Below, piece after piece: positions 1 through 64,000 of a stretch of DNA of 64,000 bases. Position numbers and translations under genes: made by a program. Below the pieces are notes generated by a model. The model ran no database searches. It was not told the origin of the DNA and saw only the letters and a list, made by a program, of their open reading frames with translations. How positions within the stretch are numbered: position 1 is the stretch's first letter; every line of letters begins with the position of its first letter. Source of the DNA: Streptomyces sp. NBC_00582 (lineage in GTDB: Bacteria; Actinomycetota; Actinomycetes; Streptomycetales; Streptomycetaceae); contig NZ_CP107772.1 in NCBI RefSeq assembly GCF_036345155.1, forward strand, positions 8,494,001 through 8,558,000, given 5' to 3'.

Positions 1-55
1 TACCTTATCTCCCGGCCGCCCGATCCAGCAGAGGAAGCCCGAAGGAGGCCCTCCC

Positions 56-1417
56 GTGGCAGACCGCACACCCCCGCTCGCCGTCGAGGAACTGCACGCC
101 CTCGTCGCGAGCGGCGAGATCGACACCGTCGTCCTGGCCTTCCCCGACATGCAGGGGCGGCTCCAGGGCAAGCGGTTCGCCGCCCGCTTCTTCCTCGACG
201 AGGTACTCCACCACGGCACCGAGGGCTGCAACTACCTCCTCGCCGTCGACACCGAGATGAACACCGTCGACGGCTACGCCATGTCCTCCTGGGACCGGGG
301 CTACGGGGACTTCGCCATGCACCCCGACCTGTCCACCCTGCGCCGCGTGCCGTGGAACGCCGGTACGGCGCTGCTGGTCGCCGACCTCGCCTGGAACGAC
401 GGCTCCCCCGTCGTCGCCGCCCCGCGCCAGATCCTGCGCCGCCAGCTCGAGCGCCTCGCCGAGCACGGCCTCACCGCCCAGGTCGGCACCGAGCTGGAGT
501 TCATCGTCTTCAAGGACAGCTACGAGCAGGCCTGGGACGCGAACTACCGGGGGCTGACCCCGGCCAACCAGTACAACATCGACTACTCCGTCCTCGGCAC
601 CGGACGGATCGAGCCCCTGCTGCGCCGGATCCGCAACGAGATGGCCGGCGCCGGCCTCACCGTCGAGTCCGCCAAGGGCGAGTGCAACCCCGGCCAGCAC
701 GAGATCGCCTTCCGCTACGACGAGGCCCTGGTCACCTGCGACCAGCACGCGATCTACAAGACCGGCGCCAAGGAGATCGCCGCGCAGGAGGGCTGCTCCC
801 TCACCTTCATGGCCAAGTACAACGAGCGCGAGGGCAACTCCTGTCACATCCACCTCTCCCTCACGGACGCCGACGGCCGCAACGCCTTCGCCGCCGAGGA
901 CGGCGGGATGACCGACACCATGCGGCACTTCCTCGCCGGCCAGCTCGCCGCCCTGCGCGACTTCTCCCTTCTCTACGCCCCCAACATCAACAGCTACAAG
1001 CGGTTCCAGCAGGGCTCCTTCGCCCCGACCGCCGTCGCCTGGGGCCACGACAACCGCACCTGCGCGCTACGCGTCGTGGGACACGGCCGCTCGCTCCGGT
1101 TCGAGAACCGGCTGCCCGGCGGGGACGTCAATCCGCACCTCGCCGTCGCCGGGCTGGTCGCCGCCGGGCTGTACGGCATCGAGCAGCGGCTCGAACTGCC
1201 CGAGGCCTGCCCCGGCAACGCCTACACCGCCGAGTACGCCCACGTCCCCACCACGCTCCGGGAGGCCGCCGAGCTGTGGGAGAACAGCCCGGTCGCCAAG
1301 GCCGCCTTCGGCGACGAGGTCGTCGCCCACTACCGCAACATGGCACGCGTCGAGCTGGAGGCGTTCGACGCCGCGGTCACCGACTGGGAGCTGCGCCGCT
1401 CCTTCGAACGCCTGTGA
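56..1417 (+). CDS. glnA4: Glutamine-synthetase-like gamma-glutamyl-amine ligase (GlnA4 type)
   Basis: ATP-dependent ligase of the glutamine synthetase fold, 453 residues. Visible landmarks are a GTELEFIVF strand near residue 144, a GECNPGQHEI segment near 208, NSCHIHLS near 261 and an RFENRLPGGDVNPHL segment near 350; together they make up the GS ATP/metal site. The spacing resembles PuuA/GlnA-like ligases more than true glutamine synthetase. The GTG start at 56 follows GAAGGAGG. It leads an operon with an aldehyde dehydrogenase and a short-chain dehydrogenase. From memory, the S. coelicolor gene at this position is glnA4, a gamma-glutamylethanolamide synthetase that detoxifies ethanolamine. 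The fold is certain; the substrate is inferred from neighbours and could be another amine. Confidence 0.82.
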   Translation: MADRTPPLAVEELHALVASGEIDTVVLAFPDMQGRLQGKRFAARFFLDEVLHHGTEGCNYLLAVDTEMNTVDGYAMSSWDRGYGDFAMHPDLSTLRRVPWNAGTALLVADLAWNDGSPVVAAPRQILRRQLERLAEHGLTAQVGTELEFIVFKDSYEQAWDANYRGLTPANQYNIDYSVLGTGRIEPLLRRIRNEMAGAGLTVESAKGECNPGQHEIAFRYDEALVTCDQHAIYKTGAKEIAAQEGCSLTFMAKYNEREGNSCHIHLSLTDADGRNAFAAEDGGMTDTMRHFLAGQLAALRDFSLLYAPNINSYKRFQQGSFAPTAVAWGHDNRTCALRVVGHGRSLRFENRLPGGDVNPHLAVAGLVAAGLYGIEQRLELPEACPGNAYTAEYAHVPTTLREAAELWENSPVAKAAFGDEVVAHYRNMARVELEAFDAAVTDWELRRSFERL

Positions 1418-1428
1418 AAGGTCACCCC

Positions 1429-2802
1429 GTGTCCGACCCGCACGAGCTCATCGTTCTCAACCCGGCCACCGAGGAGGTCGTCGCCACCGTCCCCGCCGCC
1501 GACGCGGCCGACGTGGACCGTGCCGTCGCCCGCGCGAGCGCCGCCCAGGTCCGCTGGGCCGCCGCCGCTCCCGCCGACCGGGCCCGGCTGCTGCGCCGCT
1601 TCGCCGATGTCGTCGACGGCCACCTCGAAGAGCTGGCACGGCTGGAGGTCCGCGAGGCGGGTCATCTCCTCGGCAACGCCCGCTGGGAGGCCGGCAACGC
1701 CCGTGACCTGCTGCTGTACGCGGCCGGCGGCGTCGAGCGCCTCACCGGCCGGCAGATCCCGGTCCCGGGCGGCTGGGACGTCACCTTCCACGAGCCGCTC
1801 GGCGTGGTCGGGGTGATCGCCCCCTGGAACTTCCCCCTGCCGATCGCCGCCTGGGGCTCCTTCCCGGCCCTCGCGGCCGGCAACGCGGTCGTCCTCAAGC
1901 CCGCCGAGACCACCCCGCTGACGGCGCTGCGGCTCGCCGAACTCGCGCTCGACGCGGGCCTGCCCGAGGGGCTGTTCCAGGTCCTTCCCGGATACGGCTC
2001 GGTCGCCGGGCGCGCACTCGTCGACCACCCCGGCATCGCCAAGATCGTGTTCACCGGCTCCACCCGCACCGGCCGCGAGGTCATGGAGCGCTGTGCCCGC
2101 CAGGTCAAGCCGGTCACCCTGGAGCTCGGCGGCAAGAGCCCCAACGTCGTCTTCGCCGACGCCGACCTGAAGGCCGCCGTCGACCCCTTCTCCTTCCTCG
2201 ACAACTCCGGCCAGGACTGCTGCGCCCGCACCCGGATCCTCGTCCAGGAGTCGGTGTACGACGACGTCGCCGACCTGCTCGCCGCCGCGCTGTCCGCCGT
2301 CGTGGTCGGCGACCCCGCCGACGAGGCGACCCAGATGGGTCCGCTGATCTCCCGTCAACAGGTGGACCGCGTACGGTCGTTCGTGCCGGACGACGCCCCG
2401 GGGCTGCGGGGAGGCGCCCCCGACGGGCCCGGCTTCTGGTTCCCGCCGACCGTCCTGACCGGCGCGGCGCCCGACTCCGACGCCGCCCGCGAGGAGATCT
2501 TCGGCCCCGTCGCCGTCCTCCTCCCCTTCACCGACGAGACGGACGCGATCCGGCTCGCCAACGACACCCCCTACGGCCTCTCCGGCTCCATCTGGACCCG
2601 GGACGTCGGCCGCGCCCTGCGCGTCTCGCAGGCCGTGCGCGCGGGGAACCTGTCCGTCAACTCCCACTCCAGCGTCCGCTACTGGACCCCGTTCGGCGGC
2701 TACAAGCAGTCCGGCGTCGGCCGCGAGCTGGGCCCGGACGCCCTGACCGCCTTCACCGAGACCAAGAACGTCTTCATCAGCACGGAGGGCCCCGCACAGT
2801 GA
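1429..2802 (+). CDS. Aldehyde dehydrogenase family protein
   Basis: NAD(P)-dependent aldehyde dehydrogenase, 457 residues. It shows the cofactor segment PWNFPLPIAAWG, GNAVVLKPAE, FTGSTRTGREV, the catalytic-glutamate region LELGGKSPNVVFADAD and the catalytic-cysteine region NSGQDCCARTRI, then EEIFGPVAVLLPF. The GTG start at 1429 is preceded by AAAGG with 7 nt spacing; a GTG at 1414 overlapping the glnA4 stop is the alternative. The open frame continues upstream through the ligase gene but that part is out-of-frame translation. It lies 11 nt after the ligase, so the two are co-transcribed. A role oxidising the aldehyde from a gamma-glutamyl amine is an inference from this arrangement. Confidence 0.9.
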   Translation: MSDPHELIVLNPATEEVVATVPAADAADVDRAVARASAAQVRWAAAAPADRARLLRRFADVVDGHLEELARLEVREAGHLLGNARWEAGNARDLLLYAAGGVERLTGRQIPVPGGWDVTFHEPLGVVGVIAPWNFPLPIAAWGSFPALAAGNAVVLKPAETTPLTALRLAELALDAGLPEGLFQVLPGYGSVAGRALVDHPGIAKIVFTGSTRTGREVMERCARQVKPVTLELGGKSPNVVFADADLKAAVDPFSFLDNSGQDCCARTRILVQESVYDDVADLLAAALSAVVVGDPADEATQMGPLISRQQVDRVRSFVPDDAPGLRGGAPDGPGFWFPPTVLTGAAPDSDAAREEIFGPVAVLLPFTDETDAIRLANDTPYGLSGSIWTRDVGRALRVSQAVRAGNLSVNSHSSVRYWTPFGGYKQSGVGRELGPDALTAFTETKNVFISTEGPAQ

Positions 2803-3581
2803 CCGAACAGAGTGTTTGCCGTCGTCTCGTCGGCCGGACGGCCGTCATCACCGGGGCCGGCAGCGGCATCGGCCTCGCCACCGCCCGCCGGCTCGCCTCC
2901 GAGGGCGCGCACGTCGTCTGCGGCGACGTCGACGAGGTCCGCGGCAAGGCGGTCGCCGACGAGATCGGCGGGACCTTCGTGAAGGTCGACGTCACCGACC
3001 CCGAGCAGGTCGAAGCGCTGTTCAGGACGGCGTACGACACCTACGGCAGCGTCGACATCGCCTTCAACAACGCGGGCATCTCCCCGCCCGACGACGACTC
3101 CATCCTGGAGACCGGGCTGGAGGCCTGGAAGCGCGTCCAGGAGGTCAACCTGACCTCCGTCTACCTGTGCTGCAAGGCCGCCATCCCCTACATGCGGCGT
3201 CAGGGCAGGGGCTCCATCATCAACACGGCGTCGTTCGTGGCGCGGATGGGCGCGGCCACGTCGCAGATCTCGTACACGGCGTCCAAGGGCGGTGTGCTCG
3301 CGATGTCCCGTGAACTGGGCGTGCAGTTCGCCCGGGAGGGCATCCGCGTCAACGCCCTCTGCCCGGGACCGGTCAACACCCCGCTTCTGCAGGAGCTGTT
3401 CGCGAAGGACCCGGAGCGGGCCGCCCGCCGCCTGGTGCACATCCCGGTGGGCCGGTTCGCCGAGGCCGAGGAGATCGCCGCGGCCGTGGCCTTCCTGGCC
3501 AGCGACGACTCCTCGTTCGTCAACGCCACCGACTTCCTGGTGGACGGCGGGATCGCGGGGGCGTACGTCACCCCGCTGTAG
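2799..3581 (+). CDS. Short-chain dehydrogenase/reductase (SDR)
   Basis: Classical SDR oxidoreductase, 260 residues. It has the glycine-rich dinucleotide motif TGAGSGIG near residues 18-25, an acidic residue after strand 2 (CGDVDE) that favours NAD, the NNAGIS motif near 90, and the catalytic Ser/YTASKGG segment near 157-165. The C-terminal FLVDGGIAGAYVTPL is typical of FabG-like members. The GTG start overlaps the aldehyde dehydrogenase stop as GTGA, so it is translationally coupled and is the third gene of the operon. Its substrate cannot be read from the sequence; by context it is an alcohol or aldehyde of the same amine-derived pathway. Confidence 0.9.
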   Translation: MTEQSVCRRLVGRTAVITGAGSGIGLATARRLASEGAHVVCGDVDEVRGKAVADEIGGTFVKVDVTDPEQVEALFRTAYDTYGSVDIAFNNAGISPPDDDSILETGLEAWKRVQEVNLTSVYLCCKAAIPYMRRQGRGSIINTASFVARMGAATSQISYTASKGGVLAMSRELGVQFAREGIRVNALCPGPVNTPLLQELFAKDPERAARRLVHIPVGRFAEAEEIAAAVAFLASDDSSFVNATDFLVDGGIAGAYVTPL

Positions 3582-3584
3582 GGC

Positions 3585-4787
3585 TCACAGGAACGTGTGG
3601 CCCTCACCCCGGTAGGTGGGCACGGTCGCCGTGACCGTGTCCCCCTCCACGAGGTGCAGCACGTCGAACCGCTCGCACAGCTCACCGGCCTTCGCGTGCC
3701 GGAACCACACCTTGTCGCCGATCAGCAGATCGTCGGCGGGGGACCCGATGAGCGGCGTCTGCACCTCGCCGGGGCCCTCCTGGGGGTCGTACCGCAGCCC
3801 TTCCGGGAGGTACGGCACGGGAAGCCGGTCGGGCCCGGCGGCCCCGGAGGCCGGGTATCCGCCGCCGAGGACGGTCACGACGCCGACCCCCGGCCGCCGT
3901 ACGACGGGCTGGGCGAACAGGGCGGCCGGACGCCCGGTGAACGACGTGTAGTTGTCGAACAGCCGCGGTACGTACAGCCCCGACCCGGCACCGATCTCCG
4001 TCACCGCGTCCTCGGCGGCCGTGTGCTGCACACTGCCGGTGCCGCCGCCGTTGACGAACTCCAGATCCGGCGCGACCGCCCGCACCGCGCGCACCACGGC
4101 GGCGCGCCGCTCGGCCAGTTCACGGCGGGCCGTGGCCTGCATCAGCCGGATCGCCCGGGACCGGAAGGGCCGTCCGGCGACGTCGTCGCCGACACCGGCG
4201 ATATGACCCTCGTACGCCATGATCCCCACGAGCTTGAACCCCGGCCGCCGGGCCACCGCCCGGGCCACCTCGGCGACCTGGGCGGGGGAGTGCAGCGGGG
4301 AGCGCAGGGCGCCGACCCGCACCCGGCCGCCGAGCAGCTTCAGCGAGGTGTCCAACTCCAGGCAGACCCGCACGACTTCGGTGCCGCCGGCGCGCGCTCC
4401 GTCGATGAGGTCGAGCTGGGCGACGTCGTCGACCATGACCGTGACGGCCGCGGCGAGCTTGGGATCGGCGGCGAGCTCGGCGAACGCGGAGCGGTCGGCG
4501 GAGGGGTAGGCGAGCAGGATGTCGTCGAAACCGGAGCGGGCGAGCCACAGGGACTCGGCGAGGGTGAACGACATGATCCCCGCGAAGCCGTCCTTCGCGA
4601 GGACGCGCTCCAGCAGGGTCCGGCAGCGGACGGACTTGCTGGCCACACGGATGGGCTTGCCGCCGGCCCGGCGGCGGAGGTCCTCGGCGTTGGCGTCGAA
4701 AGCCTCGAGGTCGACGATCGCAACGGGGGCGTCGAGATGCTCGGTGGCCCGGTCGTAACGGGCCCGGTCGGCGGCGCGCGCAGTCAT
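3585..4787 (-). CDS. PLP-dependent amino acid deaminase/aldolase (alanine-racemase N-terminal fold)
   Basis: 400-residue fold-III PLP enzyme. The N-terminal alanine-racemase-like barrel carries the RVASKSVR segment, whose lysine (near residue 47) would hold PLP, followed by GFAGIMSFTLAE and DDILLAYPS. The C-terminal part with FVNGGGTGSVQHT, a YEGHI segment and DKVWFRHAKAGELCERF resembles D-threonine aldolase / D-serine dehydratase-like proteins. The ATG at 4787 is chosen because family similarity begins immediately after it; the open frame extends upstream, but that is the antisense of the next gene's leader. It is convergent with the SDR, only 3 nt apart. The exact D-amino-acid substrate is unknown. 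Confidence 0.82.
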   Translation of the reverse strand: MTARAADRARYDRATEHLDAPVAIVDLEAFDANAEDLRRRAGGKPIRVASKSVRCRTLLERVLAKDGFAGIMSFTLAESLWLARSGFDDILLAYPSADRSAFAELAADPKLAAAVTVMVDDVAQLDLIDGARAGGTEVVRVCLELDTSLKLLGGRVRVGALRSPLHSPAQVAEVARAVARRPGFKLVGIMAYEGHIAGVGDDVAGRPFRSRAIRLMQATARRELAERRAAVVRAVRAVAPDLEFVNGGGTGSVQHTAAEDAVTEIGAGSGLYVPRLFDNYTSFTGRPAALFAQPVVRRPGVGVVTVLGGGYPASGAAGPDRLPVPYLPEGLRYDPQEGPGEVQTPLIGSPADDLLIGDKVWFRHAKAGELCERFDVLHLVEGDTVTATVPTYRGEGHTFL

Positions 4788-5068
4788 GGACGAAGCCTGC
4801 CAGACTCGATTACCGCAGGGTAGGGGGATGTTCCGGGCAGATGCCCCGTCGGTCACGGACTGGTTCCCGTTCGCTCGGCAACAAGCCGTAGAGTGACGCG
4901 CACGCACGGAGGGACGGCTCCGGCCGGCGATCCGCGCCGGGATGCCGCTTTCTCCGCGCGGGTATGCGTGCCTGGACGGACCACCGTGTCCGCACCGGGC
5001 CGCCCGGGCACGCGCAGGACGGCCCGCGTACGAGAACGACGGCCCGGGCCAGAGGAAACGGGGGGTGC

Positions 5069-8000
5069 ATGAGCACGGAAGCACGCCGCGCCTCGATCCC
5101 CCCGCGCCCGGACGTCCCACCCCGGCCGCCCGAGCCGGGCGAGGACGGGGACCAGCGCAGCGACGCACCCGGGGAGAAACCCGCGAACGCCACAGGACAG
5201 CCGTACGACGCCCAGGAGAACCGCGGGAGCGAGGGCACGGCCGGTACGAACGGTGGCGACGGTGAGGGCGGTGCCGGGGCGCGGAACTCCGGCCCCCGCG
5301 ACCGGCCCTCCCGTCCCACGGGAGCCACCGCCCCGCGGCCTCCGCGCATCCCGGCATCCTGGGTCCGCCCGTACTCCCCCGCGGCCGCGCAGGACGGCGG
5401 CACCTCCCCGGAGGCGCCCGACGGGGGCACCCCCTTTGATACGGACCCCGTGAGCGCGCCGCCCCCGCCTCCCGCGTCCGCCCGCTTCCCCGACGCGCCT
5501 CCCCGGACGACCGGGCCCTCCGACTTCTTCGGCTCCCGTCCCGCCGGGACCGCCGACGGCGGCGCCTCGCGTCCCACCGCTCCCGTCTCCGGCAGCGCCT
5601 GGAGCCCGCTGCCCCGCAGCTGGGTCCCCAGCCCGAGTGTCGGCGCGGACCCCGAGCCGGGGCAGGCTCCGGGACGCGGGGCGGCGTCGGCCCGGCGTAC
5701 CGCCTCCGCGCGGTCGGCGGCCGATGAGGACTCCCGGCCGGCCTGGTCGCCCATCTCAGCCACACCGCCCCCCGACTTCACCGTCCCGCCCGCGCCCAGG
5801 ACGCCTCCCCCGAGGCCCACCACCCGCCCCACGGCGGGACACCCCGACCCGACCCACCCCGCGCCGCCCACCCAGGGCCCCACGTCCGGGCCCGGAGCCT
5901 CCCCGCGTCCCGCTTCCGGACCGGGATCCTCGGACCGCCGTCCCGCCACGGGTCTCGGATCCCCGAGCCGTACGGACGCCGCCGCGCCCCCCGCGTCCGG
6001 CCCGGGCACCTCCACGCGCCCCGCGTCCGGCCCGGGCACCTCCACGCGCCCCGCGTCCGGCCCGGGCACCTCCGCACGCCCCGCGTCCGGCCCGGGCACC
6101 TCCGCACGCGCCGCGTCCGGCCCGGGCACCTCCACGCGCCCCGCGTCCGGCCCGGGCAGCACCTCCGCGCACCCCGCGACCGGCTCGGGAGCCTTCACCC
6201 GGCCTGCGTCCGAGTCGGGCACCTCCACGCGCCCGTCGCTGTTCGGTGATGCCGACCCGGGCACCTCCGCAGCCCCCACGGCTGGTCAAGGCACTCCCGG
6301 CCGCCCCCCTGCCTCGCCCGACACCGCGCCGCGTCCCACGTCCGGCTCCAGCATCCCGCCGCGCCGCACGTCCGGGCCGGACACGCCCCCGCGCCCGTCG
6401 GCGTCGCCCGACACCGCGCCGCGTCCCGCGTCCGGGTCGAGCATCCCGCCGCGCCGCACGTCCGGACCAGAGACGCCTCCGCGTTCGTCGGCGTCGCCCG
6501 GCACGCCCCCGCGCCCCGCCTCTGGGCCCAGCACCCCGCCGCGCTCGTCGGCGTCGCCCAGCACCTCGCCGCGCCGCACGTCCGAGGCAGAGACGCCTGC
6601 GCGCCCGTCGGTGTCGCCCGGCACGCCCCCGCGCCCCGCCTCTGGGCCCAGCGCCCCGCCGCGCTCGTCGGCGTCGCCCAGCACCTCGCCGCGCCGCACG
6701 TCCGGGCCGGACACGCCTCCGCGCCCGTCGGTGTCGCCCGGCACCGCGCCGCGTCCCGCGTCCGGGGCGAGCATCCCGCCGCGCCGCACGTCCGGGCCGG
6801 ACACGCCTCCGCGCCCGTCGGTGTCGCCCGGCACCGCGCCGCGTCCCGCGTCCGGGGCGAGCATCCCGCCGCGCCGCACGTCGGGGCCGGACACGCCTGC
6901 GCGCCCGTCGGCGTCGCCCGGCACCGCGCCGCGTCCCGCGTCCGGGGCGAGCATCCCGCCGCGCCGCACGTCCGGGCCTGAGATGCCCCCGCGCCCGTCG
7001 GCGTCGCCCGGCACGCCCCCGCGCCCCACAGCCGCGGCCGGCACACCCCCGCGCCCCGCAGCCGAGCCCCCCGCGCCCCCGCGTCCGGCGGCCCCGCCGC
7101 GTCCCTTCCCGCAGACCTCTTCGCCCGCGGCCTCGGCCGGGCAGGGGGCCCCTGCCGGTCGTGCGCGTCCCGGTGAGGCGGTGAGCGGTGGGGGTGTCTC
7201 GCCCGACCCCGCGTTCTCCTGGAGCGCCCCCATGGCCCCCGGCGGTGTCCCGGGGGCCGCGCGGCCGGTGGTGACGTTCGCGCGGCCGGAAGGCTTCGGG
7301 GACACGCCCCGGGGGATCGCGCGGCGGACGCGCACCGTCGTGGCCGCCGCCTGTGTCGTGCTCGGACTCGGCCTCATCGGCGGTGCCGCCACCGGCAGTT
7401 GGCTCATCGGGGACGCCGAGGGAAGCGGCGCGCGGGACACGTACGCCGCCGCCGGCGGCCTGTGGCACAACGTCCCCGTCGATGATCTGTTCCCGGTCAC
7501 CGTCGAGGGGCAGGGCGCCGGCCCCGGCGGAGCCGACCGCACCTGGACACGGATCGCCGTCGCCCCCGACAGCGGCTGCGCCGACGCCTTCGACCCCCTG
7601 CTGCGCCAGGCCCTCACCCCGGTCGGCTGCCAGCGGCTCCTGCGCGCCACCTACACCGACGCCACCCAGAGCTACGTCACCACCGTCGGCCTGCTGTTCA
7701 CCACCGCCGACGCCGCCACCATGCGCGCCCTCGACACCCGCTTCGACAAGGAGGGCCTGGCCCGCCGGACCGACCTGATGCCGAAGCCGTACGCCGCGAA
7801 GGGCACCGCCGCCGCCTCCTTCGGCGACAAGCAGCGCGCCTCGTGGACGATCTCCGTCCTCACCGACGCCCCGGTCGTCGTCTACGCCGTCTCCGGCTGG
7901 GCGGACGGCCGTACCGTCGACACCCCGGAGCCGGCCTCGCAGGCCACCGTCTCCGGCGCGACCGCGGCCCCCGCCCAGGCCGGCCTCGGCAACGAGGCCC

Positions 8001-8074
8001 AGGGCCTCGCCGACCGCATCGAGCGGAGCCTGCGCAAGACCGCCGTCACGCCGCCCTCGGAGCAGCCCTCATGA
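5069..8074 (+). CDS. Large proline/serine-rich single-pass membrane protein with tandem repeats
   Basis: 1001 residues. Residues 1 to about 750 are low-complexity Pro/Ser/Thr/Arg with two repeat arrays: a 10-residue unit (ASGPGTSTRP type) and a 30-residue unit. One hydrophobic helix, TVVAAACVVLGLGLIGG, lies near 755-780 and is followed by a compact C-terminal domain of about 220 residues with two cysteines. Predicted topology is a disordered cytoplasmic head and an extracellular C-terminal domain. The ATG at 5069 follows a G-rich AGGAAACGGGGGG tract. The stop overlaps the mycosin start (ATGA), so the two are translationally coupled, suggesting a partner or substrate of the protease. I do not recognise a named family for the extracellular domain. 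Confidence 0.8.
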   Translation: MSTEARRASIPPRPDVPPRPPEPGEDGDQRSDAPGEKPANATGQPYDAQENRGSEGTAGTNGGDGEGGAGARNSGPRDRPSRPTGATAPRPPRIPASWVRPYSPAAAQDGGTSPEAPDGGTPFDTDPVSAPPPPPASARFPDAPPRTTGPSDFFGSRPAGTADGGASRPTAPVSGSAWSPLPRSWVPSPSVGADPEPGQAPGRGAASARRTASARSAADEDSRPAWSPISATPPPDFTVPPAPRTPPPRPTTRPTAGHPDPTHPAPPTQGPTSGPGASPRPASGPGSSDRRPATGLGSPSRTDAAAPPASGPGTSTRPASGPGTSTRPASGPGTSARPASGPGTSARAASGPGTSTRPASGPGSTSAHPATGSGAFTRPASESGTSTRPSLFGDADPGTSAAPTAGQGTPGRPPASPDTAPRPTSGSSIPPRRTSGPDTPPRPSASPDTAPRPASGSSIPPRRTSGPETPPRSSASPGTPPRPASGPSTPPRSSASPSTSPRRTSEAETPARPSVSPGTPPRPASGPSAPPRSSASPSTSPRRTSGPDTPPRPSVSPGTAPRPASGASIPPRRTSGPDTPPRPSVSPGTAPRPASGASIPPRRTSGPDTPARPSASPGTAPRPASGASIPPRRTSGPEMPPRPSASPGTPPRPTAAAGTPPRPAAEPPAPPRPAAPPRPFPQTSSPAASAGQGAPAGRARPGEAVSGGGVSPDPAFSWSAPMAPGGVPGAARPVVTFARPEGFGDTPRGIARRTRTVVAAACVVLGLGLIGGAATGSWLIGDAEGSGARDTYAAAGGLWHNVPVDDLFPVTVEGQGAGPGGADRTWTRIAVAPDSGCADAFDPLLRQALTPVGCQRLLRATYTDATQSYVTTVGLLFTTADAATMRALDTRFDKEGLARRTDLMPKPYAAKGTAAASFGDKQRASWTISVLTDAPVVVYAVSGWADGRTVDTPEPASQATVSGATAAPAQAGLGNEAQGLADRIERSLRKTAVTPPSEQPS
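5991..6160 (+). repeat. 30-bp in-frame tandem repeat
   Basis: Five consecutive near-identical 30-bp units (about 5991-6140) plus a partial sixth. Each encodes a 10-residue ASGPGTS(T/A)RP-type unit inside the proline-rich membrane protein. Differences between units are confined to a few positions (for example TCCACGCG versus TCCGCACG), which points to recent expansion or homogenisation by slippage. Confidence 0.9.
6300..7020 (+). repeat. 90-bp in-frame tandem repeat array
   Basis: Coding repeats with a 90-bp period. The block GCACCGCGCCGCGTCCCGCG recurs at 6741, 6831 and 6921 with very few changes, and more diverged units extend back to about 6300. Each unit encodes about 30 residues of Pro/Arg/Ser-rich sequence built on PPRRTSGPDTPPRPS. 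The array belongs to the disordered head of the membrane protein and is not a CRISPR array or an intergenic satellite. Confidence 0.85.
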
Positions 8075-9303
8075 GCCGCCGCAGCCCTCGCAGCCGTCAC
8101 CGCCGCAGGGCCGGGCTGCTCTGCGGTCTCCTCGCCGGTTCCGTCGCCCTGCTGACCGCGGCGCCCGCCCACGCCGACGGCATCCGCGCCCAGCAGTGGG
8201 CCCTCGACGCCATGCACACCCAGGAGGCCTGGCAGACCACCAAGGGCAAGGGCATCACCGTCGCCGTCCTGGACACCGGCGTGGAGGCCGACCACCCCGA
8301 CCTCGAGGGCAACGTCCTCGAAGGCAAGGACATGGTCGGCTTCGGCGCCACGGAGGGGGACCGGGCCTGGGCCCGGCACGGCACCGCCATGGCCGGCATC
8401 ATCGCCGGACACGGCCACGGGTACGGTGACGAGGACGGCGTCATGGGCATCGCGCCCGAGGCCAAGATCCTTCCCGTCCGCGTGATCCTGGAGGACGAGG
8501 ACCCCCAGCGCACCAAGGCCCGCAACAGCCGTGGCAACGCCCTCGCCGAGGGCATCCGCTGGGCCGCCGACCAGGGCGTGGACGTCATCAACCTCTCCCT
8601 CGGCGACGACTCGGCCTCCGCCCACCCCGAGCCGGCCGAGGACGAGGCCGTGCAGTACGCCCTGAAGAAGGGGGTGGTCGTCGTCGCCTCGGCCGGCAAC
8701 GGCGGGGACAAGGGCGACCACATCTCCTACCCGGCGGCCTACCCGGGCGTGATCGTCGCGACCGCCGTCGACCGCTACGGCACCCGCGCCTCGTTCTCCA
8801 CCCGCCGCTGGTACGCCACGGTCGCCGCTCCCGGCCAGAAGGTCGTCATCGCCGATCCCGACCACAAGTACTACGAGGGCTGGGGGACCAGCGCGGCCTC
8901 CGCGTTCGTCTCGGGAGCGGTCGCGCTCATCAAGGCCGCCCACCCCGGGCTCACCCCGGCGCAGATCAAGAAGCTCCTGGAGGACACCGCCCGCAACCCT
9001 CCCGCCGACGGCCGTGACGACTCCCGGGGCTTCGGCTTCGTCGACCCCGCCGCCGCGATCAGGGCCGCACGCGACCTCAAGCCGCAGGGCCTGAAGTCCG
9101 CGTCCTACGGCAAGCAGTACTTCGGCGCGGGCCCCGACGCCGCCCGCGCCGACGACGACACCTCCAGCTGGGCCGCCCCGCTCGCGGGCGGCGCCGGAGT
9201 GGTGCTCCTGATCGGCGCGGTCGTCCTGTGGCGCGGCCGCCGCGAACCGGCCGGGTTCGACACCTACGAGAGCTACGAGACCTACGAGACCTACGAGGCC
9301 TAG
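8071..9303 (+). CDS. mycP: Mycosin-type subtilisin-like serine protease (type VII secretion-associated)
   Basis: 410-residue S8 peptidase. It has an Arg-rich N-terminus and signal helix (about 14-34, ending APAHA), then Asp68 in VAVLDTGV, His103 in ARHGTAMAG and Ser274 in WGTSAASAFVSG as the catalytic triad. A C-terminal transmembrane helix near 371-393 anchors it to the membrane, and the short tail has an odd repeated TYES/YETYE pattern. This architecture matches mycosins. The ATG overlaps the upstream stop as ATGA. No ESX ATPase or WXG100 gene lies nearby, so its substrate may be the coupled proline-rich membrane protein; that is inference. Confidence 0.9.
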   Translation: MSRRSPRSRHRRRAGLLCGLLAGSVALLTAAPAHADGIRAQQWALDAMHTQEAWQTTKGKGITVAVLDTGVEADHPDLEGNVLEGKDMVGFGATEGDRAWARHGTAMAGIIAGHGHGYGDEDGVMGIAPEAKILPVRVILEDEDPQRTKARNSRGNALAEGIRWAADQGVDVINLSLGDDSASAHPEPAEDEAVQYALKKGVVVVASAGNGGDKGDHISYPAAYPGVIVATAVDRYGTRASFSTRRWYATVAAPGQKVVIADPDHKYYEGWGTSAASAFVSGAVALIKAAHPGLTPAQIKKLLEDTARNPPADGRDDSRGFGFVDPAAAIRAARDLKPQGLKSASYGKQYFGAGPDAARADDDTSSWAAPLAGGAGVVLLIGAVVLWRGRREPAGFDTYESYETYETYEA

Positions 9304-9337
9304 GAGAGCCGCGAGAGGTACCGGAGAGGTACCGGCG

Positions 9338-10306
9338 CTACGACCCGGTGTCGTCCGTGAGCGCCGACACCGCCGCCTTCGCCGCCGCCTCCACCAGCGA
9401 GACGCCCTTCGCCTGGGTCGCGTTCCCCTTCGACAGCACCGCCACCAGGTACGTGCGCCCGCCGGACGCCACCCGCCCGATGCTGTTGATGTCCCACAGC
9501 CCGGTAGTGCTCCTGGCCAGCCAGCCGTTCTTCAGCGCCCACGACGAGCCGTCGGCCGCCGCCGAGACACCCCAGTGCTGGTCGGCCGCTATCTGTCCCA
9601 TCAGGCTCCGCAGATACGTCCGCGACGCCTCGCTCAGTTCCGAGTCGTCCCCGAAGACCTGCTGGAGCAGCGTGAGCTGGTCGGCGGCCGTGGTCTGGGT
9701 CAGCCCCCACAGCATGTCGTCGCCGCCCTCGGTGTGCGTGAGCCCGAACCGCTCGTTCGCCGCGTCCAGCCCCTCCGCCTTGCCGATGGTCCGCCACAGC
9801 TCCGAAGCCGAGGTGTTGTCGCTGTTCTCGATCATCGAGGTGGCCTGCGACTTCTCGGTCGCCGTGAGATGCCGTCCCGCGTCCTGGGCCTGGAGCAGCA
9901 GCGTGGCCAGGATGTCCACCTTCACGATGCTCGCCGTGTCGAACGCGGCCGAGCCGTACGTCGCGCCGTCCCCGGAGTCCATGTCCAGCACCGCCACGGA
10001 CACCTTCGCGGTGTCCGGCACGGTCACCGACTTCATCGCCCCGGCCAGCAGCGCGTCGTAGTCCACCTCGGGTGCGGCCACCGACTCCACGCTCACCCCT
10101 CCGTCCGCGGATTCCGACGCGGAGGCCGAGGGCTCCGCGAAGGACGACGATACGGCCCCCTCGCCGGAGTGCGCCTGCGCCTTCACATAGACGGTGCCGC
10201 CCGCGGTGGCACCGAGGACGGCCACGGTGGCGAGCGCGGTGGAGAGGAGGGGACGGCGCCGGGAGGGGCGGGCGCGACGACCGCTACGAGCTCTGCGAGA
10301 CTCCAT
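9338..10306 (-). CDS. Secreted class A beta-lactamase-fold serine hydrolase
   Basis: 322-residue penicillin-recognising hydrolase. An Arg-rich N-terminus and signal-anchor helix (about 19-41) are followed by an acidic/serine linker. Active-site motifs are SIVK at 126-129 (SxxK), SDN at 162-164 and a KNG variant in place of KTG within ALKNGW. The variant third motif and the lack of an obvious omega-loop glutamate make true beta-lactamase activity doubtful; a peptidoglycan-related or esterase role is possible. The ATG at 10306 follows no strong ribosome site. It is convergent with the mycosin gene, with 34 nt between the stops. Confidence 0.75.
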   Translation of the reverse strand: MESRRARSGRRARPSRRRPLLSTALATVAVLGATAGGTVYVKAQAHSGEGAVSSSFAEPSASASESADGGVSVESVAAPEVDYDALLAGAMKSVTVPDTAKVSVAVLDMDSGDGATYGSAAFDTASIVKVDILATLLLQAQDAGRHLTATEKSQATSMIENSDNTSASELWRTIGKAEGLDAANERFGLTHTEGGDDMLWGLTQTTAADQLTLLQQVFGDDSELSEASRTYLRSLMGQIAADQHWGVSAAADGSSWALKNGWLARSTTGLWDINSIGRVASGGRTYLVAVLSKGNATQAKGVSLVEAAAKAAVSALTDDTGS

Positions 10307-10456
10307 GCCCGTGATCGTGGTGGCACCGACTGTGCGGGCCGTTAGACGAACGTAAGAGGTACATCAGCGAATGCTGAGAATCCTGTGAAAGCTGTCTCCG
10401 TCGCGTTTCGGGCCCCGCACAAGCCCAGCAGGATCCCCCCGATAAGGTCGGTGACC

Positions 10457-11188
10457 GTGGCGAACAAGAACATTCCCGACCCCGGTTACTCCGACGACGA
10501 CGGCTCCGCCGACCCCCGGCTGAGCGCGGCGCTCGCCGCCTGGGCCGAGGACCGCACCGCCGTCGGACCCGTCCTGGAGGCCCTCAAGGGCACCCGGCTG
10601 CTCGTCCCCGTGGTGGCCGTCCTCGGCGAGGTCGAGGAGGACGAGAACGGGCTGCGCCGCGAGAAGACCAGCGACATGGCCGTCCCCACCCTGAAGGCCG
10701 GCGGCCGCACCGCCCTGCCCGCCTTCACCTCCACCGGCTCCCTGGCCCGCTGGGACCCGGCGGCGCGCCCCGTCGCCGTACCCCTGCACCAGGCGCTGCG
10801 GGCCGCCGCGCACGAGAAGGCGGACACCGTCGTGCTCGACCTGGCCGGGCCGGTGACGTTCGAACTGACGGGACCGGCGCTGCTGGCGCTCGCGGAGGGC
10901 CGTACGACGACCGATCCGCTCGTCGATCCGGCCGTACGGGAGGCGGTGCGCGCCGCGGTGGCCGCCGAGCCCGCCGTCGTCCGCGCGCACCTCGGGCCGG
11001 GGCAGGCGGACGGCACCCTCGCGCTCGTCCTCGACCCGGCCGCCGCCCCCGCCGAGGCCGCCCGGGCCGTGGCCGGCCGCCTCGCCGCCGACGCGACACT
11101 GAGGGCCCGCCTGGTGCGCGGCCTCGACCTGGCGCTCCTGCCGGCCGGAACCACGCCTCCGGGCGAGCCCCTGTACGTACGCGGATGA
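10457..11188 (+). CDS. SseB-like protein
   Basis: 243 residues, no signal or membrane segment. The first half (RLSAALAAWAEDRTAVGPVLEAL ... TRLLVPVVAVLGEV ... LPAFTSTGSLARWDP) is the SseB N-terminal domain seen in many actinobacterial proteins of unknown role. The C-terminal part is Ala/Arg-rich and alpha-helical. GTG at 10457 is preferred because AAGG lies 9 nt upstream; GTG at 10451 is too close to that site. It is followed by a perfect 20-bp inverted repeat that separates it from the convergent DUF1844 gene. Function unknown. Confidence 0.75.
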   Translation: MANKNIPDPGYSDDDGSADPRLSAALAAWAEDRTAVGPVLEALKGTRLLVPVVAVLGEVEEDENGLRREKTSDMAVPTLKAGGRTALPAFTSTGSLARWDPAARPVAVPLHQALRAAAHEKADTVVLDLAGPVTFELTGPALLALAEGRTTTDPLVDPAVREAVRAAVAAEPAVVRAHLGPGQADGTLALVLDPAAAPAEAARAVAGRLAADATLRARLVRGLDLALLPAGTTPPGEPLYVRG

Positions 11189-11220
11189 ACCCGAAGGACG
11201 AGGACGCCTGCCGGGGCACC

Positions 11221-11277
11221 AGGGGGTGTTTCGAAAGTCCCGCACAGCACCCGCACAGGACTTTCGAAACACCCCCT
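11221..11277. terminator. Perfect 20-bp inverted repeat between convergent genes
   Basis: Arms 11221-11240 and 11258-11277 are exact reverse complements around a 17-nt loop. Lying between two convergent genes, it can act as a bidirectional terminator. The right arm reaches into the TAG stop codon of the DUF1844 gene (11276-11278). Confidence 0.85.
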
Positions 11278-11650
11278 AGCCGTAGACGGGTCCGGTGTAC
11301 TTCTCGCCCGGGCCCTGGCCCGGCTCGTCCGGGACGATCGACGCCTCGCGGAAGGCCAGCTGGAGCGACTTCAGGCCGTCGCGCAGCGGGGCCGCGTGGA
11401 AGGAACTGATCTCGGTCGCGCTCGCGTCGAGCAGCCCGGCGAGGGCCGTGACCAGCTTGCGGGCCTCGTCGAGGTCCTTGTACGTGTCGCCCTCCTCGGT
11501 GAGCCCGAGCTTCACGGCGGCCGCGCTCATCAGGTTGACGGCGACCGTGACGATCACCTCGACGGCCGGGACCTCGGCGATGTCGCGGGTCATCTCGTCG
11601 AAGTCGGCGGAGGCGTGGTCCGGGGAGCCGGCGGGGGAGGTCTCACTCAT
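11276..11650 (-). CDS. DUF1844 domain-containing protein
   Basis: 124-residue cytoplasmic helical protein. The central segment with VEVIVTVAVNLMSAAAVKLGL and YKDLDEARKLVTALAGLLD is the DUF1844 signature; the tail is flexible and ends in EKYTGPVYG. ATG at 11650 is chosen because the extra upstream residues are non-conserved and overlap the divergent infC promoter region. DUF1844 genes commonly sit next to infC in actinobacteria (from memory), consistent with the arrangement here, where the infC operon diverges. Molecular function unknown. Confidence 0.85.
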   Translation of the reverse strand: MSETSPAGSPDHASADFDEMTRDIAEVPAVEVIVTVAVNLMSAAAVKLGLTEEGDTYKDLDEARKLVTALAGLLDASATEISSFHAAPLRDGLKSLQLAFREASIVPDEPGQGPGEKYTGPVYG

Positions 11651-11698
11651 GCCCCACACGATAGGCGCAGGCCGCCCGGTTCCCGCACCGAGGCTCGA

Positions 11699-11728
11699 TT
11701 CGCCCATCCCGGCGCGGGCTGGTAATCT
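11699..11728 (+). promoter_or_regulatory. Candidate infC operon promoter
   Basis: TTCGCC (11699-11704) and TAATCT (11723-11728) are separated by 18 nt, giving a plausible vegetative promoter that would start transcription near 11735 and produce a leader of about 310 nt before infC. Confidence 0.4.
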
Positions 11729-11734
11729 CGACTA

Positions 11735-12046
11735 ACGACCGGTCGGACACGCGTGCCCCTCAGCAGGCGGGCCCGGCCCACAAGTGGAGGCTCCGAACTC
11801 CCACCCGACCGCCCCCCAGGGACGGCGGGTCACCCCGGTCAGGCGGCCGCCATCGTTCCGTACGGACGATGGAGTCGCCCGGTAGTGCGCCCCGCGATCC
11901 TCGCGACGGTGCTCCGGTAGTGCTTGGAGCCCCCGCATGTGATCGTTCGGGGCATTTTTTGTGCTTCGGCGTGGTTATAGGTCTAACGACACAGACGTTA
12001 CGCGGCCGTCCGCCAGACGCTCGCGTGGTGCTACCGAGGAGGATCC
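11735..12046 (+). promoter_or_regulatory. Structured infC leader with attenuator-like hairpin
   Basis: The 396-nt gap between the DUF1844 and infC genes holds no CDS but several structures. A hairpin sits at 11851-11871 (CATCGT / ACGATG arms), and CGGTAGTGC occurs twice (11880-11888 and 11915-11923). A GCCCC / GGGGC stem (11929-11933 / 11949-11953) is followed directly by ATTTTTT at 11954-11960. A T6 run after a stem is unusual in such GC-rich DNA and reads as an intrinsic terminator placed before the operon, hence an attenuator. Autoregulation of infC-rpmI-rplT through the leader by L20 is known in Bacillus and E. coli; which effector acts here is not visible. Confidence 0.6.
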
Positions 12047-12718
12047 ATCAGCGCCGAGCCCCGCATCAACGACCGGATTCGCGTTCCCGAGGTGCGACTT
12101 GTCGGTCCCAGTGGCGAGCAGGTGGGCATTGTCCCGCTGGCCAAGGCACTGGAGCTTGCGCAGGAGTACGACCTGGACCTGGTCGAGGTCGCGGCGAACG
12201 CCCGCCCGCCGGTCTGCAAGCTCATGGACTACGGGAAGTTCAAGTACGAGTCGGCCATGAAGGCCCGTGAGGCGCGCAAGAACCAGGCGCACACGGTCAT
12301 CAAGGAGATGAAGCTCCGGCCGAAGATCGACCCGCACGACTACGACACCAAGAAGGGTCACGTCGTCCGGTTCCTCAAGCAGGGCGACAAGGTCAAGATC
12401 ACGATCATGTTCCGTGGTCGCGAGCAGTCCCGGCCCGAGCTGGGCTACCGACTGCTGCAGCGTCTCGCGGAGGACGTCCAGGAGCTCGGGTTCGTCGAGT
12501 CGAACCCCAAGCAGGACGGCCGAAACATGATCATGGTCCTCGGTCCGCACAAGAAGAAGACCGAGGCGATGGCCGAGGCCCGTCAGGCGCAGGAGGCCCG
12601 CAAGGCCGAAGCGAAGGCCAACCCCGGCCGCTCGCAGAACCCCGCGGACGCCGAGTACACCGACGCCGAGGACACCGAGACCGCCGAGGCCCCTGCCGAG
12701 GCTTCCGCCGAGGCGTGA
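12047..12718 (+). CDS. infC: Translation initiation factor IF-3, ATC start
   Basis: 223 residues. IF-3 binds the 30S subunit and proofreads initiator tRNA and start codons. The N-terminal domain contains [16 protein letters not shown], the linker [11 protein letters not shown], and the C-terminal domain [17 protein letters not shown] and [10 protein letters not shown]; a long Ala/Glu tail follows. The frame continues upstream of the GTG at 12092 to an ATC at 12047 that has GAGGAGG 4 nt before it and adds exactly the conserved N-terminal residues. A rare start is a hallmark of infC, because IF-3 rejects it and so represses its own synthesis. First gene of infC-rpmI-rplT. Confidence 0.93.
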
Positions 12719-12829
12719 TCCGAGGGACCCACGTCCCCTGGATGCAACCCATACAGCAGCGACGCTCCACCCCGTGCCCGGTTTCACGACCGGGCACCGG
12801 AGCGCCACCGACGAGGAGAGAACGGCGCT

Positions 12830-13024
12830 ATGCCGAAGAACAAGTCGCACAGCGGTGCCAGCAAGCGCTTCAAGGTCACCGGCTCCGGCAAGGTGCTCCG
12901 TGAGCGCGCCGGCAAGCGCCACCTGCTCGAGCACAAGTCGTCCCGCGTGACGCGTCGCCTCACCGGCAACGCCGAGATGGCCCCGGGCGACGCCGCGAAG
13001 ATCAAGAAGCTTCTCGGCAAGTGA
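12830..13024 (+). CDS. rpmI: 50S ribosomal protein L35
   Basis: 64 residues, the normal length for bL35. It is strongly basic with the family start [20 protein letters not shown] and the segment [14 protein letters not shown]. The ATG at 12830 follows GAGGAGAG. It lies 111 nt after infC and 95 nt before rplT, within the classical infC-rpmI-rplT operon. Confidence 0.97.
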
Positions 13025-13119
13025 GGTCGGGCGCACCGCGCCTGATCCACGCACACCGGGACCCAATCGAATCCGGGCCGTGTGACGACACCCACGGCCC
13101 CGCTACAAGGAGTTAACAA

Positions 13120-13503
13120 GTGGCACGCGTCAAGCGGGCAGTCAACGCCCACAAGAAGCGCCGGGCGATCCTCGAGCAGGCCTCCGGCTACCGCGGTCAG
13201 CGTTCGCGCCTGTACCGCAAGGCCAAGGAGCAGGTCACCCACTCGCTGGTCTACAACTACAACGACCGCAAGAAGCGCAAGGGCGACTTCCGTCAGCTGT
13301 GGATCCAGCGCATCAACGCGGCTGCCCGCGCCAACGGCATCACCTACAACCGCTTCATCCAGGGTCTGAAGGCCGCGAACGTCGAGGTCGACCGCAAGAT
13401 CCTCGCCGAGCTCGCCGTGAACGACGCTGGCGCGTTCGCCGCGCTCGTCGAGGTCGCGCAGAAGGCGCTGCCGTCGGACGTGAACGCGCCCAAGGCCGCG
13501 TGA
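13120..13503 (+). CDS. rplT: 50S ribosomal protein L20
   Basis: 127 residues, an early-assembly large-subunit protein. Signature segments include [48 protein letters not shown] and [13 protein letters not shown]. The GTG start at 13120 follows AAGGAG. Last gene of the operon; a strong hairpin terminator begins 32 nt after its stop. In other bacteria L20 represses this operon by binding the leader; a comparable leader is present upstream here. Confidence 0.97.
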
Positions 13504-13534
13504 CGCTGCGCTCGCTTTCGAGCCGACGTGACTG

Positions 13535-13566
13535 AAGGACCCGCAGGTTCCATCCTGCGGGTCCTT
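13535..13566 (+). terminator. Terminator of infC-rpmI-rplT
   Basis: A perfect 13-bp stem AAGGACCCGCAGG / CCTGCGGGTCCTT with a 6-nt loop (TTCCAT), followed by TTTG, beginning 32 nt after the rplT stop codon. Confidence 0.92.
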
Positions 13567-13594
13567 TGCTGCTGACGCCCGCCGGGGCCGCCAT

Positions 13595-13645
13595 TCGGGT
13601 GCGGGCCCGTCCGTGGCCGGTCGCGCGGTTCCCCGCGGCCCCTGA
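13595..13645 (-). repeat. Dispersed GGGGCGCGGGGAAC-type element, copy 1
   Basis: Read on the minus strand it gives AGGGGCCGCGGGGAACCGCG followed by CGACCGGCCACGG, matching the dispersed element seen six more times in this window. It lies just beyond the rplT terminator, upstream of the TrmH-family gene. Confidence 0.75.
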
Positions 13646-13780
13646 GAACAAAAACCCGTCGAGCTGCGGGCAGTCGTACCGCTGGGGCGGCACGGGTGGG
13701 CGCAGCGGCACCCCGCCGACGCGGGCGAGTGAGACCCCGGCGGTATCAGAACCCACCGAGCTTCGAAGGTGAACCAGAAC

Positions 13781-14632
<852 letters not shown>

Positions 14633-14688
14633 TAGGGTGACGAGCTCGGGGGGGCCTCTTCCGGGAGTACGGGAGGTGAGGTACGGGG

Positions 14689-15804
14689 ATGAGTGTCGGC
14701 ACGAGCAGCGCACCGGGAGCAGCCCGACCTGCCGGTGACCTGGCCGAACTCGGCATCGGCCCCGACGACCTGCCCGACGGGCTCGTCGTCGCCGACGAGC
14801 ACGGGCGGGTGATCTGCTTCAACGCCGCCGCCGTACGGATCACCTCCGTACCGGCGCACGAAGCCCTCGGCCGGCGGCTCGACAAGGCGCTCCCGTTGGA
14901 GGACCTCGAAGGCCGCCGCTGGTGGCAGCTCACGGACCCCTACGGCGGTCTCGCCATCCGGGTCGGGCAGCCCGAGCGGAATCTCCTGCTGCCCGGCGGC
15001 CGCGAGGTGCTCGTCACCGTGCGGTACGTCCGCACCGAACCGACCGGACCCGTCCGCCGGGTCGTCGTCTCCGTCCGTGACACCGAGGCCCGCCGTCGCA
15101 CCGAGCGCAGTCACGCCGAGCTGATCGCCACGGTGGCCCATGAACTGCGCTCCCCGCTCACCTCGGTCAAGGGCTTCACCGCCACCCTCCTCGCCAAATG
15201 GGCCCGCTTCACCGACGACCAGAAGCGGCTGATGCTGGAGACGGTGGACGCCGACGCCGACCGCGTCACGCGGCTCATCGCCGAGCTGCTCGACATCTCG
15301 CGGATCGACTCCGGACGGCTCGAGGTGCGGCGCCAGCCCGTCGACATGGGCGCCGCCGTCGGACGGCACATCCAGGCCTACGTCGCCGCCGGGCAGCCCG
15401 CCGACCGGTTCCTGCTCCGCATCGAGCAGCCGCTGCCCGCCCTGTGGGCCGACCCCGACAAGGTCGACCAGGTCCTCAGCAACCTGATCGAAAATGCCGT
15501 GCGCCACGGCGAGGGGACCGTCACGATAGACATCACGCCCGCCGCGTCCCCCCGGGAAGGGGAGGACACCGGCACATCGGTCACCGTGAGCGACGAGGGC
15601 GCCGGCATCCCGGAGGAGTCCATGAACCGCGTCTTCACCCGCTTCTGGCGGGGCAGCAAGCGCGGCGGCACGGGCCTCGGGCTGTACATCGTCAAGGGCA
15701 TCGTCGAAGCCCACGGCGGCACCATCACGGTCGGCCGCGCCCCCGGCGGCGGTGCCGAGTTCCGATTTACGTTGCCCGTGGGCGCCCCGGCGTATCTCGC
15801 CTGA
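14689..15804 (+). CDS. Orphan PAS-domain sensor histidine kinase
   Basis: 371-residue cytosolic kinase without membrane segments. A PAS domain (about 25-130: PDGLVVADEHGRVICFN) precedes HisKA with the phosphoacceptor His151 in ATVAHELRSPLTSVKG, followed by the ATPase domain with N-box NLIENAVRHG, G1 DEGAGIPEE and G2 GTGLGLYIVKGIVEAHGG. ATG at 14689 follows a G-rich ACGGGG. No response regulator lies nearby; the next gene is pheS. Its location between the rRNA methyltransferase and pheST suggests sensing of a cytoplasmic signal, but the signal cannot be read from the sequence. Confidence 0.92.
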   Translation: MSVGTSSAPGAARPAGDLAELGIGPDDLPDGLVVADEHGRVICFNAAAVRITSVPAHEALGRRLDKALPLEDLEGRRWWQLTDPYGGLAIRVGQPERNLLLPGGREVLVTVRYVRTEPTGPVRRVVVSVRDTEARRRTERSHAELIATVAHELRSPLTSVKGFTATLLAKWARFTDDQKRLMLETVDADADRVTRLIAELLDISRIDSGRLEVRRQPVDMGAAVGRHIQAYVAAGQPADRFLLRIEQPLPALWADPDKVDQVLSNLIENAVRHGEGTVTIDITPAASPREGEDTGTSVTVSDEGAGIPEESMNRVFTRFWRGSKRGGTGLGLYIVKGIVEAHGGTITVGRAPGGGAEFRFTLPVGAPAYLA

Positions 15805-15940
15805 CGGCCCGCGGGCTCTCCGCACACCTCCACCCCGTTAGACTCGGCCTTTGGCACCTTTGTGTCCCGCAAACCATGACGCACTGGCCGCGAGTCGGTG
15901 ACGGGGACCATCCGCCAGCCAATCGGAAGCACGGGAAGAG

Positions 15941-17062
15941 ATGTCGGCACCGAATAAGTCGTACGACCCTGTCGAGGTCGAGGCGTTGAAACCGGAAGAG
16001 ATCGAGCGCATGCGGGACGAGGCGCTCGCCGCCTTCGCCGCCGCGGACTCCCTCGACGCGCTCCAGGAGGCCAAGGTCGCCCACACCGGCGGCACCTCCC
16101 CGCTGGCCCTCGCCAACCGCGAGATCGGCGCCCTGCCCCCGCACGCCAAGGCCGCCGCCGGCAAGGTGGTCGGCCAGGCCCGCGGGGCGGTGAACAAGGC
16201 CCTCGCCGGCCGCCAGGAGGAGCTGGAGGCCGAGCGTGACGCCCGGGTGCTGGTCGAGGAGGCGGTGGACGTCACCCTGCCGTACGACCGCGTACCGGCC
16301 GGCGCCCGCCACCCCCTCACCACGCTCTCGGAGCGCATCGAGGACATCTTCGTGGCCATGGGCTACGAGGTCGCCGAGGGCCCCCAGGTCGAGGCCGAGT
16401 GGTTCAACTTCGACGCCCTGAACATCGGCCCGGACCACCCGGCCCGCGGCGAGGCCGACACCTTCTTCGTCCAGGGCCCGGACGGCGGCACCGAGTCCGG
16501 TGTCGTGCTGCGCACCCACACCTCGCCCGTGCAGATCCGCTCCCTGCTCGACCGCGAGCTGCCGGTCTACGTGATCTGTCCCGGCGTCGTCTACCGCACC
16601 GACGAGCTCGACGCCACGCACACCCCGGTCTTCCGCCAGGTCGAACTCCTCGCCGTGGACGAGGGCCTGACCATGGCCGACCTCAAGGGCACCATGGACC
16701 ACATGGTCCAGTCGCTGTTCGGCGAGGGGATCAAGACCCGGCTGCGGCCGAACTTCTTCCCGTTCACCGAGCCGTCCGCCGAGATGGACATGGTGTGCTA
16801 CGTCTGCCGCGGCGAGTCCGTCGGCAACCCAGACCGCCCCTGCCGCACCTGCTCCTCGGAGGGCTGGATCGAGCTCGGCGGCTGCGGAATGGTCAACCCC
16901 AAGGTGCTCACCGCCTGCGGCGTCGACCCCGAGAAGTACAGCGGCTTCGCCTTCGGTTTCGGCATCGAGCGGCTGCTGATGTTCCGCCACAACGTCGAAG
17001 ACATGCGAGACATGGTCGAGGGTGACACCCGGTTCACCCGACCCTTCGGGATGGAGATCTGA
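15941..17062 (+). CDS. pheS: Phenylalanyl-tRNA synthetase alpha subunit
   Basis: 373 residues; the catalytic subunit of the class II (alpha-beta)2 enzyme that charges tRNA-Phe. It has the N-terminal tRNA-binding coiled coil (about 15-95), motif 2 region [14 protein letters not shown] and [21 protein letters not shown], the [15 protein letters not shown] segment, and motif 3 [15 protein letters not shown] near the end. ATG at 15941 follows GGGAAGAG. The stop TGA shares one base with the pheT ATG, so the subunits are translationally coupled. The 136-nt gap upstream shows no T-box or Phe-rich leader peptide. Confidence 0.97.
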
Positions 17063-19575
17063 TGCGGGTCCCGCTTTCCTGGCTGCGGGAGTACGTCGAC
17101 CTCCCCGCCACCGAGACCGGCCGTGACGTGCAGGCCAAGCTGGTCTCCGCCGGCCTCGAGGTCGAGACCGTCGAGCAGCTCGGCGCCGACCTCAAGGGCC
17201 CCCTCGTCGTGGGCCAGGTGCTCACCATCGAGGAGCTGGAGGGCTTCAAGAAGCCGATCCGCTTCTGCACCGTCGACGTCGGCACCGCCAACGGCACGGG
17301 CGAACCGCAGGAGATCGTCTGCGGCGCCCGCAACTTCGCCGTCGGCGACAAGGTCGTCGTCGTCCTCCCGGGCGCCGTCCTGCCCGGCAACTTCGCCATC
17401 GCCGCGCGCAAGACGTACGGCAGGACCTCGCACGGCATGATCTGCTCGAGCGACGAGCTGGGCATGGGCGACGACGGCACCAAGGGCATCATCGTGCTGC
17501 CCCCGGAGACCGAGGTCGGCAAGGACGCCGTCGAGCTCCTGGAGCTGGTGGACGAGGTCCTGGACATCGCCGTCACCGCCAACCGCGGCGACTGCCTGTC
17601 CATCCGGGGCGTCGCCCGCGAGGCCGCCATCGCCTACGGTCTGCCCCTGCGCGACCCCGCCCTGATCGACGTACCGGCCCCGAACGCCTTCGGCTACCCG
17701 GTGCGGGTGTCCGAGCCGCTCGGCTGCGACCGCTTCACCGCCCGCACCGTCACCGGTCTGAGCCCCGAGGCACGCTCCCCGATCTGGCTGAAGCGCCGGC
17801 TCCAGAAGGTCGGCATGCGCCCGATCTCCCTCGCCGTCGACATCACCAACTACGTGATGATGGAGATCGGCCAGCCGCTGCACGCCTACGACCGCTCACT
17901 GGTCCAGGGCACGATCGGCGTCCGCCGGGCCGTCGAGGGCGAGCAGATCGTCACCCTCGACGGTGTCACCCGAAAGCTGCACGCCGAGGACCTGGTCATC
18001 ACCGACGACCGCGGCCCGATCGGCCTCGCCGGTGTCATGGGCGGCGCCAACACGGAGATCGCCGACCACGACGACCTGGAGAACTCCACGGGCGACGTGG
18101 TGATCGAGGCCGCCCACTTCGACGCGGTGTCCATCGCGCGCACGGCCCGCCGCCACAAGCTGTCCTCCGAGGCCTCCCGCCGCTTCGAGCGGGGCGTCGA
18201 CCCGGCCGCCGCCGCGGCCGCCGCCCAGCGCACCGTCGACCTGCTGGTGCTCCTCGCGGGCGGCACGGCCGACGCGGGCGTCACCGAGGTCGTCACCCCC
18301 TCCGGCCCGCACACCGTCACGGTCCCGGCGAACCACCCGGACAAGGTCGCGGGTGTCGTCTACGGCCGTGAGACCGTCGTGCGCCGCCTCCAGGAGATCG
18401 GCTGCGACGTCTACGGGCAGGACGAGCTGATCGTCACCGTCCCGTCCTGGCGCCCCGACCTCGCCGAGATCAACGACCTGGCGGAGGAGGTCATCCGCCT
18501 GGAGGGCTACGAGAACCTGCCCTCCACGCTGCCCAAGCCCCCGTCGGGCCGCGGCCTCACCCACCGCCAGCGGCTGCACCGCCGCGTCGGCCGCGCCCTG
18601 GCCGGCGCCGGCTATGTCGAGGCCCCGAACTACCCGTTCCTCGGCGAGGGCGTCTTCGACCAGCTCGGACTGGACGCCGACGACCCGGCCCGCCGTGTCG
18701 TCAGACTCACCAACCCGCTCAACGACGAGGAGCCCGCCCTCCGTACGACGCTGCTGCCCGGCCTGCTGGGCGCGCTGCGGCGCAACGACGGCCGGGGCGG
18801 CCACGACCTCGCGCTGTTCGAGACGGGCCTGGTCTTCCACCCCCGCGAGGAGGCCGGTGTCGCCGGTCACCTCCCGGTCGACCGCCGCCCGACCGACGAG
18901 GAGATCGCGGCGCTCGACGCCGTACTCCCCGAGCAGCCGCGCCATGTCGCCGTCGTCCTCGCGGGCGCCCGCGAGCAGGCCGGCTGGTGGGGCAAGGGCC
19001 GCCCGGCCGACTGGGCCGACGCGATCGAGGCCGGACGCGCCGTCGCCCGTGAGGCCGGTGCCGAGCTGATCGTGCGGGGAGGCCAGTACGGCCCGTGGCA
19101 CCCCGGGCGCTGCGCCGAGTTCGTGGTCGTCGTCGACGGCACCGAGCGGGTCGTCGGCCACGCGGGCGAGCTGCACCCCCGGGTGCTGAAGGCGCTGGGG
19201 CTGCCCGCGCGCACCTGCGCGATGGAGCTGAACCTCGACGTCCTGGAGGTGGTCGGCGACGACACCCCGCAGGCGCCGAGCATCTCCACGTTCCCCGTCG
19301 CCACGCAGGACGTCGCCCTCGTGGTCGACTCCTACGTGCCGCACGCGGACGTCGAGGCCGCGCTGCGCGAGGGGGCGGGCGAACTGCTGGAGGGGATCCG
19401 GCTGTTCGACGTCTACGTCAACGACGAGCAGCTCGGTGACGGGAAGAAGTCGCTCGCCTACGCGTTGCGCTTCCGCGCGGGGGACCGGACGCTGACGGTG
19501 GACGAGGCGTCGGCCGCGCGGGACGCGGCTGTCGCCCTCGCGGGGGAGCGCACCGGAGCCGTTCTTCGCGGCTAG
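17062..19575 (+). CDS. pheT: Phenylalanyl-tRNA synthetase beta subunit
   Basis: 837 residues, full length. Domain order visible: N-terminal [17 protein letters not shown]-like OB fold (about 45-160), B3/B4 editing domain with [21 protein letters not shown] (near 255) and [17 protein letters not shown]5 domain, the catalytic-like core with PNYPFLGEG and the [19 protein letters not shown] stretch, and the C-terminal anticodon-binding domain ([12 protein letters not shown] ... [15 protein letters not shown]). Start overlaps the pheS stop by one base. A dispersed intergenic element follows within 50 nt of its stop. Confidence 0.97.
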
Positions 19576-19602
19576 TCGTCGTACGGGCTGTGCCGGCCGG
19601 CT

Positions 19603-19650
19603 GCGGGTTCCCGTGGCCGGCCGCGCCGTTCCCCGCGCCCCCGGGCAGCC
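19603..19650 (-). repeat. Dispersed GGGGCGCGGGGAAC-type element, copy 2
   Basis: On the minus strand it reads GGGGGCGCGGGGAACGGCGC followed by GGCCGGCCACGGGAACCCGC, the dispersed element with its CCGGCCACG core. It starts about 28 nt after the pheT stop. The rest of the 298-nt gap up to 19873 shows no gene. Confidence 0.75.
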
Positions 19651-19873
19651 GCTCTCATCCGAGTGAGAAGCCGGGCCTTGCCCCCGCAACGCCGGACCGC
19701 CGCTTTATGAGGGGGAGCCGACGGCCCGGCGTACCTCTTGCGAGGCATTACAGTCAACCGGCCGGAAACGCTCCGCGACAGCGCGCACACAGCATGGATA
19801 CGCGCACTCCGTTCACACCCCGTGTGAAGAGGGACCCACTACTCTGGCGGCACCGAGGCACCGGGGGGCACCC

Positions 19874-21214
19874 ATGCAGCCCAACACTCTGCTCGACGCG
19901 ATCCTGGACGAGGCGGGCATCTCGCACGCGGGCCTCGCCGCCCACGTCAACCAGGCGGGACGAGCACGCGGACTCGCCCTGCGCTACGAGCACACGGCGG
20001 TCGCCCGGTGGCTCAAGGGACAGCGGCCCCGTGGCCAGGTCCCCGACCTGATCTGCGAGGTCCTCGCGGGACGGCTGCACCGGCCGGTCACCCTCGACGA
20101 CATCGGCCTCGGCGTGCCGGGCGAGCCTTCCACCCCGCACGGCACCTCCCTGTCCGGCTTCGTCGAGCGGGCCACCGCGCTCTGGCGCTCCGACGAGCAG
20201 CAGCGCCCGCACATCCTCGGCGCACCCGCCGTCACCGGCACCCCGGCCGTGATGCCCGTGTGGGAGTGGGAGAACCCGCCCGAGGACGTCGACGTCTCCC
20301 GGGGCGGCCGGCACCGCGTCACCTCCGCCGACATCGAGATGCTGCGCGCCGCCCGCGCCCACTACGAGCAGATGTACCGCAAGGCCGGCGGCATCGCGAC
20401 CCGCAGCCGTATCGTCGGCTTCCTCAACGCCGAGGCCGCGCCTTTGCTGCGGGGCAGCTACACCGATGAGACGGGCCGTCAACTGCACCGGGCCACCGGC
20501 GGGTTGGTGGCCGTCGCCGGGATCTGCGCGTACGACTCCGACGCGCACGGCCTCGCCCAGCGCTACTTCCACCAGGCGCTCCGGCTCGCCAAGGCCAGCG
20601 GGGACCGGGGACTCGGCGCTTACGTCATCGCGCTGCTCGTCAACCAGTCGCTGTTCATGCGGGAGTACCGGCAGGCCGTGGCGTTCGCCGAGGCCGCGCT
20701 GCGGGCGGCCGGCAAGCACATCACCCCCGCCCTCGCCTCGGATCTGTACGCGATGCAGGCCAAGGCGTACGCCCACCTCGGCGACGGCACGAGCGCGCTG
20801 TCGTGCATCCGGCGGGCGGAGACGGCCGCCGAACGCATCCGCCGGGGCGTCGAGCCCGACGAGACCGGCTATGTCCAGCCCGGTCTGGTCAACGTCCAGG
20901 TGGCGGAGGCGCTGCTCAGCCTCGGCGAGATCGCCGCGGCCGCCGAACACGCCCAGGCCGCCGTCGGCACGCCCGCGCACGACCGGGGGCGGGTGCACCG
21001 GCTCGCCATGCTCAGCACGATCGAACTGCGCCAGGGCCACGCCGACAAGGCGGTGGTCACCGCGGTGCGGATGGCCGAACAGGCCAGGGGCATGGAGTCC
21101 CAGCGGCTGCGCGACAGACTCCGGGCGGTGCGCGAACACCTCGTGCGCAGCGGCTGCTCGGGGACGTCCGAGGCGGCCGAACTCATCGACGGAGCACTGC
21201 GCGTACCGCTGTAG
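19874..21214 (+). CDS. NsdA-like regulator with N-terminal helix-turn-helix and TPR-like repeats
   Basis: 446-residue soluble protein. The first 75 residues (LLDAILDEAGISHAGLAAHVNQ ... YEHTAVARWLKGQRPRGQVP) form a Cro/C1-like or atypical HTH, and from about 155 to the end there are repeated helical pairs rich in Ala/Leu typical of TPR sensors. This layout is that of the Streptomyces NsdA/NsdB group, negative regulators of differentiation and antibiotics (established for S. coelicolor nsdA). ATG at 19874 follows GGGGGGCACCC with a weak ribosome site. It is monocistronic or co-transcribed with the Nudix gene 66 nt downstream. The ligand is unknown. Confidence 0.78.
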   Translation: MQPNTLLDAILDEAGISHAGLAAHVNQAGRARGLALRYEHTAVARWLKGQRPRGQVPDLICEVLAGRLHRPVTLDDIGLGVPGEPSTPHGTSLSGFVERATALWRSDEQQRPHILGAPAVTGTPAVMPVWEWENPPEDVDVSRGGRHRVTSADIEMLRAARAHYEQMYRKAGGIATRSRIVGFLNAEAAPLLRGSYTDETGRQLHRATGGLVAVAGICAYDSDAHGLAQRYFHQALRLAKASGDRGLGAYVIALLVNQSLFMREYRQAVAFAEAALRAAGKHITPALASDLYAMQAKAYAHLGDGTSALSCIRRAETAAERIRRGVEPDETGYVQPGLVNVQVAEALLSLGEIAAAAEHAQAAVGTPAHDRGRVHRLAMLSTIELRQGHADKAVVTAVRMAEQARGMESQRLRDRLRAVREHLVRSGCSGTSEAAELIDGALRVPL

Positions 21215-21280
21215 GGCTTCGGGGCGCTCCACAGTCCCTGCTGCGATATTGCCACTCACCCGACGGAAGGTGGCAGAACC

Positions 21281-21817
21281 GTGCAGTGGACGAAACAGAA
21301 CGAACAAACTGTGTATGAAAACCGCTGGTTCAGCGTCAACCTGGCCGATGTGGAGCTGCCGGACGGCCGGCACCTGGACCACTTCCTGATACGGCTGCGG
21401 CCCGTCGCCGTGGCCACGGTGGTCAACGAGGCGAACGAGGTCCTGCTCCTGTGGCGTCACCGCTTCATCACCGACAGCTGGGGCTGGGAACTCGCGGCGG
21501 GCGTCGTCGAGGACGGCGAGGACATCGCCCACGCGGCGGCCAGGGAACTCGAGGAGGAGACCGGCTGGCGGCCGGGGCCCCTGCACCACCTCATGAGCGT
21601 GGAACCGTCCAACGGTCTCACGGACGCCGTCCACCACATCTACTGGTCGGACCGGGGCGAGTACGTGGGACACCCCGTGGACGACTTCGAGTCGGACCGA
21701 CGGGAGTGGGTCCCCCTGAAGGTCGTACCCGACCTGGTCGCCCGGGGGGAGGTCCCGGCCGCCAACATGGCGGCCGCGTTGATGCTGTTGCGCCATCTCA
21801 GGCTGACGGGAGACTAG
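21281..21817 (+). CDS. Nudix hydrolase
   Basis: 178 residues. The Nudix box is complete at about 74-96: GVVEDGEDIAHAAAREL then EEETGW, fitting GX5EX7REUXEEXGU, so it should hydrolyse a nucleoside diphosphate linked to another group with Mg. The N-terminal YENRWFSVNLADVELPDGR and HLDHF pattern resembles ADP-ribose pyrophosphatase-like members. GTG at 21281 follows GGAAGGTGG. The stop TAG overlaps the stop of the convergent membrane-protein gene within the palindrome CTAG. Confidence 0.9.
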   Translation: MQWTKQNEQTVYENRWFSVNLADVELPDGRHLDHFLIRLRPVAVATVVNEANEVLLLWRHRFITDSWGWELAAGVVEDGEDIAHAAARELEEETGWRPGPLHHLMSVEPSNGLTDAVHHIYWSDRGEYVGHPVDDFESDRREWVPLKVVPDLVARGEVPAANMAAALMLLRHLRLTGD

Positions 21818-22071
21818 TGGGCCAGCGCCTGCCAGACCGTCACGACCAGGGCCCCGAGGGCCGTGAGCGCCGCGAGCGAGGGCAGCGGCCAGCGCGCGTG
21901 CTCCAGCGAGACCATGCGGGTGTTCAGCTCGTCCAGTTCCTTGGCGGTCTCCTCGGCGCGATGGGTGATCAGGGCCAGCCCGCCCTCCACGCGGGCGTAG
22001 GCCACGTCCAGCCGGCGACGTAACTCTGCGAGTTCTCCGTGGACGACGGGATGCTCGGGATCGGCGGTCAC
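21814..22071 (-). CDS. Small tail-anchored membrane protein with coiled coil
   Basis: 85 residues. An N-terminal hydrophilic heptad-like helix (about 10-55, with ELAELRRRLDVAYARVEGG and ETAKELDELNTRMVSLEHA) precedes one C-terminal transmembrane helix (about 60-82), so it is tail-anchored with the coiled coil in the cytoplasm. GTG at 22071 has an excellent AGGAG 8 nt upstream and is preferred to the ATG at 22116. It overlaps the convergent Nudix gene by 4 nt. Resembles phage-holin-like or DUF-type small proteins; function unknown. Confidence 0.72.
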   Translation of the reverse strand: MTADPEHPVVHGELAELRRRLDVAYARVEGGLALITHRAEETAKELDELNTRMVSLEHARWPLPSLAALTALGALVVTVWQALAH

Positions 22072-22200
22072 GTGTCCGCTCCTTTCCGTGGTCGACTCAC
22101 ATCCCTGCATGTGCATGGTGAGTCAACTCGCCTGGTGGGCCGGTGGGGAGCGTGTGCGCGCGGCATATGCGGGCCCGGTGTGCACACCGTGTGTGAAACG

Positions 22201-22236
22201 AACGGGCCCGGCACTCCGCGAAGCGCCGGGCCCGTT
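22201..22236 (-). terminator. Terminator of 3-hydroxybutyryl-CoA dehydrogenase gene
   Basis: A perfect 12-bp stem AACGGGCCCGGC / GCCGGGCCCGTT (22201-22212 / 22225-22236) with a 12-nt loop, located 15 nt beyond the stop codon of the minus-strand gene. Confidence 0.85.
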
Positions 22237-22250
22237 CCGAACACGGTGGG

Positions 22251-23111
22251 TCATCCGTAGGTGTAGAACCCCGAGCCGGTCTTGCGGCCGAGGCGGCCCG
22301 CGTCCACCATCCGCTGGAGCAGCGGGGGAGCGGCGTACAGCGGCTCCTTGTACTCGTCGTACATCGACTGCGCGACCGAGGCGACCGTGTCCAGGCCGAT
22401 CAGGTCGGACAGCTTCAGCGGACCCATCGGGTGGGCGCAGCCCATCTCCATGCCGTTGTCGATGTCCTCGCGGCTGGCGATGCCCGTCTCGAACATCCGG
22501 ATCGCGGAGAGCAGATACGGGATCAGCAGCGCGTTGACGACGAAGCCGGAGCGGTCCTGCGCGCGGATCGCGTGCTTGCCCAGCACCTTCTCGGCGAAGA
22601 GCTGCGCCCGGCCGATCGTGCCCTCGGAGGTGGTCAGCGCCGGGATCAGCTCGACGAGCGCCTGCACGGGGGCCGGGTTGAAGAAGTGGATGCCGACGAC
22701 CTGGTCGGGCCGCGAGGTGGCGACCGCCAGCTTCACCAGCGGGATGGAGGAGGTGTTGGAGGCCAGGATCGCGTCCGGGCGGGTCACCACCTGGTCGAGG
22801 ACCTGGAAGATCTCGGTCTTGACCTGCTCGTTCTCCACGACGGCCTCGATGACGAGGTCGCGGTCGGCGAACTCGCCGAGGTCGGTGGTGAAGCTCAGGC
22901 GGGCCTGGGTCTCGTCCCGCTCCGCCTCGGTGATCTTGCCGCGCTCGGCGGCCTTGGCCAGGGAGCCGAACAGCCGGGTCCGGCCGAACTCCAGTGCCTC
23001 GCCGGTGGTCTCGGCGACCTTGACGTCGAGTCCGGCGCGGGCGCACACCTCGGCGATGCCCGCTCCCATCTGGCCGCAGCCCACGACTCCGACGCGTTCG
23101 ATGTCCGTCAC
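22251..23111 (-). CDS. 3-hydroxybutyryl-CoA dehydrogenase
   Basis: 286 residues. It interconverts acetoacetyl-CoA and 3-hydroxybutyryl-CoA with NAD(P)H. N-terminal Rossmann motif VGVVGCGQMGAGIAEVCAR (7-25), then the SNTSSIP (about 144) and GIHFFNPAPV (about 165) segments with the catalytic histidine, and the C-terminal dimerisation domain with AIRMFETGIAS and DNGMEMGCAHPMGPL. The length fits single-function Hbd enzymes rather than multifunctional FadB. ATG at 23111 is followed upstream by a 200-nt divergent region shared with the next gene. Expected in ethylmalonyl-CoA or PHB metabolism. Confidence 0.93.
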   Translation of the reverse strand: MTDIERVGVVGCGQMGAGIAEVCARAGLDVKVAETTGEALEFGRTRLFGSLAKAAERGKITEAERDETQARLSFTTDLGEFADRDLVIEAVVENEQVKTEIFQVLDQVVTRPDAILASNTSSIPLVKLAVATSRPDQVVGIHFFNPAPVQALVELIPALTTSEGTIGRAQLFAEKVLGKHAIRAQDRSGFVVNALLIPYLLSAIRMFETGIASREDIDNGMEMGCAHPMGPLKLSDLIGLDTVASVAQSMYDEYKEPLYAAPPLLQRMVDAGRLGRKTGSGFYTYG

Positions 23112-23232
23112 ATCGTCCCCTTCGCTGACGCTGACTCTGAGGACTCTGTCGCTGAATCCGAGTCCGTTTGCCTGTGACAGGTCTGCCGGGTCCCGGTCGG
23201 CCTGCTCCGATCGTGCACGTTACTAGCAAGTA

Positions 23233-23245
23233 TCGATGATCGATC
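23233..23245. promoter_or_regulatory. ATCGAT-G-ATCGAT palindrome in divergent promoter region
   Basis: Two ATCGAT hexamers separated by one base, located between the divergent dehydrogenase and glycosidase-like genes. It could be an operator for either gene; no regulator is encoded beside it. Confidence 0.3.
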
Positions 23246-23313
23246 ACCGGGGTCGGTGCATGCTGGGCGCGGAGACGATCCGTGACCGAGCGGATCCAGG
23301 GCGTGACACAGGG

Positions 23314-24567
23314 ATGGGTGCGATGGGGCGACTGGCCCGGAGGGCGTTCACGCTGGCGGCGCTGTCGGCGTTCACCACGACGGGTGCGGCGGGCCCGGCG
23401 GCCCCCGCTCCCGCGCGGGGCGGAGCGGCAGAGGGCCGTGCGACTGCCGAGATGCGGGGGATGTGGCTGGCGACGGTCGCCAACCGCGACTGGCCGTCCA
23501 AGCCGGGGCTGACCGCCGCGCAGCAGCGCAGGGAACTGATCGACTGGCTGGACCTCGCGGTACGCGACCGGCTGAACACGGTGGTGTTCCAGGTGCGGCC
23601 CACGGCCGACGCGCTGTGGCCTTCGTCGTTCGAGCCCTGGTCGCAGGTCCTCACCGGCACCCAGGGCAGGTCCCCGGGCTGGGACCCGCTGGGCACCGCC
23701 GTCACCGAGGCCCACGCCCGCGGTCTCGAACTGCACGCCTGGTTCAACCCGTACCGGGTCGCCACCCACGCCGACCGCTCCAAGCTGGTCGCCGCGCACC
23801 CCGTGCGCCAGCACCCGCACTGGGCGGTGGAGTACGGCGGCAGGCTCTACTACAACCCGGGGCTGCCGGAGGTCCGTGACTTCGTCCAGGACGCGATGCT
23901 GGACGCGGTGAAGAGGTACCCCGTCGACGCCGTGCACTTCGACGACTACTTCTACCCGTACCCGGTCGCCGGCCAGGCCTTCGACGACGACGAGGCGTAC
24001 GACGAGCACGGCGGCGCCTTCACCACCCGGGCCGCCTGGCGACGCGACAACGTCAACCGGCTGGTGCGGGAGATGGCCGTGCGGATCAAGGCCGTACGCC
24101 CCACGACCCAGTTCGGGATCAGCCCGTTCGGGGTGTGGCGCAACGCCTCCACCGACTCGCGCGGCTCGGACACCCGCGCCTTCCAGTCGTACGACGAGAT
24201 CTACGCCGACAGCCGCAAGTGGGTGAAGGAGGGCTGGATCGACTACGTCGTCCCGCAGCTCTACTGGGAGATCGGCAACTCCGCCGCCGACTACGCCAAG
24301 CTCGTGCCCTGGTGGGCGGAGGTGGCCAAGGGCAGCCGGACCCGGCTCTACCTGGGGGAGGGCCTGTACAAGGCGGGTGCCTCGGGGCAGCCCGCGGCCT
24401 GGGCGGCCAAGGCCGAACTGAGCAGGCATCTCACGCTGGCGAAGCGGTACGCGCAGGCGCGCGGGCATGTCTTCTTCGCCGCCAAGGACGTACGGACGGA
24501 CCGGATCGGCGCGATGGCTCGGGTGGTGGCCGACCACTACGGGCAGTCGGCGAAGCCCCCGCGCTGA
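23314..24567 (+). CDS. Secreted GHL10-like glycosyl hydrolase (family 10-like, DUF187)
   Basis: 417 residues from ATG 23314. The N-terminus has a twin-arginine-like signal (LARRAFTLAALSAF) ending near the AAPAPARG stretch. The barrel shows MRGMWLATVANRDWPSK, NTVVFQVRPTADALWPS, ELHAWFNPYR, VDAVHFDDYFYPYP and IDYVVPQLYWEIG, the pattern of GHL10/FenI-type proteins, which act on peptidoglycan or unknown polysaccharides. Several starts are possible (23236, 23260, 23314, 23323); 23314 places the basic residues directly before the hydrophobic core. Substrate unknown. Monocistronic, convergent with the DUF1918 gene. Confidence 0.82.
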   Translation: MGAMGRLARRAFTLAALSAFTTTGAAGPAAPAPARGGAAEGRATAEMRGMWLATVANRDWPSKPGLTAAQQRRELIDWLDLAVRDRLNTVVFQVRPTADALWPSSFEPWSQVLTGTQGRSPGWDPLGTAVTEAHARGLELHAWFNPYRVATHADRSKLVAAHPVRQHPHWAVEYGGRLYYNPGLPEVRDFVQDAMLDAVKRYPVDAVHFDDYFYPYPVAGQAFDDDEAYDEHGGAFTTRAAWRRDNVNRLVREMAVRIKAVRPTTQFGISPFGVWRNASTDSRGSDTRAFQSYDEIYADSRKWVKEGWIDYVVPQLYWEIGNSAADYAKLVPWWAEVAKGSRTRLYLGEGLYKAGASGQPAAWAAKAELSRHLTLAKRYAQARGHVFFAAKDVRTDRIGAMARVVADHYGQSAKPPR

Positions 24568-24588
24568 TCCACGGCCGTCGTACCGCCT

Positions 24589-24792
24589 CTACCGCTGTTC
24601 CTCGGTCGTGGTGCGGTGGCGGATCTCGGTGTCCGGGCCGGGTGAGCACACGCCCACGTGCCCGTCGGTGAAGCGGACCCGGAACGGCGGGTTGCCGTCC
24701 TGGCCCAGTACTTCGACGATCTCGCCGACCTTGTCGTGTTGGCCGACCACCCTGCCGTGCTGGACAAACTGGTCGCCCGCGGTTGCACGCAT
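24589..24792 (-). CDS. DUF1918 domain-containing protein
   Basis: 67 residues. The segment GDQFVQHGRVVGQHDKVGEI followed by VEVLGQDGNPPFRVRF and TDGHVGVCSPGPDTEI is the DUF1918 SH3-like barrel found in many small actinobacterial proteins. ATG at 24792 has GAGGAGG with 8 nt spacing, which fixes the start; longer open reading in this frame is spurious. It sits alone between a glycosidase-like gene and a transporter gene. Function unknown. Confidence 0.85.
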   Translation of the reverse strand: MRATAGDQFVQHGRVVGQHDKVGEIVEVLGQDGNPPFRVRFTDGHVGVCSPGPDTEIRHRTTTEEQR

Positions 24793-24893
24793 CTGCGGGG
24801 CCTCCTCGCCGTGTGGAAGAGAGCAGTGGTCCGTGGTGCCGATTGTAGGGTCTGCCTCCCGGCTCGCGCCGGGGTCGCGGGCCCTGGCACTCC

Positions 24894-25808
24894 TCAGCCG
24901 CGCGCCCGCTGGGTGACGGCGATGCAGATCAGCACCGCCGCCGCGGTCAGCGGTGCGGCGGGCGTGAGGTGCTCGCCCAGCAGCAGCACCGACCACACCA
25001 GTGTGAGCAGGGGCTGGGCCAACTGCAACTGGCTGGCCTTCGGGATGCCGATGGCCGCCATGCCCCGGTACCAGACGACCAGACCGAGGAACTGCGAACC
25101 CGCCGCCACCCACACCAGCCCGGCCACGCTGTGCGCGGTCGGCTCGACGGGCTCGTACGACAGGGCGAGGGCGGCGGCGGGCACACCGAGCGGCAGGCAC
25201 AGCACCAGCGCCCAGCCGATCACCTGCCAGCCCGGCATCACCCGGGCCAGCCGGCCGCCCTCGGTGTAGCCGGCCGCGCAGACCAGCAGCGCCCCGAACA
25301 GACAGAGATCGGCGCCGCCGAGAGCCCCGCCGCTCTGCTGCACGGTGAACGCCGCGACGGCCGCGGCCCCCGCGAGCGCCGCCGACCAGAAGGTGCGCGA
25401 GGGTCGGATCCCCATGCGCAGGGCGGACAGCAGCGCGGTCGTCAGGGGCAGCAGGCCGACGACGACGGCGGCATGGGCGGTGGTGGACGTCCGCAGCGCG
25501 AGGGTGGTCAGCAGCGGGAAGCCGACGACGACCCCGCCCGCCACGACCGCGAGGCCCGCCCAGTGCCGTCGGGCGGGCATCGGGACGCGCAGGGCCAGCA
25601 GACAGCCGCCCGCGACCAGCGCGGCCAGCACACTGCGGACGGCCACCAGCGACCAGGGGCCGAAGCCCTCCAGCCCCCAGGCGGTGGCGGGGAACGTCAG
25701 GGAGAAGGCGACGACCCCGAGGGCGGCCTGGAGGGTGCCGAAGCCGCGGGCGGGAGGGACGCTGACCGCTATCGAGGTGGATGCAATAGCGCTACTCTGT
25801 GTCTTCAT
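24894..25808 (-). CDS. EamA/DMT-family transporter, ten membrane helices
   Basis: 304 residues with two EamA repeats of five helices each (about 25-150 and 160-300), including SLTFPATAWGLEGFGPWSLVAVR and the second-repeat AAGSQFLGLVVWYRGMAAIG. Members export amino acids or related metabolites. The ATG (25806-25808) overlaps the ATG of the divergent MocR regulator, and a TACGCT -10 box lies 5 nt upstream, so the mRNA is probably leaderless. The tight pairing with a MocR regulator suggests it is that regulator's target, exporting or importing a substrate linked to PLP or amino acid metabolism. Confidence 0.9.
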   Translation of the reverse strand: MKTQSSAIASTSIAVSVPPARGFGTLQAALGVVAFSLTFPATAWGLEGFGPWSLVAVRSVLAALVAGGCLLALRVPMPARRHWAGLAVVAGGVVVGFPLLTTLALRTSTTAHAAVVVGLLPLTTALLSALRMGIRPSRTFWSAALAGAAAVAAFTVQQSGGALGGADLCLFGALLVCAAGYTEGGRLARVMPGWQVIGWALVLCLPLGVPAAALALSYEPVEPTAHSVAGLVWVAAGSQFLGLVVWYRGMAAIGIPKASQLQLAQPLLTLVWSVLLLGEHLTPAAPLTAAAVLICIAVTQRARG

Positions 25809-25821
25809 GCAAGAGCGTAGC
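25767..25821. promoter_or_regulatory. Overlapping divergent leaderless promoters and candidate MocR operator
   Basis: Plus strand: TACTCT at 25793-25798, 8 nt before the ATG at 25807. Minus strand: TACGCT (25819-25814) with TTCGCC 16 nt upstream, 5 nt before the ATG at 25808. CGCTAT (25767-25772) and ATAGCG (25786-25791) form an inverted repeat with a 13-nt spacer. GCTACTCT and AGAGCGTAGC form a second, imperfect one spanning both start codons. Confidence 0.5.
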
Positions 25822-27258
25822 AGTGTGGGTGAACTGGCGAATCATCTCCGAAGGGAGCTGGACCGCTACTCTCCCGATGAAAAGCTCCCGTCGAGCCGGA
25901 CGCTGGTGGAACGATTCCGGGTGAGCCCGGTGACCGTCTCGCGGGCGCTGGCCCAACTCGCCGCCGAGGGACTGGTGGTGACCCGGCCCGGCGCGGGCGC
26001 GTTCCGGGCCCGTCCGCGTCCCGCGGCGGCACCGGCCGGGGACACCTCCTGGCAGGAGGTCGCCCTCAGCGCCGACGGCGCCGCCGACCTCGTACCCCGC
26101 TCGGTCGACGCCACCGGCGTCACCGCCTCGCTGGCCGCTCCGCCGCCCGGCGTGGTGGAGTTCAACGGCGGCTATCTGCACCCCTCGCTCCAGCCCGAAC
26201 GCGCGATGTCCGAGGCCCTGGCCCGCGCCGGACGCCGCCCGGGCGCCTGGGGACGGCCCCCGATGGAGGGTCTGCCGGAGCTGCGGGAGTGGTTCGCCCG
26301 CACCATCGGCGGCGGTGTCGGCGCGGCCGAGGTCCTGGTGAGCGCCGGCGGCCAGGCGGCGCTCACCACCGCTCTGCGCGCCCTCGCCCCGCCCGGCGCG
26401 CCGGTGCTCGTCGAGTCCCCGACCTACCCCGGCATGCTCGCGATCGCCCGCTCGGCGGGCCTGCGCCCGGTCCCCGTCCCGGTCGACGCCGACGGGGTGA
26501 GGCCGGAGCTGCTCGCCGACGCCTTCCGCGCCACCGGCGCCCGGGTGTTCGTCTGCCAGCCCCTCTTCCAGAACCCGACCGGTGCCGTCCTCGCCCCCGC
26601 CCGGCGCGGCGAGGTGCTGCGCATCGCACGCGAGGCGGGCGCCTTCGTCGTCGAGGACGACTACGTACGGCGGCTCGCGCACGAGGACGCGGGTCCGCTG
26701 CCGCGCCCGCTCGCCGCCGACGACCCCGACGGAGTCGTCGTCCACGTCGGCTCGCTCACCAAGGCGACCTCACCCAGCTTCCGGGTGTGCGCCCTCGCCG
26801 CACGCGGCCCGGCGCTGGAACGGCTGCGCGCGATCCAGGTCGTCGAGACCTTCTTCGTGCCCCGCCCGCTCCAGGAGGCGGCCCTGGAACTCGTCGGCTC
26901 GCCCGCCTGGCCGCGCCATCTGCGGACCGTCGCCGCCGAACTGAGGGCCCGCAGGGACGCGATGGCCTCGGCGCTCCGCCTGCGCCTGCCCGAACTCGCC
27001 CTCCCGCACATCCCGTCCGGCGGCTACCACCTGTGGCTCAGGCTGCCCGAGGGCACCGACGAGACCGTGCTGGGCGCCGCCGCCCTGCGCGCCGGTGTCG
27101 CCCTCACCCCCGGCCGCCCGTACTTCAGCGCAGAACCCCCGGCCGCCCACATGCGGCTGAGCTTCGCGGCCGTCGCGGGCACCGAGGAGATCGGGGAGGG
27201 GGTACGACGGCTGCGGACCGCCTGTGACGAGGTGCTGTCGGCAAATCGTTCGACATGA
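25807..27258 (+). CDS. MocR-type GntR/aminotransferase transcriptional regulator
   Basis: 483 residues. N-terminal GntR winged helix (about 5-70: GELANHLRRELDRYSPDEKL, PSSRTLVERFRVSPVTVSRAL) joined to a fold-type I aminotransferase domain with the PLP lysine in VGSLTKATSPSFRVC, plus QPLFQNPTGAVL and VVEDDYVRRL. MocR regulators sense PLP or amino acid adducts and typically control a divergent gene, here the EamA transporter. ATG at 25807 overlaps the transporter's start codon, and a -10-like TACTCT 8 nt upstream suggests a leaderless transcript. The open frame upstream of the ATG is antisense to the transporter and not coding. Confidence 0.92.
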   Translation: MQERSSVGELANHLRRELDRYSPDEKLPSSRTLVERFRVSPVTVSRALAQLAAEGLVVTRPGAGAFRARPRPAAAPAGDTSWQEVALSADGAADLVPRSVDATGVTASLAAPPPGVVEFNGGYLHPSLQPERAMSEALARAGRRPGAWGRPPMEGLPELREWFARTIGGGVGAAEVLVSAGGQAALTTALRALAPPGAPVLVESPTYPGMLAIARSAGLRPVPVPVDADGVRPELLADAFRATGARVFVCQPLFQNPTGAVLAPARRGEVLRIAREAGAFVVEDDYVRRLAHEDAGPLPRPLAADDPDGVVVHVGSLTKATSPSFRVCALAARGPALERLRAIQVVETFFVPRPLQEAALELVGSPAWPRHLRTVAAELRARRDAMASALRLRLPELALPHIPSGGYHLWLRLPEGTDETVLGAAALRAGVALTPGRPYFSAEPPAAHMRLSFAAVAGTEEIGEGVRRLRTACDEVLSANRST

Positions 27259-27285
27259 CGAGCGGCCTGCTGTGAGGATCCGGCC

Positions 27286-27738
27286 ATGAACGACGTCCCG
27301 CCCCTCGCCGAGGGCTACGAGATCTCCGCCGACCCCGCCCGCCTCGACGCCGGACGCGTCCACCGCTGGCTGTCCACCGACACGTACTGGGCCCTCGGGC
27401 GCGAGCGCGAGAAGCAGGACCGGGCGATCGCCGGCTCGCTGAACTTCGGGGTCTACGACACCGCCTCCGGTGAGCAGGTCGCCTACGCGCGCGTGGTGAC
27501 CGACCTGGCGACCTTCGCCTGGCTGTGCGACGTGTACGTGGACCCGGCGGTGCGCGGCAAGGGCATCGGGACGTCGCTCGTCGCCGCCGTGCGCGACCAT
27601 CTGCTGCCGCACGGACTGCGCCGCATCCTGCTCGCGACGCAGGACGCGCACGGGGTGTACGAGAAGATCGGCTTCGAGGCGCTGGAGGAGCCGGACCGGT
27701 GGATGGCGCTGATCTTCGCCAAGCTCGGGGTGGCCTGA
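27286..27738 (+). CDS. GNAT family N-acetyltransferase
   Basis: 150 residues. The acetyl-CoA loop is VYVDPAVRGKGIGTSLVAAV (Q/RxxGxG/A type), with the C-terminal strand DAHGVYEKIGFEAL. YARVVTDLATFAWLCDVYV and the WLSTDTYWALGR start resemble small GNATs annotated as arylamine or general N-acetyltransferases. ATG at 27286 follows GTGAGGATCC. It lies 27 nt after the MocR gene and could be co-transcribed. Substrate unknown. Confidence 0.9.
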   Translation: MNDVPPLAEGYEISADPARLDAGRVHRWLSTDTYWALGREREKQDRAIAGSLNFGVYDTASGEQVAYARVVTDLATFAWLCDVYVDPAVRGKGIGTSLVAAVRDHLLPHGLRRILLATQDAHGVYEKIGFEALEEPDRWMALIFAKLGVA

Positions 27739-27900
27739 GGCGGTGGCGCGGGGCCGTCGCTCGGGGTTCGGCGCATGGCAGTGGTGCGACGCTCGTTTTC
27801 TCAGGACTTGTCCGGCACTTCTCGACTCGCCGGTAAGAATTCCGGTGCACGTCGCCCGACACCCCTTGACCTGCGCAGTTGCTCGGCTCACCATCACCGC

Positions 27901-28494
27901 ATGCCACTTCGGGTGACGTTCGTCGCAGCCGCGCGCAGCTCGCCGCTGCTCGCGGAGCGCTTCGAGGACGACCGGCCGCTGGACCAGGCGGGCTGGGACG
28001 AGGTGCAGCGGGTGGTTCCCGACCTCCTGCCCCTCGCCGCCGCCGAGCTGCGCTACTGCTCGCCCACCCCCAGCAGCCGCACCACCGGCGACGCCCTCGG
28101 CTATGCCCCGCTGGTGCAGCTCGCCCTGCGGGACTGCGACATGGGCCGCTGGCGGGGGCTGACGCTGGGGGAGGCGATGGCCCGGGAGCCGGCGGCCGTG
28201 GACGCCTGGCTGACCGATCCGCTGGCCACCCCCCATGGCGGTGAGTCCCTGCTGGACTTCATCACCCGGGTGGGCGACTGGCTCGACACCCGGCCGCTCG
28301 GGGACGGCGACCGGATCGTCGCGGTCGCCGAGCCCGGCGTGATCAGGGCGGCCCTGGTCTACGCGCTCAAGGCGCCGCCGTCGACGTACTGGAACATCGA
28401 TGTGCGCCCCCTGTCGACGAGTACCGTCACCGGCCGGGGCGGGCGCTGGAACCTGCGCCTCGAAGGGGCGACGGTTCAGCCCACGCGCGCGTAG
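27901..28494 (+). CDS. Histidine-phosphatase-fold protein lacking the catalytic histidines
   Basis: 197 residues. The fold is recognisable from YCSPTPSSRTTGDALG (arginine loop), DMGRWRGLTLGEAM, TPHGGESLLDFITRVGDWL and VAEPGVIRAALVYAL. The usual N-terminal RHG (phospho-acceptor) is replaced by AAARSS within VTFVAAARSSP, and the second HGG motif reads EPG, so phosphatase activity is unlikely. ATG at 27901 is the first in-frame start that leaves the beta strand intact. The last 19 nt overlap the convergent DUF6314 gene. A role as a binding or regulatory protein is possible; from memory such proteins neighbour cobalt transporter genes elsewhere, but none is here. Confidence 0.8.
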   Translation: MPLRVTFVAAARSSPLLAERFEDDRPLDQAGWDEVQRVVPDLLPLAAAELRYCSPTPSSRTTGDALGYAPLVQLALRDCDMGRWRGLTLGEAMAREPAAVDAWLTDPLATPHGGESLLDFITRVGDWLDTRPLGDGDRIVAVAEPGVIRAALVYALKAPPSTYWNIDVRPLSTSTVTGRGGRWNLRLEGATVQPTRA

Positions 28495-28919
28495 TCCGTG
28501 GTCAGCAGCAGGTCCTTGGCGGGACCGCCGACCCGCCACACCGTGCGCCAGTGGTCCGCGTCCCGGACGGTGAACTCGCCGCGGTAGAGGTCCGCGGAGC
28601 ACGGGTGGACGGCGGTGTGCCGGCCGGTGGTCAGGTCCAGGTCGTGGAAGGGCCGGCCGTCGGCGAACCGGACGTCCGCCGTGCCCGGCACCGGACCGGG
28701 CAGGAACCGCAGGGTGCGTTCGGCGGGTCGGCCCGTGCCCTGCCAGGTGAACGTGCCGGACTCCTCGTGCAGCAGCCCGCCACCGTCCAGCGGGCTGAAC
28801 ACGGTGGTGCCCCGGAAACGTCCCTCACCGCCGCTCGTCGGATCCCGCACCACGCGCTCCACGTGCCACCGCCCGGCGAGATGGGCCAGCACATCGGCAA
28901 CCGCCAGGAACGCGTTCAT
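28476..28919 (-). CDS. DUF6314 family protein
   Basis: 147 residues, a beta-rich barrel-like protein without signal or membrane segments. Features include LAHLAGRWHVERVVRD near the start, the LLHEESGTFTW and RTLRFLPG strands, DGRPFHDLDLTTGRHTAVHPCS, and a C-terminal HWRTVWRVGGPAKDLLLTTDY. This matches DUF6314, a family of small proteins of unknown role with lipocalin-like appearance. ATG at 28919. The 3' end overlaps the convergent phosphatase-fold gene by 19 nt. Confidence 0.8.
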   Translation of the reverse strand: MNAFLAVADVLAHLAGRWHVERVVRDPTSGGEGRFRGTTVFSPLDGGGLLHEESGTFTWQGTGRPAERTLRFLPGPVPGTADVRFADGRPFHDLDLTTGRHTAVHPCSADLYRGEFTVRDADHWRTVWRVGGPAKDLLLTTDYARVG

Positions 28920-28944
28920 GCCCTGACCCTACGTGCCCGCCCCA

Positions 28945-29017
28945 TTGACGCGCTCATGCCGCCTCTTTATCTTGCCGTTCGAAGTGTTGACCGCTGTCCA
29001 GTATTTCGAACGGGCAA
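28945..29017 (+). promoter_or_regulatory. Arabinofuranosidase promoter with TTCGAA operator arms
   Basis: TTGACG (28945-28950) and TATCTT (28968-28973) with 17 nt spacing form a good vegetative promoter. TTGCCGTTCGAA (28972-28983) and TTCGAACGGGCAA (29005-29017) form an inverted repeat, one base short of perfect, over a 21-nt spacer covering the start site, a typical repressor position. Confidence 0.6.
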
Positions 29018-29064
29018 ACGGGCGACGACACCTGCACACGACCCCCAAGAGCCGCGGAGTGTAC

Positions 29065-31554
29065 ATGCCACGCACCACCCGCAACCGTCTGAGACTCGCC
29101 CTCGGAGCAAGCGCTTTCCTGCTGGCCGTCGCGGGGATCCCCGCCGCCCCCGCGGGGGCCGCCGACGCCACCGACTACACCCTCACCGTCGACCCGACCG
29201 CCAAGGGCCCGAAGATCGACGACACGATGTACGGCGTCTTCTTCGAGGACATCAACCGGGCCGCCGACGGCGGTCTGTACGCCGAGCTGGTGCAGAACCG
29301 GTCCTTCGAGTACGCGACCGTCGACAACCGCTCGTACACCCCGCTGACCTCCTGGACGGTCTCCGGCTCGGCGAACGTCGTGAACGACGACGGCCGGCTC
29401 AACGACCGCAACCGGAACTACCTCTCCCTGGCCGCCGGCTCCTCCGTCACCAACGCCGGCTACAACACCGGGGTGCACGTCGAGGAGGGCAAGAAGTACG
29501 ACTTCTCGGTGTGGGCCCGCGCCGACGCCGGTACGACGCTGACGGTCTCCCTGCAGGACGCCGACGGCGCGCTGGCCACCGCCCGCCAGGTCGCCGTGGG
29601 CACGGGCGGCTGGGCCGAGTACCGGGCCGGCTTCACCGCCACCCGCACCTCCGGCACCGGCCGGCTGACCGTGGCGTCCTCGGCTGCGGCCGCGCTCGAC
29701 ATGGTGTCGCTGTTCCCCCGTGACACCTACAAGCACGAGCCCAACGGTCTGCGCAAGGACCTCGCCGAGAAGATCGCCGCCCTGCACCCGGGCTTCGTCC
29801 GCTTCCCCGGCGGCTGCCTGGTCAACACCGGCTCCATGCAGGACTACAGCGAGGCGTCGAACTGGCAGCGCGCCCGCTCCTACCAGTGGAAAGACACCGT
29901 CGGGCCCGTGGAGGAGCGCGCCACCAACTCCAACTTCTGGGGATACAACCAGAGTTACGGCCTCGGCTACTACGAGTACTTCCGCCTCGCCGAGGACATC
30001 GGCGCGATGCCGCTGCCCGTCGTCCCGGCGCTGGTGACCGGCTGCGGCCAGAACGAGGCCGTCGTCGACGACGCGCTGCTCAAGCGGCACGTCCAGGACA
30101 CCCTCGACCTGATCGAGTTCGCCAACGGCCCGGTCACCTCCACCTGGGGCAAGCTGCGCGCGCGGATGGGCCACCCGAAGCCCTTCCACCTCACCCACAT
30201 CGAGGTCGGCAACGAGGAGAACCTCCCCACTGAGTTCTTCGCCCGGTTCAAGGAGTTCCGCGCCGCGATCGAGGCCGAATACCCCGGCATCACGGTGATC
30301 TCCAACTCCGGCCCCGACGACGCCGGTTCGACCTTCGACACCGCCTGGCGGCTCAACAGGGACGCCAAGGTCGCCATGGTCGACGAGCACTACTACAACA
30401 GCCCGCAGTGGTTCCTGCAGAACAACGACCGCTACGACTCCTACGACCGCAGCGGCCCGAAGGTCTTCCTCGGCGAGTACGCCTCCTGGGGCAACGCCTT
30501 CAAGAACGGTCTCGCCGAAGCCGCCTTCATGACCGGCCTGGAACGCAACGCCGACGTCGTCAAACTCGCCTCCTACGCCCCGCTGTTCGCGAACGAGGAC
30601 TACGTCCAGTGGAGCCCGGACATGGTGTGGTTCAACAACCACGCCTCCTGGAACTCCGCCAACTACGAGGTACAGAAGCTGTTCATGACCAACGTCGGCG
30701 ACCGCGTGGTCCCCTCGACCGCCACCGGCACCCCGTCCCTCCAGGGCCCGATCAGCGGCGCCGTGGGCCTGTCGACCTGGGCGACCACGGCGGCGTACGA
30801 CGATGTGAGGGTCACGGACGCGGACGGCGCGACCCTGCTGACGGACGACTTCTCGGGCGACGCCGCGCAGTGGACCCACACCGGGGGCGGCAGCTGGTCC
30901 CTCCAGGACGGGCAGTACGTCCAGACCGACGTGGCCGCCGAGAACACCATGGTCTCCGCAGGTGACGTGCACTGGCACGACTACGACCTGCACGTGAAGG
31001 CCACCAAGAAGTCCGGCAAGGAGGGCTTCCTCGTCGCCTTCGGCGTCAAGGACACCGGCAGCTACTACTGGTGGAACCTGGGCGGCTGGAACAACACCAC
31101 CACCGCCGTCGAGCAGGCCGTGGACGGCGGCAAGTCCACCCTGATCTCCCAGGCCGGGACCATCGAGACGGGCCGCGCCTACGACATCGACATCAAGGTG
31201 CGGGGCCGCCAGGTCACCCTCTTCCTCGACGGCGAGGAGTGGGGCAGCTTCACCGACGACAAGCCGGCCGAGCCGTTCCGCCAGGTCGTCACCAAGGACA
31301 GGAGGACCGGCGACCTGATCGTCAAGGTCGTCAACGCCCAGTCCGCCGACGCCCGCACGGCGATCGACCTCGGTGGGGCCAAGGTCGCCTCCAAGGCCCG
31401 GGTGACCACCCTGACCGCCGCGCCCGACGCGGTCAACACGCAGACGGCGACCCCGGTCGCACCGGTGACGTCCACCTTCACCGGCGTCGCCGACCGGTTC
31501 ACGTACACCTTCCCGGCGAACTCGGTCACGTTCCTGCGGATCAAGCAGAGGTAG
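29065..31554 (+). CDS. Secreted alpha-L-arabinofuranosidase (GH51) with carbohydrate-binding regions
   Basis: 829 residues. A signal peptide (about 1-33, ending PAGAADA) is followed by the GH51 start IDDTMYGVFFEDINRAADGG, an inserted CBM4/9-like beta domain (about 80-220), the barrel with RFPGGCLVNTG, THIEVGNEEN (acid/base glutamate) and KVFLGEYASWG (nucleophile glutamate), and a C-terminal LamG/DUF1080-like beta domain (about 560-730, DDFSGDAAQWTHTGGGSW). It should release arabinose from hemicellulose side chains outside the cell. ATG at 29065 has CGGAG 5 nt upstream. The promoter carries an inverted-repeat operator, suggesting induction by sugars. Monocistronic, with its own terminator. Confidence 0.9.
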   Translation: MPRTTRNRLRLALGASAFLLAVAGIPAAPAGAADATDYTLTVDPTAKGPKIDDTMYGVFFEDINRAADGGLYAELVQNRSFEYATVDNRSYTPLTSWTVSGSANVVNDDGRLNDRNRNYLSLAAGSSVTNAGYNTGVHVEEGKKYDFSVWARADAGTTLTVSLQDADGALATARQVAVGTGGWAEYRAGFTATRTSGTGRLTVASSAAAALDMVSLFPRDTYKHEPNGLRKDLAEKIAALHPGFVRFPGGCLVNTGSMQDYSEASNWQRARSYQWKDTVGPVEERATNSNFWGYNQSYGLGYYEYFRLAEDIGAMPLPVVPALVTGCGQNEAVVDDALLKRHVQDTLDLIEFANGPVTSTWGKLRARMGHPKPFHLTHIEVGNEENLPTEFFARFKEFRAAIEAEYPGITVISNSGPDDAGSTFDTAWRLNRDAKVAMVDEHYYNSPQWFLQNNDRYDSYDRSGPKVFLGEYASWGNAFKNGLAEAAFMTGLERNADVVKLASYAPLFANEDYVQWSPDMVWFNNHASWNSANYEVQKLFMTNVGDRVVPSTATGTPSLQGPISGAVGLSTWATTAAYDDVRVTDADGATLLTDDFSGDAAQWTHTGGGSWSLQDGQYVQTDVAAENTMVSAGDVHWHDYDLHVKATKKSGKEGFLVAFGVKDTGSYYWWNLGGWNNTTTAVEQAVDGGKSTLISQAGTIETGRAYDIDIKVRGRQVTLFLDGEEWGSFTDDKPAEPFRQVVTKDRRTGDLIVKVVNAQSADARTAIDLGGAKVASKARVTTLTAAPDAVNTQTATPVAPVTSTFTGVADRFTYTFPANSVTFLRIKQR

Positions 31555-31565
31555 CCGGTCGGCGC

Positions 31566-31592
31566 GGGCGTGGACGGCCGCCGTCCACGCCC
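31566..31592. terminator. Terminator between convergent genes
   Basis: Stem GGGCGTGGACG / CGTCCACGCCC (31566-31576 / 31582-31592) with a 5-nt loop, 12 nt beyond the arabinofuranosidase stop and immediately after the end of the convergent gene at 31594, so it can serve both. Confidence 0.8.
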
Positions 31593-31593
31593 G

Positions 31594-32268
31594 TCAGGCG
31601 CCCCGGCGCCGGAACCAGCCCCGCTTCGGCGGCTGGGGCGGCGTCTGCGGGACCGGCTGCGGAGGCACCGGCCCGCCGAACGGTGGCAGCGCCTTGAAGC
31701 CGTCGTCGAGCGTCACCGTCGGCGCGATCCGCCGCAGTGTCGCCCGCACCAGGGTGAGCGGATGGTCGGGGAAACGCGCGTCCCACTCCTCGTCGTCCGC
31801 CACATGGGACGGCAGGCCGCCGAGCTCGCCGTCCCCGTAGGGGTGCGCCCGGAAATAGGCGTCCGGGCCCACCTCGGCCATGATCACCGCCTCCCGCAGC
31901 CCGGTGGTCCCCCCTTCGGCGGCCTGCACCTTCACCACGGTGCTGCACGTCGCCCTGGGGACGGTGAGGCTGCCGATGAAAGCCTGCCCGGACCGGGCGC
32001 CCAGCGGGACCTTCACCAGCTGGCGCACGGCCGGCAAGCCGTCCACCGTACCGGGCGCCGCCTCGACCAGGCCGCCCCCCACCCCCGCCGCGACCTGCGC
32101 CAGTCCCGCCCGGAGGCGCTCGAGTTCGTGCAGAGGGGCCGGCAGGTCGGGAACCACCGGGAAGAAGTGGACCGACAGGGCCACCCCCGAGCTCTCCTCC
32201 CACGCCCCCGGCTCGTACTCGGTGAAGCCGGTGAGGTCGAGGCCGGTTATCGGTGTCATGGCGATCAC
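31594..32268 (-). CDS. Hypothetical protein with proline-rich basic tail
   Basis: 224 residues, no signal or membrane segment. The body is mixed alpha/beta (GWEESS-like start, SVHFFPVVPDLPAPLHEL, SGQAFIGSLTVPRATCSTVVKV, REAVIMAEVGPDAYF) and the tail, PFGGPVPPQPVPQTPPQPP, ends in a KRGWFRRRGA basic patch. GTG at 32268 has AGGGGGA 7 nt upstream; the ATG at 32259 just inside it has no such site. Not recognised as a named family; similar small proteins neighbour secretion or cell-envelope genes in Streptomyces from memory. It diverges from argC across 151 nt. Confidence 0.68.
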   Translation of the reverse strand: MIAMTPITGLDLTGFTEYEPGAWEESSGVALSVHFFPVVPDLPAPLHELERLRAGLAQVAAGVGGGLVEAAPGTVDGLPAVRQLVKVPLGARSGQAFIGSLTVPRATCSTVVKVQAAEGGTTGLREAVIMAEVGPDAYFRAHPYGDGELGGLPSHVADDEEWDARFPDHPLTLVRATLRRIAPTVTLDDGFKALPPFGGPVPPQPVPQTPPQPPKRGWFRRRGA

Positions 32269-32366
32269 TGTCTGTCCCCCTTCTGGTCGGGGTCCTTCCG
32301 CCGAACCGGCGGACCCGTGATCGGCGGACGCCGATTCCGGCACCGGTGGTTCCACTCCCGATTGGA

Positions 32367-34592
<2,226 letters not shown>

Positions 34593-34596
<4 letters not shown>

Positions 34597-35504
34597 GCAA
34601 CCCGACGCGGAAGCACACCGCGCTCCCCAAGGCCCAGATCCTCATCGAGGCCCTGCCCTGGCTGACCCGGCACAACGGCAAGACGATCGTCATCAAGTTC
34701 GGCGGCAACGCCATGGTGAACGAGGAGCTGAAGTCCGCCTTCGCCCAGGACGTCGTCTTCCTGCGCCACGCCGGACTCAACGTCGTCGTCGTGCACGGCG
34801 GCGGCCCGCAGATCAGCGCCGCCCTCGACAAGCACGGCATCGTCAGCGAGTTCAAGGCGGGTCTGCGCGTCACCACCGAGGACGCCATGGACGTCGTACG
34901 GATGGTGCTCGCCGGACAGGTCCAGCGCGAGCTCGTCGGACTGCTCAACCAGCACGGGCCGCTCGCCGTCGGTCTGACCGGCGAGGACGCGCACACCCTC
35001 AGCGCCACCAAGCACCAGCCCGAGATCGACGGCGAGTTGGTCGACATCGGGCGGGTGGGCGAGATCACCGCGATCGACACGGGCGCGATCGAGGCACTGC
35101 TCGCCGACGGCCGTATCCCGGTCGTCTCCTCCATCGCCCGCTCCGAGGACGACGGACATGTCTACAACGTCAATGCTGATACGGCGGCTGCGGCACTCGC
35201 TGCGGCACTGGACGCCGAAACCCTGGTGGTCCTCACCGACGTCGAGGGCCTCTACGAGAACTGGCCCGAGTCCGACGAGGTGATCAGCCGCCTGACCGCC
35301 TCCCAGCTGGAGAAGCTGCTGCCGGACCTCAGCGCCGGCATGGTCCCGAAGATGGAGGGCTGTCTGCACGCCGTCCGCAACGGTGTGCCGACAGCCCGGG
35401 TCATCGACGGGCGGGTCCAGCACTCGATCCTGCTGGAGATCTTCACCGACGAAGGAATCGGCACGATGGTCGTGCCCGACGAGCAGCAGGGGGAGTCCGC
35501 GTGA
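34593..35504 (+). CDS. argB: Acetylglutamate kinase
   Basis: 303 residues; phosphorylates N-acetylglutamate, the committed and feedback-inhibited step. Motifs: [16 protein letters not shown] near 30, [73 protein letters not shown]. The extended N-terminal helix ([22 protein letters not shown]) is typical of arginine-sensitive enzymes. ATG at 34593 overlaps the argJ stop (ATGA). Confidence 0.97.
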
Positions 35505-36694
35505 GCAACCAGGAACTGACCACCCGGTGGCAGGGCGCGCTCATGAACAACTACGGCACCCCGCGGCTGCCGTTGGTGCGCGGCGAGGGCGCCCGGCTGT
35601 GGGACGCCGACGGCAACGAGTACGTCGACTTCGTCGGCGGCATCGCGGTCAACGCGCTCGGCCACGCCCACCCGGCGGTCGTCGAGGCGGTCAGCCGGCA
35701 GATCGCCTCCCTCGGCCATGTGTCGAACCTGTTCATCGCCGAACCGCCCGTCGCCCTCGCCGAACGGCTCCTGCACCACTTCGGCCGGGACGGCAAGGTG
35801 TTCTTCTGCAACTCCGGCGCCGAGGCCAACGAGGGCGCCTTCAAGATCGGCCGGCTCACCGGGCGGCCCCGGATGGTCGCCACTACCGGCGGCTTCCACG
35901 GCCGCACCATGGGCGCCCTCGCGCTCACCGGCCAGCCCGGCAAGCAGGAGCCGTTCCTGCCGCTGCCCGGTGACGTCACCCATGTCCCCTACGGCGACGC
36001 GCAGGCGCTGGCCGCCGCGGTCACCGAGGACACGGCACTCGTCATCATCGAACCCGTCCAGGGCGAGAACGGCGTGGTCGTGCCCCCGGCCGGCTATCTG
36101 AAGGCGGCGCGGGCGATCACCGCCGCCACGGGCTCGCTCCTGGTCCTGGACGAGGTGCAGACCGGCATCGGCCGGACCGGGCAGTGGTTCGAGTACCAGG
36201 CCCACGAGGGTGTCCTGCCGGACGTCGTGACCCTCGCCAAGGGCCTCGGCGGCGGGCTGCCGCTCGGCGCGACCGTCGCCTTCGGACGGACCGCGGAGCT
36301 GCTCCAGCCCGGCCACCACGGGACGACCTTCGGCGGCAACCCCGTCGCCTGCGCGGCCGGGCTCGCCGTTGTCGACACGATCGAGAACGAGGGGTTGCTG
36401 GAGAACGTCAAGCGGCAGAGCGAGAAGCTGCGCGGCGGAATCGAGTCTCTCGGCCATCCGTTGATCGATTATGTCCGGGGCGCGGGTCTGCTCCTGGGTA
36501 TCGTGCTCTCCGAGCCGCTCGCGCCCCAGGTGCAGCAGGCGGCTCAGGAGGCCGGATTCCTCGTGAACGCGCCCGCCCCCGACGTCGTCCGGCTGATGCC
36601 GCCGCTGAACCTCGGCGACGACGCGGTGGAGGCGTTCCTCGGGGCGCTGCCCGGCATCCTCGACACAGCCAGCGGGGACGGATCCGGAGAATGA
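35501..36694 (+). CDS. argD: Acetylornithine aminotransferase
   Basis: 397 residues; PLP-dependent conversion of N-acetylglutamate semialdehyde to N-acetylornithine. Recognisable are [87 protein letters not shown] and the PLP-lysine region [19 protein letters not shown] at 35501 overlaps argB as GTGA with AGGGGGAG upstream. Fourth gene of the operon, so all four enzymes are coupled by 4-nt overlaps. Confidence 0.97.
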
Positions 36695-36701
36695 GACGAC
36701 G

Positions 36702-37247
36702 ATGAGCCAGGCGCAGGACCACGAGCAGGCCGGGGCCAACGGGCCCGCCGTGCCGCAGACCCGCACCGCCCGCCACCGCCGGATCGTGGACATCCTCAAC
36801 CGGCAACCCGTGCGCTCGCAGAGCCAGTTGGCGAAACTGCTCGCCGACGACGGGCTGAGCGTGACGCAGGCGACGCTGTCGCGGGACCTGGACGAGCTGA
36901 ACGCGGTGAAGATCCGCAACACCGACGGCGACCTGATCTACGCGGTGCCCAGTGAGGGGGGTTTCCGGACCCCTCGGGCGCCGTTGGGGGAGTCGGCGAA
37001 GGAGGAGCGGATGCGGCGGCTGTCCCAGGAGCTGCTGATCTCCGCGGAGGCCTCCGCGAATCTCGTGGTCCTTCGCACCCCGCCGGGTGCGGCCCAGTTC
37101 CTCGCCTCGGCGATCGACCAGGCCGAGCTGCACGACATCCTGGGGACGATCGCCGGCGACGACACGCTGCTGCTCATCAGCCGGGAGCCGACGGGTGGGC
37201 AGGCGCTCGCGGATCACCTTCTGCGGTTGGCTCAGAACGGCCACTGA
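36702..37247 (+). CDS. argR: Arginine repressor
   Basis: 181 residues. N-terminal winged-helix (about 20-85) with [20 protein letters not shown] and the recognition segment [19 protein letters not shown]-terminal hexamerisation and arginine-binding domain ([33 protein letters not shown]). It binds ARG boxes with arginine as co-repressor. ATG at 36702, 7 nt after the argD stop. ARG-box-like sites are present before argC and before argH. Confidence 0.96.
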
Positions 37248-37270
37248 GGGGGCTGGCTGCGGGGGTTCGC

Positions 37271-37316
37271 CGACTGCGGTGCGTGGGGGCTGATCGCGCG
37301 GTTCCCGGCGTGCCCA
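37271..37316 (-). repeat. Dispersed GGGGCGCGGGGAAC-type element, copy 3
   Basis: Minus-strand reading gives GGGCACGCCGGGAACCGCGC, then GATCAGCCCCCACGCACCGC, a diverged copy of the element. It lies between the convergent argR and apbE genes. Confidence 0.7.
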
Positions 37317-37355
37317 AAACCCCGTCGGCGCCGGGCCGCGTGACCCACCCCCGGC

Positions 37356-38159
37356 TCAGCCCAGACGCCGGGCCAGGCCTCCCGTGCAGCGCACCTCGTC
37401 GCCCGCCGTGATCAGCAGCGCCTCCACGTCCGGCAGGGACTCCAGCCACGCCAGCGCCTCCCGCGAACCCATCGCGAAAGCCGCCGTGGCCCAGCAGTCC
37501 GCCCAGGTCAGGCGGGGGGCGACCACCGTCACGGCGACCAGATCGGTCACCGCCGATCGGGCCGTCCGCGGGTCGACGATGTGCGCGCCCCGCTCCGCCG
37601 TGCCCGACGTCGCCACCGCCAGCTCGTCCGCTCCCGCCGCCGACACGACCGCCGCGAGTCCGCCCGGCCGCAGGGGGTCGGACACCCCCACCCGCCACGG
37701 CCGCTCCGGCCCGGGCACGCCCAGCAACTGCACGTCCCCGCCGCCGTTGACGCTGACCCCGCTCACCCCCGCCACCCGGGAGATCAGCCGCGCCGCCCGC
37801 TCGGTGGCCCAGCCCTTGACGATCCCGGTCGGGTCGAGCCGGCCCTCGTAGCGCATGCTGAACCAGCCGTCGCTCACCCGCTCCGCCTCGGCGCCGAGGT
37901 CCAGCACCTCGGCCACCTCGGGATCGCACTCCCCGACGCTCAGCTCACCGCGCGCCATCCGGGAGACCTGGCTGTCCTCGCGGTACGTGCTGAACACCTC
38001 GTTCACCCGGTGCAGGGAGGCCACCGCCTCGTCCAGCGCCGCACGCACCGCCCGGGGTTCCCCGCCGCGGACGTCGAAGGAGAAGACCGTCCCCATGACC
38101 TCCTCCGCGTGACGTACCGCGGCGGGAGCTGCTGCCGACTCGGCCACGGTGTCAGTCAC
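37356..38159 (-). CDS. apbE: FAD:protein FMN transferase (ApbE family)
   Basis: 267 residues; attaches FMN through a phosphoester to a Thr/Ser of the S-G-A-T motif in partner proteins. It has the N-terminal EEVMGTVFSFDVRG, the VNEVFSTYREDSQVSR region, LDPTGIVKGWATERAARL, VNGGGDVQLLG and the metal-site AVATSGTAERGAHIVDPRT. No signal peptide or lipobox is visible; GTG at 38159 overlaps the partner gene by 8 nt. The partner directly upstream in the operon contains three target motifs, fixing the functional link. Confidence 0.93.
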   Translation of the reverse strand: MTDTVAESAAAPAAVRHAEEVMGTVFSFDVRGGEPRAVRAALDEAVASLHRVNEVFSTYREDSQVSRMARGELSVGECDPEVAEVLDLGAEAERVSDGWFSMRYEGRLDPTGIVKGWATERAARLISRVAGVSGVSVNGGGDVQLLGVPGPERPWRVGVSDPLRPGGLAAVVSAAGADELAVATSGTAERGAHIVDPRTARSAVTDLVAVTVVAPRLTWADCWATAAFAMGSREALAWLESLPDVEALLITAGDEVRCTGGLARRLG

Positions 38160-39285
38160 CGGCCTGGTCCAGCGCCGACTGCAGGGACTGCTTGTAGCCC
38201 TCGCTGGTGTAGGTGGCCCCGGAGACGGTGTCGATGTCGGCGCTGGACTTCGCGACCGCCGCCTGGTTGAGCTTGGGGACGGAGAGTTCGGTCTTCTGGG
38301 TGCTGGTGCCGCCGGAGGGGGCCTGGACCGCCTCCGCCTTGGTGATCTTGCCGCCCGCGACCGTGATCCGCACCTGTACCGGGCCGTACTGCGTCTGCGC
38401 CACCTTGCCGGTGAAGGTGCCGGAGGCCTGAGCCGCACCCGAACCGGAGCCGGAGCCGGAGCCCGAACCCGATCCCGATCCCGAGCCGGAGGCCGACGAC
38501 GAACCCGCGCTCGCCTTCGCCGCCTTGTCCAGCGCCGACTGCAGCGACTTCTTGTAGCCCTCACTGGTGTAGGTCGCGCCCGACACCGTGTCGATGTCCG
38601 CGCTGCCGGCCGCCACGGCCGCCTGGTTCAGCTTCGGGACGGACAGTTCCGTCTTCTGCGTGCTGGTCCCGCCGGACGGCGCCTTGACGGCGTCCGCCTT
38701 GGTGATCTTGCCGTCGGCGAGCGTGATCCGCACCTGGACGTCGCCGTACTGCGTCGTCGTCACGTCCCCGGTGAAGGTCCCGGAGGCCTGCACGGCGCCC
38801 GAGCCGGAGCCCGAGCCGGAGCCCTGGGAGGAGCCCGCGCTCGCGTTCGCCTTGTCGATCGCCGACTGGAGGGACTTCTTGTAGCCCTCGCTGGTGTAGG
38901 TCGCGCCCGAGACGGTGTCGATCTGCACGCTCTGCTTGGCGACGACGTCCGCGTTCAGCTTGGGGATCGCCAGCTCGGACTTCTGGGTGCTGGTGCCGCC
39001 CGACGGCGCCTTGACGGCCTCCGCCTTGGTGATCTTGTTGTTGACGACCGTGATGCGGACCTGGACGTCGCCGTACTGCGTCTTGACCGCGTCACCGGTC
39101 ATCGTGCCCGACACGGGCGCCCCGGCCCCGCCCTGGGCCGCTTCCTGCGCCGCCGTTCCGCCGGCGCCCGCCGCCTGGGTGGACGTCGGGTCCGTCGCCG
39201 GCTTCAGCGACAGCAGCAGCACGATCCCGGACACGGTGGCGGCACTGGCCAGCACGACCCGCCGAAGAGGGTGGCTCTTCCTCAT
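38152..39285 (-). CDS. Secreted protein with three FMN-binding (flavinylation) domains
   Basis: 377 residues. A basic N-terminus and membrane-anchor helix (about 8-27) are followed by three near-identical FMN_bind domains of about 85 residues, each ending in DTVSGATYTSEGYK: the SGAT threonines lie near 129, 238 and about 357. Domains are joined by Ser/Gly linkers, the second with a run of about eight Gly-Ser pairs. ApbE should load three covalent FMNs, making a flexible extracytoplasmic electron wire. ATG at 39285 follows GGAAGAGA-like sequence. It sits between apbE and a ferric-reductase-like flavocytochrome, the likely electron donor. Confidence 0.92.
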   Translation of the reverse strand: MRKSHPLRRVVLASAATVSGIVLLLSLKPATDPTSTQAAGAGGTAAQEAAQGGAGAPVSGTMTGDAVKTQYGDVQVRITVVNNKITKAEAVKAPSGGTSTQKSELAIPKLNADVVAKQSVQIDTVSGATYTSEGYKKSLQSAIDKANASAGSSQGSGSGSGSGAVQASGTFTGDVTTTQYGDVQVRITLADGKITKADAVKAPSGGTSTQKTELSVPKLNQAAVAAGSADIDTVSGATYTSEGYKKSLQSALDKAAKASAGSSSASGSGSGSGSGSGSGSGSGAAQASGTFTGKVAQTQYGPVQVRITVAGGKITKAEAVQAPSGGTSTQKTELSVPKLNQAAVAKSSADIDTVSGATYTSEGYKQSLQSALDQAGD

Positions 39286-39344
39286 CTCTTCCTGAGCTCC
39301 TGATTCCTGTTGAAGGCCACGTCACGGGCCGGGAGTGGTGCCGG

Positions 39345-40727
39345 TCACATCTCGAACGACTCGTGATGGATACGGCGGGCCGGAACGCCGGCGCCGCGCA
39401 GTGCCTCGTACACGCCCTGGGCGAAGCCGTTCGGTCCGCACATGAACACGTCGTGGTCGTCGATGTCGGGGATCTTGCGCTGGAGGGACTCCGCCGAGAT
39501 GTCGGGTCGCTCTCCGTCCGGGCTGTTGACCGCGTACATCAGCCGCGCCCCGCGCTCGTCGGCGATCTTCGCCAGCTCGTCCCACAGGGCCAGGTCCTGG
39601 GTGCTGTTGGCGCGGTAGAGGAGCGTGATGTCACCGGGCGCGCCCGGCAGCGTCTCGAACAGCGTCCGCATCGGGGTGATGCCCACACCGCCGGCGACCA
39701 GCAGCACCTTGCCGCGGCTGCGCCGGGAGGCGGTCATCGCGCCGTACGGGCCCTCGGCCCACACCTTCGTGCCCGGCCGCAGCTCGCGCAGCGCCGCGGT
39801 GTGGTCGCCGATCGCCTTGACCGTGATCCGCAGCAGCTCGGGACGCGGGTTCGCCGACAGCGAGTACGGGTGGGAGCTGAACCGCATTCCCGGGGCGAGG
39901 AACCGCCAGCGGAAGAACTGGCCCGCCTCCGCGCCGATCCGGTGCAGCTTGCGGCCGCCGATCAGGACGGACACGATGCCGGGCGTCTCCTCGATGACCG
40001 CCTCGACGTACATGCGGTGACGCAGGTTCAGCCGGATCGGGGTGAGGATGCGGTACCAGACGACCAGCGCGGTGACCGAGCCGTACAGCCCGTACCAGAC
40101 CGTCTTGGCGGCGGGCTCGATCGCGAACTCGTTGCCGGTGGTGATCTGGTGCCAGAAGGTCAGGAACACCGCCGCGTACGTCATCAGATGGATGTGGTAC
40201 CAGGTGTCGTACGGCATCTTCCGGCGGACCGGACCGATCGACACCAGGCCGATGACCAGCAGCAGACCGGTGCCGATCGCCGCCTTGCCCATGTCGGGGA
40301 GCTGGTTGATGGAGTCGATCGTCTGCTGGACGATGTCACCGAGCGACTTGCCGGCCTGCAGCGCGTACCCCCACATGATGAGGAACACGTGCGCGAAGGT
40401 GAGGCACAGGGTGTACCGGCCGCTCATCGCGTGCCAGCGCGCCACCCGGTCCGAGCCGACCCGGCGCTCCAGCGCGGGCACCCGCGCCATCTGCAGGACG
40501 ACCAGGGCCATCAGATAGCCGGCGAGCAGACCGGTGATCCGGCCCGCGTTGAGGATCTTGCTGTTGTCGTCCGCGATGTTCGGCGTGTTCTCCCACCACA
40601 GCCACAGCACGCCCGCCGCGCCCGCCCATACGGCGAGCAGCAGCGGAACGGCAGGGGATCGGCGCGGGCGGATCCGGCGCATCGTCTGGCGGCGGGCGGC
40701 ACGTCCGCCTGCGATTGTGGTGGTCAC
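39345..40727 (-). CDS. Ferric-reductase-like flavocytochrome oxidoreductase (copy A)
   Basis: 460 residues. Six predicted helices in the first 230 residues form the ferric-reductase-like haem domain, with candidate haem ligands in ARWHAMSGRYTLCLTFAHVF and WYHIHLMTYAAVFLTFWHQ. The cytoplasmic half is a ferredoxin-NADP-reductase unit: HPYSLSANPRPELLRITVKA for FAD, VLLVAGGVGITPMR for NAD(P), and a C-terminal FMCGPNGFAQGVYEAL ... HHESFEM. It would pass electrons from NAD(P)H across the membrane to the adjacent triple FMN protein. ATG at 40727 follows GAGGAACC. Confidence 0.92.
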   Translation of the reverse strand: MTTTIAGGRAARRQTMRRIRPRRSPAVPLLLAVWAGAAGVLWLWWENTPNIADDNSKILNAGRITGLLAGYLMALVVLQMARVPALERRVGSDRVARWHAMSGRYTLCLTFAHVFLIMWGYALQAGKSLGDIVQQTIDSINQLPDMGKAAIGTGLLLVIGLVSIGPVRRKMPYDTWYHIHLMTYAAVFLTFWHQITTGNEFAIEPAAKTVWYGLYGSVTALVVWYRILTPIRLNLRHRMYVEAVIEETPGIVSVLIGGRKLHRIGAEAGQFFRWRFLAPGMRFSSHPYSLSANPRPELLRITVKAIGDHTAALRELRPGTKVWAEGPYGAMTASRRSRGKVLLVAGGVGITPMRTLFETLPGAPGDITLLYRANSTQDLALWDELAKIADERGARLMYAVNSPDGERPDISAESLQRKIPDIDDHDVFMCGPNGFAQGVYEALRGAGVPARRIHHESFEM

Positions 40728-40787
40728 GGTTCCTCCGTGGGGACTTGACCCGGGCGCCCACAGATACGTGCCTCGACCGCTTTGTGT

Positions 40788-41237
40788 TCAGACCCCCGCC
40801 AAGTCCAGTGCGGACTGGAGTGACTGCCGGTAACCGTCGCTCGTGTACGTCGCTCCCGAGACGGTGTCGATGTCCGCGCTCTGCGCCTGGAGGGCCTCGC
40901 TGCGCAGTTGGGGGATGGCGTAGGAGTTGATCTGCTGGTCGCGCGGATTCTCCTGGGGGTAGGTCACCGCCGTCACGTCCGTGATCTTCCCGTCCTGGAC
41001 GGTGATCCGGACCTGGACGGGCCCCCAGCGGGTCTGCACCGAGTCCCCGGTGACGGTCGTGCCGCCCTTGCCCGAGCCGGCGCTCGCACTGCTCGTGGAC
41101 GAGGGGGCCGGGGACGCCACGGCCACCACGGGCGTTGTGTGCGGCTTGAGCGCCAGCAGCATCACCACCCCGGAGACGGTGGCGGCGCTCGCCAGCATGA
41201 TCCGGCGCAGGGGACGGTTCTTCTTCAGCGGATGCAC
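40788..41237 (-). CDS. Secreted single-domain FMN-binding protein
   Basis: 149 residues. Basic start and anchor helix (about 9-27: RRIMLASAATVSGVVMLLAL), a short Ser-rich linker, and one FMN_bind domain with the flavinylation motif DTVSGATYTSDGY near 130. The N-terminal 25 residues are nearly the same as those of the three-domain protein, showing that the two genes are duplicates and that the longer one gained domains by internal duplication. It should be flavinylated by the same ApbE. Located between the two reductase genes. Confidence 0.92.
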   Translation of the reverse strand: MHPLKKNRPLRRIMLASAATVSGVVMLLALKPHTTPVVAVASPAPSSTSSASAGSGKGGTTVTGDSVQTRWGPVQVRITVQDGKITDVTAVTYPQENPRDQQINSYAIPQLRSEALQAQSADIDTVSGATYTSDGYRQSLQSALDLAGV

Positions 41238-41256
41238 TGACAGGACCTCACAACTC

Positions 41257-42609
41257 TCACAGCTCGAACGACTCGTGGTGGATCCGCCGGTCCGGCACCC
41301 CGGCGGCGCGCAGGGCCTCGTACACGTCCCGGGCGAAGCCGTGCGGGCCGCAGAGGTAGACGTCGTGCCCCGCGAGGTCGGGAACGGCCGCGCGCAGCGC
41401 GTCCGCGCCCAGGCTCGGGCGCTGCCCCGCGGGCCCGTTGAGCGCGTACAGCACCCTCGACCCGCGCCAGCGCGCCACCGCCTCCAGCTCCGCGCCCAGC
41501 GCGAGGTCCTCGGCCGACCGCGCCCGGTAGAGCACCGTCACCTCGCCGGGCAGGGTCTCGAACAGCGCCCGCAGCGGGGTGATGCCGACCCCGGCCCCGA
41601 TCAGCAGCGACTTCGGCGCGGTGCGCCGGTCGGCGGTCATCGCGCCGTACGGCCCCTCGGCCCACACCCGTGTGCCGGGCCGCAGCAGCGCCACCCGAGC
41701 GCTGTGCCCGCCGAGCGCCTTGACCGTGATCCGCATCAGCTCCGGCCGGGGCGGCGCCGACAGCGAGTACGGCGTCGAGGTCCACGCCAGCCCCGCACCG
41801 AGGAACCGCCACCGGAAGAACTGCCCGGCCACCGCGCCGAGTTCGTCCAGCCGCCGCCCCCGTACGACGACGGAGTACACCTCGGGAGCCTCCCGCTGCA
41901 CGGACTCCACCCGCAGCCGGTGCCGCAGGTTCAGCCGTACGGGGACCAGGACCCGGAACCACAGCACCAGCCCCGCCGCCCCGAGGTACAGCGCGTACCA
42001 GGCGGCCGTGGCCACCGGCCTGCCGTTGAGGTCGTTGCCGAGGGCGAGCTGGTGGCCGAAGGCGAGGAAGACGGCCGCGTAGGTGAGGAGGTGGACGTAG
42101 TACCAGAACTCGTACCCGGTGCGGCGCCGGACGGCGCGCGCGGAGGTGACACCGACCGCGAGGAGGATGACCGTGCCGGCGGTCGCCTTCAGCATCTCGG
42201 GGTAGTCGAGGACCACGGTCAGCGTCTCGTCGACGAGCGACCGGCGGTCCTGGGCCGCGTACCCGGCGAGGATCAGCACGATGTGCGCCACCAGCAGACA
42301 GATCGTGTACCGGCCGGCCATCGCGTGCCAGCGCGCCACCCGGTCGGAGCCGATCCGCCGCTCCAGCAGCGGCACCCGCGCCATCAGCGCGACGACCACC
42401 GCACAGGCGTACCCGCACAGCAGCCCGGCGATCCGCCCGGCCCCGGTCAGCCAGCCCGCCGCCCCGACGACCGAACCGGTGCCGGACCACCACAGGGCGA
42501 GCACGGCCGCCGCCCCCGCCCAGAGCACGGCGAGCAGCGGACCCGCGGGGGAGCGCCGGGCGGCCGACGCCACCGGGGGTGCCGCCCGCCGCTCGTACAC
42601 GGTGGTCAT
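41257..42609 (-). CDS. Ferric-reductase-like flavocytochrome oxidoreductase (copy B)
   Basis: 450 residues, collinear with copy A: RVARWHAMAGRYTICLLVAHIV, FWYYVHLLTYAAVFLAFGHQ, PYSLSAPPRPELMRITVKAL, SLLIGAGVGITPLRALFETLPG, YLCGPHGFARDVYEAL and the terminal HHESFEL. ATG at 42609 has GAAAGGA 8-9 nt upstream, which fixes the start; the open frame beyond it runs into the divergent promoter. It lies 19 nt before the one-domain FMN protein in the same operon. It is the promoter-proximal gene facing the two-component system. Confidence 0.92.
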   Translation of the reverse strand: MTTVYERRAAPPVASAARRSPAGPLLAVLWAGAAAVLALWWSGTGSVVGAAGWLTGAGRIAGLLCGYACAVVVALMARVPLLERRIGSDRVARWHAMAGRYTICLLVAHIVLILAGYAAQDRRSLVDETLTVVLDYPEMLKATAGTVILLAVGVTSARAVRRRTGYEFWYYVHLLTYAAVFLAFGHQLALGNDLNGRPVATAAWYALYLGAAGLVLWFRVLVPVRLNLRHRLRVESVQREAPEVYSVVVRGRRLDELGAVAGQFFRWRFLGAGLAWTSTPYSLSAPPRPELMRITVKALGGHSARVALLRPGTRVWAEGPYGAMTADRRTAPKSLLIGAGVGITPLRALFETLPGEVTVLYRARSAEDLALGAELEAVARWRGSRVLYALNGPAGQRPSLGADALRAAVPDLAGHDVYLCGPHGFARDVYEALRAAGVPDRRIHHESFEL

Positions 42610-42658
42610 GAGGACGTCCTTTCGCCGTTCGGTGGAGCCCACTGTGCGCGGCGAACCT

Positions 42659-42712
42659 CTCAGACCGCTCTGAGCGGCCGCCCCGCACGGCGGACTCAGA
42701 GGAAACTCAGAG
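42659..42712. promoter_or_regulatory. Candidate response-regulator binding sites
   Basis: ACTCAGAG occurs twice (42694-42701 and 42705-42712) at an 11-bp period, the spacing typical of OmpR/PhoB-type tandem sites. CTCAGA-CCGC-TCTGAG (42659-42674) forms an additional inverted pair of the same core. The sites lie between the reductase operon and the divergent regulator gene. Confidence 0.6.
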
Positions 42713-42761
42713 CATCCGCAGAACCCGTTCCGCCAGGCCGGGGGCGATCCTGGAAGCAGCC

Positions 42762-43502
42762 ATGAACACCACACGCTCCGGCCGCCCCGCCCTCACCCGC
42801 CCCGACGGCACCCCGCTGCGCGTCCTCGTCGTCGACGACGACCCCGATCTCGCCGAGGTGCTCTCCGGCGCGCTGCGCTACGAGGGCTGGCTGGTCCGCT
42901 CCGCGGGCGACGGCGCCTCGGCCCTCGCGGCGGCCCGCGAGCTGCTGCCCGACGCGGTCGTCCTGGACGTGATGCTCCCCGACACCGACGGCTTCGCCGT
43001 GCTGCGCTCCCTGCACACCGTGAAACCGGACGTCTGCGTCCTCTTCCTCACCGCGCGGGACGCCGTGGAGGACCGGATCGCCGGCATCACGGCGGGCGGC
43101 GACGACTACGTCACCAAGCCCTTCAGCCTGGAGGAGGTCGTCGCCCGGCTGCGCGGACTGCTGCGCCGCGCCGGCATGGCCCGCCAGCAGGAGGAGGGCC
43201 CGCGGCTGATCGTGGGCGACCTCGTCATGGACGAGGAGGCCCGTGAGGTGACCCGCGCGGGCGAGCTGATCGAGCTCTCCCCGACCGAGTTCGAACTCCT
43301 CCGCTTCCTGATGCGCAACCCGCGCCGGGTGCTCAGCAAGACCCAGATCCTCGACCGGGTGTGGTCCTACGACTTCGGAGGCCGCGCCCATGTCGTGGAG
43401 CTGTACATCTCCTACCTGCGCAAGAAGGTCGACGCCGGCCGGGATCCCATGATCCACACCGTGCGCGGGGCCGGATACGTGCTGAAGCCGGCGGTGTCAT
43501 GA
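42762..43502 (+). CDS. OmpR-family response regulator
   Basis: 246 residues. Receiver domain with VDDDPDLAEVL, phosphoacceptor Asp69 in VVLDVMLPDTDG and the FLTARDAVED / YVTKPFSLEE segments, then a winged-helix DNA-binding domain (about 150-245) with LSPTEFELLRFLMRNPRRVLS and YISYLRKKVD. The ATG at 42762 lacks a strong ribosome site (GGAAGCAGCC). It overlaps the kinase gene (ATGA). Candidate direct-repeat sites 50 nt upstream suggest autoregulation and control of the divergent FMN/reductase operon. Confidence 0.94.
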   Translation: MNTTRSGRPALTRPDGTPLRVLVVDDDPDLAEVLSGALRYEGWLVRSAGDGASALAAARELLPDAVVLDVMLPDTDGFAVLRSLHTVKPDVCVLFLTARDAVEDRIAGITAGGDDYVTKPFSLEEVVARLRGLLRRAGMARQQEEGPRLIVGDLVMDEEAREVTRAGELIELSPTEFELLRFLMRNPRRVLSKTQILDRVWSYDFGGRAHVVELYISYLRKKVDAGRDPMIHTVRGAGYVLKPAVS

Positions 43503-44962
43503 GGCGCCTGCTGCCCCGCACCCTGCGCGCCCGCCTCACCGCGGGCCTGGTGGTCCTGCTGGCACTCGGCTGCGCGGCGGTCGGCGTGGCCGCGGTCGTG
43601 GGCCTGAACGGCTTCCTCACCGGCCGCCTCGACGAACAGCTCAGCGAGGTCGGCAACCGTTTCCCGGCCAGCCTGGAACACGGCGGCCTGCTGCCCGACG
43701 ACCACGACGACCGGGACGGCGACGAGCACGGCGACACCCGCCGCCAGTCGGCCGGCACCCTGGGCGCCCGGCTCCTGGACGGAAAGGTGACCAACGCGGC
43801 CGTGGTCCCCTCCTCCGGCGCCGACACGACGGACCTGACCGTCGACCTGACCGCCGAGGACCGGCACACCCTCGCCGCGGTCCCCGTCGACGGACGGGCC
43901 CACACCCTCCATCTCTCCGCCCTCGACGAGTACCGGGTGCGGGCGACCCAGGGCCTGGACGGGGACGTACTGATCACCGGTCTCCCGCTGGAGCCGGTGG
44001 AGTCGACGGTCCACCGCCTCGAACTGGTCGCGGGGATCGTCTTCGGCGTGACCCTGGCCCTCGCCGGCGTCGCCGGGGCCCTCTGGGTGCGCTGGTCGCT
44101 CCGCCCGCTGAGCCGGGTCGCGGCGACGGCCACGCGCGTGAGCGAACTGCCGCTGGCCTCGGGCGAGGTGGCCCTGCCCCCACGGGCCCCCGAGCCGGAC
44201 CCCCGCAACGAGGTCGGCCAGATGGCCGAGGCCTTCAACCGCATGCTGGGCCATGTCGAGGACGCCCTCACCAAACGCCACGCCAGCGAGGAGCGTCTGC
44301 GCAGCTTCGCCGCCGACGCCAGCCACGAACTGCGCACCCCGGTCGCCTCGGTCCGCGGCCACGCCGAACTGGCCCTGCTCCACCCCGGCCCGGTCCCCCC
44401 GGAGGTGACCCGGGCCCTGGAACGCATCGCGGCGGAGTCCTCCCGCATGGGCGAGATGGTCGACGACCTGCTCCTGCTGGCCCGGCTGGACGCCGGCCGC
44501 CCACTGGAACGCCGGCCCGTGGACCTCACCCGGCTGGTCCTCGACGCGGTGAGCGACGCCAGGGCGGCGGGCCCCGGCCACCGCTGGACCCTCGACCTCC
44601 CCGAGGACCCCGTCACCGTCACCGGCGACGAACACCGCCTCCACCAGGTCCTCGCCAACCTCCTGGCCAACGCCCGTCTGCACACCCCCGAGGGCACCCA
44701 GGTCACCGTCACCCTGGAGACGGGGACGGCGGTGGCCCGCCTCCACGTGCACGACAACGGCCCGGGCATCCCCGAGGACCTCCGGCCGAGGATCTTCGAC
44801 CGCTTCACCCGAGCCGACCACCGCCGCACGAAGACGGGCACGGGCCTCGGCCTGTCGATCGTGTCAGCGGTGGTGGAGGCCCACGGGGGACGGGTGACCC
44901 TGACCAGCCGCTCCGGCGCAACGACGTTCACGGTCGAACTGAGGGCGACTGGTCCCGCCTAG
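43499..44962 (+). CDS. Membrane sensor histidine kinase
   Basis: 487 residues. Helix 1 (about 12-34) and helix 2 (about 175-200) enclose an extracytoplasmic sensor region rich in Asp/His (DDHDDRDGDEHGDTRR near 70-85), which could bind metal. Then come HAMP, HisKA with His276 in ADASHELRTPVASVRGHAEL, N-box NLLANARLHTPEG, and GTGLGLSIVSAVVEAHGG. ATG at 43499 overlaps the regulator stop. Its stop TAG is the beginning of a dispersed intergenic element. The Asp/His sensor patch beside a ferric-reductase-like system suggests sensing of metal or redox state. Confidence 0.94.
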   Translation: MRRLLPRTLRARLTAGLVVLLALGCAAVGVAAVVGLNGFLTGRLDEQLSEVGNRFPASLEHGGLLPDDHDDRDGDEHGDTRRQSAGTLGARLLDGKVTNAAVVPSSGADTTDLTVDLTAEDRHTLAAVPVDGRAHTLHLSALDEYRVRATQGLDGDVLITGLPLEPVESTVHRLELVAGIVFGVTLALAGVAGALWVRWSLRPLSRVAATATRVSELPLASGEVALPPRAPEPDPRNEVGQMAEAFNRMLGHVEDALTKRHASEERLRSFAADASHELRTPVASVRGHAELALLHPGPVPPEVTRALERIAAESSRMGEMVDDLLLLARLDAGRPLERRPVDLTRLVLDAVSDARAAGPGHRWTLDLPEDPVTVTGDEHRLHQVLANLLANARLHTPEGTQVTVTLETGTAVARLHVHDNGPGIPEDLRPRIFDRFTRADHRRTKTGTGLGLSIVSAVVEAHGGRVTLTSRSGATTFTVELRATGPA

Positions 44963-45030
44963 GGGCGCGGGGCCGTATCGATGTGCGGCTCCGCCGCGTG
45001 GGCGCGACCAGCCACGACGCACCCGCACCC
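44959..45030 (+). repeat. Dispersed GGGGCGCGGGGAAC-type element, copy 4 (long form)
   Basis: Begins with the CTAG whose TAG ends the kinase gene. Over 69 nt it matches copy 5 at 66 positions, including TATCGATGTGCGGCTCCGCC and the CACCCGCACCC end. Located between convergent genes. Confidence 0.88.
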
Positions 45031-45044
45031 GACGACGGACCCAC

Positions 45045-46733
45045 TCAACCCAGCGGATTGAGCAACTCCGCCTTCCCCTCGAACGCGTACAACAACAGGT
45101 CCGTCATCTGGAAAACACCCGCGTCGCGCCGCGCGTCCACCGGACTCAGGAACGGCCGCCAGAACGGATCCCGCACGATCGAGTACCGGCTCCCCTCCAT
45201 CGCCCGATGGAACGTCTCGGCCACGATCCGCCCTCCGACCCCGGTCAGCCGTCCACCCCCGTTCACCTCGGCCTCCCGCAGGACGTAGAACCACAGCGGG
45301 CAGTCGGCGACCAGCCGCTTGCGCAGCGCCTCACTCAGCTGCGCCCCGTCCCGGTTCTCGAAGTCGGACGCGCTCAGCGGCTTGACCCCCACGCCTTGGG
45401 CCATGAGGTGCTTGGCCATCTGCTGCCCCGAGGCGAGCCGCAGCATGGTGCTCCGGGTGAGGTTGCGGAAGGCGAGGTTGCGCTCGATGTCGTCGGGAGT
45501 GGTCCCGCGTCCGCCGAAGGAGCCGAGCGGCAGCTCGGCCAGGGGATTGACCAGGAGCGTGTCGACGCGCTTGGCGATGTTGGCCTGCGCGTCGGTCACC
45601 CCGAGATCGCCGCGCCCGGCCTCCCGGAAGTCGAACAGCCTGCGCAGATCGGCGATCCAGTTGCTGGGCAGCCGCTCGAAGGCGCCGGCCTCCGGGTCGT
45701 CCGGGCTGTCCGGCGGCGGCGAGAGGATGCCGCTGGTGCCGGTGAACTGGAAGAGCAGCGCCAGGGTGCCCCGGCCGTTGTCGAAGACGCGGTTCCAGTT
45801 GTAGGCGCCGCGCACCATGCTGTGGCCGAGCCGGTACGCGGCCACCGAGAACTCGATCGGCATGGTCGGGAGGTCGTGTTCGCCCGGCGAGGGGTCGACC
45901 ACCTTGCGGCCCTTGGTGAAGACCTCCTTGACGATCGTCTCGTCGACGATCCTGGGCAGGAAGTCGGTGCGCAGCATCCACTGGTAGTGCTTGACGACGG
46001 CCTCGCGGGCCGACTCGAACAGGACCGCGCTGGAGACGCCCTTGTCGGCGAGCTCGGTGGCCAGCCGGTTGTGGAACCGGATGAAGGCGCAGTGGATCTG
46101 GGCGACCGCGAGGTTCTCGTCGTTGCGCGGGTCGGGGATGAGCGGCCGCCGGCGCTCGGACTTCAGCGAGCCGACGCCCACCCGGGGCAGGTCGAAGCCG
46201 GCGAGCGGCTGCCCGGTGATGTCGGTGGCGCCGGGGATGCCCTGGGTGGTGCCCGTCCTGAGACGGATGCCGTCGGTGTCGTAGAAGCGGCCGTCGAAAC
46301 GGTGGTCCGGACCGAGGCCGTACAGCGAGTCGAGGTCGAGCGCGGGCGAGCGGCCCTGGAGGAGTTGGCGGACGGTGATGTCGTCCTCGAGCTGGGCCGC
46401 CGTGGCGTCCAGGGTGAGGTCGTGGTCCACGAACTGGCCCAGGTAGGTGAAGCCGGCGGGCACCCTGGGGTTGGCCGAGTCGGGCTGGGTCCGCGTGCTG
46501 TCGGTCATCGCCTGGGCGAGTTCCGTGCGGGCGGCCCGGTCGAGCTGCCGTTCCGGCTTGGCCTGGGGGCCCAGCCGGGAGAACCGGAACCTGCGGAGGG
46601 CCTCGACGGTGGAGGCGGTGAGCGGCTCGGCGGGCCGCTCACCGCGGGAGTCGGCGAGGACGCCCTCGCCGACGACGTAGTACGAGGACCTGACGTGACG
46701 TTTGCTCTGTGGTTCGCGTGCGGGTCGGAACAT
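45045..46733 (-). CDS. Animal-type haem peroxidase family protein
   Basis: 562 residues, no signal peptide. The distal segment FTYLGQFVDHDLTLDATA (His104 in the peroxidase motif) and the proximal-side segment AAYRLGHSMVRGAYNWN (near 300) are those of bacterial members of the animal haem peroxidase superfamily. QIHCAFIRFHNRLATEL and RHVRSSYYVVG are also typical. The C-terminus VFQMTDLLLYAFEG is conserved. The 163-nt region upstream is AT-rich and holds an inverted repeat. Its proximity to the electron-export block suggests oxidative or extracellular redox chemistry, but no direct link is proven. Confidence 0.88.
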   Translation of the reverse strand: MFRPAREPQSKRHVRSSYYVVGEGVLADSRGERPAEPLTASTVEALRRFRFSRLGPQAKPERQLDRAARTELAQAMTDSTRTQPDSANPRVPAGFTYLGQFVDHDLTLDATAAQLEDDITVRQLLQGRSPALDLDSLYGLGPDHRFDGRFYDTDGIRLRTGTTQGIPGATDITGQPLAGFDLPRVGVGSLKSERRRPLIPDPRNDENLAVAQIHCAFIRFHNRLATELADKGVSSAVLFESAREAVVKHYQWMLRTDFLPRIVDETIVKEVFTKGRKVVDPSPGEHDLPTMPIEFSVAAYRLGHSMVRGAYNWNRVFDNGRGTLALLFQFTGTSGILSPPPDSPDDPEAGAFERLPSNWIADLRRLFDFREAGRGDLGVTDAQANIAKRVDTLLVNPLAELPLGSFGGRGTTPDDIERNLAFRNLTRSTMLRLASGQQMAKHLMAQGVGVKPLSASDFENRDGAQLSEALRKRLVADCPLWFYVLREAEVNGGGRLTGVGGRIVAETFHRAMEGSRYSIVRDPFWRPFLSPVDARRDAGVFQMTDLLLYAFEGKAELLNPLG

Positions 46734-46827
46734 GATTCCCCCATGTGTTCCCGAGGTCGCGCATGTGGATGGAGGCCACGCTAGGCGACAAGAGCCCCGG
46801 AAGGGGAAATTCCGTCACATCGTCTGA

Positions 46828-46851
46828 TGATTGATTATTTCTCTACAATCA
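46828..46851 (-). promoter_or_regulatory. TGATTG-N12-CAATCA inverted repeat upstream of the peroxidase
   Basis: Perfect 6-bp arms over a 12-bp spacer, in the most AT-rich stretch of the window, about 95 nt upstream of the peroxidase start. A candidate operator or promoter region; no regulator gene is adjacent. Confidence 0.4.
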
Positions 46852-46896
46852 GTCACATCACGTAAACCAGACAGAAGTCGACGTCCCGGCATGCGC

Positions 46897-47481
46897 TCAG
46901 GGCGTCGGCGGCAAGGGCAGCGGCAGCCCCGGAAGACCGTCGATGCTGCTCGCGATGTGCTCCTTCTTGCCGAAGTAGGCGTCCAGGGAGGCGTCGTCCT
47001 CCCGGGCGAACCGCTTCCCGTGCAGATCGCGGTCGTCCTCGTACGACATGAAGGGCACCGCGTATCCGCAGGTGTCCCGGACCAGCTCGGCGTGGACGAC
47101 GATGATCGCCCGCAGTCCGTGCGGCGTCGGGTCGATCCCGGGGAAGCGGGCCAGGAGTTCGCTGAAGCGGGGGTCGTCCCGGAAGACCGGCTCGCCCCGC
47201 CCGTGCACCCGCACGATGTTCGGCGGCCCCTGGAACGCGCACCACATCAGGGTGATCCGCCCGTTCTCCCGCAGATGGGCGATGGTCTCGGCGTTGGAGC
47301 CGGCGAAGTCGAGGTAGGCCACGGTGAGTTCGTCCAGCACCGCGAACGAGCCCTTGAGGCCCTTGGGGGAGAGGTTGACCGTGCCGTCGCCGGACAGCGG
47401 CGCGGTCGCGGTGAAGAAGAGCGGCTGCTCCTCGATGAAGGTGCGGAGCCTGCCGTCGATGCGCTCGTAAGTCTTTCCCAT
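46897..47481 (-). CDS. Pyridoxamine 5'-phosphate oxidase family protein
   Basis: 194 residues, split-barrel flavin-binding fold. Segments LRTFIEEQPLFFTATAPLSG, GTVNLSPKGLKGSFAVL, ENGRITLMWCAFQGPPNIVRV and GKRFAREDDASLDAYFGKKE match the group of PNPOx-like proteins annotated as pyridoxamine-5'-phosphate oxidase-related. It likely binds FMN or F420. ATG at 47481. The same orientation as the peroxidase downstream, 163 nt apart, so possibly separate transcripts. Confidence 0.9.
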   Translation of the reverse strand: MGKTYERIDGRLRTFIEEQPLFFTATAPLSGDGTVNLSPKGLKGSFAVLDELTVAYLDFAGSNAETIAHLRENGRITLMWCAFQGPPNIVRVHGRGEPVFRDDPRFSELLARFPGIDPTPHGLRAIIVVHAELVRDTCGYAVPFMSYEDDRDLHGKRFAREDDASLDAYFGKKEHIASSIDGLPGLPLPLPPTP

Positions 47482-47525
47482 GTCTAACGATTATTCGGGA
47501 ACGGGTTTCCCGTGTACATGCCGCA

Positions 47526-47562
47526 GTGGCCGCCCCGGCCGGCGCTTCCTCGGGGCGGCCAC
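47526..47562 (-). terminator. Terminator of the duplicated secreted-protein gene
   Basis: Perfect 12-bp stem GTGGCCGCCCCG / CGGGGCGGCCAC (47526-47537 / 47551-47562) with a 13-nt loop, 14 nt beyond the minus-strand stop codon. Confidence 0.85.
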
Positions 47563-47575
47563 CACGCCTGTCACG

Positions 47576-48430
47576 TCACTTGTTCAACGTGCAGGCGGCC
47601 AGGGAGTCCAGGCCGGTGGGCTTGGCGGCGGTGCGGCCGATGGAGATGGCGATACGGTCGATCGTCGACGAGCGCTTGTCCTTCAGCGGGCCGAGGATCG
47701 CGTTCTGCACGAAGTTGGGGCCGCCCTGGCCGACCGTGTTCTTCAGGCGGGTGTTCGCCTCCTGGATCTGGGTCTGCAGCAGCGCGAGGTTGCGGTCGAC
47801 CTCGGCCTTCGCGGTGGCGGGGATCGCCGGCAGCTTCGAGGCGACGTCCGGGCAGGTGATCGTGCCGACCGCGCCCGCGTTGCCCGCGTTGCCGTTGTTG
47901 CCGCCCGCGTTCGCGTTGTTGCCCGCGTTCGCGTTCGCGTTGCCGTTGCCCGCGTTCGCGTTGCCGGCGGCCGCGCCGCCGCCCGCGTTCAGGGCGCAGG
48001 GCGCGAGGGCGTCCAGGCCGGTCGGCTTGGCAGCGGTGCGGCCGATCGCCGTGGCGATGCGGTTGACGGTCGCCACGCGCTTGTCCTTGAGGGGGCCGAG
48101 GATCGCGTTCTGTACGAAGTTGGGGCCGCCCTGGCCGACCGTGTTCTGCAGGCGGGTGTTGGCTTCCTGGATCTGGGTCTGCAGCAGTGCGAGGTTGCGG
48201 TCGACCTCGGCCTTCGCGGTGGCGGGGATCGCCGGCAGCTTCGAGGCGACGTCGGGGCACACGATCGTGCCGGGACCGGCGGCCAGCGTCTGGGCGTTGG
48301 TGCTGCTGCTCTTGGACGACTCCCCGGCGAGGGCCTGGTTCACGACCACCGCACCGGTCAGGGCCAGAGCGGCGGCGCCGCCGATGATCGCCACACGACG
48401 CTTGTTGTACTTCGGAAGAGCCCTGGACAT
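47576..48430 (-). CDS. Secreted protein built of two nearly identical modules
   Basis: 284 residues. Signal helix (about 11-36) then module 1 (about 55-148) and module 2 (about 190-284), each beginning CPDVASKLPAIPATAKAEVD and ending in a second cysteine after KPTGLD; Cys pairs 58/145 and 193/280 probably form one disulfide per module. The first 61 residues of the modules differ at one position only. The linker (about 149-189) is pure Asn/Gly/Ala. ATG at 48430 has GAGG 8 nt upstream. Not recognised as a named family; expected to be an extracellular helical protein. Diverges from argH. Confidence 0.85.
   Translation of the reverse strand: MSRALPKYNKRRVAIIGGAAALALTGAVVVNQALAGESSKSSSTNAQTLAAGPGTIVCPDVASKLPAIPATAKAEVDRNLALLQTQIQEANTRLQNTVGQGGPNFVQNAILGPLKDKRVATVNRIATAIGRTAAKPTGLDALAPCALNAGGGAAAGNANAGNGNANANAGNNANAGGNNGNAGNAGAVGTITCPDVASKLPAIPATAKAEVDRNLALLQTQIQEANTRLKNTVGQGGPNFVQNAILGPLKDKRSSTIDRIAISIGRTAAKPTGLDSLAACTLNK
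47590..48265 (-). repeat. Duplicated coding module, two units
   Basis: The DNA at about 47590-47855 and 48000-48265 is largely identical (for example the shared CAGCTTCGAGGCGACGTC block and the TTGGGGCCGCCCTGGCCGAC block), separated by a low-complexity GTTGCCCGCGTTCGC linker. It reflects a recent tandem duplication or continuing gene conversion. Confidence 0.85.
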
Positions 48431-48552
48431 GCGGATGCCTCACTTGGGTCAGGAGTGGGTTTACTAACGCGGCGCCAGCGTTCAGCCGTGAGTACGGGTA
48501 AGCGGTTGCCGTTGTTCAAGGTGACTTCAAAAGTCTTTGGATCTTTCCAAAA

Positions 48553-50050
<1,498 letters not shown>

Positions 50051-50058
50051 AACTGCGT

Positions 50059-50090
50059 CGCCCCCGAGGGGCGCAGGCCCTTCGGGGGCG
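50059..50090 (+). terminator. argH terminator hairpin
   Basis: Stem CGCCCCCGA / TCGGGGGCG (50059-50067 / 50082-50090) with an inner GGG/CCC extension, 8 nt after the argH stop; its right arm merges into the dispersed element that follows. Confidence 0.75.
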
Positions 50091-50154
50091 CGGGGCTGTA
50101 TCGATGTGCGGCTCCGCCGCGTGGGCGCGACAAGCCACTACGCACCCGCACCCG
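50083..50154 (+). repeat. Dispersed GGGGCGCGGGGAAC-type element, copy 5 (long form)
   Basis: GGGGGCGCGGGGCTGTATCG, then ATGTGCGGCTCCGCCGCGTG and a CACCCGCACCC end; 66 of 69 positions match copy 4. It follows argH and precedes the aldo/keto reductase gene in the same direction. Confidence 0.88.
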
Positions 50155-50244
50155 CGGAACAACCGAACACACCGACCCTGAGGCGAAGGTCATCACGGGT
50201 TACGTTGGTCGAAGCCGTACCGGACCGACCGAACGGAGCCCGCG

Positions 50245-51216
50245 ATGCCCTTCGCCCGACTGGCCACAGCGACAACCCCCACCTGCCACATCGGACTGGG
50301 CCTCGCCGCGGTCGGCCGCCCCGGCTACATCAACCTCGGCCGGGACGAGGACCTCGGAGAGAACCGCACCGTAGAAGCCCTCCGCACCCGTACCCACGAC
50401 CTCCTGGACGCCGCCTACGCGCAGGGCGTCCGCTACTTCGACGCGGCCCGCTCCTACGGCCGCAGCGAGGAGTTCCTCGCGGACTGGCTGAGCACCCGCG
50501 GCGACATCGACGACGTGGTCATCGGCAGCAAATGGGGCTACACCTACACCGCCGACTGGACCACCGACGCGGAGCAGCACGAGGTCAAGGACCACAGCGT
50601 CCAGACCTACGACCGCCAGCGCGCCGAGACCGCCGAACTCCTCGGCGACCGCCTCGACCTCTACCAGATCCACTCGGTGACCCCGGACAGCCCCGCCCTC
50701 ACCGACAAGGAACTCCACGCCAGGCTCGCGGAGGCCGCCGCCGGGGGCGTCACCATCGGCTTCTCCACCAGCGGCCCCGCCCAGGCGGACGCCATCCGCG
50801 CCGCCCTCGCCGTCACGGTCGACGGCGAGCCCCTCTTCCGTACGGTCCAGTCGACGTACAACGCCCTGGAGACCTCCGCCGCCCCCGCCCTCGCCGAGGC
50901 CCATGACGCCGGCCTCACGGTGATCGTCAAGGAGGGCATGGCCAACGGCCGACTGGCCGAGCCGTACGCCCCGCAGCCCCTGAAGGCCGTGGCCGCCGAG
51001 ACGGACCTCGGCTGTGACGCGGTCGCCCTCGCGCTCGTCCTGCGCCGGCCGTGGGCCGGGGTCGTCCTGTCCGGCGCGGCGACCGCCACCCAGCTCGCCT
51101 CCAACCTGCACGCGGCCGTCGTGGACCTCGACGACGACCAGGTGGCCCGGCTGGCCGCCCTGGCGGAGGAGCCGCAGGCGTACTGGGCCCGGCGGGCCGC
51201 CCTGCCCTGGCACTGA
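50245..51216 (+). CDS. Aldo/keto reductase
   Basis: 323 residues, (beta/alpha)8 NAD(P)H-dependent oxidoreductase. The catalytic tetrad is visible: Asp in GVRYFDAARSYGRSE, its Tyr, Lys in VVIGSKWGY and His in DLYQIHSVTPD. The C-terminal cofactor region is GAATATQLASNL. ATG at 50245 follows GGAGCCCGCG. The promoter region is the 90 nt after the dispersed element. Substrate unknown; detoxification or sugar/aldehyde reduction is typical. Confidence 0.92.
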   Translation: MPFARLATATTPTCHIGLGLAAVGRPGYINLGRDEDLGENRTVEALRTRTHDLLDAAYAQGVRYFDAARSYGRSEEFLADWLSTRGDIDDVVIGSKWGYTYTADWTTDAEQHEVKDHSVQTYDRQRAETAELLGDRLDLYQIHSVTPDSPALTDKELHARLAEAAAGGVTIGFSTSGPAQADAIRAALAVTVDGEPLFRTVQSTYNALETSAAPALAEAHDAGLTVIVKEGMANGRLAEPYAPQPLKAVAAETDLGCDAVALALVLRRPWAGVVLSGAATATQLASNLHAAVVDLDDDQVARLAALAEEPQAYWARRAALPWH

Positions 51217-51258
51217 TCGCCGGATGAGCCCACCCTCCTGAGTCACGCACGCCCATGG

Positions 51259-51289
51259 TGAGACAATGATGTCTCAAATGGTCTATGCT
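51259..51289 (+). promoter_or_regulatory. TetR operator and leaderless promoter
   Basis: TGAGACA-ATGA-TGTCTCA (51259-51276) is a perfect 7-4-7 palindrome, the size of a TetR dimer site. TATGCT (51284-51289) lies 6 nt before the ATG at 51296, so the transcript is probably leaderless and the operator overlaps the -35 region. Confidence 0.7.
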
Positions 51290-51295
51290 CGTCTC

Positions 51296-51862
51296 ATGGC
51301 CGTCGATCGTGACCACGTACTGCGCAGCGCCGCCGCCCTGCTGACCCGTAAATCCACCGCGACCATGGACGAGGTCGCCAAGGCCGCCGGGATCAGCCGC
51401 GCCACCCTGCACCGGCACTTCGCCGGCCGTGACGCGCTCGTCCGCGCCCTGGAGGCGCTCGGCATCGAGGAGTGCGAGACCGCGCTGGACGCGGCCCGCC
51501 TGGACGAGGGCCCGGCGAGCGACGCCGTGGAGCGTCTGGTGCGCGAGATCGAACCCGCGGCCGGACTCCTCGCCTTCCTCTACACCGAGAACCAGCTCTT
51601 CGAGGGCGAGGAGCAGAACCAGGGCTGGACCCGGATCGACGACCGCATCTCCGCGCTGTTCCGGCGCGGACAGCTCGCCGGCGAGTTCCGCATCGACCTC
51701 ACGCCCGCCTGGCTCACCGAGGCGTTGTACGGCCTGCTGGCCTCCGGCGCCTGGCTGGTGCAGTCCGGAAAGGGCGCCCCCAGGGACTTCCGCCCCATGG
51801 TCGTGGGGCTGCTGCTCGGCGGCGCGCTACGACATCCCGCACATCCGAGAGAGGAATCATGA
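51296..51862 (+). CDS. TetR-family transcriptional repressor
   Basis: 188 residues. N-terminal HTH (about 8-50: HVLRSAAALLTRKSTATMDE, VAKAAGISRATLHRHFAGRD) and a variable C-terminal ligand domain. ATG at 51296 is chosen over 51266 because the -10 box lies directly before it and the earlier codons sit inside the palindromic operator. It overlaps the MFS gene (ATGA), so repressor and pump form one autoregulated unit, with the pump's substrate the likely inducer. Confidence 0.92.
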   Translation: MAVDRDHVLRSAAALLTRKSTATMDEVAKAAGISRATLHRHFAGRDALVRALEALGIEECETALDAARLDEGPASDAVERLVREIEPAAGLLAFLYTENQLFEGEEQNQGWTRIDDRISALFRRGQLAGEFRIDLTPAWLTEALYGLLASGAWLVQSGKGAPRDFRPMVVGLLLGGALRHPAHPREES

Positions 51863-53370
51863 CCAGCACCCTGCAGCCGGCGACGACGACCGAGGCGGTG
51901 AAGCGCCCGGACCGCTGGCTCGCGCTCTCCGTCCTCGTGCTCGCCGTGCTGCTGGTGGCCGTCGACGCGACCGTCCTCGGCCTCGCGACCCCGTACATCA
52001 GCGAGGATCTCCACCCCACCGGCACCCAGCTGCTGTGGATCGGCGACGTCTACTCCTTCGTCATCGCCGGTCTGCTGGTCTCCATGGGCAGCCTCGGCGA
52101 CCGCGTCGGCCGCAAGCGGATCCTGCTCGGCGGCGCCACGGCCTTCGGCCTGATCTCCGTGCTGAACGCCTACGCGACGAGCCCGGAGATGATGATCGCG
52201 GCCCGCGCCCTGCTCGGTGTGGCCGGCGCGACCCTGATGCCCGCCACCCTCGCCCTGATCCGCAACCTCTTCCACGACCCCCGCGAACGCAGCCTCGCCG
52301 TCGGTGTCTGGGGCGCGACGGCCTCGGCGGGCACCGCCGTCGGCCCGATCGTGGGCGGCTTCCTCCTCGAACACTTCTGGTGGGGCTCGGTCTTCCTGAT
52401 CAACCTGCCCGTGATGGTGGTCCTGGTCCTGGTCGGCCTCAAGACGCTCCCCGAGTCCAGGAACCCCGACCCCGGCCCGTGGGACCTGATGAGCGTGGCC
52501 CTGTCCCTGATCGGCATGATCGCCGTCGTGTACGCGGTGAAGGAGGCCGCGAGCCACGGCCCGACCCGCGAATCCCTCACGGCGGCCGTCCTCGGCGTCG
52601 CCGCGCTGTACGGCTTCGTACGCCGTCAGCTCACGCTGCCCCGGCCGCTGCTGGACATGCGGCTGTTCCGCAGGCGGGGCTTCAGCGGCGCGGTCCTGGC
52701 CGACATGCTGACCGTGCTCGGCATGTCCGGGCTGGTCTTCTTCCTCTCCCAGTACCTGCAGTTGGTGCAGGGCCGGCGCCCTCTCGAGGCGGCCCTCGCC
52801 GAACTCCCCGCCGCCGTGGGCGCGGTGGCGGCCGGTCTGGTCGCCGGCCGCGCGGCCCGCCGCTTCTCGGTGCGGGCGGTGGTCACCGGGGGCCTGGCCG
52901 CGATCGGCCTCGCGCTCGGCGCGCTGACCCTGATCGACGCGGGGACCGGCTACCCGGTCCTCGGCGCGGCCCTCCTCGTGGTGGGCGTCGGCGCCGGCTT
53001 CTCCTTCACGGTCACCGCCGACGTCATCCTCTCCTCGGTCCCCAGGGAACAGGCGGGAGCGGCCTCCGCGGTCTCCGAAACGGCGTACGAACTCGGCGCG
53101 GCCCTCGGCATCGCCGTACTCGGCTCGATCGTGACGGGTGTGTACCGGGGCTTCCCGTCTCCGCCGGGCACCCCGGAGGGAGCCCACGAGAGCCTGGGCG
53201 GCGCGGTCGAGGCGGCGTCGAGGATGCCCGCGGCCGACGCGCAGACCATGCTCACCTCGGCCCGAGAGGCCTTCGTCAACGGCCTGAGCGTGGCCTCGGG
53301 AGTGGGCGCGGCGATCCTGCTCGCGACAGCGGCGGCAGCCTGGTACCTACTGCGCGGGCAGCGTCTTTAG
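51859..53370 (+). CDS. MFS multidrug efflux transporter (DHA2, 14 helices)
   Basis: 503 residues. Motif A variant GDRVGRKRILLGG after helix 2, LVAVDATVLGLATPYISEDL in helix 1, motif C region GTAVGPIVGGFLLE, and about 14 helices overall, as in QacA/EmrB-type proton-driven exporters. ATG at 51859 overlaps the tetR stop with GAGAGAGGAA upstream. The stop TAG lies inside a copy of the dispersed element. Expected to export a toxic compound sensed by the neighbouring repressor. Confidence 0.93.
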   Translation: MTSTLQPATTTEAVKRPDRWLALSVLVLAVLLVAVDATVLGLATPYISEDLHPTGTQLLWIGDVYSFVIAGLLVSMGSLGDRVGRKRILLGGATAFGLISVLNAYATSPEMMIAARALLGVAGATLMPATLALIRNLFHDPRERSLAVGVWGATASAGTAVGPIVGGFLLEHFWWGSVFLINLPVMVVLVLVGLKTLPESRNPDPGPWDLMSVALSLIGMIAVVYAVKEAASHGPTRESLTAAVLGVAALYGFVRRQLTLPRPLLDMRLFRRRGFSGAVLADMLTVLGMSGLVFFLSQYLQLVQGRRPLEAALAELPAAVGAVAAGLVAGRAARRFSVRAVVTGGLAAIGLALGALTLIDAGTGYPVLGAALLVVGVGAGFSFTVTADVILSSVPREQAGAASAVSETAYELGAALGIAVLGSIVTGVYRGFPSPPGTPEGAHESLGGAVEAASRMPAADAQTMLTSAREAFVNGLSVASGVGAAILLATAAAAWYLLRGQRL

Positions 53371-53415
53371 GGGCGCGGGGAACTGCGCGACGAACCCCCG
53401 CGCACCCGCACCCGC
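53366..53415 (+). repeat. Dispersed GGGGCGCGGGGAAC-type element, copy 6
   Basis: TTTAGGGGCGCGGGGAACTG, then CGCGACGAACCCCCGCGCAC and CCGCACCCGC; its TTTAG provides the stop of the MFS gene. Located between convergent genes. Confidence 0.85.
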
Positions 53416-53438
53416 AAGACGGCCGACCGCCGGAGGCG

Positions 53439-54110
53439 TTACGCGGCCTTTGCCTTGGTCGCATACATGTCCACGTACTCCTGCCCCGACAACCGCATGA
53501 CCTCGGCCATCACGGAATCGGTCACCGCCCGCAGCACATACCGATCCCGGTCCATCCCGTCATAACGGGAGAACTCCATCGCCTCACCGAACCGGACGGT
53601 GACCCGCCCCGGCCGCGGCATCCCCGCCCCGCCCGGCTGCAACTTGTCCGTGCCGATCATCGCGAACGGAACGACGGGCGCCCCGGTCATCAGCGTCAGC
53701 CGCGCGATCCCGGTGCGCCCCCGGTACAGCCGCCCGTCGGGGGAGCGGGTCCCCTCGGGGTAGATCCCGAAGACCTTCCCCTCCTCCAGGACCCGCCGCC
53801 CGGTCATGAGCGCGGCCACACCCCCGCGGCCGCCGTCCCGGTCCACCGGGATCATGCCGACGCCGGTGAAGAACCAGGCCATCAGCCGGCCCTTGAGGCT
53901 CTTGCCGGTGACGTACTCGTCCTTGCCGATGAAGAAGACCTGCCGGTCGCACACGAGCGGCAGGATCATCGAGTCGATGAAGGTCAGGTGGTTGCCGGCC
54001 AGGATGACCGGACCGTCGCCCGGGATGTGCTCCACGCCCTCGACCCGGGGGCGGAACATCAGGCGCATGACCGGTCCGAGCACTGCCTTGATGAGCGCGA
54101 AGCGGGACAA
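53439..54110 (-). CDS. 1-acylglycerol-3-phosphate O-acyltransferase
   Basis: 223 residues; esterifies lysophosphatidate in phospholipid synthesis. HX4D motif at His41-Asp46 (NHLTFID), the FIGKDEYV segment, and EGTRS at 119-123 (YPEGTRSPDGRLYRGRTG). No ATG begins the conserved part: TTG at 54110 with GGAGG 5 nt upstream is the best start and places LSRFALIKAVLGPVMRL first. An N-terminal amphipathic or membrane-dipping segment precedes the catalytic domain. It diverges from the glycerophosphodiesterase gene, another phospholipid-related enzyme. Confidence 0.88.
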   Translation of the reverse strand: MSRFALIKAVLGPVMRLMFRPRVEGVEHIPGDGPVILAGNHLTFIDSMILPLVCDRQVFFIGKDEYVTGKSLKGRLMAWFFTGVGMIPVDRDGGRGGVAALMTGRRVLEEGKVFGIYPEGTRSPDGRLYRGRTGIARLTLMTGAPVVPFAMIGTDKLQPGGAGMPRPGRVTVRFGEAMEFSRYDGMDRDRYVLRAVTDSVMAEVMRLSGQEYVDMYATKAKAA

Positions 54111-54502
54111 CGGGCCCTCCGATGCCAAGGGAAAACGGTATGAGTCTGTGCAGGTGAGGACGATACTCGCGGCCCCGGGGGTGGCGCACATCGGGTTCAC
54201 CGAGGCCTTACGCACTGTTGACGTACGTTTACCTGGATGGCGGTACTTCCGCCCGCCCGTCACCCGCGCGGAACGCGCCCGGCACGCAGCGGGAACGCGG
54301 CAGGCAGCCAACGCCACGCAGCCGGACGAGCCCGGTACCGACCGCCTTCCCCGTCCCCGCGCGGGCATGCCGACGCCCCGTCACCTTCCGCCCGGCACCT
54401 GCCATCCACCGTCACCCGCGTGTTCGGACCGACGTCTCCCGACGGTCATGTCCACGCCCCTACGATCGGGCCGCACGAACGACCGACGGCAGGAGGGCCG
54501 CA
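54111..54502 (+). other. 392-nt divergent intergenic region
   Basis: No credible CDS: the open frame from 54218 lacks a ribosome site and coding bias. The stretch holds the PHO-box-like element near 54195-54233 and otherwise only GC-rich sequence, giving the glycerophosphodiesterase gene a long potential leader. Confidence 0.55.
54195..54233 (+). promoter_or_regulatory. PHO-box-like direct repeats
   Basis: GTTCACC at 54195, a weak CCTTACG at 54206 and GTTGACG at 54217 keep an 11-nt period, and GTTTACC follows at 54227. The pattern resembles the PhoP-binding direct repeats of Streptomyces (consensus GTTCACC). The gene downstream is a secreted glycerophosphodiesterase, a known PhoP-target class. 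Confidence 0.5.
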
Positions 54503-55690
54503 ATGGGATCGCAGGACGCATGGGAGCCGAACGAGCGGAGGACCACGGGCGGGACGACCGGACGGCGGGCGCTGCTCGGCGCGGCCGTGCTCGGTGCCAC
54601 CGGAAGCGTTCTCGGCCTGGCCGGCACGGCCCACGCCACCGGGGCCCGCCGCCCGGGCAGGAGCGGACTGGAGAGCCTCCCGGTGCCGACGATCATCGGT
54701 CACCGCGGCGCGAGCGGCTACCGCCCCGAGCACACCTTCGGCTCCTACCAGCTCGCCCTCGACCTGGGCGCCGACATCGTCGAGGCGGGCGACCTGGTCC
54801 CCACCAAGGACGGCCATCTGGTCTGCCGCCACGAGCCGGAGATCGGCGGCACCACGGACGTCGCCGACCACAAGGAGTTCGCCGACCGCAAGACCACCAA
54901 GGTCCTTGACGGCGTCTCCACGACCGGCTGGTTCACCGAGGACTTCACGCTCGCCGAGCTGAAGACCCTGCGCGCGATCGAACGCATCCCGGCCAACCGC
55001 CCGCACAACACGCTCTACAACGGCCGCTGGGAGATCCCCACCTTCGAGGAAGTCCTGAAGTGGCAGGACGAGCAGACCCGCAGGCGCGGCAAACAGGTCT
55101 GGATCTATCCCGAGACCAAGCACCCCACCTACTTCCGCAAGCTGGGCCTCGGCCTGGAGGAGCGGGTCGCCAAGCTACTGCACAAGCACGGCAAGGACAG
55201 GAAGCACTCGCCCGTCATCCTCCAGTCGTTCGAGCCGAGCAGTATCCAGCGCCTGAACAAGCTGGTCGACAACCCGCTGGTGGTGCTGCTGTCCGCCGCG
55301 AACACCCGCCCCTGGGACTTCGTCGAGGCCGGTGACCCGCGCACGGTCGCCGACCTGATCACCCGGAGCGGCCTGCGGGAGATCGCCGGCTACGCCCAGG
55401 GCATCGGCCCCACCCTCGACCTGGTCATCCCGAAGGACGCGAACGGCAACCTCACCACCCCCACCACCCTGGTGAAGGACGCCCACGCCGTCGGCCTGCT
55501 CCTGCACCCGTACACCATGCGCAACGAGAACCCGTTCCTGCCGGCGAACTTCCGCAAGGGCACCGACGCGGACGCGTACGGCGATGTCTTCGGCGCCTTC
55601 CGCACCTACTTCGCGACCGGCATCGACGGTGTCTTCACCGACAACGCCGACACCGGCGTCCTGGCCCGCGAGGACTTCGTCAACGGCTGA
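54503..55690 (+). CDS. glpQ1: Secreted glycerophosphodiester phosphodiesterase
   Basis: 395 residues. Tat signal with TTGRRALLGAAVLG (Arg21-Arg22) ending near AHATGA. Catalytic segment IIGHRGASGYRPEHTFGSY (His67, Arg68), GADIVEAGDLVPTKDGHLVCRH with the acidic metal ligands and His110, and a C-terminal FTDNADTG. It hydrolyses extracellular glycerophosphodiesters to glycerol-3-phosphate for phosphate supply. ATG at 54503 has AGGAGG upstream. From memory it matches S. coelicolor glpQ1 in position and is expected to be PhoP-controlled; a PHO-box-like element lies 270 nt upstream. A strong terminator follows. Confidence 0.88.
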   Translation: MGSQDAWEPNERRTTGGTTGRRALLGAAVLGATGSVLGLAGTAHATGARRPGRSGLESLPVPTIIGHRGASGYRPEHTFGSYQLALDLGADIVEAGDLVPTKDGHLVCRHEPEIGGTTDVADHKEFADRKTTKVLDGVSTTGWFTEDFTLAELKTLRAIERIPANRPHNTLYNGRWEIPTFEEVLKWQDEQTRRRGKQVWIYPETKHPTYFRKLGLGLEERVAKLLHKHGKDRKHSPVILQSFEPSSIQRLNKLVDNPLVVLLSAANTRPWDFVEAGDPRTVADLITRSGLREIAGYAQGIGPTLDLVIPKDANGNLTTPTTLVKDAHAVGLLLHPYTMRNENPFLPANFRKGTDADAYGDVFGAFRTYFATGIDGVFTDNADTGVLAREDFVNG

Positions 55691-55710
55691 GTCCCCGTTG
55701 GAGTGACATC

Positions 55711-55744
55711 CGGCCGCGCGGGCAACCAGCCGCCCGCGCGGCCG
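55711..55744 (+). terminator. Terminator after glycerophosphodiesterase gene
   Basis: Perfect 13-bp GC stem CGGCCGCGCGGGC / GCCCGCGCGGCCG (55711-55723 / 55732-55744), 8-nt loop, 20 nt after the stop and only 13 nt before the next start codon. Confidence 0.85.
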
Positions 55745-55757
55745 CATCGTCCGGCAC

Positions 55758-56264
55758 ATGACGCACGACCTGCTCACCGACCTCGGCCCCCTGCTCACCG
55801 CCGAGGCCTTTGCCGAGGCCCACGCCACGGGCACCGAACCCGGAGACCTGGAACAGGCGGTCTGGCTCCGCCTCCTGGAGCACCTCGCCACCGACGGCCC
55901 GCCGCCCGACCCCCAGAGCTGGCTGCGCCGGGCCGTGCGCGCGGAGGTCCGCCGCACCCGCCGCACGACCCGCTTCGAGCAGCCGTACGACACCGACCCG
56001 GCCGACGACCGCGACCGCGGCCCCGAGCAGCTCGCCCTCGCCGCCGCCCGCCGCCGCGCCCTGCGTGAGGCCGTGCACCGCCTGCCCGGCCGTTGCGCCC
56101 GCCTCCTGGACGCGTTCCTCTCGCCCGAGGACCCCACCTACCGGCAGATCGCGGGCGAGTTGGGTATCTCACAGGGAAGTCTCGGCCCGGAACGTTCCAG
56201 ATGTCTGGGATGTCTGAGGCGTTTGCTTGCACCGGAGGTTGCGGCCCGCCAACTGCGGGGATAG
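55758..56264 (+). CDS. Small sigma-70-like (ECF-type) RNA polymerase sigma factor
   Basis: 168 residues. Region 2-like part (about 20-75: DLEQAVWLRLLEHLATDG, SWLRRAVRAEVRRTRR) and a region 4 HTH (about 98-155: LREAVHRLPGRCARLLDAFL, PTYRQIAGELGISQGSLGPE, RSRCLGCLRRLLA). Typical of short Streptomyces sigma factors related to SigE/BldN-like ECFs, but no anti-sigma gene is adjacent. ATG at 55758 has no Shine-Dalgarno and lies 13 nt after a strong hairpin, so its promoter position is unclear. Target promoters unknown. Confidence 0.82.
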   Translation: MTHDLLTDLGPLLTAEAFAEAHATGTEPGDLEQAVWLRLLEHLATDGPPPDPQSWLRRAVRAEVRRTRRTTRFEQPYDTDPADDRDRGPEQLALAAARRRALREAVHRLPGRCARLLDAFLSPEDPTYRQIAGELGISQGSLGPERSRCLGCLRRLLAPEVAARQLRG

Positions 56265-56309
56265 GAGTGAAGGACCCAAGGCGATCAGGTGAGCGGGAGG
56301 CGTGCGCAC

Positions 56310-56807
56310 ATGGGCATGAGCGTGACCATCTCGGTGGCGACCGAGCAGGATGCCGAGCAGATCTTCGTCCTGCAGTACCTGTGTTTCCAGAGCGAAGCCG
56401 CGCTGTACGGCAACTACCGCATCGCCCCGCTCGTCCAGACCCTGGACTCGGTCAAGGAGGAACTCGCCTCCGACTGCGTCTTCGTGGCCCGGCTCGGCGA
56501 CGAGGTGGTCGGTTCGGTCCGCGGGCACGTCACCGAGGACGGCGCCGCCTCGATCGGCAAACTCTGCGTCCACCCCCGCCTCCAGGGCCACGGCATCGGC
56601 GCCCGCCTGCTGCGCGCCGCCGAGGCCGCGCTCGCCGAGGAGCGCGGCGCCAAGAAGTTCCGCCTCCATACCGGCCACCGCAGCGAGGGCAACCTCCGCC
56701 TCTACCGCCGCGTCGGCTACGAGACGGTGGGCACGGCCGAGGGCGCGGACGGAGTACCGATGATCGTCCTGGAGAAGGTGGCGGGGGAGTACGCGAAAAC
56801 GGCGTGA
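56310..56807 (+). CDS. GNAT family N-acetyltransferase
   Basis: 165 residues. Acetyl-CoA motif IGKLCVHPRLQGHGIGARLL (RLQGHGIG) with HTGHRSEGNLRLYRRVGYE near the C-terminus. ATG at 56310 has GGAGG 10 nt upstream and is preferred to GTG at 56289 and ATG at 56316. It follows the sigma factor by 45 nt and could share its transcript. Substrate unknown. Confidence 0.88.
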   Translation: MGMSVTISVATEQDAEQIFVLQYLCFQSEAALYGNYRIAPLVQTLDSVKEELASDCVFVARLGDEVVGSVRGHVTEDGAASIGKLCVHPRLQGHGIGARLLRAAEAALAEERGAKKFRLHTGHRSEGNLRLYRRVGYETVGTAEGADGVPMIVLEKVAGEYAKTA

Positions 56808-56823
56808 CGTCAGGCGCTTCGGT

Positions 56824-56873
56824 CTTTCAGGGGCGCGGGGAACCGTGCGACGAGCCACAGCGCACCGGCAGCC
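56824..56873 (+). repeat. Dispersed GGGGCGCGGGGAAC-type element, copy 7
   Basis: CTTTCAGGGGCGCGGGGAAC then CGTGCGACGAGCCACAGCGC, starting 17 nt after the acetyltransferase stop, between convergent genes. Confidence 0.85.
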
Positions 56874-56891
56874 GCCGACGCCCCTCGCCCC

Positions 56892-57311
56892 TCAGCCGAC
56901 CCGCTCCGCCCGCGCCTTCCGCAACCAGTAGAGGGCGGACAGCGGCAGCAGCACGGGAATGAACACGTACCCCATCCCGTAGTCCGACCACACGGTCGCG
57001 TCGGGGAAGGCGGACGGCTCCACCAGGGTCCATGTACCGACGACCAGCACCCCCGCCAGCTCGGCGGCGCAGCACACCTGCGCCGCCCGCCGCGCCGTCT
57101 CCCCGCCCCGCACCAGCGAGTACGTGATGAACCCGTACACCACGCCCGCGACGGCCGACAGCGCGTACGCGAGCGGCGCCCGGTCGAACTCCGTCGCGAT
57201 CTGGTACACCGACCGCGACACCGCGCCGACGACCATCACGCCGTAGAACCACACCAGCACCAGGCCGGGCCCGCCGATCAGCCGGGCCGGCTTCTCCTGA
57301 ACGGCCGTCAT
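56892..57311 (-). CDS. Four-helix integral membrane protein
   Basis: 139 residues with four predicted helices (about 14-33, 47-66, 78-98 and 110-130), including GPGLVLVWFYGVMVVGAVSR and YGMGYVFIPVLLPLSALYWL, and a short basic C-terminus RKARAERVG. It forms an operon with the three- to four-helix protein encoded 1 nt upstream. Both look like small Streptomyces integral membrane proteins of unknown role; a two-component membrane complex is possible. Confidence 0.78.
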   Translation of the reverse strand: MTAVQEKPARLIGGPGLVLVWFYGVMVVGAVSRSVYQIATEFDRAPLAYALSAVAGVVYGFITYSLVRGGETARRAAQVCCAAELAGVLVVGTWTLVEPSAFPDATVWSDYGMGYVFIPVLLPLSALYWLRKARAERVG

Positions 57312-57312
57312 C

Positions 57313-57672
57313 TCAGCCTCCCCAGATGTCGTAGAGCCGCACTTCCAGCACCGCGAGCACGACCGCCGACGCGGCGACGGTCACCGACCCCCACCGCGTC
57401 CGCTCCGACAGCGACATGAGCCCCGCCGCCGGCACGCATGCGAAAGCGCCCAGCAGATACGCCACGAAGATCGTCGTGCCCTGCGCCGGCTTCTGGCCCC
57501 AGGCCAGCAGGACGACCCCGATCACGAGCTGCGTCAGCGCCAGCACCGAGACCACGGCCATCCCCATGAAGTGCCAGTCCTTCGTCGGCTGGTCACGATG
57601 GGCCGCCCAGCCGCACCAGGCGGCGAGCAGCAGCGCGGCGACGCCGGTCACCAGCGTCAGGACATCAAGCAT
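57313..57672 (-). CDS. Small integral membrane protein
   Basis: 119 residues with four hydrophobic segments (about 1-22, 36-57, 66-88, 95-113), for example MLDVLTLVTGVAALLLAAWC and GTTIFVAYLLGAFACVPAAG. ATG at 57672. Its stop is 1 nt before the start of the next membrane protein gene, so the two are translationally coupled. Function unknown. Confidence 0.78.
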   Translation of the reverse strand: MLDVLTLVTGVAALLLAAWCGWAAHRDQPTKDWHFMGMAVVSVLALTQLVIGVVLLAWGQKPAQGTTIFVAYLLGAFACVPAAGLMSLSERTRWGSVTVAASAVVLAVLEVRLYDIWGG

Positions 57673-57766
57673 GCGGTGACCCTATTACGCCGTATGCGCC
57701 ACCCCGCGTCCGGCCCCGCGTCGGCGATGCCTGTCCACGGCCGTCCAACATGCGGACAAGCGTTTC

Positions 57767-57795
57767 TTTGTCAGTACCGTACGTCTGCTTTACTG
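57767..57795 (+). promoter_or_regulatory. Promoter of the met leader peptide
   Basis: TTGTCA (57768-57773) and TTACTG (57790-57795) with 16 nt spacing (TTTGTC/TTTACT one base earlier also fits). The start site would fall near 57802, on the leader-peptide ATG, so the mRNA is predicted to be leaderless. Confidence 0.6.
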
Positions 57796-57801
57796 ATGCA
57801 C

Positions 57802-57897
57802 ATGACCACGACGAGCAGCCGCACCCTTGCGACCGAGGCGATCCTGACGCCCGGCGTGCGCTGTATGTGTCGTATGTGTCGAATGCGCGCCTGCTAG
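57802..57897 (+). CDS. Cys/Met-rich leader peptide upstream of metNIQ
   Basis: A 31-residue ORF (33 from the ATG at 57796) starting MTTTSSRTLATEAILTPG and ending VRCMCRMCRMRAC, with four Cys and three Met among the last eleven codons. A -10 box directly upstream implies leaderless translation. It lies 147 nt before the methionine importer genes. Leaderless Cys-rich peptides that attenuate sulfur genes are established in mycobacteria; here ribosome stalling at Cys or Met codons would control metN. The following CTCCGG...CCGGAG hairpin (about 57944-57968) could be the switch. No SAM riboswitch was seen. Confidence 0.7.
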   Translation: MTTTSSRTLATEAILTPGVRCMCRMCRMRAC

Positions 57898-58044
57898 CGG
57901 GCCCCGCACCCCCCCCAGAGCCTCCGCTCCGCGCACCCGTTCTCTCCGGGAAACCCCGGCCGGAGACGTGCCGCGTCCTGAACGAACGCACCCGTGCGCC
58001 CGGGCACACCCACGCCCGCGCACTCGACAGTGACGGAAATCCAC

Positions 58045-59076
58045 GTGATCACCACCACGGCCTTGACCAAGGTCTACCGCTCGCGCGGCCGTGAGGTCAC
58101 CGCCCTCGACGGCGTCGACCTGCACGTCCGCGAAGGCGAGGTGTACGGCGTCATCGGCCAGTCCGGCGCCGGCAAGTCCTCGCTGATCCGCTGCGTCAAC
58201 CTCCTGGAGCGCCCCACCGCCGGCACGGTCACCGTCGACGGCCAGGACCTCACCGCCCTCGTCGGCCGCGGACCGCGGGCCGGCAAGGAGCTGCGGCAGG
58301 CGCGCAGCCGGATCGGCATGGTCTTCCAGCACTTCAACCTGCTGTCCTCCCGGACCGTCCAGGACAACGTGGAACTCCCGCTGGAGATCCTCGGGGTCTC
58401 CGGCAAGGAGCGCTCCCGCAAGGCGCTGGACCTGCTCGACCTGGTCGGACTCGCCGACAAGGCCACGTCCTACCCCGCCCAGCTCTCCGGCGGCCAGAAG
58501 CAGCGCGTCGGCATCGCCCGCGCCCTCGCCGGCGACCCCAAGGTGCTGCTGTCCGACGAGGCGACCAGCGCCCTCGACCCGGAGACCACCCGCTCCATCC
58601 TCCAGTTGCTGCGCGACCTGAACCGGCAGCTCGGCCTGACCGTCCTGCTCATCACCCACGAGATGGACGTGGTCAAGTCGGTCTGCGACTCCGCCGCCCT
58701 CATGCAGCGCGGCCGGATCGTGGAGTCGGGCACGGTCGGCGAACTGCTCGCCACCCCCGGCTCCGAACTGGCCGCCGCGCTCTTCCCGGTCGGCGGCGAG
58801 GCCACCGGCGAGGACCGCACCGTGGTCGACGTCACCTTCCACGGCGAGAGCGCCACCCAGCCGGTCATCTCCCAGCTCTCGCGCACCTACAACATCGACA
58901 TCTCCATCCTCGGCGCCGCCATCGACACCGTCGCCGGCCTCCAGGTCGGCCGGATGCGCATCGAACTGCCCGGCCGCTACGAGGACAACGTCGTACCGAT
59001 CGGCTTCCTGCGTGAACAGGGCCTGCGGATCGACGTCGTGGGAGAGCCGCAGCTGGTCAAGGAAGGTGCCAAGTGA
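58045..59076 (+). CDS. metN: Methionine ABC transporter ATP-binding protein
   Basis: 343 residues. Walker A GQSGAGKSS (about 43-51), Q-loop VFQHFNLL, signature LSGGQKQR and Walker B VLLSDEATSALDPET, followed by the C-terminal NIL domain (about 265-340: GLQVGRMRIELPG) that binds methionine and inhibits transport. GTG at 58045 has GGAA upstream; GTG at 58030 is an alternative. It heads the metNIQ operon and is preceded by the leader peptide. Confidence 0.95.
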   Translation: MITTTALTKVYRSRGREVTALDGVDLHVREGEVYGVIGQSGAGKSSLIRCVNLLERPTAGTVTVDGQDLTALVGRGPRAGKELRQARSRIGMVFQHFNLLSSRTVQDNVELPLEILGVSGKERSRKALDLLDLVGLADKATSYPAQLSGGQKQRVGIARALAGDPKVLLSDEATSALDPETTRSILQLLRDLNRQLGLTVLLITHEMDVVKSVCDSAALMQRGRIVESGTVGELLATPGSELAAALFPVGGEATGEDRTVVDVTFHGESATQPVISQLSRTYNIDISILGAAIDTVAGLQVGRMRIELPGRYEDNVVPIGFLREQGLRIDVVGEPQLVKEGAK

Positions 59077-59810
59077 CCTGGTCGGAGATGCAGCCCCTGC
59101 TGGAGCAGGCCTGTTGGGACACCCTCTACATGGTCGGCTGGTCCACCCTCATAGCCGTCGCCGGCGGACTCCCGCTCGGCCTCCTCCTCGTCCTCACCGA
59201 CAAGGACGGACTCCTCCAGAACGCCGTCGCCAACAAGGTGACCGGGCAGGTCGTGAACATCGCCCGCTCCATGCCGTTCATCATCCTGATGGTGGCGCTG
59301 ATGGGCTTCACCCGCACGATCACCGGGACGACCATCGGCCGCGAGGCCGCCATCGTGCCGCTCGCCATCGGCGCCGTCCCGTTCTTCGCACGCCTGGTCG
59401 AGACGGCTGTCCGCGAAGTGGACGGCGGGCTCGTCGAGGCCGTGCAGTCGATGGGCGGCACCACCTGGACCGTCGTACGCAAGGTCCTCGTGCCCGAATC
59501 CCTCCCCTCACTCATCTCCTCCACGACCACCACGGTCGTCGCCCTCATCGGCTACTCCGCCATGGCCGGCACCGTCGGCGCCGGCGGCCTCGGCGACATC
59601 GCCATCCGCTACGGCTACCAGCGCTTCGAGACCGAGCTGATGTGGATCACCGTCGCGATCCTCGCCGTCGTGATCTCCCTCATCCAGTTCGCCGGCGACT
59701 GGGCCGCCCGCTCCCTGCACCGCCGCGGCGGCCGCTCCGGCGCCGCCCCGAAGCTGCGGCTGCTCAAGACCGAGGACCCGGCCGCCGCCGAGGTGAGCAA
59801 GGCCGCATAA
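59073..59810 (+). CDS. metI: Methionine ABC transporter permease
   Basis: 245 residues with five to six helices. The permease EAA-like loop is EAVQSMGGTTWTVVRKVLVP, and NIARSMPFIILMVALMGFTR precedes it; GYSAMAGTVGAGGLGDIAIR is typical of MetI. GTG at 59073 overlaps metN by 4 nt (GTGA). Confidence 0.95.
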   Translation: MTWSEMQPLLEQACWDTLYMVGWSTLIAVAGGLPLGLLLVLTDKDGLLQNAVANKVTGQVVNIARSMPFIILMVALMGFTRTITGTTIGREAAIVPLAIGAVPFFARLVETAVREVDGGLVEAVQSMGGTTWTVVRKVLVPESLPSLISSTTTTVVALIGYSAMAGTVGAGGLGDIAIRYGYQRFETELMWITVAILAVVISLIQFAGDWAARSLHRRGGRSGAAPKLRLLKTEDPAAAEVSKAA

Positions 59811-59873
59811 GGCCTCCCCGACTCCCCGCACACCCACAGCGGGGCCGCACCACCCCTAGGAAAGGCACTTTTC

Positions 59874-60710
59874 GTGCGTAACACCGCCAAGATCACCACC
59901 GCCGTCCTCGCCGCCGGAGCCCTCACCCTCGGGCTCAGCGCCTGCGGCTCGGACAAGGACAGCGGCAGCACCGACGCGAACGCCACGCTGACCGTCGCCG
60001 CGACCCCCACGCCGCAGGGCGAGATCCTCGCCTACATCAAGGACAACCTCGCCGCGAAGGCCGGCCTCAAGCTGGAGGTCAAGGAGTTCACCGACTACGT
60101 GACCCCCAACACGGCCGTCCAGCAGGGCGAGGTCGACGCCAACTACTTCCAGCACCAGCCGTACCTCACCGACTTCAACAAGAAGAACGGCACCGACATC
60201 GTCGCCGTCCCCGGCGCGACCGTGCACCTGGAGCCGCTCGGCCTGTACTCGCAGGGCGTCAAGAAGCTCGACGACCTGAAGAAGGGCGCCACCGTCGCCC
60301 TGCCGAACGACACCACCAACGAGGCCCGCGCGCTGAAGCTGCTCGAGGCCAACGGCCTGATCGAGCTGAAGTCCGGCGCCGGCTACGACGCCACCCCCAA
60401 GGACGTCACCTCCAACCCGAGGAACCTGGAGTTCAAGGAGCTGGAGGCGGCCCAGCTGCCGCGCTCCCTCGCCGACGTCGACGCCGCGGTGATCAACGGC
60501 AACTACGCGCTGGAGGCCGACCTCAGCCCCGCCAAGGACGCCCTGGTCGCCGAGTCCCCCAAGGACAACCCGTACGCCAACTTCCTCGCCGTGAAGAAGG
60601 GCGACGAGGACGACCCGCGGATCCAGAAGCTCGCGAAGCTGCTGACCTCGGCCGAGGTGAAGAAGTTCATCGAGGACACGTACGACGGCGCCGTCGTCGC
60701 CGCGTTCTGA
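59874..60710 (+). CDS. metQ: Methionine-binding lipoprotein
   Basis: 278 residues. Lipoprotein signal with lipobox LSAC (Cys24), so the mature protein is anchored outside the membrane. NlpA-family binding fold with VAATPTPQGEILAYIKDNLA, VDANYFQHQPYLTDFNKKNG, VALPNDTTNEARAL and INGNYALEA, all characteristic of MetQ. GTG at 59874 follows AGGAAAGG. Third gene of metNIQ; a terminator follows. Confidence 0.95.
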   Translation: MRNTAKITTAVLAAGALTLGLSACGSDKDSGSTDANATLTVAATPTPQGEILAYIKDNLAAKAGLKLEVKEFTDYVTPNTAVQQGEVDANYFQHQPYLTDFNKKNGTDIVAVPGATVHLEPLGLYSQGVKKLDDLKKGATVALPNDTTNEARALKLLEANGLIELKSGAGYDATPKDVTSNPRNLEFKELEAAQLPRSLADVDAAVINGNYALEADLSPAKDALVAESPKDNPYANFLAVKKGDEDDPRIQKLAKLLTSAEVKKFIEDTYDGAVVAAF

Positions 60711-60736
60711 CCGCTCCCGCCGGTCACCTCCGCAAC

Positions 60737-60777
60737 CCACGGGGTCCGCTCCCTCACGAAGGGTGGGGACCCCGTGG
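60737..60777 (+). terminator. metNIQ terminator
   Basis: 11-bp stem CCACGGGGTCC / GGACCCCGTGG (60737-60747 / 60767-60777) with an inner CCCT/AGGG hairpin, 26 nt after the metQ stop. Confidence 0.85.
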
Positions 60778-60886
60778 TGCCGTTCAGTGCTTTCATGCTG
60801 CATGCTGGGCAGTTCAGCGGGTCCTGACGGTCCGGTAGGTACGGGACGGTCGGACACCGGGGTTTCGAAGGCTACGGAGCGGCTTC

Positions 60887-61525
60887 ATGACGAGCACCTT
60901 CCCCACCATCTCCATCAGCACGGAGCGGTTGGTGCTGCGTCCCCTCGACGAGGACGACGTGCCCGCCCTCGCCGAGATGATGAACGACGAGCAGATCGGG
61001 GCCTGGACGGACGTCCCCCAGCCCTACGGCGAACAGGCCGCCCGCCGCTGGATCACCGAGGACGCCCCCGACGACCGCACGGCAGGACGGGGCCTCGACC
61101 TCGCCGTCACCGAGTTCCTCACCCAACGGCTCGTCGGCGTCATCCGGCTCGCCAGGACCGACTGGCACGTCCGGTCCACCGAACTGTCCTACATCGTCGC
61201 CTCCTGGGCCCGCGGCGAGGGCTACGCCTCCGAGGCCGCCCTGGCCACCGCCCAGTGGCTGTTCACCGACCAGAAGTTCGAACGCATCGAGCTGCGCACG
61301 GCCGCCGACAACACCGCCTCCCAGCAGGTCGCGCAGAAGATCGGCTGTATCAGCGAAGGCGTCCTGCGAGGCGCCTGCATAGCGCGCGCCCGCGCCGAGG
61401 ACGGCAGCTGGACCGAGGTCCGCACCGACTACATCGTGTGGAGCCTGCTGCCCGAGGACATCGAGGGCGCCGCGGACCAGCTCGCCGAGGGCGCCGGCTT
61501 CACCTCGTACACCGACTGGAACTGA
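60887..61525 (+). CDS. GNAT family N-acetyltransferase (RimJ/RimL-like)
   Basis: 212 residues. TERLVLRPLDEDDVPALAEM at the start, ELSYIVASWARGEGYASEAA and NTASQQVAQKIGCISEGVLR match the RimJ/RimL acetyltransferase group, which modifies ribosomal or other protein N-termini, or small amines. ATG at 60887. It lies between the met operon terminator and the cobalamin gene, 95 nt before the latter. Confidence 0.9.
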   Translation: MTSTFPTISISTERLVLRPLDEDDVPALAEMMNDEQIGAWTDVPQPYGEQAARRWITEDAPDDRTAGRGLDLAVTEFLTQRLVGVIRLARTDWHVRSTELSYIVASWARGEGYASEAALATAQWLFTDQKFERIELRTAADNTASQQVAQKIGCISEGVLRGACIARARAEDGSWTEVRTDYIVWSLLPEDIEGAADQLAEGAGFTSYTDWN

Positions 61526-61620
61526 CTCCCCGGACGGTGATCGGGCAGCTCCCCGGCCCGCGCGACCAGGTACGCTCACGGAGCCCGCTGCCTGCGTGAA
61601 CCCCCGGGAGACTGACGACG

Positions 61621-62832
61621 ATGGCCGACCGCGTCACGGTGATCGGCTGGGACGGCTCGCCGCTGACCGCCGCGGCCCGCTCGGCACTCGGCGCCGCCAC
61701 CCTCGTGGCCGGCGCGGCCCACCACCTGGCGCTGCCCGAGATACCGCCCGCCGCCGAGCGCATCCGCCTGGGCAGCGTCTCCCTCGCCGCCCGCCGCATC
61801 GCGGGCCACCGGGGCACCGCCGTGGTCCTCGCCGACGGGGACCCGGGCTACTTCGGTGTCGTACGCACCCTGCGGGCCCCCGAGTTCGGCCTGGAGGTCG
61901 AGGTCGTCCCGGCCGTCTCCTCCGTCGCCGCCGCTTTCGCCCGCGCCGGAATGCCCTGGGACGACGCCCAGGTGGTCGTCGCCCACCGGCGCACCCTGCG
62001 CCGCGCCGTCAACGTCTGCCGCGCCCACACCAAGGTGGCCGTCCTCACCTCGCCCGGCGCCGGCCCCGCCGAGCTCGGCCTGCTCCTGGAGGGCGTCCAC
62101 CGCACCTTCGTGGTCTGCGAGGAACTCGGCACCGACCGCGAGCGGGTGAGCGTCCTCACCTCCGACAAGGCCGTCGACCACACCTGGCGCGACCCCAACG
62201 TCGTCATCGTCATCGGCGGCCCGGCGAGCGCCGGCGGCGACGGCGACTGGATCGCCGGACGCGACCCGGCCACCGGCGCGCGCGGCTGGGCCCTGCCCGC
62301 CCAGGCCTACGGCGGCGGCCTCGCCGAGGGGGAGTCGGACCTGCTGCGGGCGGCCCAACTCGCCCGGCTCGGACCCCGCGTCGGGGACCTCGTCTGGGAC
62401 ATCGGCTGCGGCAGCGGCGCCTTCGCCACCGAGGCCGCGCGCACCGGCGCGGCCGTCCTCGCCGTCGACCACGACCTCCAGGCCTGCGCCCGCACCGACG
62501 CCACCGCGCGCCGCCACGGCGTCCAGCTCCAGATCGTCCGCGGCAGGGCCCCGCACGTCCTGGAGAACCTGCCCGAACCGGACGTCGTCCGCGTCGGCGG
62601 CGGAGGAGCGGCCGTCGTCTCCGCGGTCGCCGACCGCCGCCCGCAGCGCATAGTGACCCACGCGGCGACCCGTGACGCCGCCGAACGCGTCGGCCGCGAC
62701 CTGACCGAGCACGGCTACGGCGTCGAGTGCGCCCTCGTCCAGTCCGTCCAACTCGACACGCGGCTGTGGACGGAGACCGAACGGAGCGTCGCGTTCCTGC
62801 TCAGCGGGGTTCTCCCGGACCGCCGGACGTGA
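61621..62832 (+). CDS. cobL: Precorrin-6Y C5,15-methyltransferase (CbiE/CbiT fusion)
   Basis: 403 residues. CbiE domain (about 1-200: VTVIGWDGSPLTAAARSALG, ADGDPGYFGVVR) followed by CbiT (about 220-400) with the SAM motif VWDIGCGSGAFATEAARTGA. Together they methylate C5 and C15 and decarboxylate the corrin ring in cobalamin synthesis. ATG at 61621 follows GGGAGACTGACG. The next gene may also be cobalamin-related. No B12 riboswitch is visible upstream. Confidence 0.93.
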   Translation: MADRVTVIGWDGSPLTAAARSALGAATLVAGAAHHLALPEIPPAAERIRLGSVSLAARRIAGHRGTAVVLADGDPGYFGVVRTLRAPEFGLEVEVVPAVSSVAAAFARAGMPWDDAQVVVAHRRTLRRAVNVCRAHTKVAVLTSPGAGPAELGLLLEGVHRTFVVCEELGTDRERVSVLTSDKAVDHTWRDPNVVIVIGGPASAGGDGDWIAGRDPATGARGWALPAQAYGGGLAEGESDLLRAAQLARLGPRVGDLVWDIGCGSGAFATEAARTGAAVLAVDHDLQACARTDATARRHGVQLQIVRGRAPHVLENLPEPDVVRVGGGGAAVVSAVADRRPQRIVTHAATRDAAERVGRDLTEHGYGVECALVQSVQLDTRLWTETERSVAFLLSGVLPDRRT

Positions 62833-63198
62833 CCCGGTTCGCCCTCCCGGTGATCCTGTTGTCGTACCGCTCGCGGTAGGCTGAACGATCGTCGTACCGC
62901 TTCCGTTCGCCCGGCACTTCGTCGGCCAATGTCCGGAAAACACATCCCTTTTGGGCTGTGTGTGGTACGGCAGAACCGGAGCGCGCGCAACGTGGCGCAG
63001 TCCACAGTGGAGCGACGGAGATCAACCTGTCGCGAGGCGACGGCGAACGGGACAATGCCACTGAATGGCTTTGTCGCTTTTTCAGGCGGTCGTTCGTGCC
63101 GCTGGGCCCGGACGCTCGTTCTTCACTACGGGGCGATCGGTGCGCCGTTCCGGGTGAGCTGGTCGTAGGAGCACTAAACCGATGGGCGAGGGGTACGC
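62833..63198 (+). other. 366-nt leader without a clear gene
   Basis: Contains GTCGTACCGCT twice, at 62861-62871 and 62891-62901, exactly 30 bp apart. A CACATCCC-TTTT-GGGCTGTG hairpin lies at 62941-62960. A GTAGGAG ribosome site (about 63165) precedes the mini-ORF at 63182. No ORF with coding character is seen; B12-riboswitch cores were looked for and not convincingly found. Confidence 0.5.
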
Positions 63199-63202
63199 AT
63201 GA
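63182..63202 (+). other. Six-codon mini-ORF MGEGYA overlapping the next start
   Basis: ATG at 63182 has GTAGGAG upstream, and its TGA stop overlaps the ATG of the next gene as ATGA. It may be a translational-coupling device that delivers ribosomes to the weaker GAGGGG site of the following gene. Coding status is unproven. Confidence 0.4.
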
Positions 63203-64000
63203 CCGACACCGGCCAGGTCCCGGGCGAGGGGCTGCCGGAGAACGCAGGCACGGTGGAACAGCCGAGCGCCCCCGCGCACGGCGCGTACACCTACCTCTCC
63301 GAGACCACCGCCGAGGACGAAGACCTGTTGCTGCTGCCGGGCGCCCAGAGCGCCTGGGGCAACGAGGTGGCGCCGCCCGCACCCGAGCCGGTCGTCGAGA
63401 CGGTCCACGAGCCCGGCCCGCACGAGCTCTCCGGCCGCGACAGCGGCTCGGTCGACCTCAGCGCCGTACGTCTGCCCGGTCCGGCCGCGCCCGCGCAGCC
63501 CGCCCCGCGCCGGCCCCTGCACCTGGGCCCGCCGATCCCCGACGCCTCCGCGAGCCCGGTCCGCTCCCTCGCCGACCGAGGCCCGGCCGGCGCCCCGGTC
63601 CGCCACCCGGCCCAGCCCGCCACCGGCCCCGAGTACCTCGACGTCCCTCCCCTGCGCGAGACGCCCCCACAGGGCGCGGCGCCCTGGGGACCCGCGGCTC
63701 AGGCGACCGCGCCGGTCGCCGCTCCGGTCGCGGCCCAGCCGGCCGCTCCGGCTGCCGCCGCCGCTCCGGCCCAGGGGCCGGTGTCGTCCGGGGTGACGAC
63801 TGCGGAAACGGTTGTTCCGGTTCCGGCGGCGGAGCCGACGGCCACCCCGGAGCCCGGGCCGCTGAGCGTCGCCGACGCCGTCGTGGCCCGCGTGGCCACG
63901 GAGGCGATCGCCGCGACGAGCGGTGAGGGGGGCGGCGACGGTGACGCTGTCGGTGCCGCTCCCGCTGCCAGTGGGGATGCCGCTGCCGGTGGTGTCCTGC
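63199..64000 (+). CDS. N-terminal part of a long protein with a disordered head (incomplete at window end)
   Basis: 267 codons are visible with no stop. The sequence begins MTDTGQVPGEGLPENAGTVE and soon becomes Pro/Ala-rich (PAAPAQPAPRRPLHLGPP), without a signal peptide. Ends inside the low-complexity region, so no catalytic domain can be seen. From memory Streptomyces carries at this place a very long protein whose distal part is a nicotinate-nucleotide-dimethylbenzimidazole phosphoribosyltransferase (CobT), consistent with the cobL neighbour; this is inference. GAGGGG lies 5 nt before the ATG. Confidence 0.75.
   Translation, partial: MTDTGQVPGEGLPENAGTVEQPSAPAHGAYTYLSETTAEDEDLLLLPGAQSAWGNEVAPPAPEPVVETVHEPGPHELSGRDSGSVDLSAVRLPGPAAPAQPAPRRPLHLGPPIPDASASPVRSLADRGPAGAPVRHPAQPATGPEYLDVPPLRETPPQGAAPWGPAAQATAPVAAPVAAQPAAPAAAAAPAQGPVSSGVTTAETVVPVPAAEPTATPEPGPLSVADAVVARVATEAIAATSGEGGGDGDAVGAAPAASGDAAAGGVL

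Follow-up and report, generated by a model that had tools for sequence, protein, structure and literature searches.

A probable paired MsrQ-like flavinylation system with a predicted operator in Streptomyces sp. NBC_00582

How a bacterium might supply electrons to flavins anchored outside its membrane, and why it would keep two sets of genes for the task, are the questions raised by a locus of Streptomyces sp. NBC_00582. Here we analyze this locus within a stretch of 64,000 nucleotides of the genome (contig NZ_CP107772.1, positions 8,494,001 to 8,558,000), referred to as the window. The initial annotation had described an operon-like block with ApbE, two carriers and two collinear ferric-reductase-like proteins, and open reading frame calls together with Pfam confirm this description. 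The genes red2-FMN1-red1-FMN3-apbE form a single minus-strand operon (37356-42609), the ends of which coincide with the stop of apbE and the ATG of red2 (Table 1). Intergenic gaps are only 19, 60 and 59 bases, and apbE, starting at GTG 38159, overlaps the end of FMN3 by 8 bases. Genes for a response regulator and a histidine kinase are divergent from the operon. The E-values, together with conservation across genus and class, exclude chance and confirm at the level of sequence that the block is real. In the Pfam results a PF01794 protein clusters with ApbE and FMN_bind; MsrQ-like systems are defined by such a protein clustered with either or both of these.

Table 1. Features of the locus, in window positions
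Feature	Positions	Strand	Description	Basis
apbE	37356..38159	-	FAD:protein FMN transferase lacking an export signal; ATG 38096 is another possible start	PF02424 2.3e-44
FMN3	38152..39285	-	N-terminally anchored carrier; three FMN_bind domains with Ser/Gly-rich linkers between	PF04205 1.5e-30, 3 stretches
red1	39345..40727	-	Ferric-reductase/NADPH-oxidase-like flavocytochrome with FAD/NAD domain	Ferric_reduct 1.5e-18, NAD_binding_1, FAD_binding_8
FMN1	40788..41237	-	Anchored carrier; one FMN_bind domain	PF04205 5.8e-13
red2	41257..42609	-	Flavocytochrome paralogous to red1	Ferric_reduct 1.9e-18, NAD_binding_1; alignment, trees
Second box	42657..42673	-	TCAGAGCGGTCTGAGAG; opposite-facing, one mismatch	
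Predicted response-regulator box	42696..42712	+	TCAGAGGAAACTCAGAG; TCAGAG-N5-TCAGAG, between regulator and red2	
Response regulator	42762..43502	+	OmpR family	PF00072, PF00486
Histidine kinase	43499..44962	+	Sensor kinase; extracytoplasmic sensor region with Asp/His-rich loop	HAMP, HisKA, HATPase_c; sensor alignment

The two reductases are 57 % identical to each other. Four histidines with haem-ligand-like spacing are invariant in 49 aligned reductases, in which the nucleotide motifs are also conserved; in red1 the predicted haem ligands are H99, H113, H180 and H193. Both proteins carry the C-terminal NAD-binding domain PF00175, and for red2 no FAD-domain family scored above threshold in the Pfam scan. 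The AF2 model of red1 (pLDDT 89, pTM 0.83) is helical in its N-terminal half, which, with the invariant histidines, would fit the six transmembrane helices and two haem sites of MsrQ-like cytochromes. Its top fold match is SpNOX, the NADPH oxidase of Streptococcus pneumoniae, with TM scores by query and by target of 0.72 and 0.82 at 18 % identity. The features of the NOX family, fold and bis-His pairs, are accordingly present in model and alignment. The electron route proposed earlier, starting at NAD(P)H and running via FAD and haem to covalent FMN, gains support as a prediction, here with two haems, from the invariant histidines, the nucleotide motifs and the SpNOX-like model. As a separate observation, reductases about 46 % identical (L103-L108) have neither a carrier gene nor apbE within the stretches taken.

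The carriers have more predicted flavin sites than had been anticipated. That there are two carriers with SGAT motifs stands, but the long carrier is triple-domain and brings the number of SGAT sites to four instead of two. FMN3, which combines three FMN_bind domains with SGAT and an N-terminal anchor as in SaFMN3-type carriers, has three DTVSGAT sites and would be flavinylated at Thr129, Thr238 and Thr358, while the one SGAT site of FMN1 predicts flavinylation at Thr130 (codon 40848-40850); the motifs predict four flavins across both carriers. A domain of FMN3 matches the SaFMN3-D2 crystal chain 8p2a with an E-value of 1.7e-35. MsrQ-like clusters are marked by a signal peptide or lipidation site on a flavinylation gene; here both carrier N-termini read as a charged start followed by a hydrophobic helix, and the carriers are predicted to lie outside the membrane. 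Some strains may do without flavinylation of the long carrier, because SGAT is replaced by STAT in both domains of the long carrier of the paired genome G014 and by SSAT in one domain of that of G011, and the long carrier of another paired genome (G020) is disrupted in a draft assembly. Reductase and carrier genes keep close company: all 37 non-Streptomyces loci that were hand-picked from 27 families have a reductase gene ending no more than 700 bases upstream of a carrier on the same strand, so that a flavocytochrome is the probable electron donor of SaFMN3. The stretch taken also holds apbE in 29 of these loci.

One ApbE appears to be enough for both halves. All eight genomes in which red2-FMN1 lacks an apbE within reach hold red1-FMN3-apbE elsewhere. 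Leader analysis found no ApbE export signal in any of 37 framed sequences, and flavinylation as usually drawn does not fit, since ApbE is leaderless while the carriers are predicted to be outside. Tat export was considered as a simple answer but is not claimed, as the twin arginine is not conserved across loci: the carriers in the window have RR, and many other loci have KR, KK, TR, RK or other pairs. We tentatively raise the idea, to which we give somewhat less than even chances, that throughout the class MsrQ-like carriers are loaded with flavin in the cytosol by a leaderless ApbE and then moved across the membrane carrying their FMN, whether through Tat with a relaxed signal or in some other way. 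If true, this would be a biogenesis opposite to that with the extracytosolic ApbE of Listeria and Gram-negatives.

The divergent two-component system was described earlier as the operon's own, a view strengthened by a conserved operator. The box between regulator and red2 is the sole exact TCAGAG-N5-TCAGAG in the 11.1-Mb genome, and in 61 genomes the exact 17-mer has nine occurrences, all of them between regulator and red2. Within two mismatches, the box is found in 77 of 78 regions upstream of red2 compared with 3 of 365 control stretches (two of the three being perfect). At one mismatch all 7 paired and all 6 stand-alone regulator-linked loci have it, whereas 13 of 14 cassettes lacking regulator genes do not. 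From this distribution, TCAGAG-N5-TCAGAG is predicted to be the operator of the divergent regulator. Its control may not be exclusive, because the loose box outnumbers its reversed control and an array precedes another regulator. Across the 61 genomes the exact loose pattern has 54 sites (17 at this intergenic region and 37 elsewhere) versus 5 for the reversed control; the own genome has 13 sites within one mismatch, 2 here and 11 elsewhere, versus 2. Three of these sites overlap and make up a degenerate array of four repeats immediately before another regulator-kinase pair (C1:701.9-704.2 kb; regulator 51 % identical). None of the window's genes adjoins two further overlapping sites in the own genome (L248) or the four examined of the 37 sites elsewhere (G003, G048, G057 and G030). 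In the sensor alignment, an Asp-rich loop of the kinase is conserved; in the kinase model (pTM 0.44) the loop is at low confidence.

We consider it quite probable that the locus is a paired MsrQ-like flavinylation system working as follows. Red1 and red2, with their predicted NADPH-oxidase fold, would draw on NAD(P)H in the cytosol and pass electrons via FAD and two b haems to the membrane's outer face, where each would feed its own membrane-anchored covalent-FMN carrier, red2 the short-reach single-domain FMN1 and red1 the longer-reach triple-domain FMN3. All four FMNs would be attached by the single shared ApbE. The two-component system would sense an envelope signal and switch both the operon and itself via the two facing TCAGAG direct-repeat boxes. 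The most likely role would be inducible reducing power for the cell-wall space, with ferric or other metal, or quinone-type, acceptors, while O2 would take electrons slowly on the side. No gene for an acceptor was found linked to the operon.

Two other functions compete with this role. An assimilatory iron reductase, acting on ferric iron or on ferric siderophores at the surface of the cell so that iron can be taken up, would suit the Ferric_reduct domain, the Asp-rich loop of the kinase sensor and the VIT1 iron transporter gene described for some MsrQ-like clusters (PMC8238504). Against it, there is no iron transporter among the eight window proteins scanned, and we regard it as somewhat unlikely; relatives' loci were searched for the window's genes only, so that an iron transporter there could escape notice. 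A NOX-like oxidase, which would reduce O2 outside the membrane to H2O2 or superoxide for signalling, defence or peroxidase supply, is in our view rather unlikely, even though SpNOX is the best fold match. NOX enzymes are not known to need an FMN carrier, and SpNOX is not known to have an FMN carrier or ApbE partner, a difference from this operon. A haem-peroxidase gene (PF03098) adjoins the kinase gene in the window, and in one split genome (L238) a homologue lies next to the half with red1; yet the peroxidase was seen in no more than 4 of the 80 named loci, a set in which contig ends cut some loci short, and lacks a signal peptide by eye. Reduced SaFMN3 does react with O2, at a reported 1.2 per second (PMC10339131), which we judge slow for a dedicated oxidase.

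The paired system appears to have arisen by duplication, as first proposed. In the tree, red1 and red2 are sister clades with support of 100/100, and an AU test rejects the grouping of red2 with stand-alone (B) cassettes (p-AU 0.0005); on these sequences the pair is an old duplication. Our first reading, that the pair was formed by joining separate regulator-linked and arg-linked cassettes, drew on a regulator, box and short carrier that look like those of stand-alone regulator-linked cassettes and on an apbE nearest to that of near arg-linked cassettes (76-92 % identity, versus 51-57 % for regulator-linked), but it is very improbable, as the four deepest A-type cassettes are no nearer in apbE (57-59 %) and the tree and AU test argue against the merger.

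Copy number and co-occurrence across Streptomyces, a comparison suggested at the outset, show the pair in 8 of 61 sampled genomes, its own included. Of the 80 named red2 loci nearest to this one, 67 also have the pair, which is thus not peculiar to NBC_00582. The earlier description of the arrangement as unusual is weakened by these counts and by a published account that reports broad conservation of MsrQ-like flavinylation systems in Actinobacteria (Meheust et al. 2021, eLife, PMC8238504). The arginine genes nearby are shared by 20 of 22 red1 loci, 14 of the 22 without the pair, and so represent positional heritage and not a functional sign. Those 14 loci have neither red2 nor the regulator genes in the stretch taken.

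The general kind of system is already published, in the MsrQ-like systems of Actinobacteria and the three-FMN SaFMN3 of S. azureus. What is new is the paired form, a likely control switch in the operator, a flavocytochrome beside the carrier and the paradox of a leaderless ApbE. The analysis names a likely electron donor for SaFMN3, a structurally studied flavoprotein lacking one. A regulator with a precise predicted operator provides a handle for tracing the signal that induces the operon and, through it, the acceptor. A testable conflict is exposed as well over where actinobacterial ApbE works.

MsrQ-like systems, as described in PMC8238504, share with this locus a PF01794 cytochrome, often with C-terminal PF00175, clustered with an FMN_bind carrier and apbE. 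Unlike the systems in that description, the operon has two paralogous cytochromes and two carriers for one ApbE, which is without export signal, and a conserved operator next to the genes of a divergent two-component system. In the account of Tong et al. (2023, PMC10339131), SaFMN3 was examined by itself and had no known electron donor; the crystal of SaFMN3-D2 (PDB 8P2A) reveals a Thr-FMN ester. FMN3 shares with it three FMN_bind domains, an N-terminal membrane anchor and the strong 8P2A domain match, but has a probable donor gene next to it and is accompanied by a second carrier. SpNOX (PDB 8QQ7, 8QT6) has in common with the reductases the predicted fold, the bis-His spacing and the FAD/NADPH domain. 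The flavin-based extracellular electron transfer of Listeria (FmnB/PplA; PMC9973259) likewise uses ApbE-type flavinylation of carriers outside the membrane; there, as described, FmnB works outside the cytosol and an ECF system exports the FAD, whereas here ApbE is leaderless and the donor would be a flavocytochrome.

The window spans C1:8494001-8558000 of the 11.1 Mb genome. The block comprises two paralogous ferric-reductase/NADPH-oxidase-like flavocytochromes (red1, red2), a short and a long FMN_bind carrier (FMN1, FMN3) and an FAD:protein FMN transferase (apbE), with a two-component system divergent from them.

Features of the flavin electron-export block and its flanks (window coordinates)
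Feature	Position	Strand	Remark
red2	42609-41257	minus	first in transcription order
FMN1	41237-40788	minus	second
red1	40727-39345	minus	third
FMN3	39285-38152	minus	fourth
apbE	38159 or 38096 to 37356	minus	last; two candidate starts
response regulator	42762-43502	plus	divergent from red2
kinase	43499-44962	plus	divergent, after response regulator
argR	36702-37247	plus	points toward apbE
haem peroxidase gene	45045-46733		animal family (PF03098); converges on kinase gene

The initial annotation counted two carriers, which stands, and named no triple domain: FMN3 holds three FMN_bind domains and FMN1 one, making four predicted sites. Compared pairwise, the FMN3 domains are identical at 64 to 74 positions across 88-91 residues, against 46-50 of 87 with FMN1, and one matches the crystallised SaFMN3 domain 8P2A at E 1.7e-35. 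Some long carriers depart from this picture, with STAT in both domains (G014), SSAT in one (G011) or a disruption in that draft genome (G020), all of which count against the proposed reading, as flavinylation of that carrier may be dispensable in some strains. The long carriers of loci L056 and L051 show STAT or SSAT as natural variants of the SGAT motif in otherwise intact domains; such carriers are natural test cases for whether the motif glycine is needed.

Across 49 aligned reductases, red1 H99, H113, H180 and H193 are invariant and spaced as two pairs, and the nucleotide-domain glycines and a Cys-Gly are likewise invariant. Red2 is 57% identical to red1 and both keep the predicted haem ligands; Pfam assigned the FAD-binding family to red1, and none passed for red2. 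The AlphaFold model of red1 (pLDDT 89, pTM 0.83) has SpNOX as its top fold match (TM 0.72 by query, 0.82 by target), in agreement with the SpNOX sequence hit. Haem and flavinylation in this organism are predictions from sequence. An Asp/His-rich loop in the kinase sensor region (alignment columns about 64-82; D74, D76, D80, T81 and R82 nearly invariant) is a possible metal site. Of 80 named relatives of the block, 4 have the peroxidase gene, and a homologue adjoins the unlinked red1 half at locus L238.

That the pair is duplicated, as first proposed, is borne out by trees of 37 and 52 reductases, in which red1 and red2 form sister clades (support 98/95 and 100/100). Among 61 genomes of the genus, our own included, 28 have FMN_bind and 22 carry a full red1 homologue at 64% identity or more; one further red1 fragment lies at a contig end. 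Red2 adjoins red1 in 8 of the 22, giving the paired architecture. Fourteen loci have red1-carrier-apbE with no regulator genes in the stretch (architecture A), and six have a regulator and kinase divergent from reductase-FMN1-apbE, away from the arginine genes (architecture B). The B reductases fall outside red1 and red2 in both trees, and forcing them together with red2 costs 38.6 log units (p-AU 0.0005). The arginine repressor gene argR lies within the stretch taken for 20 of the 22 red1 loci, the window included, in some a few kilobases off; the exceptions are L052, a contig fragment, and L061. Because the red1 clade mixes paired and unpaired members (the window's nearest red1, L042, is without red2), repeated loss of the red2 half is probable; half-operon transfer may be an alternative.

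The genome itself holds a second full cassette of a third kind, architecture C (C1:3014149-3016775, with divergent genes, at L062:8075-13126), in which a regulator and kinase diverge from genes for a reductase, an FMN carrier of two domains and an ApbE that lacks a leader. Separately, a third apbE (L071:3651-6500, within C1:3455000-3468000) lies next to genes for a short Ferric_reduct protein and for a NuoF-like one (PF01512, PF10589), resembling the NuoF variant of published MsrQ-like clusters.

Among the best 80 named loci for red2, of 567 found and some from the same strains as the numbered genomes, both reductases are present in 67, and 3 are cut off by the end of a contig. At 8 loci red2-FMN1 stands with neither red1 nor apbE in reach, and the other 2 are without red1 and have apbE directly behind FMN1. 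All eight split genomes keep red1 (63-94%), FMN3 and apbE elsewhere, adjoining argR in seven, with the eighth truncated by its contig, which strengthens the case for a shared ApbE. On the simplest reading, red2-FMN1 would depend on the ApbE encoded with red1. Red1 was not found in the remaining two red2 genomes. Both red1 and FMN3 are missing from L205 (S. griseofuscus DSM 40191) and L225 (S. misionensis), where red2-FMN1-apbE remains beside argR, making these simpler strains for genetics.

The gap between the regulator and red2 contains two direct repeats of TCAGAG that face each other, with an 11-base pitch, the pattern expected of OmpR/PhoB-type regulators. The exact loose pattern, TCAGAG-N5-TCAGAG, occurs once in the 11.1 Mb genome, in this gap; a second box with one mismatch begins 39 bases from the first. 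For 78 of the 80 named loci, the region upstream of red2 has a best site with no mismatch in 59, one in 14, two in 4 and five in 1; among 365 control stretches taken at these loci, 3 have two or fewer (two of them perfect). A site with at most one mismatch is present at 7/7 paired and 6/6 B loci and missing from 13/14 A and 5/5 C loci, and no box at one mismatch was found in the L062 cassette. The exact 17-mer TCAGAGGAAACTCAGAG occurs nine times in the 61 genomes, each copy lying immediately upstream of a reductase of the B or paired kind, where about 0.006 are expected by chance at an assumed 72% GC. The loose pattern has 37 further sites elsewhere in these genomes, against 5 for a reversed control. 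Four degenerate TCAGAG repeats at the same pitch also lie just upstream of another regulator-kinase pair (C1:701785-704157; L247:3286-5658), whose regulator has 51% identity with that of the window; this hints that the box type is common to related regulators. The exclusivity of the regulator is weakened: several regulators of one family may use boxes of this type, and dedicated control applies to the exact box only.

The location of ApbE is less straightforward. In 15-residue windows over the 60 residues before the core (mean hydropathy cutoff 1.6), none of 37 ApbE frames, of 39, that began near the profile start reached the cutoff (highest 1.31); among 55 FMN-bearing frames, 52 show a stretch of this kind ahead of the domain, and the three that do not are domains of one locus, L146. 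By eye, the 25 ApbEs that were framed out of a set of 29 look the same, and the genome's third ApbE has no hydrophobic leader; the best 120 apbE relatives in the database are 246-269 residues long. The N-terminus of the carriers is a short charged segment followed by a hydrophobic helix, and the positive-inside rule, used for topology inference, would place their FMN domains outside. Given a leaderless ApbE and carriers predicted outside, there are three possibilities: ApbE acts in the cytosol and the carrier crosses the membrane already loaded, ApbE itself is exported along a route not recognised here, or the inferred topology is wrong.

Across the class, FMN_bind occurs in 111 of 296 genomes. 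In 37 hits outside the genus, picked by hand from 27 families, a reductase ends at most 700 bases upstream of a carrier on the same strand in all 37, and apbE is in the stretch taken for 29, some of the rest being cut by the end of a contig. Nearly all close named relatives of apbE (among the best 120) and red2 (among the best 80) are from Streptomyces. In the literature searched, which holds few subscription journals, no title dealt with the paired operon, with the two-component system or with the operator. A review (PMC12052999) states that the majority of ApbEs seem to be secreted but that there are cytosolic examples, as in Klebsiella. In SaFMN3 of S. azureus, three domains carry covalent FMN; the protein has a midpoint of -184 mV and reacts with O2 at 1.2 per second, and the paper calls its natural electron donor unknown (PMC10339131). 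MsrQ-like systems that combine an NAD domain, an FMN carrier and apbE are described as broadly conserved in Actinobacteria (1,797 clusters; PMC8238504), and a multi-flavinylated protein occurs together with other FMN proteins in 157 clusters. The block is real, as initially annotated: a conserved, duplicated variant of this published class, whose new details are its regulation and biogenesis.
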